Virus record (IMG/VR): IMGVR_UViG_3300038360_000249
Coordinates: 1-40,077 of that record
Length of the DNA stretch: 40,077 bases
Direction: 5' to 3' (one strand)
Source of the DNA: a virus
Shown: one piece after another, positions 1-40,077 of the stretch
Numbering within the stretch: position 1 is the stretch's first letter
How the letters are laid out: each line of letters begins with the position of its first letter
Notes under the pieces: generated by a model
What the model saw: only the letters and a program-made list of their open reading frames with translations
Database searches by the model: none
What the model was told of the DNA's origin: nothing
Position numbers and translations under genes: made by a program

Positions 1-1
1 A

Positions 2-799
2 CAGTCCATAGGAGGGCAGGGTAATACCGGTTCTACGCTTGGGCCTACCGGAGTTCATGTAGATCTTACTATGCCAAATGGCGAGGGAGGATACAGGAGC
101 GCGGAAGAAGTGGCTAGGTACTGGGGATTTGGTTCAGATCAACCGCCAGTAAATCTTGACACGCTGGTTGATTTACAAGGAGTGTTCTTGAATTCTGAAT
201 TAAAGGTTGATGCTCAAACGCAGGACACACTCACTCAATTAGTTGCTACGGGGCAGTTGACGGTACAAGAGGTGCAAGATAATTTCTTAACGGACAATAG
301 TCCGGCAGCGGTCAAAGCTCGATACAGCACTGATCTGGCTACTATGGTACGTGGAATAAATAATAATGAGTTTGAAGTAGAGGATGCCATAGGTGTTCTC
401 GAAGAAATGGGGTATCAAGGGCGAAATATTGACAAGGATCTCTTGGAGAATGGCGTTATTGAGGAAAAAATTTATAGGTATAGACTTCCAATAGTCTTAC
501 GAGAATTCGTTGAGACAAGGGAGGAGTTGTTTGATTCAAGCTCTCCCATCAAATCACTGGGTCGCTATGGGCGGAATATAGTTGATGTAACACTTACCCA
601 GCTTCAACGAGGAGGGCGTGATTGGGACGAGTTTGTAAATAAGCATCTTGGCGGAGATAGAACGCCTAGGTCGGTAAAAGGTTTTATAAGTGAAGACATG
701 ATGAATCGAATGACCCGTGAGTTGTTTACTAGATTCCCTACTCAAAACCCTGATGACATCAAGGATGACATTAAGAACGTATTTCGTATAATCCAATAA
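2..799 (+). CDS. Virion-associated protein, C-terminal part, with M23-like motif (5' end outside window)
   Basis: The frame is open from base 2 and ends at TAA 797-799, so this is the last 265 residues of a longer protein. Its first residues contain GNTGSTLGPTGVHVDL, which resembles the C-terminal zinc-binding motif of M23 (LytM-type) peptidases (usually GNTG..TGPHLHFE), although the second ligand position here is Asp rather than His. The remainder is mostly helical and is not recognised. The next ORF starts one base after the stop, so the two are co-translated. By position before a giant ejection-type protein it is probably a virion-borne wall-degrading protein that helps DNA entry. That role is inferred, and the M23 match rests on a short stretch; the catalytic H...D half would lie outside the window. 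An ATG at 71 is available but probably internal. Confidence 0.55.
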   Translation, partial: QSIGGQGNTGSTLGPTGVHVDLTMPNGEGGYRSAEEVARYWGFGSDQPPVNLDTLVDLQGVFLNSELKVDAQTQDTLTQLVATGQLTVQEVQDNFLTDNSPAAVKARYSTDLATMVRGINNNEFEVEDAIGVLEEMGYQGRNIDKDLLENGVIEEKIYRYRLPIVLREFVETREELFDSSSPIKSLGRYGRNIVDVTLTQLQRGGRDWDEFVNKHLGGDRTPRSVKGFISEDMMNRMTRELFTRFPTQNPDDIKDDIKNVFRIIQ

Positions 800-800
800 T

Positions 801-3800
801 ATGCCTGTAATCTCACACACAGATCGCATTTATCAGCTTGCAAAGCAACGTGCAGATGAACGTAAAGTTAATCTACCAAAACCAACTGATCCAGTTGGGG
901 CGATTGTTAGCTCGTTGAAACATACCATTGACGAGGGCATAAGACCCAACATTGAAAATGTTGCAACGGCAGCTGGCGAGATTACTAATTTAGCTGGGGT
1001 TGGCTATATCCCCGGACTTAGTACTCCAGAGCAATTGGAAAGGCAGGAGCGTGGGGAGGAGGATGTACGTCCTAAATGGGAGCAAGCCTTAAGTGCTACT
1101 ACCAAAACCGTGGGAGGGGTGGCCGGAACCGCTTTGGATGTTGTTTTTGCAGCTCCTGTAGCTGGCTTTGAAGCTTTAAACGAAGTGGCCGCGGGTAAAG
1201 AGCCGGGCTTTTTTACTGACGTTTTAAGTTTGGCAAATGTTACTTTTGAATTTCTTGGTGGGCTAGGGGATGCTCCGGGGGAAAGGAGTGAGCAAAGGCA
1301 AAGGGCGGAGTCTTTTGCTGGTAAATGGGCCGGTTGGGTTAGAGATCCTTTTTGGGAAAAGGTAGGTGGAGCTTCCGTTACTAGTGAGATGGACACGGTG
1401 TGGAGGTATATAGTTGAGGATGTTTTAGATCAAACATTGCCAGAGTTGATTATTGTGAAGGGGCCGAAATTAACAAAAAAAACTGGAGAGGCTCTAATTT
1501 CACCTAAGAAAACATTGCAAAAAATTCGCTCTAGTGTTCCTTCTGTTAAGGCGAAGGGTGTGCCAGAGGGTATTAAGAATGCGAATGTATCGCCAGCCGA
1601 GAGGGTGCGCATGTATATTGAGGGGGAGAAGAGGATACCTCAAACCGAAAGAACGCGAATGTTAAATGAGATCGAAGAGATTGTGAGAAGGGACGACTTG
1701 AAGGCGCTTGAGGAGTTTGAGGTTAGAAGTCCGCAGATGTATAAGGAGTATATCAAGATTGATCGCCAGCGACTTAATTTTACGGAGAAGTTCAAGGAGT
1801 TGTTTGAGAAAACCCGGAAGGGAGAGAGTATTACATTAGGGGATAAAAAATATCTAGTTGAATCCTTTGAGAAGCAATTTGGCAGGGAGCCTTCCACGGT
1901 TCCAGCTGTTAATGATTTAGTAAGCAAGGTGCGCTCAAGCGCTTTGAAGGTTGATATGTACGAAGCTGTCATGCAAGAGGTAGTTGCTAGTACAATGTCT
2001 CATCCTAAATTCGTTGAAGCTATGAAGCTTGATCGAACTACATTGAAACCTAAACAGCCTAAATCGTTTGAAGAAAAAGGAAAGTTTGCGCAATTAGAAG
2101 GGGCTGAAAAGTTTCCAAAACAACCTACGGCAGAGGGGGCCAGGGAAAAACTAGAGCAGAAGGCTATCAAGGATGCACGCAGGGAGTTGGAATCAGGGCC
2201 AGGTGAGCTTTTTATTAACAATGAGGCTAAGACCCTAGGTAAGTTCAAGAAAACGATCCCTGAGCTTGATACGATGGATTTACCATCTGCTCTAAAATTT
2301 GCTGAGAAGAAATTACAAACTAGTCCGAGTGCTACTTTGCAGGAATTTGTAGATAGATATAAGAATTTTGATTCGAGAGTTGATGAAGCGTATCAAGGAA
2401 AGCGTGGAGCTGATGAAGTGTTCAGTGATATTATTCAAAGAAGCCAGGAGATTAGAGCTGGGGAGAGAACAAGGGATGGTAAGCTTAAGGTTGAGACTGA
2501 AGAGCTTACAAAGCGTGAGGAGAAGATCCTTAAAGATGTAGCAAAAAAGGCCGAGACCGTAGAAGGTCGGGGCGAAATACAATTGAGGCAGCCTTCTCCA
2601 CCAAAGGAGATTGATATCTTGGTGGAGCAAGTGCCAAAGGACAAGATTCCTTTTGGAGATGAGGTTGTTGGAAAGTTCTTTAAAGAAGATAAGAATCCTA
2701 TTGGATTATATGATGAGTATTTTGCAGAGCCAAGAAGGGTGATAGCGGATAAAGTACTTGAGAAGTCTCTTGGAGAAGAGGTTGTGAAGCTTGATCGTGA
2801 ATGGCAAAACGAACAAGGTAGGGTGGTGAATGAAATGCATGACCTACAAAATGAAGTTCTTGCACGATATAAGGGGGAGACTGGTCTTAAGGAGAAACTC
2901 ACTATGCAAAAACGTATGGAGTTCCTAGCTGAAGAGTCTCGTAAAATATTCGAAGCGATTGAAGATCCAAAATTAAGAGAGGGGCTTTCTAAAGAGAATC
3001 AAAAAACTGTACGAGACTTTGTTGAGGAGTTTGATGCTCAAAGGATTATCCTGAAAGATCACCATGCTTCCATGATTCAATATCGTAATAGAAAGATTTC
3101 TGATATGAAAGATTCTATTCTTGATTTAGAGGTGTGGCTTGAGGAGCATTCTGGAAGAACTCATGAGACCGTGGCTAGAAGAGTTGACGCTCAAATACAA
3201 CACCACAAAGATGTGATTAAGATTCGTGAAGCAAAAAACAAAGAGTCGGAAAGTATCATAAATAGATTGGCTGAAAAGAATGAGCAGTACATACCTCACA
3301 TTATTAATCCTCACATGCGCCTATGGGTAGAGAGGCATTTCCCAGAGGTGGTAGATGCAGCTTCGAAGGCTATGTTATTCAGAGACAACAACTTCTTGAA
3401 GATAAGGAAGGACTTCCCTTTCTATCAGAAGGATGCGTTCACAGCCATGGCATTGTACAAACGTGAGGCGAAGAGGCAGTTGACACTTGACAAGCTTGCA
3501 GAAGATATGATTGATTCTGCTGCATCACAGGGTCACATAAAAGGCACTGTAAAGGGAGCGTTCCTCAGAAAGTTCCTAGATCAGAAGTTCTTCGAAAAAC
3601 GTCCAGGACGTGAAACGGTGGAGCCTACGGCGAAGGTGGCGTATGACGCACTTTACAAATTGACTGGAAAAGCCGATGAGGGCCTCTCAGCACTTATGAA
3701 AAAAGACATGTCCACATTATCAGACCTGCTCAAGAGAGAAATTATTCTTACAAAAGAACAGGTAGAGTTTATCAAAAAGCACGCTAAAGATCAAGGGAAA

Positions 3801-4859
3801 ATCGATATTAAGGGTGACGTGTTGAAGCTTAATATGCTTGAGCCAAACATCAATGCGGTCGATGCTTTCATCACAAATATAAAGAACTTAGGGTATGCAA
3901 GTACCATTGGTTTGAACCCACGTACTACGATGCTTAACCTTGTGACTCAGCCCGTAGTTGGATTGTCTCACTCTGGCCTTGGGCCTCTTGAAGGGATGAA
4001 GGCTCAGGTTGAAGCGTACAAGTTTGCGTTCAAGAGTTGGAAGCCCGGGAAAGAAGGTCAGAAGTTTAGAGATAAAATCGAGGACTCAGGACTGGCCCCT
4101 TCAAACAGGCAACTGTTTAATCCAGAAAGGCCATTCACTCTTAACAGAGAAAGGTTTGCTGGAACTATGCTGATGAACATGAAGTTCTCAGAGTATGTAG
4201 CTAGGACAGTTACAGCTCATGTTGGATACAAAGCGTACAAGAAGGGATTGATTACAAAAGAGCAGGCGGGAGAGATTATTACTATAGATGGTACAAAGCT
4301 GGCTAAGGGATGGTCGGACAAATTCAACTTTGAATACACGGCTGCCACTATGCCACTCTGGACAGACACCATGTTCGGAAGGGCAGTGATGTTCCTTGGA
4401 AGTTTTGGACTGAAGAATACAGATCTCCATATCAAGCTTGCCAAAGAAGCTAAGTTTACAGAATGGCTAGGTGAGTCAGAGAAAATTTTTAAGAGGAAGG
4501 ATGTCGGTACTCCAGAGAAAATGAAATTGATTATCGAAGAGTACAATAAGAATCATGCTAGGCTTGGACTGGCGAAGGAGGCGGTATATGGCCTCTCTGC
4601 TGCGATGGTGCTAGGACAAATATTTGACATTGACCTTGATGAGTTCACTACTAAGGGAATGGGATTTGGTATTTCTAATCCGATCACGAATTTATTCCTT
4701 GGTACTGGTGGATGGAATCAAGATGTTACAAGTAAGATTAAACCGTTTATCCCTGGGCGTGGAGCCGTGAGGAGTGTTGATAAGATGCTCGGAACAGATG
4801 TGCTGTCTAATTACAGGGACTTTGGAAACGTACCTCAAATATCAGATTTAATTAAATAA
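801..4859 (+). CDS. Giant internal-virion/DNA-ejection type protein (1352 aa)
   Basis: A single 1352-residue ORF that begins one base after the preceding stop. The N-terminal 200 residues carry small-residue-rich, weakly hydrophobic stretches (around residues 95-125). The middle third is highly charged and helical (Lys/Glu-rich, probable coiled coils). The C-terminal third (from about residue 820) has segments such as YIPHIINPHM and GLNPRTTMLNLVTQP. These resemble large polyvalent or internal-virion proteins of podoviruses, which are carried in the capsid and ejected with the DNA to span the envelope. The position between tail/virion genes and the lysis cassette fits. No catalytic motif was recognised. 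The alternative, a tape-measure protein, is less likely because no tail-tube or sheath gene neighbours it and the C-terminal signature differs. Confidence 0.65.
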   Translation: MPVISHTDRIYQLAKQRADERKVNLPKPTDPVGAIVSSLKHTIDEGIRPNIENVATAAGEITNLAGVGYIPGLSTPEQLERQERGEEDVRPKWEQALSATTKTVGGVAGTALDVVFAAPVAGFEALNEVAAGKEPGFFTDVLSLANVTFEFLGGLGDAPGERSEQRQRAESFAGKWAGWVRDPFWEKVGGASVTSEMDTVWRYIVEDVLDQTLPELIIVKGPKLTKKTGEALISPKKTLQKIRSSVPSVKAKGVPEGIKNANVSPAERVRMYIEGEKRIPQTERTRMLNEIEEIVRRDDLKALEEFEVRSPQMYKEYIKIDRQRLNFTEKFKELFEKTRKGESITLGDKKYLVESFEKQFGREPSTVPAVNDLVSKVRSSALKVDMYEAVMQEVVASTMSHPKFVEAMKLDRTTLKPKQPKSFEEKGKFAQLEGAEKFPKQPTAEGAREKLEQKAIKDARRELESGPGELFINNEAKTLGKFKKTIPELDTMDLPSALKFAEKKLQTSPSATLQEFVDRYKNFDSRVDEAYQGKRGADEVFSDIIQRSQEIRAGERTRDGKLKVETEELTKREEKILKDVAKKAETVEGRGEIQLRQPSPPKEIDILVEQVPKDKIPFGDEVVGKFFKEDKNPIGLYDEYFAEPRRVIADKVLEKSLGEEVVKLDREWQNEQGRVVNEMHDLQNEVLARYKGETGLKEKLTMQKRMEFLAEESRKIFEAIEDPKLREGLSKENQKTVRDFVEEFDAQRIILKDHHASMIQYRNRKISDMKDSILDLEVWLEEHSGRTHETVARRVDAQIQHHKDVIKIREAKNKESESIINRLAEKNEQYIPHIINPHMRLWVERHFPEVVDAASKAMLFRDNNFLKIRKDFPFYQKDAFTAMALYKREAKRQLTLDKLAEDMIDSAASQGHIKGTVKGAFLRKFLDQKFFEKRPGRETVEPTAKVAYDALYKLTGKADEGLSALMKKDMSTLSDLLKREIILTKEQVEFIKKHAKDQGKIDIKGDVLKLNMLEPNINAVDAFITNIKNLGYASTIGLNPRTTMLNLVTQPVVGLSHSGLGPLEGMKAQVEAYKFAFKSWKPGKEGQKFRDKIEDSGLAPSNRQLFNPERPFTLNRERFAGTMLMNMKFSEYVARTVTAHVGYKAYKKGLITKEQAGEIITIDGTKLAKGWSDKFNFEYTAATMPLWTDTMFGRAVMFLGSFGLKNTDLHIKLAKEAKFTEWLGESEKIFKRKDVGTPEKMKLIIEEYNKNHARLGLAKEAVYGLSAAMVLGQIFDIDLDEFTTKGMGFGISNPITNLFLGTGGWNQDVTSKIKPFIPGRGAVRSVDKMLGTDVLSNYRDFGNVPQISDLIK

Positions 4860-4860
4860 C

Positions 4861-5103
4861 ATGACAACTATAGAAGTTTTAAAGGAGCAGGTGGTTACTT
4901 TATTCAAACAGATGGGGGATGTTTGCAAGGACATAAAAACCATCAAAGAGAATCATTTATATCATATAGAAAAAGACATGAGTGAATTCAAGACGGACTT
5001 GAAATGGGTTAAAAAAATCCAATGGTACACGATCACTTTTGCTGCAACTAATTTAGTGGGAATCTTGATTACTATTATCATAATGTTATTAACTAACAAA
5101 TAG
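4861..5103 (+). CDS. XhlA-like membrane protein, probable lysis accessory/holin
   Basis: An 80-residue protein with an amphipathic, coiled-coil-like N-terminal part (residues 1-52, repeated Leu/Ile/Val with Lys/Glu) followed by one strong transmembrane segment (about 55-77) and a short TNK tail. This helix-then-anchor layout is that of the haemolysin XhlA/holin-associated family. It starts one base after the ejection-protein stop and ends three bases before the endopeptidase start, inside the lysis cassette. It probably helps membrane permeabilisation or tethers the lytic enzyme. The family assignment rests on architecture rather than a sequence signature. Confidence 0.6.
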   Translation: MTTIEVLKEQVVTLFKQMGDVCKDIKTIKENHLYHIEKDMSEFKTDLKWVKKIQWYTITFAATNLVGILITIIIMLLTNK

Positions 5104-5106
5104 AAC

Positions 5107-5637
5107 ATGTTACTTTGTCCAATAGAAAATTCGGCATTACTCAAAACGGACTGGGTTCAGATGAGGCCAAGGATTACTCAGACGTTTGGTCTGAATAAAG
5201 GAGTCTACAAACAGTTTGGCATGGATGGTCATAATGGAATTGATTACGGCGTTCCTGTGGGGACTCCTATTTATGCAGCGCATGATGGAAAGGTGAAAGT
5301 AAAGAACGATGGGAAGAAAGGCTACGGACTTCATGTGAAGCTACGAGGAAAGTTTAATGGAAGGGAGTCTGTCTACGGACACCTCTCAAAAGTTGCCGTG
5401 AAAAGCGGTGACTATGTTAGTGCGGGGGACTTAATAGGTCACTCTGGAAACACGGGGTTTTCTACCGGGCCTCACCTTCACTTCGGATTCAGGGTTCTAG
5501 TCAAGGGGGCTGGCGATGTTTTCATTTGGAAAGTGGCGAATTATAAGAATGGATTCTATGGGTACATTGATCCGTTGCCGTACATGATTACGTACAAGGG
5601 GACTTCTGTATCGCCTACGATCTTGTCACAGAACTAG
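5107..5637 (+). CDS. M23 family endolysin (LytM-type zinc metallo-endopeptidase)
   Basis: A 176-residue single-domain enzyme. Metal-binding motifs are complete: HNGID (H42, D46), YGHL (H92) and GPHLHF (H123, H125), preceded by the family's Q-x-FG strand (QTFGLN). M23 enzymes hydrolyse peptide cross-links in peptidoglycan. No signal peptide is visible, so release would need the neighbouring holin candidates (4861-5103 and 5679-5939). The gene starts three bases after its upstream neighbour. The loop around residues 126-155 is longer than in minimal LytM domains. Identification is firm; assignment as the lysis enzyme rather than an entry lysin follows from its neighbours. Confidence 0.9.
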   Translation: MLLCPIENSALLKTDWVQMRPRITQTFGLNKGVYKQFGMDGHNGIDYGVPVGTPIYAAHDGKVKVKNDGKKGYGLHVKLRGKFNGRESVYGHLSKVAVKSGDYVSAGDLIGHSGNTGFSTGPHLHFGFRVLVKGAGDVFIWKVANYKNGFYGYIDPLPYMITYKGTSVSPTILSQN

Positions 5638-5651
5638 TTATATGCTAAGAT
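5623..5651 (+). promoter_or_regulatory. Candidate promoter for the holin gene
   Basis: TTGTCA at 5623-5628, a 17-base spacer and TAAGAT at 5646-5651 with an extended TGC just before it. Predicted transcription start is near 5658, about 20 bases before the holin ATG. It overlaps the end of the endolysin gene, so the holin could be expressed separately. Prediction from consensus only. Confidence 0.4.
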
Positions 5652-5678
5652 AATTCTGTTATTTTCTAACCCAATATT

Positions 5679-5939
5679 ATGTTAGAGAGACTAAAACGAT
5701 TTTTATGTAGGGACGAGGTTCGTTCTTGGTTCGAGACATTTCTCGCAACCTTTCTTTCCGTCTTTGGACTTGAGCTACTTTTGCTCTTTGAGCAGTTCCA
5801 GACCGTTTCAGGTGGACTGGCTGCAATGGCAGCGGTCATCCTCCTTTCTGTAGCTGGAGCCACTGTAAGGAGCCTTATAAAGGCATTACAATACATGCTG
5901 TTCGGGGACAAATATCCATTACGAAGATCATCTGAATAG
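5679..5939 (+). CDS. Holin candidate (two transmembrane helices)
   Basis: An 86-residue protein with a charged N-terminus (residues 1-16), a first hydrophobic helix at about 19-37, a second at about 45-62 and a basic C-terminal tail. Size, topology and location directly after the endolysin are typical of class II holins, which permeabilise the inner membrane at a set time. The start ATG follows the A/T-rich context caatatt and has no Shine-Dalgarno sequence, as usual in this genome. The sequence family was not recognised. Confidence 0.6.
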   Translation: MLERLKRFLCRDEVRSWFETFLATFLSVFGLELLLLFEQFQTVSGGLAAMAAVILLSVAGATVRSLIKALQYMLFGDKYPLRRSSE

Positions 5940-5955
5940 ATCACCCTTTTACAAT

Positions 5956-6111
5956 TTGGTTGAGATACCTCTCTTCCTGCTTGGATGCGTGGTATCTCTT
6001 GTTATATGGTATCTAAGGCTTTGCTGGTGGCTCTTTTGTCTATGGTTTTATGTCGTCCTTATTGCATTCGGTGCGGTACTTATTATGGCTTTGTTTGACA
6101 AGCTATTCTAA
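5956..6111 (+). CDS. Short hydrophobic ORF in lysis cassette (51 aa, non-ATG start)
   Basis: From TTG at 5956 to TAA at 6109-6111 the frame encodes about 51 residues that are almost entirely hydrophobic and Trp-rich (for example LVIWYLRLCWWLLCLWFYVV), ending in a short MALFDKLF tail. It lies 16 bases after the holin stop on the same strand. It could be a second holin or antiholin. Against it: there is no ATG start apart from one near the C-terminus and no ribosome-binding site. Alternative starts are CTG 5932 or GTG 5989. Treat it as a plausible but unproven gene. Confidence 0.35.
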   Translation: MVEIPLFLLGCVVSLVIWYLRLCWWLFCLWFYVVLIAFGAVLIMALFDKLF

Positions 6112-6267
6112 ATAGTGTTAGAATGAGACGACTTCAATTAGGCAGCAAGGGCATGATAAATTTTTTCAACTTGCATTGCCTCGAAGGTCAACCCAAGAGG
6201 CTGGGTAACTACATAAGGCTAAAAGGAGCGCTTCGGAGCAGCTCTTGTCTGTGAATTACCTGGCTTT
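6112..6267. other. Convergent intergenic region between lysis genes and leftward operon
   Basis: The plus-strand lysis transcript and the long minus-strand operon meet here. The region contains a spaced inverted repeat (GGTAACT near 6204 and AATTACC near 6255) and a GC-rich patch around 6225-6245 (agcgcttcggagc), so the RNA may fold. There is no clean hairpin with a T-tract on either strand. No ORF is supported. A bidirectional terminator is expected but not demonstrated. Confidence 0.3.
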
Positions 6268-6639
6268 TTATCTTACATGGGAATCGACAATCTTTCTCGC
6301 TTCATCAAATCCTTTGCAGATGTACGCCCCTACACGGCTGACTGATTGCAGAGCCTTGATCCAATCCTTTTGAGCTTGAGATGTTGCCGAGCCTTTTTGT
6401 CGCTTCAGCTCTATGAACAATAGGAACGCATAGCCGTGCTTCGACTGGTCTGCATTGATGTAAATCAATAGGTCTGGGAGCCCTGGTCGTAGTCCCATTC
6501 GTTTATTCAAAGCCTTCTGCTTTATTGAAGGTGTCCAGGTTGAGTTTGGGATAGCCGAAAAGCGCAGCTTCTTAATCTCTAGGTAGTCGACTAGAGTTTT
6601 TTGCTCATCTCTTTCTAGGGGACTGTTGTTTTTGGTCAT
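6268..6639 (-). CDS. VRR-NUC domain nuclease
   Basis: A 123-residue protein matching the VRR-NUC (virus-type replication-repair nuclease) fold. It has an N-terminal helix with E12 (RDEQKTLVDYL), the GLRPGLPDLLI segment (D56), IELKR (E77, K79) and S-Q-x-Q-KDW (Q88/Q90). These form the PD-(D/E)xK site. Stand-alone phage versions are thought to act on branched DNA or replication intermediates. It is the last gene of the leftward operon; its start overlaps the upstream stop by four bases (ATGA), implying translational coupling. Confidence 0.85.
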   Translation of the reverse strand: MTKNNSPLERDEQKTLVDYLEIKKLRFSAIPNSTWTPSIKQKALNKRMGLRPGLPDLLIYINADQSKHGYAFLLFIELKRQKGSATSQAQKDWIKALQSVSRVGAYICKGFDEARKIVDSHVR

Positions 6640-6965
6640 GACTCTTTGATATCGTGGATTTCTACATTACATGGCAACGGTCTCATCTCAGGCTCATTCC
6701 TTATACTCCAGTTAAATCTAGCGTCATCTAATCCTGCCTTGAAAGGAGCTATCTCTTCTTCTTTCATTCCTGATTGAGAGCCTGGTCTTTTCCAGTAGGT
6801 GTTCACTACCTTCTCATGCCCTCCAGGAATAAGTCTTTTAACAGTGACTCTCACTGCCATTTGCATTTGCTCAACCTTACTTCTATCTGTCATATCTAAA
6901 GGCTTTCCCTCGGGCCACAGACATAAATACATACGTTCTTCTATTTGTGAATCTAGTTTTTTCAT
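6636..6965 (-). CDS. Hypothetical protein (109 aa)
   Basis: A soluble 109-residue protein with no recognised family. Visible features are a central basic stretch (VRVTVKRLIPGGHEK) and a Trp/Arg-rich half (TYWKRPG, ARFNWSIRN). It overlaps both neighbours by four bases (start of the VRR-NUC gene; stop of the upstream gene), so the three form a translationally coupled set. It may work with the nuclease, but nothing in the sequence proves this. Confidence 0.75.
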   Translation of the reverse strand: MKKLDSQIEERMYLCLWPEGKPLDMTDRSKVEQMQMAVRVTVKRLIPGGHEKVVNTYWKRPGSQSGMKEEEIAPFKAGLDDARFNWSIRNEPEMRPLPCNVEIHDIKES

Positions 6966-7288
6966 TTCTTAAATCCGTTATAATATAATTTTTTAATAAA
7001 GTGTTTCATATTTAATGCCCTGTTGTGATCATCCCCTTCCTCATAAGAGTAGTACCATTCAAACAACTGCTCTCTAGTTGGATTGTATTTAACTGAGTCT
7101 AGCATATTAGTTAGATCCCAGAACTCATCACCGACTCCTAGAACCTCGCCTATATCATCCCCAATCCACCACATATCTTCTACATATTCTTTACCATAGT
7201 ACTTTTCTACAAAGACGGCAGCTAGTTTATTAATAGCTTTCTCAGCTTCGTATAGTAGGTTTTGTAATTTACTGTCAATTTTTTTCAT
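6962..7288 (-). CDS. Hypothetical acidic protein (108 aa)
   Basis: The N-terminal half is helical (KLQNLLYEAEKAINKLAAVF). The middle is strongly acidic and aromatic (YVEDMWWIGDDIGEVLG, WYYSYEEGDD). The C-terminus is basic. The profile resembles small phage proteins that bind a basic partner or mimic nucleic acid, but no family is recognised. It shares the MKKxDS start with its downstream neighbour (6636-6965), with which it overlaps by four bases. Confidence 0.75.
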   Translation of the reverse strand: MKKIDSKLQNLLYEAEKAINKLAAVFVEKYYGKEYVEDMWWIGDDIGEVLGVGDEFWDLTNMLDSVKYNPTREQLFEWYYSYEEGDDHNRALNMKHFIKKLYYNGFKK

Positions 7289-7306
7289 TGGTTGCTTTTT
7301 TAGGTG

Positions 7307-7486
7307 TTAAAGTTCGCTGCAAACTACATACCCTAGTGAGTTAACGCTTTTCCCCATTTCCATTCTATCGCAACTATCTGCCATCTTTTCGTTATACTCA
7401 ATCACGTCATCGACAGGCGTCCCCAATTGTATTTCACATCCACTAAGAAGGAGAATTAAAATAATAAGAAGTAAAGCTTTTTTCAT
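7307..7486 (-). CDS. Small lipoprotein (59 aa)
   Basis: Read from ATG 7486 to TAA 7307-7309. The N-terminus is a textbook lipoprotein signal: MKK, a run of Leu/Ile, and lipobox LLSGC with the modified Cys at residue 17. The mature part is 43 residues and contains two more Cys (C39, C56). It starts three bases after the stop of the short membrane protein upstream. A tiny phage lipoprotein next to small membrane-anchored proteins suggests an outer spanin or a superinfection-exclusion protein; both roles are inferred. If it is an o-spanin the host is diderm. Confidence 0.7.
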   Translation of the reverse strand: MKKALLLIILILLLSGCEIQLGTPVDDVIEYNEKMADSCDRMEMGKSVNSLGYVVCSEL

Positions 7487-7489
7487 AGT

Positions 7490-7666
7490 TCATTGTGTTA
7501 AATTATTTTCTTTTTTCATATCAGTAGTGTAATCGTAATCAACCTCATGCCATTCTTGAAGGGCTTCTCTCACGACCACCATCTCATCAGCAAAGAGCTG
7601 TATGCCCCACATCAAGGTTGCTGCTACAAGGAGAGTTCCTATTTCTAATTTGTCTAGGTTGTTCAT
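7490..7666 (-). CDS. Small single-pass membrane protein (58 aa)
   Basis: ATG at 7666, TGA at 7490-7492. Residues 8-25 (EIGTLLVAATLMWGIQLF) form one hydrophobic segment, followed by a polar, acidic tail of about 30 residues ending KKENNLTQ. It lies between the lipoprotein gene (three bases away) and the anchored protein at 7679, so three consecutive genes encode envelope proteins. No family is recognised. Confidence 0.6.
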   Translation of the reverse strand: MNNLDKLEIGTLLVAATLMWGIQLFADEMVVVREALQEWHEVDYDYTTDMKKENNLTQ

Positions 7667-7678
7667 TGTTGGAGGGGT

Positions 7679-8050
7679 TTATTCAGCCGTCCTGTGGTCA
7701 AATAGGGTTATTGGGTCGCATAATTCTACATTTTCAAGAAACTCAGGAACTTCTTTTTCCAACCTGCAAACCTCAGCTGTATATGCCGTAAACATTGCTC
7801 CGTGCTGCTGCCAAGAGTATCCGCTTTCCGAGAAGAGCATGGAGTGTATTCGGGCCTCCATAAAGTCCCACGAATAATCCCTGTTCTGAATAATCACACT
7901 GTCTATTTGCCTATCGACATCCTTCTTATGTACTTCTAGTTGAGCGCCTATCGTAGATACGTACGTTCGTGTGAATAGTGAGTTGAGGGCTACGTTCAAC
8001 GTTAAGCCGCACAACGTGAGAACCGTGCATATTATAATGGTTTTTTTCAT
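7679..8050 (-). CDS. Membrane-anchored protein (123 aa), possible inner-spanin-like
   Basis: MKK is followed by a hydrophobic anchor (residues 4-25) and then about 95 residues predicted to lie outside the cytoplasm, beginning with a helical stretch (around 40-60, QLEVHKKDVDRQIDSVI). It contains two Cys in the distal part. It lies upstream of a short TM protein and a lipoprotein in the same operon. Anchor plus helical ectodomain next to a lipoprotein is the layout of an i-spanin/o-spanin pair. However, these genes lie in the early operon, away from the endolysin, so a role in host-surface modification is equally possible. Confidence 0.65.
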   Translation of the reverse strand: MKKTIIICTVLTLCGLTLNVALNSLFTRTYVSTIGAQLEVHKKDVDRQIDSVIIQNRDYSWDFMEARIHSMLFSESGYSWQQHGAMFTAYTAEVCRLEKEVPEFLENVELCDPITLFDHRTAE

Positions 8051-8066
8051 AACATTTATTTAAATC

Positions 8067-8357
8067 TTAATTAGGTTTACATGTTTTCCATAGATCATTA
8101 TCATCCATCGCCTCTAACATCCAATCAGCCATTGGTTCTAAACTATCTGGTAAATCTTCTACTACCGTATAATGAGGTTCTGTTTCCATACCTCCTTTAA
8201 ATACTGCTGTTATCTTTTCCCTCATAATCGTAGGTACAAAAGACACCTGTAAATTCTCACAGCTCACTGGTCTTTCTTTGGCAACACGCCTAAGATCATG
8301 GTAGTTATCCACCCCTTGGAGGCAGAATATTGCGAACGGACTTTCATCTTTTTCCAT
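8067..8357 (-). CDS. Hypothetical protein (96 aa)
   Basis: A soluble, acidic protein whose C-terminal half is strongly acidic (EDLPDSLEPMADWMLEAMDD). No family is recognised. It sits in the leftward early operon, 16 bases upstream of the anchored protein. Confidence 0.7.
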   Translation of the reverse strand: MEKDESPFAIFCLQGVDNYHDLRRVAKERPVSCENLQVSFVPTIMREKITAVFKGGMETEPHYTVVEDLPDSLEPMADWMLEAMDDNDLWKTCKPN

Positions 8358-8375
8358 GTGTATAGTTTATATTAT

Positions 8376-8510
8376 TTATTGATTTAATTCCAGTTGCTCC
8401 ACCTTAGAGGTCAGTTGCTCGATCTCTAAGGTGTAAAGCTCAACATCCTTGCAGCATGGGCAGTCCCACCCCTCGTAAGCGATTTCATCCGAATGGTTTT
8501 TGCAATTTCT
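8376..8510 (-). other. Frame-displaced CPCC/coiled-coil reading frame
   Basis: After the stop of the zinc-finger gene at 8485 the +1 frame (open from just after TGA 8511-8513 to TAA 8376-8378) encodes a protein-like sequence: a CPCC knuckle followed by a leucine-rich amphipathic helix (YTLEIEQLTSKVEQLELNQ). It has no ATG/GTG/TTG start in frame. It may be the true C-terminus of the 8485-8850 gene joined by +1 frameshifting, a remnant after an indel, or an assembly error. No slippery motif is obvious. It is listed as a reading frame, not a confirmed gene. Confidence 0.35.
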
Positions 8511-8850
8511 TCAGCTTGCCTTCAAGCTCCATCTTAAGGACTTCAAACTGGTATTTGTGGCTGCATTCGTAGGCTAGTTCATAACTCTTCTTTAACCCTT
8601 CCAGCACCTCCCTCGCCCCTTCTTCTTTAGCTTGTTGGAGAACTTGTTCTGTAACGCCACATTCTATGCAGGCCCTGTCTCCCCCTTCCGTAACATACGT
8701 CCTGCAATACTCCTTTCTAACCGCTTCCTTTTCTGCAACGGTTGGCTCCGATAGAGCGATTGACTTATTGCACCTTAAGCAGATATTAGACCTAATCCAC
8801 TTACCATCCATTATATTCCCAACCTCGGCATTACAACATTTTGATTTCAT
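8485..8850 (-). CDS. Zinc-finger protein with helical C-terminus (121 aa)
   Basis: Cysteines at 5, 6, 24, 27, 49, 61 and 64 form CC...C-x2-C and C-x2-C pairs typical of a small treble-clef or ribbon zinc module. Residues 66-118 are a long charged helix (QVLQQAKEEGAREVLEGL). No enzyme motif is seen. Such proteins often bind DNA or act as adaptors; function is unknown. Its 3' end runs into the frame-displaced CPCC ORF (8376-8510), which would extend the same zinc-plus-coiled-coil theme. Confidence 0.65.
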   Translation of the reverse strand: MKSKCCNAEVGNIMDGKWIRSNICLRCNKSIALSEPTVAEKEAVRKEYCRTYVTEGGDRACIECGVTEQVLQQAKEEGAREVLEGLKKSYELAYECSHKYQFEVLKMELEGKLKKLQKPFG

Positions 8851-8866
8851 ATCTATTTATTAAGTA

Positions 8867-9061
8867 TTATTTTCTTTTCTTTACCAAGATCCATAAGAAT
8901 AGCGGTACTACTATCGCCCAAGCCGTGAAGGTGGATAACTGCCCCATACTCTCAGCCATTGGAACAACGATAAGCAGCGTAAGAGCGGAGAATAATTCTG
9001 TAGCGTCCTCAGTGGTGAACTTCCCCCACCATTCCTTCAAAAGTTTTTTAGTATGTTTCAT
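8867..9061 (-). CDS. Small membrane protein (64 aa, two helices)
   Basis: A charged N-terminus (MKHTKKLLKEWWGKF) is followed by two hydrophobic segments (about 22-38 and 43-60) and a KKRK tail, giving a hairpin topology. It resembles holin-sized proteins but lies in the early leftward operon, so membrane modification or exclusion is as likely as lysis. The gene on the upstream side ends nine bases away. Confidence 0.6.
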   Translation of the reverse strand: MKHTKKLLKEWWGKFTTEDATELFSALTLLIVVPMAESMGQLSTFTAWAIVVPLFLWILVKKRK

Positions 9062-9070
9062 AAGTAATAA

Positions 9071-9190
9071 TTATTTTTTATCTAACGGCTCATACAACTT
9101 ATCTCTCATATCTCTCCATACCCATAGTAGTTGCTCAAATGGGAATGATTTCCTTTTAGGTTTTTCTTCAGGGGGTTCTTTCTTTTCCAT
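9071..9190 (-). CDS. Short basic/aromatic protein (39 aa)
   Basis: ATG at 9190, TAA at 9071-9073. It starts two bases after the stop of the 9193-9552 gene. It is Lys/Glu/Pro-rich at the N-terminus (MEKKEPPEEKPKRKS), followed by an amphipathic Trp-containing helix (EQLLWVWRDMRDKLYEPL). Tight spacing on both sides supports a real gene. Function unknown. Confidence 0.5.
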   Translation of the reverse strand: MEKKEPPEEKPKRKSFPFEQLLWVWRDMRDKLYEPLDKK

Positions 9191-9192
9191 AT

Positions 9193-9552
9193 TTAAGTGT
9201 TGAAAAAGTTTACTTCAGGGAAAAGGAACTTGGCTATGTCCCAGATAGCTATATCAAACACGTTTGATATTTCGCAAAGTTCCGTAACGTTATCCGCCTC
9301 ATCATCCCCAAACCTCCAGTAGTTCTCCTCTTGCATAAATTCATCAAACTCCCCTTGAGATCTCTTAGACCCGAACCCAACAGCGCTATAAATCGCCCCC
9401 GCTAACACACGGGGCTTGTCGAAGTAAACGTAGTCATTGCCATCAAACGTCCCTTCCTTGCGGATCACTTTGTCAATAGTCTCGTACAGGTACTCCTCCA
9501 GGCTTCTTCCTTCTTCCATATTACATGGGTTAATTAATACGTTCTTTTCCAT
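9193..9552 (-). CDS. Hypothetical acidic protein (119 aa)
   Basis: A soluble acidic protein rich in Asp/Glu and aromatic residues (EEYLYETIDKVI, ENYWRFGDDEADNVTEL). No family is recognised. ATG at 9552; a second in-frame ATG at residue 12 (MEEGRSLEEYL) could also serve. It is followed two bases later by the short 9071-9190 gene. Confidence 0.65.
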   Translation of the reverse strand: MEKNVLINPCNMEEGRSLEEYLYETIDKVIRKEGTFDGNDYVYFDKPRVLAGAIYSAVGFGSKRSQGEFDEFMQEENYWRFGDDEADNVTELCEISNVFDIAIWDIAKFLFPEVNFFNT

Positions 9553-9563
9553 TTAGATTTATT

Positions 9564-9896
9564 TTAGGCTTCCAAGGAGAGTAACCGCTTCTCCGCCTCA
9601 CTTTTTTGCTTTTCATACTTAATAATCAATTGCCTTTTCAGCTCTTTGCTTTCCTTGGCCTTTGTCAAAGTGGTAAAAACCATAAAAGAGCTGGACCCTT
9701 CTTTTTCTACATTCTCCTCAAAGCAATCGGTATCTATTTGCTCAGGTCCCCACCAATTTATACAAACAGATGGGTCGTCGTTGTGGTAGCGGTAAGACGT
9801 TGGCCTTACCTCGGCCCTGTCCACAGACACTTCCAGTATCTCACCCTTCTCTATAAAAAACACCTTGCTAAACATTGGTATTGTTACGGTCTTCAT
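9564..9896 (-). CDS. Hypothetical protein with C-terminal coiled coil (110 aa)
   Basis: The N-terminal 75 residues look like a beta-rich domain (alternating hydrophobic strands; KTVTIPMFSKVFFIEKGEI). The C-terminal 35 are a Lys/Glu-rich helix (KESKELKRQLIIKYEKQ). Function unknown. It is 11 bases upstream of the next gene in the operon. Confidence 0.65.
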   Translation of the reverse strand: MKTVTIPMFSKVFFIEKGEILEVSVDRAEVRPTSYRYHNDDPSVCINWWGPEQIDTDCFEENVEKEGSSSFMVFTTLTKAKESKELKRQLIIKYEKQKSEAEKRLLSLEA

Positions 9897-9918
9897 ATCA
9901 TTTTAAATTAAGTAATAA

Positions 9919-10095
9919 TTATTTTTTAGACTCCCTCACTTGCCTTATCTCCTCTCTATACTCAGTGAAGATGTAGAGTAAGATGTCGTAGAGAGAAATG
10001 TGCCCTTCTAACATATAGTCAGGAGTATTAGCAGGGATGGTGGGATTTTCAAAATATCGTGGAGGGTCTGTACTTGGATCAGATTGCATAACCAT
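9919..10095 (-). CDS. Hypothetical protein (58 aa)
   Basis: The start is placed at ATG 10095 (MVMQSDPSTD), one base after the TAG of the upstream gene; a longer form from 10113 would overlap that gene by 17 bases. It has a Pro-rich N-terminus and a helical C-terminus (LYDILLYIFTEYREEIRQV). No family is recognised. Confidence 0.55.
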   Translation of the reverse strand: MVMQSDPSTDPPRYFENPTIPANTPDYMLEGHISLYDILLYIFTEYREEIRQVRESKK

Positions 10096-10096
10096 G

Positions 10097-10342
10097 CTAC
10101 AGTTTGTTAACAAATTCTTTGAGATCTTCTTTCGAAGTAAACCTTTGCGCCTTGGAGTTCCCTCTGGCGAAAGACATGATGATAAAAATAAGAAGCAATA
10201 GTAAGTCTACGAAGTTGTTTCCACCGATGAATGTGTAGTTCAGCCAAAACATTGTGAACAGCATTCCGTAGGAGAATAAGTCGGAGGCTATAGATTGAAT
10301 GAGGCTTTCTCTGAAGAATAGGATTTCTTTTTTTTGCGTCAT
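10097..10342 (-). CDS. Membrane protein with two transmembrane helices (81 aa)
   Basis: Hydrophobic segments lie at about 20-40 and 44-59, separated by a GGNN turn. The N-terminus (MTQKKEILFFRES) and the C-terminal tail (from about residue 60, FARGNSKAQRFTSKEDL) are charged, so both ends probably face the cytoplasm. Function unknown; one of several small membrane proteins in this operon. Confidence 0.65.
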   Translation of the reverse strand: MTQKKEILFFRESLIQSIASDLFSYGMLFTMFWLNYTFIGGNNFVDLLLLLIFIIMSFARGNSKAQRFTSKEDLKEFVNKL

Positions 10343-10343
10343 G

Positions 10344-10508
10344 TTAGTTTGTTATATAATTAAGTAGTTTCTTATGGTCAGCCACGTGGGCTTTTTCGAA
10401 TGGAATCCGAAGATTCTTTTCGGTCACAAAGCAACTCTCTTCAAATAAGATGCTTTTCACCTTGTGAGGTTTGAAAGTTGCCTTGTGTATTATTATTGGT
10501 TTCTGCAT
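10344..10508 (-). CDS. Small basic protein (54 aa)
   Basis: The start is placed at ATG 10508 (MQKPIIIHKATF) because the upstream part of this open frame lies inside the well-supported 10441-10950 gene and has low-quality, Thr/Lys/Pro-rich composition. This still overlaps that gene by 68 bases in a different frame. The product is rich in His, Lys and Phe. It ends one base before the next start. Function unknown. Confidence 0.5.
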   Translation of the reverse strand: MQKPIIIHKATFKPHKVKSILFEESCFVTEKNLRIPFEKAHVADHKKLLNYITN

Positions 10509-10950
10509 TTGTTGGGTGGTCAAATAGTGTGTTTTGGTTTTTGTAGTCCTCGACTTGCATGTAGGCGGTTTCGTCAATTTCCCAGGCATACTTAGGCTCC
10601 ACTTGAAAGTCTGTCCATGCGGGATGGGCGGAAGCAAGGACTACCCCGCCCAGGGTCATTGTTCTTGTGTGAGATAGTACTGATCCTTTCACGAATGCCG
10701 TTCCCTTTTGTGTCGGCACCCATCTTGATCTACCTTTTTTGTATATGAGTCCGAAGTATTGTAACTTGGGAAGGTTGCACCTTTGGTTGTGGGTCAGTTT
10801 TAAATCCTTGTTTATATTACACTCCTCGCGTTCTCTCTCGTAAAACCCAACCAGTTGTTGTAAGGCCGACAGAGTATTTTTGTTTATGTTGTGTGCGTAG
10901 ATAGTTTGTTCGTGCCCACAGCATGGACACCTTTCGCTTTTTTTAGTCAT
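10441..10950 (-). CDS. Zinc-knuckle protein, possible nucleic-acid binding (169 aa)
   Basis: The N-terminus has a CPCCG knuckle (C8, C10, C11). Residues 25-90 are helix-rich and end in a beta-hairpin-like KLQYFGLIYKKGRSRWVPTQKG, which resembles the recognition helix and wing of a winged-helix fold (the '..L..lGLI......W..T..G' pattern of small MarR/PadR-like modules). The C-terminal 40 residues are Asn/Gln-rich and probably disordered. It is likely a phage DNA-binding protein; the domain call comes from pattern only. Confidence 0.6.
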   Translation of the reverse strand: MTKKSERCPCCGHEQTIYAHNINKNTLSALQQLVGFYEREREECNINKDLKLTHNQRCNLPKLQYFGLIYKKGRSRWVPTQKGTAFVKGSVLSHTRTMTLGGVVLASAHPAWTDFQVEPKYAWEIDETAYMQVEDYKNQNTLFDHPTNAETNNNTQGNFQTSQGEKHLI

Positions 10951-11014
10951 TTTTGATTGATTTATGAATTCTTTGATTGCTGGCGGTGAGTAGTAGTAAT
11001 AGTAGGATTTCCAT
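10943..11014 (-). CDS. Possible hydrophobic micropeptide (23 aa)
   Basis: ATG at 11014, two bases after the TAA of the 3D-domain frame; TAA at 10943-10945, overlapping the start of the zinc-knuckle gene. The product MEILLLLLLTASNQ... has a Leu-rich half and a basic tail. Position between coupled genes favours translation, but an ORF this short could be chance. Confidence 0.3.
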   Translation of the reverse strand: MEILLLLLLTASNQRIHKSIKND

Positions 11015-11016
11015 GT

Positions 11017-11406
11017 TTATAGTTTATATACGTTTGCGTGGCAGCTAATATTAGTTGATCTATCGAATCTGAAGATGTCCCCCCTGTGTCTAAATCTTGC
11101 GTTCATAGCGTCCGAGACGGTGAATACTCCGTTGCACCTGTCGTCCCCTGGATAGTCTGTAGATATTAGTAGTATCTTATCCCCCGCTTTGAATGGCCCA
11201 TTTTTGCCATAGAGTGACCACTGGATCAACTCTTGAGAGAATGCTATAGGTCGCTCCCCTCGCTTTGCCATTTGGCATATGTTGTAACCAGTGCCCCCAG
11301 CTATACAAGGGGTTGAGTCTGTTTGCCCCACCTCTGGATTGTATGAGGTGAGGAAAACGTCAGAAAGTGTTGGGGGTTTTTGAGAAGGCCCCCCTCCTTC
11401 TAGTGA
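11017..11406 (-). CDS. 3D (Asp-Asp-Asp) domain reading frame, entered by -1 frameshift
   Basis: The frame is open from just after TAA 11409-11407 down to TAA 11019-11017. It encodes a linker (SLEGGGPSQKPPTLSDVF) and then a complete 3D domain. Diagnostic segments are LTSYNP, VGQTDSTP, a Cys pair, RPIAFSQ, GPFKAGDKILLI, and GVFTVSDAMNARF with its conserved Asp and Asn. 3D domains form double-psi barrels in peptidoglycan-active lytic transglycosylase-like proteins. There is no ATG, GTG or TTG before the first domain strand; the first usable start (GTG 11331) would remove that strand. The frame instead continues from the upstream anchored ORF 11400-11744 through a -1 shift, giving a predicted 242-residue membrane-tethered enzyme. 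Confidence 0.75.
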   Translation of the reverse strand, partial: SLEGGGPSQKPPTLSDVFLTSYNPEVGQTDSTPCIAGGTGYNICQMAKRGERPIAFSQELIQWSLYGKNGPFKAGDKILLISTDYPGDDRCNGVFTVSDAMNARFRHRGDIFRFDRSTNISCHANVYKL

Positions 11407-11412
11407 AAAAGA
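11372..11412 (-). promoter_or_regulatory. Predicted -1 ribosomal frameshift signal with H-type pseudoknot
   Basis: On the minus strand the 0-frame codons CTT TTT CAC TAG (11411-11400) include a run of five T, on which tRNA-Phe can slip back one base to TTT. Four bases further lies an H-type pseudoknot. Stem 1 is AGAAGG (11401-11396) with CCTTCT (11388-11383), 6 bp. Loop 1 is A11395. Stem 2 pairs five of the six G at 11394-11389 with CCCCC (11376-11372). Loop 2 is CAAAAA (11382-11377), an A-rich loop of the type that docks in the stem-1 groove. This is the canonical geometry of a stimulatory pseudoknot. Both flanking ORFs make sense only if joined. Not experimentally shown. Confidence 0.7.
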
Positions 11413-11744
11413 TTACACTCCTCATTCTGCACTTCCAGCCCTTTGAGTTTTTTATACTCAACAAGTCGGTAGTGGTGGAAACAGAAGTTGTCTCCTGAGA
11501 AGATCTCTTGTGCGTGAGTTTTACGTTTTAAATCCGATACCCGTTCAATTTCCAGGTCAGCGATCTGATTAGTTTTTATCGCTTCACTATAGATGTGAGC
11601 TGCTTGAGCGCGCCCTTTTTCGCGAGCCTCAAGTTCCGAGTCAACTGCTACCGCATAAACGGTGACTGCAAACAAAGGGACAAGAAGTCCTATTGCCAGT
11701 GGTTTAATTCCTTTGAATTGTAAAATTTTTGTAAAGTTTTTCAT
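11400..11744 (-). CDS. Membrane-anchored N-terminal part of frameshifted 3D-domain protein (114 aa)
   Basis: A basic N-terminus (MKNFTKILQFKGIK), one hydrophobic anchor (about residues 14-34, LAIGLLVPLFAVTVYAVAV), then a charged helical region (35-75) and a Cys/His-containing stretch (residues 84-114, FCFHHYRL...NEECNLFH) before TAG. Alone it is an anchored protein with no enzymatic domain. The next base positions carry a frameshift signal leading into the 3D domain. The 0-frame product and the fused product would share residues 1-113 and so could form mixed complexes. Single anchor plus wall-active domain suggests action on peptidoglycan from the membrane. Confidence 0.7.
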   Translation of the reverse strand: MKNFTKILQFKGIKPLAIGLLVPLFAVTVYAVAVDSELEAREKGRAQAAHIYSEAIKTNQIADLEIERVSDLKRKTHAQEIFSGDNFCFHHYRLVEYKKLKGLEVQNEECNLFH

Positions 11745-11756
11745 TTTTGTATGTGG

Positions 11757-11924
11757 TTAAAAAAATACTGATATAAATTGGAATGTGACGAATCCTACGA
11801 ATCCGACAGGGATACTTAGAAATACGTATCCGGTTGCCTTCGGAGCTTTCCAGAGGGCGAGGGTGAGTAGTGCGAATATTGTAAACGTCACTATGTACCC
11901 GGAAAGGTTTATGTCTAGTTGCAT
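11757..11924 (-). CDS. Small membrane protein (55 aa, two helices)
   Basis: ATG at 11924, TAA at 11757-11759. The two hydrophobic segments are at about 8-26 and 32-54, separated by a basic WKAPKA loop. It lies directly between the HNH gene and the anchored 3D-fusion gene. It may be a partner of the latter, or simply another small phage membrane protein. No family is recognised. Confidence 0.55.
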   Translation of the reverse strand: MQLDINLSGYIVTFTIFALLTLALWKAPKATGYVFLSIPVGFVGFVTFQFISVFF

Positions 11925-11928
11925 TGCT

Positions 11929-12333
11929 TTAGGGGTTATATTTTTGTATTTTTTTTGGGAATAATTCCCATAGTTTACGTTTTTTTATTAGGTGTTCCCG
12001 CCTGTCTTTCTTGGCGTGATACCATTCGATGTGGCAGTCGTAGCAGAGATCAATCAGGTTTCGTTCATTGTGGAGGTTTTTGTGCCGAGGGGCCTCCGAT
12101 TTGTACACTATGTGATGTGTTGCCGTAGCCGTCTTGGTTTTACACCGTAGGCAGTTGTGGCTATGCAACCTCTTTTTTATCGCCCCGCTCGTTTGTTTGA
12201 TCTTCTTTATAGATATTCTCACCTTCTTCTTTTTCTTCTTCTGCGCATAGCATTGAGGGCTGCAATATGGCTCTACATAGCGGTCTCCACTGGCGTAAAA
12301 TTCCTTTTTGCAGATTTTACATTTAGCATTCAT
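11929..12333 (-). CDS. HNH endonuclease (134 aa)
   Basis: An N-terminal treble-clef-like zinc site (C5, C8, C24, C28) is followed by a Lys-rich linker. The HNH core comprises C61-x2-C64, HH at 73-74, N92 in NLIDLC, C97-x2-C100 and H101/H106. HNH enzymes make metal-dependent nicks or breaks in DNA; in phages they act in packaging, recombination or as homing nucleases. Far from the terminase genes and within the recombination operon, a recombination or free-standing role is more likely than packaging. Its start overlaps the upstream gene by 11 bases. Confidence 0.85.
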   Translation of the reverse strand: MNAKCKICKKEFYASGDRYVEPYCSPQCYAQKKKKKKVRISIKKIKQTSGAIKKRLHSHNCLRCKTKTATATHHIVYKSEAPRHKNLHNERNLIDLCYDCHIEWYHAKKDRREHLIKKRKLWELFPKKIQKYNP

Positions 12334-12556
12334 CTTCCAGGATTAGTTTTGGGGTAAGATCAATTTCATCGAAGGAGATAAATCTCGCCTCGTAATACTC
12401 CATCGCCATTGCTTGGTCTCCGGTGCTAGTCAATATTGGACATTGCGGATTGCCACAGCTTAGGATGGTGTAGTCTTGGTACTGGTCAGAGGCGTGAAAG
12501 CCTCCGCCACAGCCATTGTACTGGTTCATTTTCGTGTTACATGCGTTGCATATCAT
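12323..12556 (-). CDS. Zinc-ribbon-like protein (77 aa)
   Basis: The start is placed at ATG 12556 (MICNACN), whose upstream context (caagcaact) matches other starts here; the longer form from 12604 overlaps NinB by 26 bases. Cysteines at C3, C6, C16, C34 and C39 with a Gly-rich loop suggest a small zinc ribbon. Function unknown; probably a DNA-binding accessory in the recombination operon. Confidence 0.6.
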   Translation of the reverse strand: MICNACNTKMNQYNGCGGGFHASDQYQDYTILSCGNPQCPILTSTGDQAMAMEYYEARFISFDEIDLTPKLILEDEC

Positions 12557-12578
12557 AGTTGCTTGGTTATTTTGTAAT

Positions 12579-13013
12579 TTATGATCCGTATCTATACGCT
12601 TCATATTGGTACGCTCGGAACAGTTCTTCGTCTGACGGGAGAGTAAGCCCTAGGCCATCTGGCTCTGGCATTGAGGCGAGTCTTTCTATTTGATTTTGAT
12701 ATTCTGCCATCTCTGCCGTGGAGAGGTCTTTGGTTGAGCGTACTACGCTGAACTTCCCTCTGTTTTCTAGTAGAAACATCTGTCCAAAAACACTGTGCAT
12801 CTCCTCTTTTGTGTACCCAAGCTCATTTCCTATCCATGTCACCATCCACCAGTAGCGCCCGTTTTGAGAGTTGTTTCGCTTTTTCCGCTTCTTCTCTATT
12901 ATCACTTGCACTTCGCCGTCTAGCGTTTGAATGTATTCGTCTAGGAGCTTTCTGTCGATCTGGAGCTTTCCTTTCTCAACCGTGCCATAAAATATTGGTA
13001 CTACTTTTGTCAT
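12579..13013 (-). CDS. ninB: NinB/Orf-family recombination protein
   Basis: A 144-residue protein with the family's hallmark arrangement. A basic RKKRNNSQNGRYWW segment is followed by a helix (NELGYTKEEMHSVFGQMFL), then STKDLSTAEMAEYQNQIERLAS. Lambda NinB (Orf) binds single-stranded DNA and SSB and can replace RecFOR functions in phage recombination. Its place in the operon with RecT and YqaJ fits a phage recombination module. Family assigned by motif recognition. Confidence 0.75.
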   Translation of the reverse strand: MTKVVPIFYGTVEKGKLQIDRKLLDEYIQTLDGEVQVIIEKKRKKRNNSQNGRYWWMVTWIGNELGYTKEEMHSVFGQMFLLENRGKFSVVRSTKDLSTAEMAEYQNQIERLASMPEPDGLGLTLPSDEELFRAYQYEAYRYGS

Positions 13014-13014
13014 A

Positions 13015-13221
13015 TTATGCGGTTAATTTATTCATAGCTCGGACAACCTTGTCATATGTTTCCAAGGTGGGGGACTTACGCTCACCCCTTCTAAGAAGTT
13101 GCAGGTAGTTTGCCGAGATCCCCCGGTCAAATCCCCATTCGGTGTAGTGCTCATTGATAGTTTTCGCTATCCTATAGCAGCTTTTGCCATCCATAACGTC
13201 TTTGATATCTTTAAAGTTCAT
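13015..13221 (-). CDS. Small helix-turn-helix regulator (68 aa), Cro-like
   Basis: Residues 16-50 fit an HTH (SCYRIAKTINEH...GISANYLQLLRRGERKSPTLETYDKVV), the pattern of XRE/Cro-type DNA-binding proteins in which the second helix contacts DNA. It ends one base before NinB. It is a candidate for binding the palindromes TAGGTATACCTA and relatives at 15242-15270 and so switching between the leftward and rightward operons. That link is inferred. Confidence 0.65.
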   Translation of the reverse strand: MNFKDIKDVMDGKSCYRIAKTINEHYTEWGFDRGISANYLQLLRRGERKSPTLETYDKVVRAMNKLTA

Positions 13222-13230
13222 GTGTATGTG

Positions 13231-13491
13231 TTAAAAGTCGATTGTTTTTTCGTCCATATCTATTTCCGCGTGCACAAACGAGAGCGAGTCATCTTTCCAA
13301 ACCGGCAGTTCAATCTCCCATTCGTCCAGATCAAGGGCTTCCCCATTCAGCTCAATAGAGAAAATAGCAGTGTAGATGCTTTTGACACCCCAGTCTCTCA
13401 CTTCAACATCTATGTCGTAGCGCACGACTATAGGGTAGTCGCAGATTGTGTCTTTCTCGTATACCGAAGCCGTAGCTTTCGCTGTGTACAT
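13231..13491 (-). CDS. Hypothetical beta-rich protein (86 aa)
   Basis: Alternating hydrophobic residues suggest a small all-beta domain (ATASVYEKDTICDYPIVVRY, EWEIELPVW), with an acidic C-terminus. No family is recognised. It lies between the YqaJ exonuclease and the HTH gene in the same operon. Confidence 0.65.
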   Translation of the reverse strand: MYTAKATASVYEKDTICDYPIVVRYDIDVEVRDWGVKSIYTAIFSIELNGEALDLDEWEIELPVWKDDSLSFVHAEIDMDEKTIDF

Positions 13492-13502
13492 AGTTGCGTT
13501 GA

Positions 13503-14117
13503 TTAAAAAGTAAGTTCTTCGATCATTTCATCTATCTGCTGGAGTGAGAGGGTTTGATATTCTAAATACCAATCTACCTTCTCTTGCAGTTCCTCCCGGG
13601 TAAATTCTTTAGCGAAAAGAGGTTTCGCAGTGAGCCTTGGGTCATAGAAAACGAGGTATAGCTTTTCGAGGTCTTCGTTCACTATGAAGTATTGCATGAC
13701 CTGCTCCTCGTAATCCTTTGGCACTCCAGCTTCAAAGTAAGCTTGCAGATGTCGAGATGTTGAGAGGCATTTAACTTCAACCGCCTCTTTGTATTTACCG
13801 TCCACCTTAATCAGACCATCGGGACTTACGGCGATACTTGGATTGGATTCACTTACGCAGAAGCCGACAGCCTCCACTTCTTTATCATATTCCTTTGCGA
13901 ATAGATCTAGCGCCTCCGGTTCCAACCTGTGACCTCTGTCCATCGGGTTTTCTGGAGCCTCCTCAAGCCCTATCCGCTCAGCCATGATTTCGTAGAATCC
14001 GAGCTTACGCCCGACTCCACGCTTTGTCACAAGCTTTTTAAGCTTTGAGCCGGTAATTTTTCCTTTACGAGCACTTAACCACTCATCGGTGTTTTGCTCA
14101 AGTTGTAGGATTTTCAT
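13503..14117 (-). CDS. YqaJ-family (lambda-exonuclease-like) recombination exonuclease
   Basis: A 204-residue protein with the YqaJ viral recombinase signature: GKITGSKL near the N-terminus, RGHRLEPEAL (E66), VSPDGLI (D100) and AVEVKC (E114, K116), forming the PD-(D/E)xK active site. It also has a C-terminal helix containing YEEQVMQYF. Such enzymes degrade 5' strands at double-strand breaks and load the partner annealing protein. The partner RecT gene overlaps its start by 20 bases, a strong sign of a functional exonuclease/annealase pair. Confidence 0.88.
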   Translation of the reverse strand: MKILQLEQNTDEWLSARKGKITGSKLKKLVTKRGVGRKLGFYEIMAERIGLEEAPENPMDRGHRLEPEALDLFAKEYDKEVEAVGFCVSESNPSIAVSPDGLIKVDGKYKEAVEVKCLSTSRHLQAYFEAGVPKDYEEQVMQYFIVNEDLEKLYLVFYDPRLTAKPLFAKEFTREELQEKVDWYLEYQTLSLQQIDEMIEELTF

Positions 14118-14910
14118 CGTTACTTGGGGTTAAGGATAATTTTAGTTCGTCCTTGAGGCGGATTACTTCCGGTGAAGCTTTAGCATTCCCCTCAAGAGCT
14201 TTCCAACACCCTTTGAGTTCATCAACGGTGGCGCAGGTCTTTAGAGTTTCCATAGCCTGTTTTGTTTTATCAGGCTCAGGCTCTTTGATGTCTCCTGCTT
14301 GCAAGCCATACGTAGCATTGTCCTCTTTGTCGATTTCAGCTACCACGTCATAGAAGTAACGTTTACACGCACGTTTCATGACAGACTTAAGCCAAAATTC
14401 AGACTCCCATTGCGTCCACAAGAACTTCATTTTGCTAGCGTTTTTCATCTTTTCATAGTCAGCGAGGTTGAGCGATTCCATCAACTCCCCCCGCTTCGTT
14501 TTAAAGATAGCGTACGCACCAACGATTTTGGTGTCGGTGAATGGGTTGGCTATTTTGTGAGAGTAAGAGATCTTTCCAGACTCTTTTCCAAAGCTGAATG
14601 TGTCGCCCTCTCTCACGAGTTGCACATCTATTTGTGCTTCCGGGTACACATTTAATACGGCGTTTCTGTAACCGTGATAGGTTACCATCGTCATATTGTT
14701 TCCAGTAACAACCACGTTTACACCGTCTAAGGTAAGACCAAGGCCATGATATTTAAAAGCCATATCACTCAAAACTTCATCAGTATTCGAAGATACTGGC
14801 CGTTTATCGCTGGCTTTTTTTGCCTCTGTCCTCCTCGCAGCATTAACATAGGCGAGGAATTTTTCTACCTCGTCTTGTGGCATACCTTGTTGTAGGAGTT
14901 TTTCTTTCAT
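14098..14910 (-). CDS. recT: RecT-family single-strand annealing protein
   Basis: The sequence shows RecT/Bet features: LSDMAFKYHGLGLTLDGVNVV, a VTYHGYRNAV segment, SHKIANPFTDTKIVGAYAIF, and WLKSVMKRACKRY. RecT proteins coat ssDNA and anneal complementary strands, working with the adjacent YqaJ exonuclease. I place the start at ATG 14910 (MKEKLLQQG), giving 270 residues, because the upstream ATG at 14943 overlaps the -10 element of the only good leftward promoter (TATTAT 14947-14942) and would precede the transcript. It is the first gene of the leftward early operon. Confidence 0.85.
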   Translation of the reverse strand: MKEKLLQQGMPQDEVEKFLAYVNAARRTEAKKASDKRPVSSNTDEVLSDMAFKYHGLGLTLDGVNVVVTGNNMTMVTYHGYRNAVLNVYPEAQIDVQLVREGDTFSFGKESGKISYSHKIANPFTDTKIVGAYAIFKTKRGELMESLNLADYEKMKNASKMKFLWTQWESEFWLKSVMKRACKRYFYDVVAEIDKEDNATYGLQAGDIKEPEPDKTKQAMETLKTCATVDELKGCWKALEGNAKASPEVIRLKDELKLSLTPSNDENPTT

Positions 14911-14941
14911 TGTATAAGGGTTAGTTGCTTTAACCGGAACC

Positions 14942-14970
14942 ATAATAATCTATAGTTTCGTAAAAGTCAA
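14942..14970 (-). promoter_or_regulatory. Leftward early promoter
   Basis: On the minus strand TTGACT (14970-14965), 17-base spacer, TATTAT (14947-14942). Predicted start is near 14935, about 25 bases before the recT ATG at 14910. It is back-to-back with a rightward promoter (14976-15004). It drives the whole operon down to 6268 unless internal promoters exist. Confidence 0.65.
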
Positions 14971-14975
14971 GCGTA

Positions 14976-15004
14976 TTTACATCTTTTTTTATTCTTGCTA
15001 TACT
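14976..15004 (+). promoter_or_regulatory. Rightward promoter for a short RNA
   Basis: TTTACA 14976-14981, exactly 17 bases, TATACT 14999-15004. Predicted start is near 15010-15011. A strong terminator follows within about 50 bases (15034-15062), and no ORF lies between, so this promoter would make a short RNA rather than an mRNA. Confidence 0.6.
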
Positions 15005-15010
15005 TACTGT

Positions 15011-15065
15011 ACCCGAAAGGGCTAGTTGCTTGGGAGGCCCCGTCTTAGGATGGGGCTTCTTTATT
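15011..15065 (+). ncRNA. Predicted short non-coding RNA (about 50-55 nt)
   Basis: It is bounded by the promoter at 14976-15004 and an intrinsic terminator at 15034-15062. It starts with a CCC-GAAA-GGG hairpin (15012-15021, GNRA tetraloop), has a 12-base single-stranded segment (ctagttgcttgg, 15022-15033) and ends in the terminator hairpin. No start codon is usable. The accessible middle segment could pair with a target RNA, or the unit may act as an insulator for the divergent operons. No known RNA family was recognised. Confidence 0.45.
15034..15062 (+). terminator. Intrinsic terminator
   Basis: An 11-bp stem GAGGCCCCGTC (15034-15044) with GATGGGGCTTC (15049-15059), two G-T wobbles, loop TTAG, followed by TTTATT. 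The U-tract is on the rightward strand only. It ends the short RNA made from 14976-15004. Confidence 0.7.
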
Positions 15066-15067
15066 GT

Positions 15068-15136
15068 CGATATTTCATGGACACTTTCCGATATTTCATG
15101 GATAATGCGAGGTTGTGCGAGGTTGTGCGAGGTTGA
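15068..15136. repeat. Direct repeats in the divergent control region
   Basis: Two sets are present. CGATATTTCATGGA occurs identically at 15068-15081 and 15089-15102, 21 bp apart (two helical turns). GCGAGGTTGT is repeated in tandem three times at 15107-15136, the last copy running into TTGACA at 15133. Repeats phased by 10 or 21 bp are typical of multi-site protein binding: operators, activator sites or replication iterons. The binding protein is unknown. Confidence 0.6.
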
Positions 15137-15232
15137 CAATTCCCGGTGGAGTATGTTGTAAAGCTATAAGTCGTCAGGTCTTAACGACTCTGTTTTTACA
15201 CCTATTGACAGTTTCCGGTGCGATATGTTGTG
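15133..15232 (+). promoter_or_regulatory. Duplicated TTGACA...TATGTTGT element
   Basis: Two copies 72 bp apart share TTGACA, then 13 bases containing CCGGTG, then TATGTTGT (15133-15159 and 15205-15231). A weaker third version (without TTGACA) precedes the gene at 18660 (TATGTTGTA at 18601-18609). The conserved spacing suggests a promoter or activator element for rightward genes, possibly read by a modified polymerase. The 13-base spacing does not fit an ordinary -35/-10 pair, so the exact role is open. Confidence 0.4.
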
Positions 15233-15241
15233 GCTCCGTGA

Positions 15242-15297
15242 TAGGTATACCTACACCAAAAGTATACCTATTTTACACCTATTAATTCTGATATAAT
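15242..15297 (+). promoter_or_regulatory. Rightward early promoter with palindromic operators
   Basis: Extended -10 TGATATAAT (15289-15297) without a clear -35 box. Immediately upstream are a perfect 12-bp palindrome TAGGTATACCTA (15242-15253) and a partial copy AGTATACCTA (15261-15270), 17 bp apart centre to centre. The related string TTTTACACCTATT occurs at 15272-15284 and 15195-15207. The layout is that of a repressor-controlled early promoter for 15343 and the replication genes. The small HTH protein at 13015 is a candidate binder. Confidence 0.6.
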
Positions 15298-15342
15298 AAA
15301 AATGTCCCCGTCAAGTTAAGTTATTTTTTAAACCGTTTAGTT

Positions 15343-15696
15343 ATGGAAAATGAACCACAAAGCCTTCTCGTTGCAGAAGGTGAGCTTTCTTTAGAGCTTT
15401 CTATGTTATTGAGTGAGCGCGCCTGGGCTTTGAACAATCATTCGCTAGGACGCATACTCACTTTGGTTGACGCTACCTTTAGTGATTTGGAACAGAGGAA
15501 GGCGTTCAAGGATATGTGCCGATCTATTTTTTCGGAAATGGGCTTGTCTAATGTAGAATCAATTAGGGGTACGTGCTTAGAATTGGCCGTAGAACTAGGG
15601 GATAAGGATTATGAAGAATGTTATTGTAGGAACCATCCTATCTCAACCCAACTACAGAACAGTGTGAATTTTACTTATACAAGATCTAGTAAATAA
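15343..15696 (+). CDS. Hypothetical protein, first gene of rightward operon (117 aa)
   Basis: It begins about 40 bases after the predicted transcription start. It is acidic, helical and Leu/Glu-rich in the N-terminal half (EGELSLELSMLLSERAWALN), with Cys residues at about 59, 78, 93 and 95. No HTH or enzyme motif was recognised. Its position right after the operator region suggests a regulatory or immediate-early takeover role. The gene is flanked by an 8-bp inverted repeat (TGTCCCCG 15303-15310; CGGGGACA 15708-15715). Confidence 0.65.
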   Translation: MENEPQSLLVAEGELSLELSMLLSERAWALNNHSLGRILTLVDATFSDLEQRKAFKDMCRSIFSEMGLSNVESIRGTCLELAVELGDKDYEECYCRNHPISTQLQNSVNFTYTRSSK

Positions 15697-15725
15697 GGAG
15701 GTTTCTGCGGGGACACTTCCTTCTA

Positions 15726-15754
15726 TTGACTTTCTGTGTTTTTTCGTGTAGGAT
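15726..15754 (+). promoter_or_regulatory. Promoter for the replication protein gene
   Basis: TTGACT 15726-15731, 17-base spacer, TAGGAT 15749-15754. Predicted start is near 15761, giving a leader of about 110 bases that contains a leader peptide ORF and two mutually exclusive hairpins before the protein O start. Confidence 0.5.
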
Positions 15755-15772
15755 TCTCACGTTACTAATTAA

Positions 15773-15873
15773 TCGGCAGATCATGTTTATTGTTTTAAAT
15801 CGCTCACACATCCATTACGGTCTGCCGACTTTTTAGTTGTGTGGGCTATTTAAGATTATAAACAAGGCAGACC
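15773..15873 (+). promoter_or_regulatory. Candidate leader attenuator with competing hairpins
   Basis: TCGGCAGA (15773-15780) can pair with TCTGCCGA (15821-15828) as an 8-bp stem followed by C and TTTTT, a terminator-like form. Alternatively GGTCTGCC (15819-15826) can pair with GGCAGACC (15866-15873), an 8-bp stem abutting the ATG at 15874 and hiding the start. The middle arm cannot be in both, so the leader has two exclusive states. A 17-codon ORF runs through the middle arm. Alternatively the three GGCAGA/TCTGCC boxes are protein operators. Confidence 0.45.
15783..15836 (+). CDS. Possible 17-residue leader peptide
   Basis: ATG 15783 to TAG 15834-15836 encodes MFIVLNRSHIHYGLPTF. Its start context GGCAGATCATG is nearly identical to that of protein O (GGCAGACCATG). 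Translating ribosomes would cover the middle arm of the competing hairpins. It may be a regulatory upstream ORF; too short for confidence by itself. Confidence 0.3.
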   Translation: MFIVLNRSHIHYGLPTF

Positions 15874-16593
15874 ATGAACAATCCGCAAATAGAAAACGGC
15901 TACACTAAAATTGCTAATGAAATAATAGAGGCGCTCATGCGTATTAATTTGTCGAGTTACCAATCTAGGTTACTCTGGGCTGTGTTTAGAAAAACGTATG
16001 GATTCAATAAAAAGGAGGATTGGCTTTCTAATAGCCAGATTGTTGAAATGACGGGCTTGCGAAAACAGCACGTGAGTCGGGCGAAAAAGGAATTAATTGA
16101 GCGTAAAATAGTAACCTCTACTGGTAACAAAATCCAGTTTAATAAGGACTACAGTCAATGGTGTGAGTTGCCTAAGCCAGTTGCTAAGGAAAAAGTAACC
16201 GATTCCAGTAACGCTGTAACCGATTCAGGTTACAATAGTAACCAGTACAGGGGAACACAAAAGAAAAAAGAAACTTATACAAAAGAAATATCTAAAGATA
16301 CAGAAAAATCTGAAAAAATAGAATATGGAAATGAAGAAATTAATAATATTTTAAAAGCAATGAAGCTTAAGATTGGCGTAGAAGAATTCGCAGATAGTCA
16401 AAAATGGCAGAGAATTTATGGAAAGCATTGTTACAACCTTATGCAAAAAATAACACCTGAAGAATTTAGTCGGCGACTTGACATATTACTTAAAGACAAC
16501 TTTAAAAGAAAGCGCATGAATGAAATTAAATATGTTTATGGGCAAGTAAAAGGCTTTATAGAGCCAAAAAACAATATAGCATTTATATCTTAG
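15874..16593 (+). CDS. Phage replication protein O-like initiator
   Basis: A 239-residue protein. The N-terminal 95 residues match the phage replication protein O domain (winged helix): NPQIENGYTKIANEIIEAL, SSYQSRLLWAVFRKTYGFNKKEDWLSNSQIVEMTGL, then ELIERKIV. O proteins bind origin iterons and recruit the host helicase. The middle (100-150) is polar, Ser/Thr/Lys-rich and probably disordered. The C-terminal 80 residues are helical and would be the helicase-recruiting part. The gene itself is more A-rich than its neighbours. No helicase or DnaC-like gene follows, so host loading factors are probably used. Origin iterons inside the gene were not evident. Confidence 0.8.
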   Translation: MNNPQIENGYTKIANEIIEALMRINLSSYQSRLLWAVFRKTYGFNKKEDWLSNSQIVEMTGLRKQHVSRAKKELIERKIVTSTGNKIQFNKDYSQWCELPKPVAKEKVTDSSNAVTDSGYNSNQYRGTQKKKETYTKEISKDTEKSEKIEYGNEEINNILKAMKLKIGVEEFADSQKWQRIYGKHCYNLMQKITPEEFSRRLDILLKDNFKRKRMNEIKYVYGQVKGFIEPKNNIAFIS

Positions 16594-16595
16594 CT

Positions 16596-16982
16596 ATGAA
16601 AAAATACATAATGATGACGGCAGATAAGCTTAGGTTTATTTTGTCAGAACAAGAAAGGGGCCTTGTATTGCAAGAGTTTAACAAGGGGGCAAAGGCTGTG
16701 TTTGTACAAGATAGTTTGATTTCGCTTGCCATAGCTCCAACCATCACCGAATATGAAAGATGGTTTGCTCAGGAGAATGAAAGGCTTTTCGAGAGGGGGA
16801 AGAGGTTGTGCAAAAAGTGTGGAAGTATTATGGACGTTGGTTTTGGGTGTATATGCTGGGGAAAACATGGCGAATACAAATCAGAGCCAATTAGAAGTAG
16901 TGAAGTCCCGGATGCGCTACTAGAGAAAATTGGAAATGAGAAACTTTTAACAAAAAATAATGCTAGTAAACAATTGGAGTAA
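16596..16982 (+). CDS. Zinc-site protein (128 aa), function unknown
   Basis: It starts two bases after the protein O stop. It has a helical N-terminal half and a zinc-like cluster C72-x2-C75...C85-x-C87 with H91 nearby. The C-terminal 30 residues are polar. Its 3' end overlaps the nuclease gene by 23 bases. It may act in replication beside protein O; this rests on position only. Confidence 0.65.
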   Translation: MKKYIMMTADKLRFILSEQERGLVLQEFNKGAKAVFVQDSLISLAIAPTITEYERWFAQENERLFERGKRLCKKCGSIMDVGFGCICWGKHGEYKSEPIRSSEVPDALLEKIGNEKLLTKNNASKQLE

Positions 16983-17394
16983 GATATCGGACGCTTTTAC
17001 AGGTGGTGTGCCTGAAAGCCCAATAGAGAGAATTCTACAGGGGCATCTTTTAAGGTTTGGTATGCGGGCCATATGCCAATACCCAATCGGCCCATACAGA
17101 GCCGATCTATATTATGAGAGCGATTGTGGGAATAAAATTGTTATAGAGTGTGATGGCGCGGAGTTTCATACAGGCGGGGAGAGGGACGCTAAGAGAGATG
17201 ATTACATGCGAAGACGTGGGTATACCGTGCTTAGGTTTGCGGGTACCGAGATTTACAACAGGCCAGTTAAATGTGCCATGAGGGTAATAGAGGAAATTCC
17301 AGAGATTTATCAGGGCGAGGAATATCAAGACTTTGAATATAGGTTTAATCGACAACTCCCATCGAGGCATAGTGATCTTGACGAGCTTCTTTGA
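16960..17394 (+). CDS. DUF559/Vsr-like endonuclease (144 aa)
   Basis: The motif series ESPIER (E23), QYPIGPYRADLYY (D49), KIVIECDGAEFH (E63, D65, H70), RDAKRDDYMRRRGYTVLRF matches the DUF559 branch of the very-short-patch-repair (PD-(D/E)xK) endonuclease fold. Such proteins nick or cut DNA, possibly at mismatches or branched substrates. The last 50 bases overlap an oppositely oriented gene (17345-17563), an antisense tail-to-tail arrangement. Confidence 0.8.
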   Translation: MLVNNWSKISDAFTGGVPESPIERILQGHLLRFGMRAICQYPIGPYRADLYYESDCGNKIVIECDGAEFHTGGERDAKRDDYMRRRGYTVLRFAGTEIYNRPVKCAMRVIEEIPEIYQGEEYQDFEYRFNRQLPSRHSDLDELL

Positions 17395-17563
17395 ATGGAT
17401 CTTCAGGAATAGGATCGTCAAAAAACTCTTCAATCGTATGCCCCGGCTCACTGAATATTGCAATCCATCCGTCAAGAACCTCTTCTGATGTCCCGGACAG
17501 TTGCCAATCCTCAAAACCTTGAGATCTAAGGAATTCTAGTTTTTGATTTTTATCGTAGGTCAT
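17345..17563 (-). CDS. Hypothetical acidic protein (72 aa)
   Basis: Last gene of the five-gene minus-strand island. Soluble and acidic (IEEFFDDPIPEDPFKEA) with an N-terminal helix. Its start overlaps the upstream gene by 14 bases and its 3' end overlaps the DUF559 nuclease gene on the other strand. No family recognised. Confidence 0.6.
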   Translation of the reverse strand: MTYDKNQKLEFLRSQGFEDWQLSGTSEEVLDGWIAIFSEPGHTIEEFFDDPIPEDPFKEARQDHYASMGVVD

Positions 17564-17786
17564 TGTCTTTTAAGTTAAGGGCTGTTGGTCGCCCGAGAAT
17601 TTCTATAGCTTCAACCCAATCATATTCATCAGCAATCTTTGGGTTTATATCAAGCGCAGCTTCTACCGCACCTTCTGGGGAGTCTGCTTGAATTTGTCTA
17701 TACAGGATTTGAGCATTTTTTGTTTCTATTTTCCCGTCTGGTAGGTAGCTTTTCCCATCATAGCTGAAGATCATGTATGTTTTCAT
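17550..17786 (-). CDS. Hypothetical protein (78 aa)
   Basis: It begins with a beta-rich segment (MKTYMIFSYDGKSYL) followed by the pattern IQADSPEGAVEAALD, which recalls small domains of phage and mobile-element proteins where an alpha-helix follows a Ser-Pro-Glu cap. No confident family. It overlaps its downstream neighbour and is 18 bases downstream of the zinc-site gene. Confidence 0.6.
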   Translation of the reverse strand: MKTYMIFSYDGKSYLPDGKIETKNAQILYRQIQADSPEGAVEAALDINPKIADEYDWVEAIEILGRPTALNLKDNDLR

Positions 17787-17804
17787 TACTCTGTGGGTTA
17801 GAGG

Positions 17805-18056
17805 TTACAATATTTGTTCATTTACATATTCTAAGAAGTCTTCATAAAGCCCATCTCTCAACGTTTTATCTTTTATCATTTCTTCGAGGTAGAAACAAAC
17901 GCAAGTATCAGAGTAGCAAAGCCCACCATCACGACAGTATTCTTGCGCCCATTCCCATAACTCTTTATTTGATAGGGTTACAGGGCATCCACAATGTCGA
18001 ACGTTATCTGAATCAATCATTACGTCTTCACATCGTGGGCAAAGCATTATTGACAT
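17805..18056 (-). CDS. Cys-rich zinc-binding protein (83 aa)
   Basis: Eight cysteines in two groups (C6, C9, C22, C24; C41, C47, C52, C54) suggest two zinc sites. The C-terminal third is acidic and helical. Function unknown; part of the minus-strand island. Confidence 0.6.
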   Translation of the reverse strand: MSIMLCPRCEDVMIDSDNVRHCGCPVTLSNKELWEWAQEYCRDGGLCYSDTCVCFYLEEMIKDKTLRDGLYEDFLEYVNEQIL

Positions 18057-18067
18057 TGTGTTATTGG

Positions 18068-18295
18068 TTAGGTATTAATTTTTATTTCAGTATGTCCACC
18101 CGCAAGCATTCGCAAGTACCTTGCTATGTCTGCAAAACCTTCACTTTCAATTGCGCTTATAACTCTTTTGATGGTTGCATTGTCTGTATTGATATTGTCG
18201 ACAGTGTTAAAAGCAACATCGATTAAAGCCTGTTGCCCCAGTGAGCCTCTAAGTTTGAGGCCGTCCACTAGAGATTGTATTGATACGGTTTTCAT
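18068..18295 (-). CDS. Hypothetical helical protein (75 aa)
   Basis: Predicted to be almost all helical (SLVDGLKLRGSLGQQALIDV, TIKRVISAIESEGFADIARY) with a short polar tail. No family recognised. It shares the MKT start and small size of its island neighbours. Confidence 0.6.
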   Translation of the reverse strand: MKTVSIQSLVDGLKLRGSLGQQALIDVAFNTVDNINTDNATIKRVISAIESEGFADIARYLRMLAGGHTEIKINT

Positions 18296-18314
18296 AGTTT
18301 TAAAGGGTTATTGA

Positions 18315-18521
18315 TTATATTATTCTCATTATTTCACCTGCTTCAGCTCTCTTGTTCCAGTCGTCTTGAGCCTCTTTATCTCCATTTTTTATGTGCTCAA
18401 GTAACGACGCTTGTTCAGGTAACTCACCTAATTGTAAGTTTGTTGGCACAGAGTTTTGAGGCTCTTGAGTGTCTAAGTGGTTTACCACTACGGATGTATC
18501 GAAGTCGTATGTTGTCTTCAT
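18315..18521 (-). CDS. Hypothetical protein (68 aa), first gene of minus-strand island
   Basis: A polar N-terminus followed by an amphipathic helix rich in Glu/Asp/Lys (EHIKNGDKEAQDDWNKRAEA). It is closest to the island promoter (18554-18582), with its ATG about 27 bases after the predicted transcription start. No family recognised. Confidence 0.6.
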   Translation of the reverse strand: MKTTYDFDTSVVVNHLDTQEPQNSVPTNLQLGELPEQASLLEHIKNGDKEAQDDWNKRAEAGEIMRII

Positions 18522-18553
18522 AGCTTTATTTGGTTATGGCTAATTGCACAACT

Positions 18554-18582
18554 ATAGTATCGTACTTTAAAGAAGAAAGCAA
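18554..18582 (-). promoter_or_regulatory. Promoter of the minus-strand island
   Basis: On the minus strand TTGCTT (18582-18577), 17-base spacer, TACTAT (18559-18554). It lies between divergent genes 18521 and 18660 and gives the five-gene island its own expression. Confidence 0.55.
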
Positions 18583-18600
18583 GTGCAACTTTCAGGGAAG

Positions 18601-18616
18601 TATGTTGTAGTATACT
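18601..18616 (+). promoter_or_regulatory. TATGTTGT element upstream of 18660
   Basis: TATGTTGTA (18601-18609) preceded by TTTCAGG resembles the duplicated element at 15133-15232 (TTTCCGG...TATGTTGT), but without a good TTGACA. It is followed by TATACT (18611-18616). It may be the rightward promoter for 18660 onward. Weak. Confidence 0.3.
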
Positions 18617-18659
18617 TTGGGGCATTGCAATTCTTAGCTTCTTTTGGTAATGTAGAGCC

Positions 18660-18911
18660 ATGCAACCAACAAAAACAGATTTGCAAGTGCAGGAAACCGC
18701 AGGGGCTTTGACCGCTGTTCTTGAGCAAATGGGATATAAAAATGTCCATGTTTTTTGGTACGGAGAAACTAAAAAGGGGCCAGTTAGTGGAACTTCAAGG
18801 AAAGACAACCTTCATCCGTTTCTTACGGTTGGGATACTTGAGAATATGAAACAACACATGCTAATGAAACCACATGGTAATTCTAGAGATAATCAAAAGC
18901 CGTGGACTTGA
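18660..18911 (+). CDS. Hypothetical protein (83 aa)
   Basis: First gene after the divergent promoter region at 18540-18620. The central part looks like a short alpha/beta unit (ALTAVLEQMGYKNVHVFWYG). The C-terminus is polar and Lys/His-rich. It overlaps the alpha-CTD-like gene by 38 bases. Function unknown. Confidence 0.55.
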   Translation: MQPTKTDLQVQETAGALTAVLEQMGYKNVHVFWYGETKKGPVSGTSRKDNLHPFLTVGILENMKQHMLMKPHGNSRDNQKPWT

Positions 18912-19140
18912 TTTTGTTCGCGGTGTTCCCATTGAGGTATTACAACTTCCTCCGAGAGCTTACAACGCTTTGGTCAGGGCAGATGTATACACAGTCGATC
19001 AATTATTTACAAAAGAAGGGCGATTCAGGTACAATTTCCAGAGAATAGGAGATGCGGCACACGAAAGTATACGAGAAGCAATACACGACCCAACGATATT
19101 TCATAACATTAAACAATGGCAGAGAACACAGAAAAGATAA
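18874..19140 (+). CDS. RNA polymerase alpha-CTD-like helix-hairpin-helix protein (88 aa)
   Basis: Residues 18-70 follow the bacterial RNA polymerase alpha C-terminal domain pattern: VPIEVLQLPPRAYNALVRA, then VYTVDQLF, and the second hairpin IGDAAHESIREAI (compare I..L.LS.RA.N.L..AGI.TV..L ... LG.KS..EI in alpha). In alpha this domain contacts UP-element DNA and activators. Here it stands alone without the assembly domain. A phage protein of this kind could redirect host transcription or bind DNA for itself. The resemblance is clear over about 50 residues; function is inferred. It overlaps the next start by one base (TAATG). Confidence 0.6.
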   Translation: MVILEIIKSRGLDFVRGVPIEVLQLPPRAYNALVRADVYTVDQLFTKEGRFRYNFQRIGDAAHESIREAIHDPTIFHNIKQWQRTQKR

Positions 19141-19280
19141 TGGCTGCTGTCGCTCTCAAACGGCAAGAAGAAGAACAGTTTGATTCAGAACTATTCTATT
19201 CTCTTGTTAATCAGGCCTACAAACAAATAGCTTGGGCCAACATAGATTTTATTATATCTTACAGATCAACATGGTCATAG
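19140..19280 (+). CDS. Small helical protein (46 aa)
   Basis: ATG overlaps the previous stop (TAATG at 19138-19142) and the gene ends at TAG 19278-19280, overlapping the small terminase start by ten bases. The product is MAAVALKRQEEEQFDSELFY... with a C-terminal half of mixed hydrophobic and Trp residues (YKQIAWANIDFIISY). Coupling at both ends supports translation. Function unknown. Confidence 0.55.
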   Translation: MAAVALKRQEEEQFDSELFYSLVNQAYKQIAWANIDFIISYRSTWS

Positions 19281-19768
19281 CAGAAACAGAAACAAATCAA
19301 GCAGACGAACAGTCACTTGTCCCTACAGAAGAAAGGGGTGAGGATAAGATCACCTTTACATCTCCTCCAAAGAACAAAGGGGGAAGACCTTTGAAGTTTC
19401 AGACAGTAGAAGAGTTGGAGAAGGGTATTCAAGCCTATTTCGATGTAGAGCCATGGGAGAATTGGACAATTACAGGGCTAGCCATAGCGCTTGATACAAG
19501 TAGAAAGGTTCTCTTTGAGTATGAATCAAAGGCGGAGTTTAGTAACACGATAAAAAAGGCGAAGACTTACATTGAGCATGCATACGAAAAAAGGCTAATC
19601 AGAAGAGGGAATGGGGGAGACATATTTGCATTGAAAAACTTCGGATGGAAGGATAAGCAAGAGATAGGGGGAGATCTTGGTTTAGTTAGTCTCAGTGGTT
19701 TGTTTGATAGGGCTAAGCTGGCCAATTCAAGTGTTGAGGTGATTGAGGGAGAGATAATTGATAATTAA
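19271..19768 (+). CDS. Terminase small subunit
   Basis: A 165-residue protein beginning at ATG 19271 (MVIAETETNQ); an upstream in-frame alternative start at 19232 lies in another gene. Residues 35-75 carry the GGRPLKFQTVEELEKGI...YF motif, followed by an HTH (ITGLAIALDTSRKVLFEYE), then a conserved ...RRGNGGDIFALKNFGWKDKQE segment typical of phage DNA-packaging small subunits. It recognises the packaging site and feeds DNA to the large subunit, which lies 3.8 kb downstream with about twelve small genes in between, an unusual separation. Confidence 0.85.
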   Translation: MVIAETETNQADEQSLVPTEERGEDKITFTSPPKNKGGRPLKFQTVEELEKGIQAYFDVEPWENWTITGLAIALDTSRKVLFEYESKAEFSNTIKKAKTYIEHAYEKRLIRRGNGGDIFALKNFGWKDKQEIGGDLGLVSLSGLFDRAKLANSSVEVIEGEIIDN

Positions 19769-19773
19769 ATGCT

Positions 19774-19980
19774 ATGGAGGAGTTTATAACTGGTGAGCAT
19801 CCAATTTATGGAGAGTGGCGGGGCCGTAAGCTTGAAACAACATGTGGTTGTGAAGTGGTAGTGCTTCTTGATATCCCGCAGTGCTTAGTGCTTGAGGCGT
19901 GCGAGGAACACAAGGGGACGCACTGTTTTACAATGAAGCTAGCTTCTGTTGAAGCAAAGGGGGTAACGGTTAAGATTTGA
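19774..19980 (+). CDS. Cys/His-rich small protein (68 aa)
   Basis: Cysteines at 24, 26, 37, 43 and 51 and histidines at 46 and 50 could form a zinc site. No family recognised. It starts five bases after the small terminase stop. Its TGA overlaps the -35 box of the promoter at 19977. Confidence 0.6.
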   Translation: MEEFITGEHPIYGEWRGRKLETTCGCEVVVLLDIPQCLVLEACEEHKGTHCFTMKLASVEAKGVTVKI

Positions 19981-20005
19981 CTTTGAACAATAAACTTGCT
20001 AAAAT
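19977..20005 (+). promoter_or_regulatory. Promoter upstream of the HNH-RHH gene
   Basis: TTGACT 19977-19982, 17-base spacer, TAAAAT 20000-20005. Predicted start near 20012. A rare Shine-Dalgarno-like AAGGAGGAA follows at 20039-20047. Confidence 0.5.
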
Positions 20006-20035
20006 GCCATTGATTTACTTTTAAATGACGCTCTT

Positions 20036-20437
20036 TTGAAGGAGGAATTGAAAGAATTAGGCTTTAAAAACTACGGGGCTTACCTTAAGAGTGAGCACTG
20101 GCTCACCATTCGAAAGGGGTACGGTGAGGGCAAGTGCACCGTGTGTGATTCTGACGAGTCGCTGAATCTGCACCACAAGCACTACAATACATTAGGGGCT
20201 GAGCAGGCCGAGGATTTAGTACTGCTTTGTAGGTCGTGCCATCAGAAGTTTCATGGAGTAAGAAGGTGCGCCAATAGGGAGCCTATAACTATTTATTTAA
20301 ACGAGGAAGAGAAGTTGAAGCTAAAAGATTTAAAGGTTATTCTTTCTCAAAAAACTTTGTCTAGCGCTGTTCGGGCGCTTATAAGAGTATATCACTTAGC
20401 TTTCTCTGACAGGTTCGGTGCAGAGGACTATCTCTAA
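20036..20437 (+). CDS. HNH endonuclease fused to a ribbon-helix-helix-like tail
   Basis: No ATG lies in frame upstream; TTG at 20036 or TTG at 20048 (just after AAGGAGGAA) are candidate starts. Counting from 20036, the HNH zinc core is C34-x2-C37, HH at 46-47 (LNLHHKHY), C65-x2-C68-H69 and H73. Residues 79-120 (PITIYLNEEEKLKLKDLKVI...SSAVRALIRVYHLAF) look like a strand-helix-helix DNA-binding unit. HNH enzymes next to terminase genes often assist packaging by nicking DNA, so this one, between the two terminase subunits, is a better packaging candidate than the HNH at 11929. Confidence 0.8.
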   Translation: MKEELKELGFKNYGAYLKSEHWLTIRKGYGEGKCTVCDSDESLNLHHKHYNTLGAEQAEDLVLLCRSCHQKFHGVRRCANREPITIYLNEEEKLKLKDLKVILSQKTLSSAVRALIRVYHLAFSDRFGAEDYL

Positions 20438-20443
20438 GCAACT

Positions 20444-20881
20444 ATGGAAATATTACAAATGAGACAACTAGCAACGCTCAATGAGGCGAGAAGGTACAAA
20501 GACATTGTAGACATCTGCAATGAGCTTTTAGTTGAGGACGTAGGGGACACAGATGCGTATGGATACCTCGGAACGGCTTACATGGGCCTTGAGGAGTGGG
20601 GAAAAGCAAAGAAACCCCTTGAATATGGTTTATCGATAGGTGCGGATTCAGGATGGTTTAAGTATCTACTCGGTGTTATATCTCTTGAGATAGGCGAATA
20701 CAAGAAGGCTATCAACTGGTTCAAAGGCTCACTTGAGGTGAGAGAACATCCAGACCCAAAGATCGGACTTGCACAAGCGTACATGAAACTAGGGAAGGAG
20801 AAAGAGGCGCTTGAGCTGATCAGCCAAGACCCTTTAGCATTACATAATTTAACCAACTGGGCAGATGGAACTAAATACTGA
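20444..20881 (+). CDS. Tetratricopeptide-repeat (TPR) protein (145 aa)
   Basis: At least three TPR-like helix pairs: ..AYGYLGTAYMGLEEWGKAKKPLEYGLSIG.., WFKYLLGVISLEIGEYKKAINWFKGSLEV, and KIGLAQAYMKLGKEKEALELI, each with the W/L-G-Y-A-P spacing. TPRs bind peptides or proteins, so this is likely an adaptor to a host or phage partner. No other domain is present. Its 3' end overlaps the next gene by 17 bases. Confidence 0.75.
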   Translation: MEILQMRQLATLNEARRYKDIVDICNELLVEDVGDTDAYGYLGTAYMGLEEWGKAKKPLEYGLSIGADSGWFKYLLGVISLEIGEYKKAINWFKGSLEVREHPDPKIGLAQAYMKLGKEKEALELISQDPLALHNLTNWADGTKY

Positions 20882-21062
20882 AAACTGGGCGAGGGTATTA
20901 CTTGGGCTTGCTGACCGAGCACAAGAGGAGTTGGAAATAGATCCGACTATAGAAATGCCCGCAGTTATCTGGAGGCTAATCGGCTTCGCACAAAGCGCAG
21001 AGTCATTCATAATCAACGAAGAGGGGGGGAGACTGGACAAGGACATCGTAAACGATCTTTAA
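20865..21062 (+). CDS. Hypothetical protein (65 aa)
   Basis: An acidic, helical small protein (NWARVLLGLADRAQEELEID; PAVIWRLIGFAQSAESFI). It overlaps the TPR gene by 17 bases, suggesting coupled synthesis. Its stop lies just upstream of the tRNA-like RNA at 21069. No family recognised. Confidence 0.6.
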   Translation: MELNTENWARVLLGLADRAQEELEIDPTIEMPAVIWRLIGFAQSAESFIINEEGGRLDKDIVNDL

Positions 21063-21068
21063 CATCAT

Positions 21069-21177
21069 GGGGAGGTGGCGGATAGAATCCGCACGCATAA
21101 GTTGAGGCGTTGTGAATGACGAATATCGTCAACTGTTAAGTCGTCACAGTGAGTGAAATTTCTCACCTTCCCCACCA
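21069..21177 (+). tRNA. tRNA-like RNA, possible class II tRNA-Leu(GAG) with an extra hairpin
   Basis: A 7-bp acceptor-like stem GGGGAGG (21069-21075) with CTTCCCC (21167-21173, one G-T pair) is followed by A and encoded CCA (21175-21177). Then come TG, a D-like arm GCGGAT-AGA-ATCCGC (21078-21092), and an anticodon-like arm whose loop reads TTGAGGC (GAG at 21104-21106, preceded by TT). Next are a variable-arm-like hairpin TGACG-AATAT-CGTCA (21117-21131) and a T-like arm GTGAG...CTCAC (21149-21166). Departures from a normal tRNA: total length 109 nt, a G-G mismatch at the anticodon loop closure, no GG in the D loop, no TTC in the T loop, and an added segment ACTGT...ACAGT. It may be a degenerate tRNA or a tRNA-like structure. 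Confidence 0.5.
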
Positions 21178-21372
21178 AGTAGTTAGATACATGCTCATTG
21201 AGATGATACTCGGTAGTACAACACCAATTCCATCAGCCATACTAGTTTCCTAGAGTTGTGGAATTCTCTGCTTGAGGCGATCGCTAGGGTGTGCCGCTTG
21301 CGAAATATCAAGTCGTTGTACCTCAATGAGTATCTACCTGATTACAGGAAATTATATTTTAACAATTACAAC
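21178..21372 (+). other. Region between the tRNA-like RNA and the Acb2/Tad1-like gene
   Basis: No clear gene, promoter or terminator. A TTG-initiated frame from 21256 is open into the next gene and reads LWNSLLEAIARVCRLRN..., which looks protein-like. A longer, N-terminally extended version of that gene therefore cannot be excluded. The ATG at 21373 has the usual start context and the known family length. Confidence 0.35.
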
Positions 21373-21594
21373 ATGGTACCAGATATGGAAATCGGAGACG
21401 TAAAATTACTACGTGCTTCTATACAAGCATTGGTTGAGCAAATTGCAAACTTTGGAGGGGGTTCAAGGGAACGTTCTCTTGCAGTCACGAAGCTTGAAGA
21501 GGCTAAAATGTGGCTAGGAAAAGAGCTTGGCAATCTAGGAGGTGAAGACCTCAACGCCAAAAGGGACGCTGTAGAATTAGGAACAACCGCATAA
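21373..21594 (+). CDS. Acb2/Tad1 hairpin-domain-like protein (candidate anti-CBASS/anti-Thoeris sponge)
   Basis: A 73-residue protein from ATG 21373 (context acaattacaac). A first helix (GDVKLLRASIQALVEQIANF) is followed by a second with the signature SRERSLAVTKLEEAKMWLGK, which resembles the helical-hairpin domain of Acb2 and Tad1 proteins. Those proteins sequester cyclic nucleotide signals (from CBASS) or cyclic ADP-ribose isomers (from Thoeris) and so disarm host defence. Small size, simple hairpin and placement among accessory genes fit. The family call is from remembered signature, not a search; a longer TTG start at 21256 is possible. Confidence 0.6.
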   Translation: MVPDMEIGDVKLLRASIQALVEQIANFGGGSRERSLAVTKLEEAKMWLGKELGNLGGEDLNAKRDAVELGTTA

Positions 21595-21730
21595 TTGCAT
21601 AGTTCTTGCGAGAAAAAACCAGTCGGGTCCAACGGGTCATTCACAGCCCCTTATATGCTCGTTATAAAAATATCGCACCAAGCACGCATACTGGCGCTGC
21701 AAAGCTTGGAAACTATTTAAACAAAGTAAT

Positions 21731-21829
21731 ATGAAGAAGGAAGCATGTTGTAAGCACAACTCTACTAAATGGGCTTCATGTGAGGAGTGTAAGGATGAAT
21801 GGGAGAAGGTTAAAGCTTGTAAGAAATGA
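21731..21829 (+). CDS. Zinc-knuckle miniprotein (32 aa)
   Basis: ATG 21731 (context caaagtaat) to TGA 21827-21829. The product is MKKEACCKHNSTKW... with C6, C7, H9, C17, C20 and C30, i.e. CC-x-H...C-x2-C, and a basic helical tail (EWEKVKACKK). The density of metal-ligand residues in so short a frame argues against chance. Function unknown. Confidence 0.5.
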   Translation: MKKEACCKHNSTKWASCEECKDEWEKVKACKK

Positions 21830-21858
21830 TGAAGGAAATTAAATCTTAATTCAAACAT

Positions 21859-22485
21859 ATGAAATATTCTATTCAGGATCTCTACGCAACAGGTGCTTGC
21901 GTTCATACTGACACGAAAAAGAAATTCGGCCAGGTTATCACATGGTTTAGCGCCTACCTTGGGGCGAATGAGTTTCCAGCCTGTTGGGAAAAGGCCCGAA
22001 AAAAACTTGGAAAGAGGGCGGGTGTATATTTTATCGCGGGCGGGTTCAGCGTAGTGGATGCAGAAAGTGTGTTCAGGAGAAAGGTTATAGATTTCAAAGA
22101 CATAGAGCCTCCAAAACTAGGTGAAGGGGGCCTTCTTGATGGATGGAAGGTTTCAAATTGGAAAGAGGGTGAGGGGGAGGGAAAAGAGAGGTGTGGTTTT
22201 TGCGGAGGGACTATTATAACCCTCCCTCTTTATCAAAGGCTTTCGGCTAGTGACGTGATAAAGATGAAGGAAAGGGGATGCCTTTGTATATGTAGGCCGT
22301 ACCACCTAACAGAAAGTAACCTTGAGCCAGTTGACCCAGAAGTGGAGAGAGGGATTGGGTGGCATAGATCCAATGGCCCGAAGGTGCAGGCTGTAATCGA
22401 ATGGCTGTATCTAAATGATGGGGCCTATTCCAGCGCTAAAGAATGGCGTAAAGCCTTCATTGAATTTCTAAAAACAACTTTGTAA
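21859..22485 (+). CDS. Hypothetical protein with central zinc ribbon (208 aa)
   Basis: An N-terminal domain of about 95 residues of unknown type is followed by a charged linker (KEGEGEGKE), a zinc-like cluster (C112-x2-C115 and C141-x-C143-x-C145) and a C-terminal helical part. No catalytic motif was recognised. It is in the small-gene block between the terminase subunits. Confidence 0.65.
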   Translation: MKYSIQDLYATGACVHTDTKKKFGQVITWFSAYLGANEFPACWEKARKKLGKRAGVYFIAGGFSVVDAESVFRRKVIDFKDIEPPKLGEGGLLDGWKVSNWKEGEGEGKERCGFCGGTIITLPLYQRLSASDVIKMKERGCLCICRPYHLTESNLEPVDPEVERGIGWHRSNGPKVQAVIEWLYLNDGAYSSAKEWRKAFIEFLKTTL

Positions 22486-22495
22486 CCAAATCAAA

Positions 22496-22711
22496 ATGGG
22501 AAAGACAGTCAAGCTAGATCCAAGAGAGGCCGAAGATAAAGGTCTTTACGGACACAAAAAGCTTTCAAGGCAGCAGAGGCGAGCAATGATTCGCCAGATG
22601 GCCAAGGGCAATGTGCCCGCTACTCATAGAATTGAGTACATGCCAGTCAAAAGGAAAAGCAAGGCTGGGGTCGTCTACAAAGACCATAAACGTGTAGTTG
22701 TTATCAATTAA
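22496..22711 (+). CDS. Small basic protein (71 aa)
   Basis: Strongly basic (KKLSRQQRRAMIRQMAKG; MPVKRKSKAG), so it probably binds nucleic acid. It has no Cys. No family recognised. Confidence 0.6.
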   Translation: MGKTVKLDPREAEDKGLYGHKKLSRQQRRAMIRQMAKGNVPATHRIEYMPVKRKSKAGVVYKDHKRVVVIN

Positions 22712-22721
22712 CCAAAGTAAC

Positions 22722-23132
22722 ATGGACAAGTTAAAACGACTCTGGCACGCCTGGAAGACTCGCAATGTTAGGCGGTCAACGAAGAATCACTATGTGGATT
22801 CCCCTGATTTTCATGAGGGGATAACCTTGACCTTTCACACAGGTGGCTTTGCCTTAAATATAGCAAACGTCCTCCTTGCCACTAATGGCAAAAACCCCCT
22901 TGCTGTTGTAGTGAGTGAGGGAGATTATGCAGCTATGTATCAAGCGTCCCAGATTTTGGAAGAGGTGAAAAAGGCGGGTATCTTCTTAGGACTGGTAGCC
23001 GACTCACGTTTAATGTTGGGCGATTGGTATCTAGTCACGCTTGATGAATTCGTTGAGAGTTCAAGCACTATGTTTAAAGATATTTTAGATCAATGTAACC
23101 AAACACACTATGCCGGAAATAAAGATGAGTAA
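22722..23132 (+). CDS. Hypothetical alpha/beta protein (136 aa)
   Basis: Start chosen at ATG 22722 (context aaagtaac), not the in-frame ATG at 22698, which lies inside the previous gene. A basic N-terminal helix is followed by alternating strands and helices (ALNIANVLLATNGKNPLAVVVSE; DYAAMYQASQILEEVKKAGI). No motif recognised. Confidence 0.6.
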   Translation: MDKLKRLWHAWKTRNVRRSTKNHYVDSPDFHEGITLTFHTGGFALNIANVLLATNGKNPLAVVVSEGDYAAMYQASQILEEVKKAGIFLGLVADSRLMLGDWYLVTLDEFVESSSTMFKDILDQCNQTHYAGNKDE

Positions 23133-23298
23133 CATAGGCCAGGTTGTCAAGATTGACTCCGTGCCCGGTCTAAGGGATTGGCTCGAAGGAAAAGAAATCC
23201 CACACGTAGGTGATGACCCCGAACCATATTCGTGGGCATATTACCGAGACTATTTAGAATTTCTTAAGTCAAACAAATATGCAAAGCTTATTGAATAG
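23110..23298 (+). CDS. Hypothetical protein (62 aa)
   Basis: It overlaps the preceding gene by 23 bases. It has a short beta segment then a Trp/Tyr-rich C-terminal helix (YSWAYYRDYLEFLKSNK). A second ATG at residue 6 could also serve. No family recognised. Confidence 0.55.
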   Translation: MPEIKMSNIGQVVKIDSVPGLRDWLEGKEIPHVGDDPEPYSWAYYRDYLEFLKSNKYAKLIE

Positions 23299-23320
23299 GC
23301 ATTATAATATTATTTAATCT

Positions 23321-23584
23321 ATGAATATGAAGAAGCCAAGTGTTTGGATAAACGATATTGCAACTTCCTTTGCCTTCAGCGACCATTGCCCGGCGTGTGA
23401 CTGTGAAGAGAATGGGCATTACATTGAGGCTATTATAGAATACCTTGATAAGGAGTGGCAGGAGCGAAGGGGGGACTCGGGAGTACAAACAAACGTCAAG
23501 TGTGAAGACTGCAATTCTCAAGTCGGACTTATCGTTGGAGGAAACGGATACTGTTCATGTGGCGGAAAATACGTTAAAATGTAA
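23321..23584 (+). CDS. Double zinc-ribbon protein (87 aa)
   Basis: N-terminal cluster C23-x2-C26-x-C28 with nearby H33, and a C-terminal ribbon C61-x2-C64...C78-x-C80. A Trp/Glu-rich helix joins them. It ends three bases before the large terminase. Function unknown; position suggests late-gene regulation or packaging support. Confidence 0.6.
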   Translation: MNMKKPSVWINDIATSFAFSDHCPACDCEENGHYIEAIIEYLDKEWQERRGDSGVQTNVKCEDCNSQVGLIVGGNGYCSCGGKYVKM

Positions 23585-23587
23585 ACA

Positions 23588-25162
23588 ATGACAAAAACAA
23601 AGACAGCAAGCCAGAAAGATCTCGAGTTGTTCATGGGGTGGCAGCAATCGCCAATTGCTTTTATTAAGTTCACTTGGAACCTAGTACCTCAACCGCTTAA
23701 GATCGAGTATCTGGAAAGGATGGACGACAACACACCACTTGAAGCTTTTAAGGCTGATTGGTTTGAGCCGTTCCAGAAAGATAAACATATCACTTGGCAA
23801 CAGTGGGTGGTGTTGGTTTCTGTAGAAAGAGCGATCAAAGGTGAAGGAATAGGCCGAATCTCCATTGCTTCAGGGCATGGAATCGGTAAATCTTGTACTA
23901 TGGCATGGCTTGTTCTTTGGTATCTGTTCTGTTTCAAGGATTCGCAAGTACCTTGTACGGCCCCAACTTCTGATCAGATCTATGATATCTTGTGGAAAGA
24001 AATTGCAAAATGGTTGAAACGAATGCCGGAAGGGATGCAGTCTAAATACGATTGGACAAACGCCTATGTGAGGATCAATGAATCTCCTGAAACATGGTTT
24101 GCTCGTGCAAAGACAGCGAAGAAAGAGCAGCCAGAAGCCCTTGCCGGAGTGCATGGCGATTACGTGTTTTATGTTGTTGATGAGGCTTCCGGTGTACCTG
24201 AAGAGATCTTCACTACCGCCGAAGGGGCTTTGACAGGTGGAAACGTCTTGATGATCATGATTTCTAATCCTACCAGATTGATTGGGTACTTCTATGATTC
24301 ACACCATGAAGATGATGCGAGTTGGCAAAACCTACAGTTCAGCTCAAAGGACTCTCCGATTGTTGATGAAGCGTATACAGATCGTATCATTTCAAAGTAT
24401 GGACTCGAATCAAACGAATATCGAATACGTGTACTTGGGTTGTTTCCGAAGGCTGAGGGATTGGACGACAAAGGATATGTTCCACTTTTAGCTGAAACAG
24501 ATCTTCAATTTGTTGCTGAAAGTCCGTTCATAGGAAGAAAGAGACTTGGGGTAGATCCTGCCGGAGGTGGCAAAAACCTTTCAACATGGATCGTCCGAGA
24601 TAACTTCAAAGCCCAGGTTGTGGCTTCGGAAGCCATTTCTACGCCTAAAGGTATCGCCCAAAAGACATTGACCCTTATGCGAGAACTTCGAATCGACCCA
24701 CAAGATGTTTATGTTGATGAGTTTGGAGTTGGTGCGAAAGTCGTACAAGAACTCTCCCTTGCTCCAGTACCAGGTAAGCCAAAGGAGCGTATCCGTGTGA
24801 ACTCTGTTAATGTTGGGGATACACGTATTCGTGACAAGGAAAGATTCATGAACCTCCGAATGAAAGCGTATTGGGATGTGAGATCATGGATTAAACAGGG
24901 TGGATGCCTTGTGACAAACGATGCTTGGAGAGGTGAAGCTCTATCTATTCGTTATCGTGCGACCTTGAGCAATCGTATGCAGTGTATGCCGAAACGAGAA
25001 ATGAAGAAGGCCGGATACAAATCACCTGATCATATGGATGGTCTCATGCTTACATTTACCAAGCCAGAGGAGCCGTTGGGCGACACCATTCAAGAAACGA
25101 ATGCTGCAACTCCGCACTACTCAGGCATTTCAGATATGGAAGATCGGTATAATTTGCTTTAA
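23588..25162 (+). CDS. Terminase large subunit (TerL)
   Basis: A 524-residue packaging motor. ATPase: Walker A SGHGIGKS (residues 95-102) and Walker B FYVVDEAS (about 194-201, with the catalytic Glu). RNaseH-like nuclease: LGVDPAGGG (D323), VYVDEFG (D377) and PDHMDGL near residue 494. The ATPase drives DNA into the prohead through the portal and the nuclease cuts concatemers. The portal gene follows after a 46-base gap containing a promoter. The Walker A form with GHGIGKS is common in podovirus-type terminases. Confidence 0.93.
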   Translation: MTKTKTASQKDLELFMGWQQSPIAFIKFTWNLVPQPLKIEYLERMDDNTPLEAFKADWFEPFQKDKHITWQQWVVLVSVERAIKGEGIGRISIASGHGIGKSCTMAWLVLWYLFCFKDSQVPCTAPTSDQIYDILWKEIAKWLKRMPEGMQSKYDWTNAYVRINESPETWFARAKTAKKEQPEALAGVHGDYVFYVVDEASGVPEEIFTTAEGALTGGNVLMIMISNPTRLIGYFYDSHHEDDASWQNLQFSSKDSPIVDEAYTDRIISKYGLESNEYRIRVLGLFPKAEGLDDKGYVPLLAETDLQFVAESPFIGRKRLGVDPAGGGKNLSTWIVRDNFKAQVVASEAISTPKGIAQKTLTLMRELRIDPQDVYVDEFGVGAKVVQELSLAPVPGKPKERIRVNSVNVGDTRIRDKERFMNLRMKAYWDVRSWIKQGGCLVTNDAWRGEALSIRYRATLSNRMQCMPKREMKKAGYKSPDHMDGLMLTFTKPEEPLGDTIQETNAATPHYSGISDMEDRYNLL

Positions 25163-25182
25163 TTTAAAAATTCAAATATAAT
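25154..25182 (+). promoter_or_regulatory. Promoter for the portal/head genes
   Basis: TTGCTT 25154-25159, 17-base spacer, TATAAT 25177-25182 (consensus -10). Predicted start near 25189, 20 bases before the portal ATG. It overlaps the last codons of the terminase gene. Confidence 0.55.
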
Positions 25183-25208
25183 TACTAAGATTCATAATCA
25201 AAACCCAT

Positions 25209-27182
25209 ATGGCTAAGACTCCTGCCCTCAAGGCAAAAGTCCAAGCAACAGCCGTCCCCCGGGTAGAATATTCAGCAGAGGAATTAGAATACAGAGGTTA
25301 TATAACCAAACGTATGCGCTCTGCACAAATGCAGCGAGACCAGAACCACGATTACTTTGACGGTATGACCTACAAGGAATACTACGAGTCAAATGAAAAA
25401 GCTGACCTTGCGTACACACCACCAAAGAAAAACAAACAGGATGTTAGAGTGAAAACTAACACAACAGGCGAAAAAACAACGACACTACTTAGTGCGTTGC
25501 TTAATTTCGATTTCAATATTAACGTGAAAGCTTACGATGAAGAGAGCGAGGAGGTGTATGAGTTAGGAGAACAATTTGAGTCTATGATTGGCCGTTCCAG
25601 AGATCTGGAGCAACCAAGTTATGAAGTGAAGAGAGTTCTATTACTTCAAGAGGGATTACGTCAAGGGGACGCATTCGCAGAGGATTGGTATCATCAGGGT
25701 TATGAAGTGGAGAAAGAAATGGAGCCTACAGATTGGAGTGAGGGAGTTACAATGAAAATGAACTGGAAACGAAACGTGAGAAAGGTTTATGGGCAACTAT
25801 CAACAAATTTAATAAGCGGGATGAATCTCTTCCCTGGTAACATTTACACTTACCATATGGAGAAGCAGCCGTTTATTTTTATGTTTAAACACATGGATTA
25901 CGCTGAGGCTGAATCAATCTTCGGTAACTGGGAGAGATGGAAGCATGTACCGCACGATCTCGCTTCGTTCAAGGTGGGCGATAATCAGACTGTGTACAGC
26001 GATTGGACATTGACAACATTCAAAGAGAACAAAGTTGAAGTCGTTATGTACCAAGACAAATGGACAAACGAATTGATGATTATGTGTAATGGAGTGATGA
26101 TGACACCTGTCGGATTCCCTCTTTCTGAATTGATGGGGATTAGCGAATACACTATTGCGAAGCTTTCTACACAACCAATGTCTGAAAACTTCTTCTACTC
26201 TAAGAGTGTGCCAGCAAAAACTAAAGTCGATCAGCAAATACTTGATGAGCTTTACAAGTTATTGATACTCCAATACAGACAGAAGGTCTTCCCTGCTATG
26301 GCGAACCTATCGAACAAGAAATTAGATCGAAGGGTATTCCTGCCTGGTGTTATTGTTAATGATATGAACCCCGAGGACTTGAAACCTATCCTGGCAGGCC
26401 AGGGAGTTACGCAAGCGGAGTTCTCCGTAATTGACTTTGTGAAGAAAACTATTGATGAGAAATCAGTCAACCAAACATTCCAAGGTAATTCGGTGCCAGG
26501 ACAGCAAACCGCACGTGAGATAGTGGAGCTACAAAAGCAATCACTTATGAAACTTGGTTTGATCATTCTTGGAGTGATCGAGTTTGAGAAGAAGCTTGCT
26601 TACTTGAGACTGCATAATATTGCACGTTACTGGCCAAACGAAACAGAGGAAACGATTGATCGAATAACAGGAGAAGTTAAAACTCTTTCAAAGACTGTTC
26701 GTATGCCGGATACATTCGAGGATGGAACAAGCGGGACTCGTGTAATCGAATTCACCGATGACTTTATGGATGAAGAACAAATCTTTGAAGAAGAAGAGTT
26801 CATGCGTAAATTTAGAAACAAAAACATCCGAAAGGCGCAATTGAGTCCAACCGACCTTCGCACACTTCGTCTGACTTACAAGATCGAGGTTGAGCCTACC
26901 GAGAAGGATTCTGATGCGTTAGATCGGACGTTATTCCTTGAAGATCTTACCCAGGCACTCAATCTATTCCCTGGACGTATCAACATGGATTATGTGATGA
27001 GTGAGTACGCTAAACATGCTGGATGGGATAAAGATCAAATCTTCCTAGACGGTCAACAGCCACAAGGCCCACAACAACCAGGGCAAGGACAACCGGGGCT
27101 GCCTGGACAAGTTCCTGGGTTGGCAAATGCTGCTGCGCCACAAACTCAAAAACCAAGTATTAACACTGTTTTACAAGCTTAA
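25209..27182 (+). CDS. Portal protein
   Basis: A 657-residue protein directly after TerL and before the scaffold and capsid genes. It shows the portal pattern of a long alpha/beta body with a helical stem-like region (residues 395-480). It ends in a flexible Pro/Gln/Gly-rich tail (residues 610-645, QQPQGPQQPGQGQPG). Portals form the dodecameric ring through which DNA enters and leaves. Size and order support the call; the exact family was not recognised. Confidence 0.8.
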   Translation: MAKTPALKAKVQATAVPRVEYSAEELEYRGYITKRMRSAQMQRDQNHDYFDGMTYKEYYESNEKADLAYTPPKKNKQDVRVKTNTTGEKTTTLLSALLNFDFNINVKAYDEESEEVYELGEQFESMIGRSRDLEQPSYEVKRVLLLQEGLRQGDAFAEDWYHQGYEVEKEMEPTDWSEGVTMKMNWKRNVRKVYGQLSTNLISGMNLFPGNIYTYHMEKQPFIFMFKHMDYAEAESIFGNWERWKHVPHDLASFKVGDNQTVYSDWTLTTFKENKVEVVMYQDKWTNELMIMCNGVMMTPVGFPLSELMGISEYTIAKLSTQPMSENFFYSKSVPAKTKVDQQILDELYKLLILQYRQKVFPAMANLSNKKLDRRVFLPGVIVNDMNPEDLKPILAGQGVTQAEFSVIDFVKKTIDEKSVNQTFQGNSVPGQQTAREIVELQKQSLMKLGLIILGVIEFEKKLAYLRLHNIARYWPNETEETIDRITGEVKTLSKTVRMPDTFEDGTSGTRVIEFTDDFMDEEQIFEEEEFMRKFRNKNIRKAQLSPTDLRTLRLTYKIEVEPTEKDSDALDRTLFLEDLTQALNLFPGRINMDYVMSEYAKHAGWDKDQIFLDGQQPQGPQQPGQGQPGLPGQVPGLANAAAPQTQKPSINTVLQA

Positions 27183-27192
27183 CTAGGCAACT

Positions 27193-27579
27193 ATGAAAAA
27201 ACTACTAGCCCGACTAGGTAAACGTCTGTATATGAAGTATTCACCTATTGATCTGCGCCCGCTCATACTTGAGCAGATGGGAATGCGCCGAGACTTTGTG
27301 GACATTGATCTTCTACCAGATCAGAAAAGATTAGAATTCTTACAGAAGTGCTACGAATATTACAATGATTCGGATGGATTGATGCTCATTTTTAGCAACC
27401 TCATTGAGCAACAGCTCTACGAGATGGCTATATACAAGGGCGATTCGGATGATGACAAAGTCCAAAAGATAGCAATCACCACAATTGGAACGCTCAAAGA
27501 CTATCTTCAAACCAAAGCAATTCTCTACCTGGCAGAGACAAAGCCAGCGGAAGAATTCGATAAATACAAAGTAACTTAA
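27193..27579 (+). CDS. Hypothetical head-gene protein (128 aa)
   Basis: A helical protein with a basic N-terminus (MKKLLARLGKRLYMKY) and acidic centre. It lies between portal and scaffold-like genes, eleven bases after the portal stop. Possibly a portal-associated or head-assembly factor; no family recognised. Confidence 0.65.
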   Translation: MKKLLARLGKRLYMKYSPIDLRPLILEQMGMRRDFVDIDLLPDQKRLEFLQKCYEYYNDSDGLMLIFSNLIEQQLYEMAIYKGDSDDDKVQKIAITTIGTLKDYLQTKAILYLAETKPAEEFDKYKVT

Positions 27580-27612
27580 TTTCGAGGGTGCCACGTCACG
27601 GCACAAATTCGT

Positions 27613-27750
27613 ATGGAAAAACGTAAACCTTCTACAACTAGGCACTGTATGTTATTCGTATTTGGAATAACGCTTTTTTATATTTTAATTCACATTTTAT
27701 ATGGATACACAAGAAGGGGGCAAAGAACCTCCAATGGAAACACCGGCTGA
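27613..27750 (+). CDS. Possible small membrane protein overlapping the scaffold start (45 aa)
   Basis: ATG 27613 to TGA 27748-27750. Residues 13-30 are hydrophobic (MLFVFGITLFYILIHILY), followed by a polar tail read out of frame from the scaffold-like gene (overlap 50 bases). A small hairpin (GTGCC...GGCAC) precedes it. It could be a genuine overlapping gene or a chance frame in an A/T-rich leader. Confidence 0.3.
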   Translation: MEKRKPSTTRHCMLFVFGITLFYILIHILYGYTRRGQRTSNGNTG

Positions 27751-28351
27751 AGGTAAGACACCTGAAGTTGGAGATGATGCTGCTAAACAACCTGATGCAC
27801 CTCAAGCAGGGCAGAAGGAAGGAGAGTCGACTGAAGATTACGCCGCTCGACTTGAAACTGAATTGGCAGGATTAAGAAACAAAGACCTCAATTTTTCTAA
27901 GGCTAACAAGCTTATCAAGGCCAAGGAAAAGGAAGCTGAAGAGGCAAACGCTGCTGCTAAAGCTGCAAGAACTGAGGCTGAAAGACTCGCTGAGGTTGAG
28001 GAACAGCTCAAGACTTATAGAGAGAGGGAGGAGAAAACTAAGTCAGAGCAGTTTGACACGATGATCAAACAGGCTGCAAGGGGAGATGAAGTACTCCAAG
28101 CTAAGATCAAAAAGAGCTATGACATTCTCAACATGCCAGAAGATACGTTAAGTGAGATGTCAGAGAAACTTAGCGCTGCTCGTGCTCTTGCTATGAACAC
28201 AGAGAAAGCTCCTTCTCCAATTAATATGGCTGGCTCAATGGGAGGCGCTCCATATCGAGGAGAGGCTAAAGCTAACTTTGCTGACACTGCTGCTGGTAAG
28301 GATCTTCGTAAAAAGATGGGGAGCAAGACAGTCGACAAACCCAAAAAATAA
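27701..28351 (+). CDS. Scaffolding protein candidate (216 aa)
   Basis: Highly charged, Ala/Glu/Lys-rich and coiled-coil (residues 45-125: TEDYAARLETELAGL, AAAKAARTEAERLAEVEEQL), with a disordered Pro/Glu-rich N-terminus and a basic KKMGSKTVDKPKK end. This is the usual profile of scaffold proteins, which guide capsid assembly and bind coat protein by a basic C-terminus. Position between portal and major capsid protein fits. Identification by profile and order. Confidence 0.75.
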   Translation: MDTQEGGKEPPMETPAEGKTPEVGDDAAKQPDAPQAGQKEGESTEDYAARLETELAGLRNKDLNFSKANKLIKAKEKEAEEANAAAKAARTEAERLAEVEEQLKTYREREEKTKSEQFDTMIKQAARGDEVLQAKIKKSYDILNMPEDTLSEMSEKLSAARALAMNTEKAPSPINMAGSMGGAPYRGEAKANFADTAAGKDLRKKMGSKTVDKPKK

Positions 28352-28371
28352 TATTTAACTTTTAAAATCAT

Positions 28372-29208
28372 ATGGATACTGAAAAAACAGATCGCCTCAA
28401 GGAGTTGCAACTCAAAGCAGCCGAAAATGGGGGGATGGATAAAGCGCTAGATGATGCGGAAAAAGCCGAGTTCAGCTCATTGAAAAGTGAGTATGAAGTT
28501 GAACAGGCGCGCTTAGCCCAAGAAGAAAAGGCCGAACAGGAAAACGCACCGGAACCACAACCCGCGGGCAAGAAAGGTACAATTACGCTTCCTAAAAAAG
28601 AACTCGCTGCAATTATGGAGAGGTTAGAATCTCTCGAAAAGGATAGTGGTACTTTAGATGGTAGACTTACACCAGGTGAAGAAGTGCCGGTGCAAAGGCT
28701 TTCCAAGGAACGGTACAAACTATTCCCACGTTACCGAGAGGATTCAAACCAGGAATGGATGTATATAGTTGATCAGAAATGGATGAACTGTAAATGGGAT
28801 AAGGACATGAAGAAAGACGTGAACTATTTCGAGATAATTTTGATGAACGTCAAAGGAGAAACGAAAAAACTGCCTGCTGATGATAGTAGTTTTGCTCGAA
28901 TGTTCCAGAACCATGAAAGTCTCAAGATGACAAATCCTAGACACAAGGAGTTCGAAACGCAAGATGCAGTTACCCCTTGGGTAGTACAACGCAAGACGGT
29001 GCAGGACAATAGTCCGAAGTCTGTCACTGGATTTAAGGTTGTTGAGATGGGGAAAGTTCCAAACATAGTGACGAAGAAAAAGACTCGCTATACTATTCAC
29101 ATGCCTCATGAACCAGGTGAGCAGGAGTTTACCTTTGAAGTAATGTGTGACTCCAAAGGGATGCACCTTATGTCTGAGAAGGACGTGGAGAAATGGGACG
29201 CAATGTAA
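28372..29208 (+). CDS. Virion/head-assembly protein, unknown (278 aa)
   Basis: The N-terminal 100 residues are a charged helical, scaffold-like region (KELQLKAAENGGMDKAL, EYEVEQARLAQEEKAEQEN). The C-terminal 170 residues look like a globular beta-rich domain (YRLFP-like strands, WMYIVDQKWMNCKW, YTIHMPHEPGEQEFTF). This fusion-like build suggests a structural protein with an assembly tail. No family recognised. Confidence 0.6.
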   Translation: MDTEKTDRLKELQLKAAENGGMDKALDDAEKAEFSSLKSEYEVEQARLAQEEKAEQENAPEPQPAGKKGTITLPKKELAAIMERLESLEKDSGTLDGRLTPGEEVPVQRLSKERYKLFPRYREDSNQEWMYIVDQKWMNCKWDKDMKKDVNYFEIILMNVKGETKKLPADDSSFARMFQNHESLKMTNPRHKEFETQDAVTPWVVQRKTVQDNSPKSVTGFKVVEMGKVPNIVTKKKTRYTIHMPHEPGEQEFTFEVMCDSKGMHLMSEKDVEKWDAM

Positions 29209-29229
29209 TTATTATTTAATCATTTTCAA

Positions 29230-29613
29230 ATGAACGCATCAAACGTGAAGGCGCAACCTGAACAATCAGGGCAGCCACCGATTGACAACTCTCCAGATGA
29301 GAGAGTTACTAAGTATGCTCCTGTCGCACAGGAAATACTACAAGTGCTATTGAAGCACAACGTGACCGTAAAAGATCGAGAGTTTATCAAAGGTATGGTA
29401 AACCAAATGTGGATGAATCTTATTCAAGGAACTCTTCGCATGGACTTAGAAGAGTCATTCGAAATAGCCTTTCACTCACTCAACATGAACTACCAAAGAG
29501 CATTGAAATATCTCTTTGAGGCAGATCCGGTTGGTCTTACTATGGGGGATATCGATAAAGTACTCAAAGAGGGCGCACTCGAAGAACAAAAGAAAACAAA
29601 AAAGAAGAAATAA
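29230..29613 (+). CDS. Hypothetical protein (127 aa)
   Basis: Mostly helical (VAQEILQVLLKHNVTVKDREF; LEESFEIAFHSLNMNYQRAL) with a Lys-rich end. It is the last gene before an intrinsic terminator at 29636, so it closes the portal/scaffold transcript. No family recognised. Confidence 0.6.
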   Translation: MNASNVKAQPEQSGQPPIDNSPDERVTKYAPVAQEILQVLLKHNVTVKDREFIKGMVNQMWMNLIQGTLRMDLEESFEIAFHSLNMNYQRALKYLFEADPVGLTMGDIDKVLKEGALEEQKKTKKKK

Positions 29614-29635
29614 ACATTTCCAGGTTACCGCTGAA

Positions 29636-29657
29636 GACCCCCGCAAGGGGGTTTTTG
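29636..29657 (+). terminator. Intrinsic terminator before the capsid genes
   Basis: Perfect stem CCCCC (29638-29642), GCAA tetraloop, GGGGG (29647-29651), extended by A29637-T29652, followed by a T run to 29656. It separates head-assembly genes from the capsid transcript, which has its own promoter at 29669. Confidence 0.85.
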
Positions 29658-29668
29658 GTTGAAAAAGT

Positions 29669-29697
29669 TTTACACTTTTATTGAAATCGTGTATTAT
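29669..29697 (+). promoter_or_regulatory. Capsid promoter
   Basis: TTTACA 29669-29674, 17-base spacer, TATTAT 29692-29697. It lies directly after an intrinsic terminator, so the most abundant proteins (decoration-like and major capsid) get a separate transcript with a leader of about 100 bases before ATG 29807. Confidence 0.7.
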
Positions 29698-29806
29698 AGT
29701 AGTAATTCGGTCTCCACACGTTAAGTGGTAATTCAAATTGTCGGCTCCTACATTGCCGTTAGTAGAACAAAGCAACTACAAAGAATTATCATTTAACATC
29801 TTTACC

Positions 29807-30223
29807 ATGGCCGTTAAAAAACTTAAGGGTAATTGGAAAACTAAGTGGTTCAGAAAAGCTGCAAGCACAGTTCTTGTTGTAAACAGCTTTTTGGAAGCAG
29901 ATGGATCTGGAGCAGTTCAACCTGCTGACGCTTCATCAACTGCTATTGTTGGTATCTGTAAAAAAGCAGTCGTTGCTACAGATGCGGACTACGCAGACAA
30001 CACTCGTATTCCTGTCCTTATTCCGGCTGACGAAACTGCACAATTTATTGCAGACGTTGGAACTGGAACGATGGCGACTTCACTCGAAGCTACGCTATGC
30101 GATCTTAAAGATGCCGACGAACTTGACGTATCAGCTACGTCAGTAAACGTTGTCGCTTTAGATCAGTTCGTGAGTACTACCAAAGCTATTGGTCGTATCG
30201 CAAAGTTGTTTGGCGACAACTAA
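29807..30223 (+). CDS. Capsid decoration/stabilisation protein candidate (138 aa)
   Basis: Start at ATG 29807 (MAVKKLKGNW); an in-frame start at 29738 would precede it without a good context. The protein is beta-rich with small residues, Ala/Asp/Thr-rich and lacks Cys-pair motifs. It immediately precedes the major capsid gene and shares its strong promoter, the usual position of head decoration proteins. Family not recognised. Confidence 0.55.
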   Translation: MAVKKLKGNWKTKWFRKAASTVLVVNSFLEADGSGAVQPADASSTAIVGICKKAVVATDADYADNTRIPVLIPADETAQFIADVGTGTMATSLEATLCDLKDADELDVSATSVNVVALDQFVSTTKAIGRIAKLFGDN

Positions 30224-30248
30224 AATTATTTCTTAATCTAAGTCACAA

Positions 30249-31229
30249 ATGGATTTATCAAACATTGAATTTGGTGACTTCTCTGATCTCGTTGAGAAGG
30301 AATACCTTGAGAGGCAAGACTCAATGCCACTCGTTGTCCGCCAACTATTTCTAGAGCCTTCTATGGAAGGTAAAGGGGATAGAGTGCGGTTCGATGAGTA
30401 TGACGTTGAGACATTCGCTCTACGTAAACTTGAAGGTGATGACGCATCTGCTACATCTCCTGCGCTTGGTTACAACAAAACCATGATCGCAGAACGATAC
30501 GCACGTGAAATCAACGTTACAGAGGAGGCACGTATGTTCAACAAATACCAAAAGGTCTACAATGACATTGTAAGCCTAGCTGAATTTATACCTCAGCGTA
30601 TGGAGCTTAATGCTACACATCTATTTTCATTCGCAGATTCTACCGCATTTACAGATATGGACGGTAACTCTGTGGACGTATCAGTAGGTGATGGCCTAGC
30701 TCTAGTTAGTTCTGTTCACACATTGACAGGATCAAGTTCTACTTACTCTAATGTAGTTCCTGGTAACCCACAAATTTCTCAGGGTGCCCTTGAACTTGCT
30801 GAAGTAGTTGCTAGAACTGAAATCCTTTCAAACTTTGGTGAGCAAAGACGCATGAATTTCAATACTATTGTTACTCATGACGATCCTGCTACTGAAAGAA
30901 CAGTACGCCAGATTCTACAATCTACTGCTGATATAGACGCTGCTCACGCAGGTGTTGATAACGTTTACAAAGGACGTTACCGACATCTATCGTTGCCTTA
31001 CTTGGCTTCGACTGCTGCTGGAGTATACGACTCTACAAAAGCAAAAAGATGGTTCCTAATCGCTGCTCAGCAATGGAAAGCGTACCTAGGAGTCTGGGAG
31101 CCTGCTAGGCTAAAGAAACCAACAGAGGATACTCATAATGACAACTGGACTTATGGGACTCGTGGTACCTTTAAACCTATGGCTGTCTCTGGACGTGGAC
31201 TTATCATGTCAGACGGAACAGGTTCGTAG
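30249..31229 (+). CDS. Major capsid protein (HK97-fold candidate)
   Basis: A 326-residue protein with capsid-like features. It has a moderately acidic N-arm and a long central helix region (REINVTEEARMFNKYQKVYNDIV). It also contains an 'E-loop/P-domain' type pattern and a C-terminal ...WYGTRGTFKP-like strand ending in SGRGLIMSDGTG. It follows a decoration-like gene and strong promoter and precedes fibre-like genes. Length and order match HK97-type major capsid proteins; no protease gene is evident. Confidence comes mainly from context. Confidence 0.75.
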   Translation: MDLSNIEFGDFSDLVEKEYLERQDSMPLVVRQLFLEPSMEGKGDRVRFDEYDVETFALRKLEGDDASATSPALGYNKTMIAERYAREINVTEEARMFNKYQKVYNDIVSLAEFIPQRMELNATHLFSFADSTAFTDMDGNSVDVSVGDGLALVSSVHTLTGSSSTYSNVVPGNPQISQGALELAEVVARTEILSNFGEQRRMNFNTIVTHDDPATERTVRQILQSTADIDAAHAGVDNVYKGRYRHLSLPYLASTAAGVYDSTKAKRWFLIAAQQWKAYLGVWEPARLKKPTEDTHNDNWTYGTRGTFKPMAVSGRGLIMSDGTGS

Positions 31230-31233
31230 ACCG

Positions 31234-31248
31234 TGGCTCAATGAGCCA
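31234..31248 (+). terminator. Hairpin after the capsid gene (weak terminator/attenuator)
   Basis: Stem TGGCTC-AAT-GAGCCA (31234-31248) followed by an A/T-rich stretch (ATTTCAATTATTT), not a pure T run. It probably reduces read-through from the capsid gene. Confidence 0.4.
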
Positions 31249-31330
31249 ATTTCAATTATTTCAATCTTGTATTCTTAGTAGGCTTTATGCCGAGGCGGAG
31301 GAGGTAGAATATAAGAATAAACTTCAAACA

Positions 31331-32704
31331 ATGAATTACAATCTAAATTCAGGATTTGGAAAGGCCGTTGCAGGCGCTTTGCATAATATGGCTGCTACAG
31401 GAGGGAAACTTTTTGTAGTTGCTAAAAGCACTGCTGCTGGTCGCCAAATGCTTCAAGATATCTTCCGGGGAGACCCTGATGGTATCGTTCGTTACCATGC
31501 TACTGTAGATGCTGCAATCAATGCTTGTACTGCTAATCGTGGTGATGTTATCCTTATTGCACCTGGGCACACTGAAACATTGGGCGCTGCAAGTGCCATC
31601 ACTCAAGATACTGCGGGTATTACTATCCTCGGATTGGGTGAAGGGGCTGACAGACCTACGTTTACTTTCAGTGCAACTGCTGCTACTTGGGTAGTAAGTG
31701 GTGCGAGTTCGGTAATTAAAAACATTATCGCTACTCCAAGTATCGATTCAGTCGTGAGTCCATTCGTGGTTTCAGGTGCTGATTGTGATCTCGATATCGA
31801 GATACGTGATGCTTCTGCTGCTATTGAATGTGTACGTGGTGTACTTACCACTGCTGGAGCCGACAACTTTGAGTTAAATCTTAAATACAGAGGTTTCTAT
31901 GCTGGTAATGCTTGTGTGAATGCGGTACGTCTTGTTGGCGGATCACATGCTCGCATCAATATTGACTTTGATGGTAAGGCTTCTACGGCGGTTGTTGAAT
32001 ACCACACTACCGCAGTTGTTGACAGTAAAGTAACTGGATACATGTACAACTCTGGTACAACAGACTTTACTAAATCAGTTATTGATACAGTAACTGGTTC
32101 TGTTTGGTATGCTGCATTCGATGATGGAGCTGCTGGTCAATATGTAAACGGTGGATCTGGAGAAGCTCTTGCTGCTGGAGATCTATCTTCTATGGCTTCT
32201 GCTTTAGCTTCTATATTAACAGATACAGGTACAACTCTTCCTGCGCTTATTGGTACTCCTAGTACCGATCTAGCTACGGATATTGCTGGTACTGAAACTG
32301 CTGTTGGTACTGTACTTATTATCCAGAAAACACTTACTTCTAGTGACATTGTTCAGGCCGGAGTAGATGTAACTGGCGCTGTGAGTGGTGGGGCTTTGAC
32401 TCTTATAGGTGTTGAATTCGCTTGTGATGGTACTGGTTTAGCTGCTGGTACAAATGTTATTTTAAGTAATAACAATGATTACGGTGAAAACGATATTATG
32501 GAAGAGGCTGTGGCAAATCTTGGCGCTAACAAGAGTGTAGACCTTATCAATGCTTCTGTAGGAAACGTTGAAGGTACTCGTATCGAAGGAGGTAAAAAGT
32601 ATACTATCAAATCTACAGTCGCTGATTGTACTGGGGCTGGTGAGATGTTGGTTACTATGACCTTCAGACGTATGGCTGCCGGAGCTACTATAGCTGCTGC
32701 GTAA
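31331..32704 (+). CDS. Head fibre/beta-solenoid structural protein (457 aa)
   Basis: Start placed at ATG 31331 (MNYNLNSGFG), not the in-frame ATG at 31241, because the capsid-end hairpin lies at 31234-31248. The first 90 residues include VAKSTAAGRQMLQDIF...GDVILIAPGHTETLGAASAIT. The long middle is Gly/Ala/Thr/Val-rich with alternating residues, typical of a right-handed beta-helix (DADCDLDIEIRDASAAIECV-like turns). The C-terminal quarter is another beta domain. It is probably a capsid-attached fibre or outer decoration protein. Confidence 0.6.
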   Translation: MNYNLNSGFGKAVAGALHNMAATGGKLFVVAKSTAAGRQMLQDIFRGDPDGIVRYHATVDAAINACTANRGDVILIAPGHTETLGAASAITQDTAGITILGLGEGADRPTFTFSATAATWVVSGASSVIKNIIATPSIDSVVSPFVVSGADCDLDIEIRDASAAIECVRGVLTTAGADNFELNLKYRGFYAGNACVNAVRLVGGSHARINIDFDGKASTAVVEYHTTAVVDSKVTGYMYNSGTTDFTKSVIDTVTGSVWYAAFDDGAAGQYVNGGSGEALAAGDLSSMASALASILTDTGTTLPALIGTPSTDLATDIAGTETAVGTVLIIQKTLTSSDIVQAGVDVTGAVSGGALTLIGVEFACDGTGLAAGTNVILSNNNDYGENDIMEEAVANLGANKSVDLINASVGNVEGTRIEGGKKYTIKSTVADCTGAGEMLVTMTFRRMAAGATIAAA

Positions 32705-32722
32705 TAAGTAACTAAAATTTCT

Positions 32723-33073
32723 ATGAAAAAATCAGAACTAAAAACAGAGTTGGATAAGCTGGAAGTCAAATATGACGATGCAGCTACCAACAAAGAGCTA
32801 GAAGCTCTGCTGAAAGCGAATGTCGCTGCTGAGCCTGAGATGGGAGTTATATCTCCTCGGGACGCAGTAGTAGCAAAAGCTTCTGATGATTACACTGCAA
32901 AGAAGCTTGAGAAAGGGCTTGCAGAAAACGAAAGTGAAGTGGTCATTAATGGGAAAGTTTACATCAAGGTTTCAAGACCTGACGGAACAACCCATCTAGC
33001 AGACAAAGCTTTGGACAGAGCACGTGCCAAGCGAGATCTTCTCGCAAAAAGTGCTAAATACCGAAAAGTGTAA
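32723..33073 (+). CDS. HeH/SAP-like N-terminal domain protein (116 aa)
   Basis: Residues 1-32 (KSELKTELDKLEVKYDDAATNKELEALLKA) match the short helix-extended-helix (HeH/LEM-like) motif found in phage head-completion proteins. The rest is charged and ends basic (DRARAKRDLLAKSAKYRKV). Possibly a DNA-contacting head-neck protein. Motif recognised by pattern only. Confidence 0.6.
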   Translation: MKKSELKTELDKLEVKYDDAATNKELEALLKANVAAEPEMGVISPRDAVVAKASDDYTAKKLEKGLAENESEVVINGKVYIKVSRPDGTTHLADKALDRARAKRDLLAKSAKYRKV

Positions 33074-33153
33074 ACCCTATTTAGGGAGGGAGGGGGTGAA
33101 TCTCTCCGAGATTCGCCCTCCCTAGAATGGGGTTTAAGAAATTAATTCTTAAA
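33072..33153 (+). promoter_or_regulatory. Large composite hairpin between virion genes
   Basis: Nested pairs: AAACCC (33072-33077) with GGGTTT (33130-33135); TAGGGAGGG (33082-33090) with CCCTCCCTA (33116-33124), 9 bp; GAATCTC (33098-33104) with GAGATTC (33108-33114), 7 bp. A second palindrome TTTAAGAA-ATTAA-TTCTTAAA follows (33133-33153). There is no long T-run, so it is more likely an RNA processing, stability or expression-tuning element than a classical terminator. It begins at the stop codon of the preceding gene. Confidence 0.5.
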
Positions 33154-33163
33154 CTAAACTGCG

Positions 33164-34165
33164 ATGTTAATGTCTAAACAGAAAAACGTCACACCGTTCC
33201 GTGGTATGCCTGTGGAAACCATGGACGATTCGCAAAGAGTTGAAGATATGTCCGCTGAAACTGTACAATTGTACTACTTCAATAGCGGAACTTTAACTGC
33301 TGATGCGGGACAAGCTGCTGGGACAGTAGTAGTAGGTAAACTAGAACAGGGTTCGATACTCAGTGAACTGGGTGATACCTTGGCTTTCAGTGGGAATACT
33401 TCTCTTAGCTTTACTTCAACAGCCCTGACTACAGAAGTGGAATTCAACTATGGATACTATGCCATGGACGATACCAGCTTGGAGGCTCGGCTAGATGAAA
33501 TCACTGCTAACATGGAGAACGGTCAATTTTGCGTTGACTATTCACATGGTGTGATTTACGGAAAGAAAGCTAGTACTACAACTACTCTTGCTTCAACAGC
33601 TTACAAAATTCCTGTAAAGGGAGGGTCTGCAAATGTGACTCTCGGAAAAGTTATTACAGATTTCCAAACGGTAAATGGTAATACAATTAATACTAATGGT
33701 GGTAATCGAGACACTGGGACGATCACTGTATCGCTTGCTGATAACGATCCGGCGGTGACAGCTCTTCAAGGAGCTACTCCTGCTGGAACAAATGATATCG
33801 GTAAAGTGGGCGTGACCTCTTCTAGCAATTCATTTAGTACTGCGCTAGAGGATTCCCATGTTGCTTCTTCTTCTGCTGCGACCTTCAAGGGCGCTTACGG
33901 AAGAATTGATAGCACGATTGCAACGGCGACTTATTATATCTTAGTAATAGACGCTGCTTCCTTGCCTGCCAATGGAGCTGTGGCTGAGCTGATAAGACCG
34001 CTGAAGATTGTTCATACGAATGGTACGGACAGTACGTTCAATCTTAACTACCAGAATACTCCTCAAGATGCGAGCAATGGCGTGGTCGTTGCCTGTTCAT
34101 CTACGGAGTTTACGTTGACAGTTACTGCGCTAAGCGCAATGTCAATCGAAGTATTACTTGACTAA
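33164..34165 (+). CDS. Virion structural protein, paralogue A (333 aa)
   Basis: It shares with the 34900-35682 product the N-terminal block RGMPVETMDDSQRVED and the NGQFCVDYSHGVIYGKK motif, so a gene duplication has occurred. The middle is Thr/Ser-rich and beta-predicted (HTNGTDSTFNLNYQNTPQD). The product looks like a head or tail fibre/appendage protein with a shared N-terminal attachment domain and a variable C-terminal domain. A second ATG at 33170 is equally usable. No known family recognised. Confidence 0.65.
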   Translation: MLMSKQKNVTPFRGMPVETMDDSQRVEDMSAETVQLYYFNSGTLTADAGQAAGTVVVGKLEQGSILSELGDTLAFSGNTSLSFTSTALTTEVEFNYGYYAMDDTSLEARLDEITANMENGQFCVDYSHGVIYGKKASTTTTLASTAYKIPVKGGSANVTLGKVITDFQTVNGNTINTNGGNRDTGTITVSLADNDPAVTALQGATPAGTNDIGKVGVTSSSNSFSTALEDSHVASSSAATFKGAYGRIDSTIATATYYILVIDAASLPANGAVAELIRPLKIVHTNGTDSTFNLNYQNTPQDASNGVVVACSSTEFTLTVTALSAMSIEVLLD

Positions 34166-34172
34166 TAATATC

Positions 34173-34889
34173 ATGAACTTTTTAGAAAAACCTTATCTGG
34201 AAGGTGGAGGCGAGGCAACTCCCACCACGATTGATTATACTCCAGGGGATAATGATGTGACTTATACTGAGTCAGGTGGTATCTTAACTGGAGCAAACGG
34301 AGTCTTTGACGGATGGAATGCTGATAACTGGGGGCTTGTAAATGCCTTCACGGAATCTGACGCTAATGACAATATAGAATTCAACTGTAATATTAGTACA
34401 CTTGGACAGATGTTCGCTTATTATTATCAGAATTTTGTAGACGTAGTTCCTCAATTTTATAAAAACGTACGAGGTGACTTCTCAATGACGGTTAAGCTCT
34501 TGAGTACTGGAAGTGACGATACTTCACGCTCACCGTGTTTGTTTTATTCCGTACCTGATGACGGAGGGACTTGGAACTCTACAATGTCTTTTGAATGTAA
34601 GGGATGGGCTGCAACTACGTTTGAGCCTACTTGTGGAGCTAGGCAGTATTCAAGTGGAAAACTTTATACAGGGGGCGCGGTTTCTTCTATATGGCTTAGG
34701 CTTTCAAGAACTGATTCAACCATTAAAATGGAAGATAGTGCGGATGGTATAAGCTGGAACACTAGAGTAAGCCGAACCATTGGCGGTGGCCCAGTCGGAA
34801 GAATGGGTATCGGGATGGGTGGCCAAGGAGGTGTGGTGGCGAAATGCCAATTAGAATATGTAGCAGCTTCATTCTTCGAAGCAACTTAA
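34173..34889 (+). CDS. Lectin-like (concanavalin-type) structural protein candidate (238 aa)
   Basis: Start at ATG 34173 (MNFLEKPYLEGG), 8 bases after the previous stop. Beta-rich with GDFSMTVKLLSTG, SSIWLRLSRTDSTIKMEDSADGISW and a C-terminal GRMGIGMGGQGG. The 'w..l.r.....S.DG..W' pattern resembles jelly-roll DUF1349/ConA-like domains that bind sugars. It sits between the two paralogous fibre-like genes, so it is likely a receptor- or surface-glycan-binding appendage subunit. Inferred from pattern. Confidence 0.5.
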   Translation: MNFLEKPYLEGGGEATPTTIDYTPGDNDVTYTESGGILTGANGVFDGWNADNWGLVNAFTESDANDNIEFNCNISTLGQMFAYYYQNFVDVVPQFYKNVRGDFSMTVKLLSTGSDDTSRSPCLFYSVPDDGGTWNSTMSFECKGWAATTFEPTCGARQYSSGKLYTGGAVSSIWLRLSRTDSTIKMEDSADGISWNTRVSRTIGGGPVGRMGIGMGGQGGVVAKCQLEYVAASFFEAT

Positions 34890-34899
34890 CAACAATATA

Positions 34900-35682
34900 A
34901 TGATACCTTTACAACAACATCAAAGAGCGGTTGGTATCTATCATGGATTACCCGTTGAGACTATGGATGATTCCCATAGGATCGAATCGATTACCGACAC
35001 AGGAGTGATGTATTACTATGATGGTAATACACTTACCCTTGATGAAGGTGAAAATGCGGGAACGGTTGTTGTTATTAAACTTGCTCAAGGTAATATACTA
35101 AATCAATTAGGGGATACGATAGCGAGATGGGACGATACATCTTTAGTATTTGATGCAGAGGCCGTACAAACGGAAAGAGCTTTTCCAAACAGCCTTGATG
35201 CATATGATGAGATGGGCGGAGCTGCAAGGGCAGAAGCCATCACTGATGGATTTACTAATGGTCAATACTGTGTAGATTACTCACATGGAGTTATTTATGC
35301 TGTAAAGCAATCAGATTCGGTTGAATTTGATGTCGAGCCATCGTATAAGATTCCTGTTCGTGGTAGTACCACGGCGGTTAGTACAGTTACTCAGAGTGTG
35401 AAAACACACCTTCCGAAATTCTATGAAGACACCAGTTTCGTAGCGGGTGACAGTCCCGTAGTTTTAGATTTAAATACAGATCTAGGCTTCAACGCAACCG
35501 AGGGCTGGGTCGCAAATGATGGTGACGGTGACTTCACCGTTGCCTATTCAGTAAATGGTACGGATTACAGTGACGAGATCACTGTTAAAATAGGTGAGGC
35601 TGAATCCTTTAATGGGCTTAGTGTAGCCAAAATTCGTATCACACGGGTCGAAGACTCTTCTTATCGTGTAAAAGCTTTATAA
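34900..35682 (+). CDS. Virion structural protein, paralogue B (260 aa)
   Basis: N-terminal HGLPVETMDDSHRIES and internal NGQYCVDYSHGVIYAVK align with paralogue A (33164-34165). The C-terminal 90 residues form a different beta domain (FYEDTSFVAGDSPVVLDL; EAESFNGLSVAKIRITRVED). Shared attachment domain plus different tips suggests a pair of appendages on the same virion site. Its stop overlaps the next ATG by one base (TAATG). Confidence 0.65.
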   Translation: MIPLQQHQRAVGIYHGLPVETMDDSHRIESITDTGVMYYYDGNTLTLDEGENAGTVVVIKLAQGNILNQLGDTIARWDDTSLVFDAEAVQTERAFPNSLDAYDEMGGAARAEAITDGFTNGQYCVDYSHGVIYAVKQSDSVEFDVEPSYKIPVRGSTTAVSTVTQSVKTHLPKFYEDTSFVAGDSPVVLDLNTDLGFNATEGWVANDGDGDFTVAYSVNGTDYSDEITVKIGEAESFNGLSVAKIRITRVEDSSYRVKAL

Positions 35683-36779
35683 TGAACACAACATTAACTA
35701 GGACACCAAGTTTAGATACAGTAGCACGCATAAATAATGAGTGTGATCGACCTATTATTATCAATCACCAAACAACTCCGTCTGAATTGGACAGACCTTT
35801 TGTAATCTATGACGATTCTGACAAAGTTGTACTCGCTATAGATTCAGGAAACCCTTCTGATTCAGGGTACGCTTCCCCACCTGTAGCCTTCTTGGTTCAG
35901 CCGGGTGGGGCTGAAGGGGTTATTGGTACGGCAAACAGGATCACGTACGTTGATGCGAATGGAGTTTTTGGAGGCTTTGGTACAAACGTACAGAGCGGAA
36001 GGGTGCGTGGATTCGATTCCTTGATGCTATTCAAGGGCGACCTTCAGAAAACTGGATACGGTGGAGAAGAGTCGAGGTCTGCTAACTTTTCTTTTCTTTG
36101 GGGTTCTAGTGATACTTGTGACGAGGGGACGGGAGTGGTGAACAATATGTTCTCAAATGCTTCCGGCCTTGCTACAGGAACAGTTGATCGACTTGCTTGT
36201 AATAAGGGGAAGATTGGTTTTAATAATACAAATGGCTCTGCAATTATCAATACTGGGCGAGGTTTCTGGTTTGAGTCTCCCAAGAATGTTGTTAATAGTA
36301 ATTATATTGGAACGTTGGTTGGGTGCGACATTGAAGATCTCACCGGTACGAATATCACTGAGGCTATTGCATATAGATCGTGGGGAGAGACTCCGACTAG
36401 ATTAGGAGTAGGAACTTTAAGTGATGGATATGAAACCTACCCTGGCGTTGAGTATCAAAGCGCTAATGTGACCCCAGTATCAATACAAACTTTCACTTTG
36501 GAAGAAGATCATTCGTATTATATGAAATCGATTGTGGTAGCGAGAGACACAGCCAATACTCATACAGCTATGTTTGAGATTGTGTCGGGAGCGCATAGGA
36601 ACACGGCGGGGGCAGCCGTATTAGATGCCACTACAACAACGATAATATACGATAGTTCCGCAGCTATGAATGCCGTGCACGTTGCAAATGGAAATGATAT
36701 AGAGGTTCAGATCACGGGACTGGCGGGGAATGTTGAATGGAGCTGCACAACTAAAGCTCAGAACATGGCGGGGGGTTAA
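35682..36779 (+). CDS. Virion structural/fibre-like protein (365 aa)
   Basis: Beta-rich, Asn/Thr/Gly-rich. The N-terminal half includes FDSLMLFKGDLQKTGYGG and two Cys; the C-terminal half includes SIQTFTLEEDHSYYMKSIVVARDTA and a final IEVQITGLAGNVEW beta domain, like small trimeric-fibre tips (phage repeats with 'VV...R.....' ends). The start codon overlaps the paralogue B stop. Function inferred. Confidence 0.55.
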   Translation: MNTTLTRTPSLDTVARINNECDRPIIINHQTTPSELDRPFVIYDDSDKVVLAIDSGNPSDSGYASPPVAFLVQPGGAEGVIGTANRITYVDANGVFGGFGTNVQSGRVRGFDSLMLFKGDLQKTGYGGEESRSANFSFLWGSSDTCDEGTGVVNNMFSNASGLATGTVDRLACNKGKIGFNNTNGSAIINTGRGFWFESPKNVVNSNYIGTLVGCDIEDLTGTNITEAIAYRSWGETPTRLGVGTLSDGYETYPGVEYQSANVTPVSIQTFTLEEDHSYYMKSIVVARDTANTHTAMFEIVSGAHRNTAGAAVLDATTTTIIYDSSAAMNAVHVANGNDIEVQITGLAGNVEWSCTTKAQNMAGG

Positions 36780-36789
36780 AATAGAATTC

Positions 36790-36818
36790 TTCGACTGGTA
36801 CGCCTTATATGATATACT
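36790..36818 (+). promoter_or_regulatory. Promoter upstream of the neck/tail genes
   Basis: TTCGAC 36790-36795, 17-base spacer, TATACT 36813-36818. Predicted start near 36825, leader about 20 bases. It would drive 36846 onwards (tail hub). Confidence 0.5.
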
Positions 36819-36845
36819 ATAATAGATAACAATTAATTAATTATT

Positions 36846-37097
36846 ATGAATCCAAAAAAAGCAAAGAAGCCTAAGAAATTACAATCCATTGCTCGTGTTA
36901 AGAGGGATGGAATTATTTGCGAGGTCGTTCTTCAAGAGATATCTTCTACGCCCTTGCCAAATCAAGAACAAAGAGAAGCTGCTATAAAAGAACTATTGGC
37001 AGCAATTTTCAAAGAGGATTTAAATACACAGTTAGTAGATACGATCACTATGCACATGGTTGAATTATTCAGACAGCATCCAGCGTTCAAAGATTAA
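36846..37097 (+). CDS. Hypothetical small protein (83 aa)
   Basis: A Lys-rich N-terminus (MNPKKAKKPKKLQSIARVK) followed by an all-helical domain (AAIKELLAAIFKEDLN; VDTITMHMVELFRQHP). It is the first gene after a promoter and precedes two large tail genes. Possibly an assembly or chaperone-type factor; no family recognised. Confidence 0.6.
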   Translation: MNPKKAKKPKKLQSIARVKRDGIICEVVLQEISSTPLPNQEQREAAIKELLAAIFKEDLNTQLVDTITMHMVELFRQHPAFKD

Positions 37098-37113
37098 ATT
37101 TTAATTTTATATT

Positions 37114-38601
37114 ATGACAGCAATAGCTTTACAGACTCCACAGATAATCGATGTGAAAGCGGCGAAAATATTTGTAAGACATCCAGATATCAAACGGAAT
37201 CTAACTACACGTTTAAGAGATGTGTTGAATGCTACGACAGCAGCAGCTACAGTAAGCGATAATAACGGGTTCGCCGATACGGACAAAGTTCTTATTGGTT
37301 ATCCTGGAAACTCTAAAGCTGAAGTGGAAACTGTTACTGGCGCTCCTACACGGGGGCAGACACTCACCTTGAGTGGAAGTAACGTGTTCTCACATTCTGA
37401 AGAGCCAATCATTCGTGTATATGAAACGACCATCAAGTTCTACGGAGCGGATGATGCTAGTGGAACAGGCAAAGCATTGATGGATACGATAACAATCACA
37501 TGGGACAAACCGTACACTGAATACGCAATCCCTCATGGGGACGCTGAATACGCTTACTATGGCGTGGAGTTTTCTGACGGAACTACTGAATCAACGGTCT
37601 CTACCTACGTGCCTGCTACCGGACAACCATTCAATTCAGCTTCAGTAATTATTCACAAAGCCTTGGCTAAGTGTAATGAAGTTGTTCAACCCGAAGCACC
37701 AAACAACAGATTGACATATTCATATTTGTTAGATGGTTTACAGGAAGGGGTAGAAGAAATACTTTCTTTTGTTCTTACTGATAGAGCTGGCCGTACATAT
37801 AAAGTTGAATGGCCATTTGAGTTTGTTGGACAAGAAGATTCAGACAACTGGCTGTCTTGTTCAGAGATGGAGGATAAATACGCACTGTCTGGCCTCACAG
37901 ACACGATTAAGTACTCAGACGTGCCTCAGTCCATCTTGAACGTAAGACTCGGCAATGAGGGCGTGTTAAAGAAGATGGATATACGTGACTACGATGATTT
38001 ACTGCAAGGCATGAAAAGAACTGAAGTTGGAACAGAATTTGTAATTGGCGCAACCTCTGCTGTTGTGGAAGACGCAAGTTATCTTTCGGATAGTGGAAGC
38101 ATAAGGGTTGGTGATGATACGATCACCTATACTGGGAAGACTGGCAATACACTCACCGGGATTCCAGCGTCAGGCGATGGATCGATTACAGATACTTGGG
38201 CTGTTGGCCGTGCTATTTGGCAAGGGGTGTCTGGAGGACAGCCACAAAGATATGCAGTGTACGATGGGAATCTTTATTTAGATCAACCCGTCAGCAGTAC
38301 CTATGCGGACTACCAACTTAAATTAAGATACTCAGCTTTCACTAATAGAATCACTACGTTATCTGCAACAGTGATAATCCCTCAAGATTTTGTACGAGCA
38401 TTATATTACTACACACGTTACATAATTAAGATGGCGAAGGGGGATGAAGACGTGAAAGACTATCAACAGTTCATAAAGATTGTTACTGGCGCAGCACATA
38501 CTTTGAAATCGCCAGTGATGGACACAGAATCTTATTACACATTTACGGATGCGGAGCCTGCAAATGATCCGTCTCCTTCATTTGGATATAACCAAGACTA
38601 A
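37114..38601 (+). CDS. Head-tail connector/neck protein candidate (495 aa)
   Basis: A beta-rich N-terminal 300 residues with Ig-like/fibronectin-like patterns (TITITWDKPYTEYAIPHG; YYGVEFSDGTTESTV), then a helical C-terminal region (IIPQDFVRALYYYTRYIIKMAKGDED) and an acidic end. It precedes the hub gene by one base. Order (connector then hub) suits a podovirus neck or gatekeeper-type protein. No exact family recognised. Confidence 0.55.
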   Translation: MTAIALQTPQIIDVKAAKIFVRHPDIKRNLTTRLRDVLNATTAAATVSDNNGFADTDKVLIGYPGNSKAEVETVTGAPTRGQTLTLSGSNVFSHSEEPIIRVYETTIKFYGADDASGTGKALMDTITITWDKPYTEYAIPHGDAEYAYYGVEFSDGTTESTVSTYVPATGQPFNSASVIIHKALAKCNEVVQPEAPNNRLTYSYLLDGLQEGVEEILSFVLTDRAGRTYKVEWPFEFVGQEDSDNWLSCSEMEDKYALSGLTDTIKYSDVPQSILNVRLGNEGVLKKMDIRDYDDLLQGMKRTEVGTEFVIGATSAVVEDASYLSDSGSIRVGDDTITYTGKTGNTLTGIPASGDGSITDTWAVGRAIWQGVSGGQPQRYAVYDGNLYLDQPVSSTYADYQLKLRYSAFTNRITTLSATVIIPQDFVRALYYYTRYIIKMAKGDEDVKDYQQFIKIVTGAAHTLKSPVMDTESYYTFTDAEPANDPSPSFGYNQD

Positions 38602-38602
38602 T

Positions 38603-40077
38603 ATGCCTCAAGAAAAGGTTCAGTATCTACACAGATACGATCACACACATGGAATGAACGACAGCGTAAGTCCGTTTATGATGACGGAGAAGTCATCTAC
38701 TGTTCTTAATGGATGTACTCCTAATGAGATATTGGGGGGGCTTGTTAAAGATGTTGGATATGATCAGTCTGGGGATGCCGGGTCTGGAAAATCTATACTG
38801 GGAGCTTTTGATTTCGTGCAAGATCCATCTACTAAGAAATTTCTTATTACACAGAATGATTCTACTGATACCGATACAGAGCTTAGATATTTAAATGGAG
38901 CTGTCTTTACCGAGATCCCTGCTGCACAAGCTGCTTGGGGTGGGCACACAGAAGTGAATGTTGACATGGAAACATTTATTGGTCACTGCTTTATTGTTGG
39001 ACATGGAACAGCTGGATATTTACCAGTGGGAAGCCTTACTGGGACTACGTTTTCTACCTCGGCTAATGTTACAGATATGCCACAGGCAAAGTTTGTAGAA
39101 GTGTATAAGTATAAAGTTTGGACGATTAACTGTAGGGATGGTGGTACGGATTATCCGGGGAGGGTTTACAAGTCAAGTACTCCTACTGCCGGAGCAATCA
39201 CATGGGATGATGAGTGGGAAGACATTGATCTTCAGTACGCACTTACTGGGAGCCATGTTATTTGGGATAAGATACTTTTCTTCACAGAACATAAAACTTA
39301 TTACACTGACGAGAATATTACAGGAACATTATTTACAAATGCCGGATGCGTAGCTCACAGAACTATTTTAAGTAAGGATGATATTTTGTACTTTGGTGGT
39401 AGAGACGGATACTACATGTCCGTTGGTGCCGGTAGACCACAGAAGATCTCCGGTTCTATTAAGAGGTTCTATATGGCGGGTGACCCATCTACATATTTTG
39501 CTGAAAGAGTTGATAATCAAATCTATCTACACATGGGAACGATTACGGTGAGGGACAGAGTGTACAGTAATTTGCAAGCTGTCTACAATCTTGATACACA
39601 GATGTGGTACGTGCGAGAACTTGGAAGGCACAACGATGCTTCTACGCAACATACGATGACAATCTATGCTAAGTATCTTGACTCTTCTACTGGAGATGAC
39701 AGGCTTTACATGGGTACAGACAAGGGGAAGATATACAACAAATCTAAACATACTGATTCAACTATAATTACTTCGGATGATGACTTGCCGATCTACTCCT
39801 CTTTTGAACTGGCTCCGTTCTTAACTAGGCCAGACAAGAAAAAGAGAGCTGTCGAAATGGTTTCGTTTGCTAGGCAGGGGAATGGCCTTAGAATGTTTCT
39901 GAGAAAGAAGGATGATAAATCAGATCTTCTTACAGACTATAATTTCCTTGGAGAGCTGACTAAGTATGAAAACTTTTTCTCTACGTTTTCAACGTCTGGA
40001 AGTATGCTTGAGCTTAAGGGTGAAGAGGTTGGTTCAAATGAGCCGTGGGAGTATTACGGTACTTCAATCGGTCTTAA
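38603..40077 (+). CDS. Podovirus-type tail hub protein, N-terminal 491 aa (runs off the right edge)
   Basis: ATG 38603 starts one base after the previous stop; no stop occurs before the window ends, so at least 491 residues are encoded. Repeated strand blocks with WT/VW/YFGG motifs (KVWTINCRDGG, HVIWDKILFFTEH, DDILYFGGRDGYY, YNLDTQMWYVREL, DDRLYMGTDKGKIY) are those of a beta-propeller-like tail hub/stabiliser as in T7 gp12 or P22 gp10-type tail proteins. It connects the portal-neck complex to tail spikes. The family call is by architecture and order. Confidence 0.65.
   Translation, partial: MPQEKVQYLHRYDHTHGMNDSVSPFMMTEKSSTVLNGCTPNEILGGLVKDVGYDQSGDAGSGKSILGAFDFVQDPSTKKFLITQNDSTDTDTELRYLNGAVFTEIPAAQAAWGGHTEVNVDMETFIGHCFIVGHGTAGYLPVGSLTGTTFSTSANVTDMPQAKFVEVYKYKVWTINCRDGGTDYPGRVYKSSTPTAGAITWDDEWEDIDLQYALTGSHVIWDKILFFTEHKTYYTDENITGTLFTNAGCVAHRTILSKDDILYFGGRDGYYMSVGAGRPQKISGSIKRFYMAGDPSTYFAERVDNQIYLHMGTITVRDRVYSNLQAVYNLDTQMWYVRELGRHNDASTQHTMTIYAKYLDSSTGDDRLYMGTDKGKIYNKSKHTDSTIITSDDDLPIYSSFELAPFLTRPDKKKRAVEMVSFARQGNGLRMFLRKKDDKSDLLTDYNFLGELTKYENFFSTFSTSGSMLELKGEEVGSNEPWEYYGTSIGL

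Follow-up and report, generated by a model that had tools for sequence, protein, structure and literature searches.

A candidate programmed -1 frameshift between a membrane anchor and a 3D/MltA-like domain in a metagenomic phage

Gene layout and signals at the junction

The stretch analysed here (the window) comprises the 40,077 nucleotides of IMG/VR virus record IMGVR_UViG_3300038360_000249, and carries on its minus strand two open reading frames (ORFs) that overlap in a 0/-1 register. The 0-frame ORF (11400..11744) encodes a stub of 114 aa with a short, positively charged N-terminus, a single predicted transmembrane helix in N-in orientation (residues 16-34, 11643..11699; mean Kyte-Doolittle 2.46, four K/R on the N-side) and a charged helical spacer. 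It ends at a TAG (11400..11402), one codon past the slip site described below; the anchor and spacer are thus located where a preliminary description of the locus had placed them. The -1 frame ORF (11017..11412) encodes a Gly/Pro-rich linker followed by a predicted 3D/MltA-like double-psi barrel (11020..11361). Reading of the sequence revealed no ATG, GTG or TTG in this frame upstream of a GTG at 11329..11331, and NTG or ATN codons are also absent from the stretch ahead of the domain. The GTG, its earliest standard start, lies within the domain and downstream of the T-x-Y strand, so initiation there would lose part of the predicted active site; the earlier statement that no start precedes the first strand of the domain was therefore accurate. 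Because the two ORFs overlap by only 13 nt, any switch of frame must fall on TCTTTTTCACTAG.

The overlap contains an in-frame slippery motif at CTT TTT (11406..11411, minus strand), read in the frame CTT TTT CAC TAG. It is a U_UUU tetramer (11409-11406) and not a canonical X_XXY_YYZ heptamer, and a homotetramer is expected by chance in 8% of overlaps of 13 nt. Four nt downstream of the U-run, a slightly short spacer, begins a predicted H-type pseudoknot (11372..11401, minus strand) with a stem 1 of 6 bp (11401-11396/11388-11383), a loop 1 of 1 nt (11395), a stem 2 in which five of G11394-11389 pair with C11376-11372, and a loop of 6 nt, CAAAAA (11382-11377). Both the T5 run, read CTT TTT CAC, and the pseudoknot four bases on had been noted before and were recovered at these positions. 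For stem 2, previously given as 5-6 bp, the lower value holds, as six Gs face only five Cs.

Compact H-type pseudoknots were scored at every position of both strands, with stem energies calculated as a simple stacking sum, so that the resulting ranking is relative. By this score, just two of 80,034 start positions reach the strength of the pseudoknot at 11401, its own included. Only 0.02% of 8-nt spacer windows hold a pseudoknot as strong, and in a wider search none of 1500 in-gene sense positions matched its strength. The sole other compact pseudoknot of equal strength, at 33085 on the plus strand, overlaps an inverted repeat just past an ORF ending at 33073, which is maybe a terminator.

Two further observations concern the surroundings of the gene. 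In both the window (11757-11924) and the related record L085 (4445-4600), the anchor gene is immediately preceded by a small ORF, ~50 aa long and with two hydrophobic stretches, which possibly encodes a holin-like partner. The same minus-strand region of the window encodes a RecE-like exonuclease and a RecT-like annealing protein (13503-14943).

The domain in the -1 frame

The AlphaFold model of the domain is a barrel (pLDDT 82). Its top structural matches belong to phage proteins, some of which are annotated as 3D-domain or RlpA-like (E down to 5e-7), followed by weaker matches to DPBB proteins in the PDB (E 3e-3) and a weak match to YuiC (E 0.12). The catalytic residues of YuiC are T91, Y93, D129, D151, and D162 (PMC4499186). 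In a by-eye motif comparison, the T-x-Y of the first strand and a pair of Asp spaced 11 residues apart in the window's domain correspond to YuiC T91, Y93, D151, and D162, and the equivalent of D129, the first of the three Asp, looks like Ser. No Pfam or NCBIfam model recognises the domain. The Pfam 3D model (PF06725) in particular gave no match at E<=1 in the window or in its relatives, while control genomes do match. The claim of a complete 3D domain was thus borne out in fold and, by eye, in most of the YuiC residues, but not in a match to the Pfam model; the domain is accordingly called 3D/MltA-like here rather than a member of Pfam 3D. It shares the double-psi barrel, the T-x-Y strand and the two Asp 11 residues apart with YuiC and the MltA family (3D domain, PMC4499186), and differs from them in the missing Pfam match, the apparent Ser and additional conserved Cys. 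Four Cys are invariant, which suggests that the domain is exported and hence needs the anchor.

The domain probably acts on peptidoglycan. Support for a role at the wall comes from its joining to M23 and CHAP domains in two relatives: L011 (631-1839) encodes a single chain of transmembrane helix, coil, M23 and 3D-like domain, with the M23 match below the Pfam cut-off, and L012 (1114-1824) a single chain of CHAP and 3D-like domain. Compared with L002, the -1 frame has 34, 17, and 83 differences at codon positions 1, 2, and 3, respectively, and this third-position excess shows that the frame is under selection.

Single-frame and split relatives

Scans of IMG/VR viral records, like all sequences compared here metagenomic assemblies, returned about ten membrane-anchored members. 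Anchor and domain are encoded by a single ORF in L002, L004, L005, L007, and L011, and also in L082, in which the contig end cuts the gene. Single-frame fusions of the two parts thus exist in five or six of the ~10 relatives, and because these carry anchor and domain in one continuous ORF, the two frames of the window belong to one protein, in agreement with the initial view that they fit only when joined. The joined product matches the single-frame homologues, of which L002 is the closest relative (67% identical).

Three further -1 splits were found, yet most relatives are single-frame. In L003, L067, and L085 the gene is split at the same linker as in the window, with the domain in the -1 frame each time, and the stubs of the split members consist of the transmembrane helix and ~80-90 further charge-rich residues. 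Four splits that are all in -1 register would be expected by chance in 1 of 8 cases were the direction random. The split members do not group in the tree, which implies 3-4 changes of state, and the topology that unites them in one clade was not formally rejected (p-AU 0.064). The terminase of the window had no match in the 10 tested records that carry the gene, and these are therefore separate phage lineages; terminase relatives of the window, in turn, showed no copy of the gene. No close homologue was detected among INPHARED phages and PLSDB plasmids, nor one among 380 genomes from the phylum to which a Kaiserbacteria match belongs, a search with no positive control at the cut-off used.

Conservation of the signals, which the preliminary description had proposed as a check, was not found. 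The U-run is not conserved, each split member having its own slip signal, and the pseudoknot of the window is shared by no relative. Such conservation counts as support for frameshifting of the Z_ZZN type, which does not strictly require it. L003 has the canonical in-frame heptamer A_AAA_AAG and a run of A9 at the junction. L085 combines the canonical in-frame heptamer G_GGU_UUA and, 5 nt downstream, a 4+3-bp pseudoknot, which is weaker than that of the window (3% of positions are as good). In L067 the motif is either U_UUA or A_AAA; A_AAA lies, as in the window, one codon ahead of the stop. No structure was detected downstream of the motif in L003 and L067, and in all three split relatives, whose overlaps are longer, a slip motif is not improbable by chance. 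Near the junction, the longest homopolymer of L067 and L085 has at most four bases. Homologues with unconserved pairing and a separate start for the domain had been named as evidence against frameshifting. The pairs are indeed unconserved, and in L085 an ATG of the -1 frame precedes the domain, which may be initiated independently there, but the -1 frames of L003 and L067 have no start before it.

Proposed programmed frameshifting and its alternatives

We consider it likely, judging from sequence, that the window gene uses programmed -1 ribosomal frameshifting. The weight rests on a combination of evidence: the same linker and register in four of four split members, no start in three of them, the outlying pseudoknot of the window, the selection seen in its -1 frame and, in a rough scan of the split contigs, no excess of other start-less genes. 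Ribosomes translating the stub would arrive at CUU UUU CAC UAG and be slowed by the pseudoknot 4 nt downstream, and in a minority of them tRNA-Phe would leave its UUU and pair anew with the UUU that overlaps it, one base upstream. We infer this slip and its rate; slipped ribosomes would read on as ...NLF|SLEGGGPSQK... into the domain. The major product would then be a membrane stub with a helical spacer, and the minor product the same anchor with an exported, probably disulphide-containing 3D/MltA-like domain. The stub may oligomerise with the enzyme or restrain it, or the arrangement may instead keep the dose of enzyme low. In E. coli, where all 16 tetramers were tested with the IS3 pseudoknot placed 5 nt downstream, U_UUU ranked third and the six best gave 0.26-5.6% frameshifting; IS elements use U_UUU naturally (PMC4066793). 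By analogy, most of the product in the window would be stub and only a little of it fusion, although these are the rules of E. coli and may not be those of the host.

The most serious competitor, which we nevertheless regard as unlikely, is that assembly or sequencing indels removed one base from each contig and that the true genes are single-frame. It would fit the T5 of the window and the A9 of L003 at the junction, the single-frame state of most relatives and the metagenomic origin of every contig. Assembly error is rendered unlikely by the position of the splits, as four of ~10 anchored members are split, all by -1 and all at the linker, and two of these, L067 and L085, are without a homopolymer over four bases near the junction. 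In addition, a rough scan of the four split contigs found no comparable excess of other start-less genes.

Transcriptional slippage, whereby an altered run length in the mRNA at a homopolymer would yield the same fusion, is less probable still. A run of nine A suffices for polymerase slippage and the A9 of L003 is thus long enough, but the T5 of the window is short for it, the runs of L067 and L085 do not exceed four, and the strong pseudoknot would be left unexplained.

How these phages start their genes bears on whether the domain could be initiated separately. Shine-Dalgarno (SD) motifs of at least 5 nt precede 0 of 43 genes in the window and 0/36, 0/35, and 0/31 in the other split records; the records of the window, L002, L003, L067, and L085 have almost no such motifs before genes and show A-rich leaders. 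Gene starts of this kind make it probable that initiation in the host is independent of SD pairing; promoter motifs gave no clue to the host. In the window and L067, the slip site is preceded by AGGAG/GGAGG, which was considered as a dnaX-type stimulator and dropped, as the phages are almost devoid of SD motifs; an SD-like motif is expected at that place by chance in 5-7% of cases for each. Independent initiation of the domain as a second protein, via reinitiation past the stop or an unusual start, ranks marginally below slippage of the polymerase. The ATG of L085 and an AAGGAGG after the stop in the window would be in its favour. It is opposed by the absence of ATG, GTG or TTG ahead of the domain in the window, L003, and L067 (and of NTG or ATN in the window), by the disuse of SD leaders, and by the fact that the domain alone would have no export signal despite its four invariant Cys. 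Least probable of all is a natural indel that broke a gene now decaying or phase-variable, as the -1 frame retains all invariant residues and its third-position bias, the homopolymers of the window, L067, and L085 fall short of the length needed for phase variation, and the register is always -1, even if the split state is scattered over the tree with 3-4 changes.

Among known systems, programmed -1 frameshifting as proposed for the window most resembles that of IS3-family transposases, with which the gene shares overlapping 0/-1 ORFs, a homopolymer tetramer, a downstream pseudoknot and a 0-frame stop soon after the slip (PMC4066793). That family uses a Z_ZZN motif with a pseudoknot ~5 nt downstream, compared with U_UUU and a spacer of 4 nt here. 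In contrast to IS3, the window gene encodes a phage membrane-anchored envelope protein and not a transposase, and its slip signal varies among relatives.

Known frameshifting in phages mostly concerns tail assembly chaperones, such as gpG/gpGT, in which a short abundant product is accompanied by a rarer C-terminally extended one. The same pair of products is proposed for the window, but its protein is non-structural, exported and encoded in an early/accessory region, and the extension is enzyme-like. The PRFect paper counts lysins among the phage genes known to frameshift and cites a Lactococcus phage whose lysin is encoded by two overlapping genes (PMC10885494). There, too, a phage wall enzyme would depend on two overlapping frames, although it is a lysin and not, as in the window, a membrane-anchored 3D/MltA-like protein. 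Recoding in phage wall enzymes therefore appears to have some precedent and is not wholly new. For phage 3D or MltA-like proteins, no account of frameshifting turned up in the literature searched, in line with the initial remark that no phage 3D-domain protein made in this way had been described.

More tentatively, and with slightly more doubt than confidence, we propose that a family of membrane-anchored phage wall enzymes repeatedly acquires or retains programmed -1 frameshifting at the boundary of anchor and catalytic domain in hosts without Shine-Dalgarno leaders, whereby the signal turns over, the register is kept and the stub serves as dose limiter or partner. If true, recoding would reach into the control that phages exert over the host envelope, through a -1 switch that recurs in an exported protein directed at the wall. 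Single-frame and split versions of one protein coexist and offer a natural comparison for the benefit of frameshifting. In the split phages, gene callers would overlook the domain.
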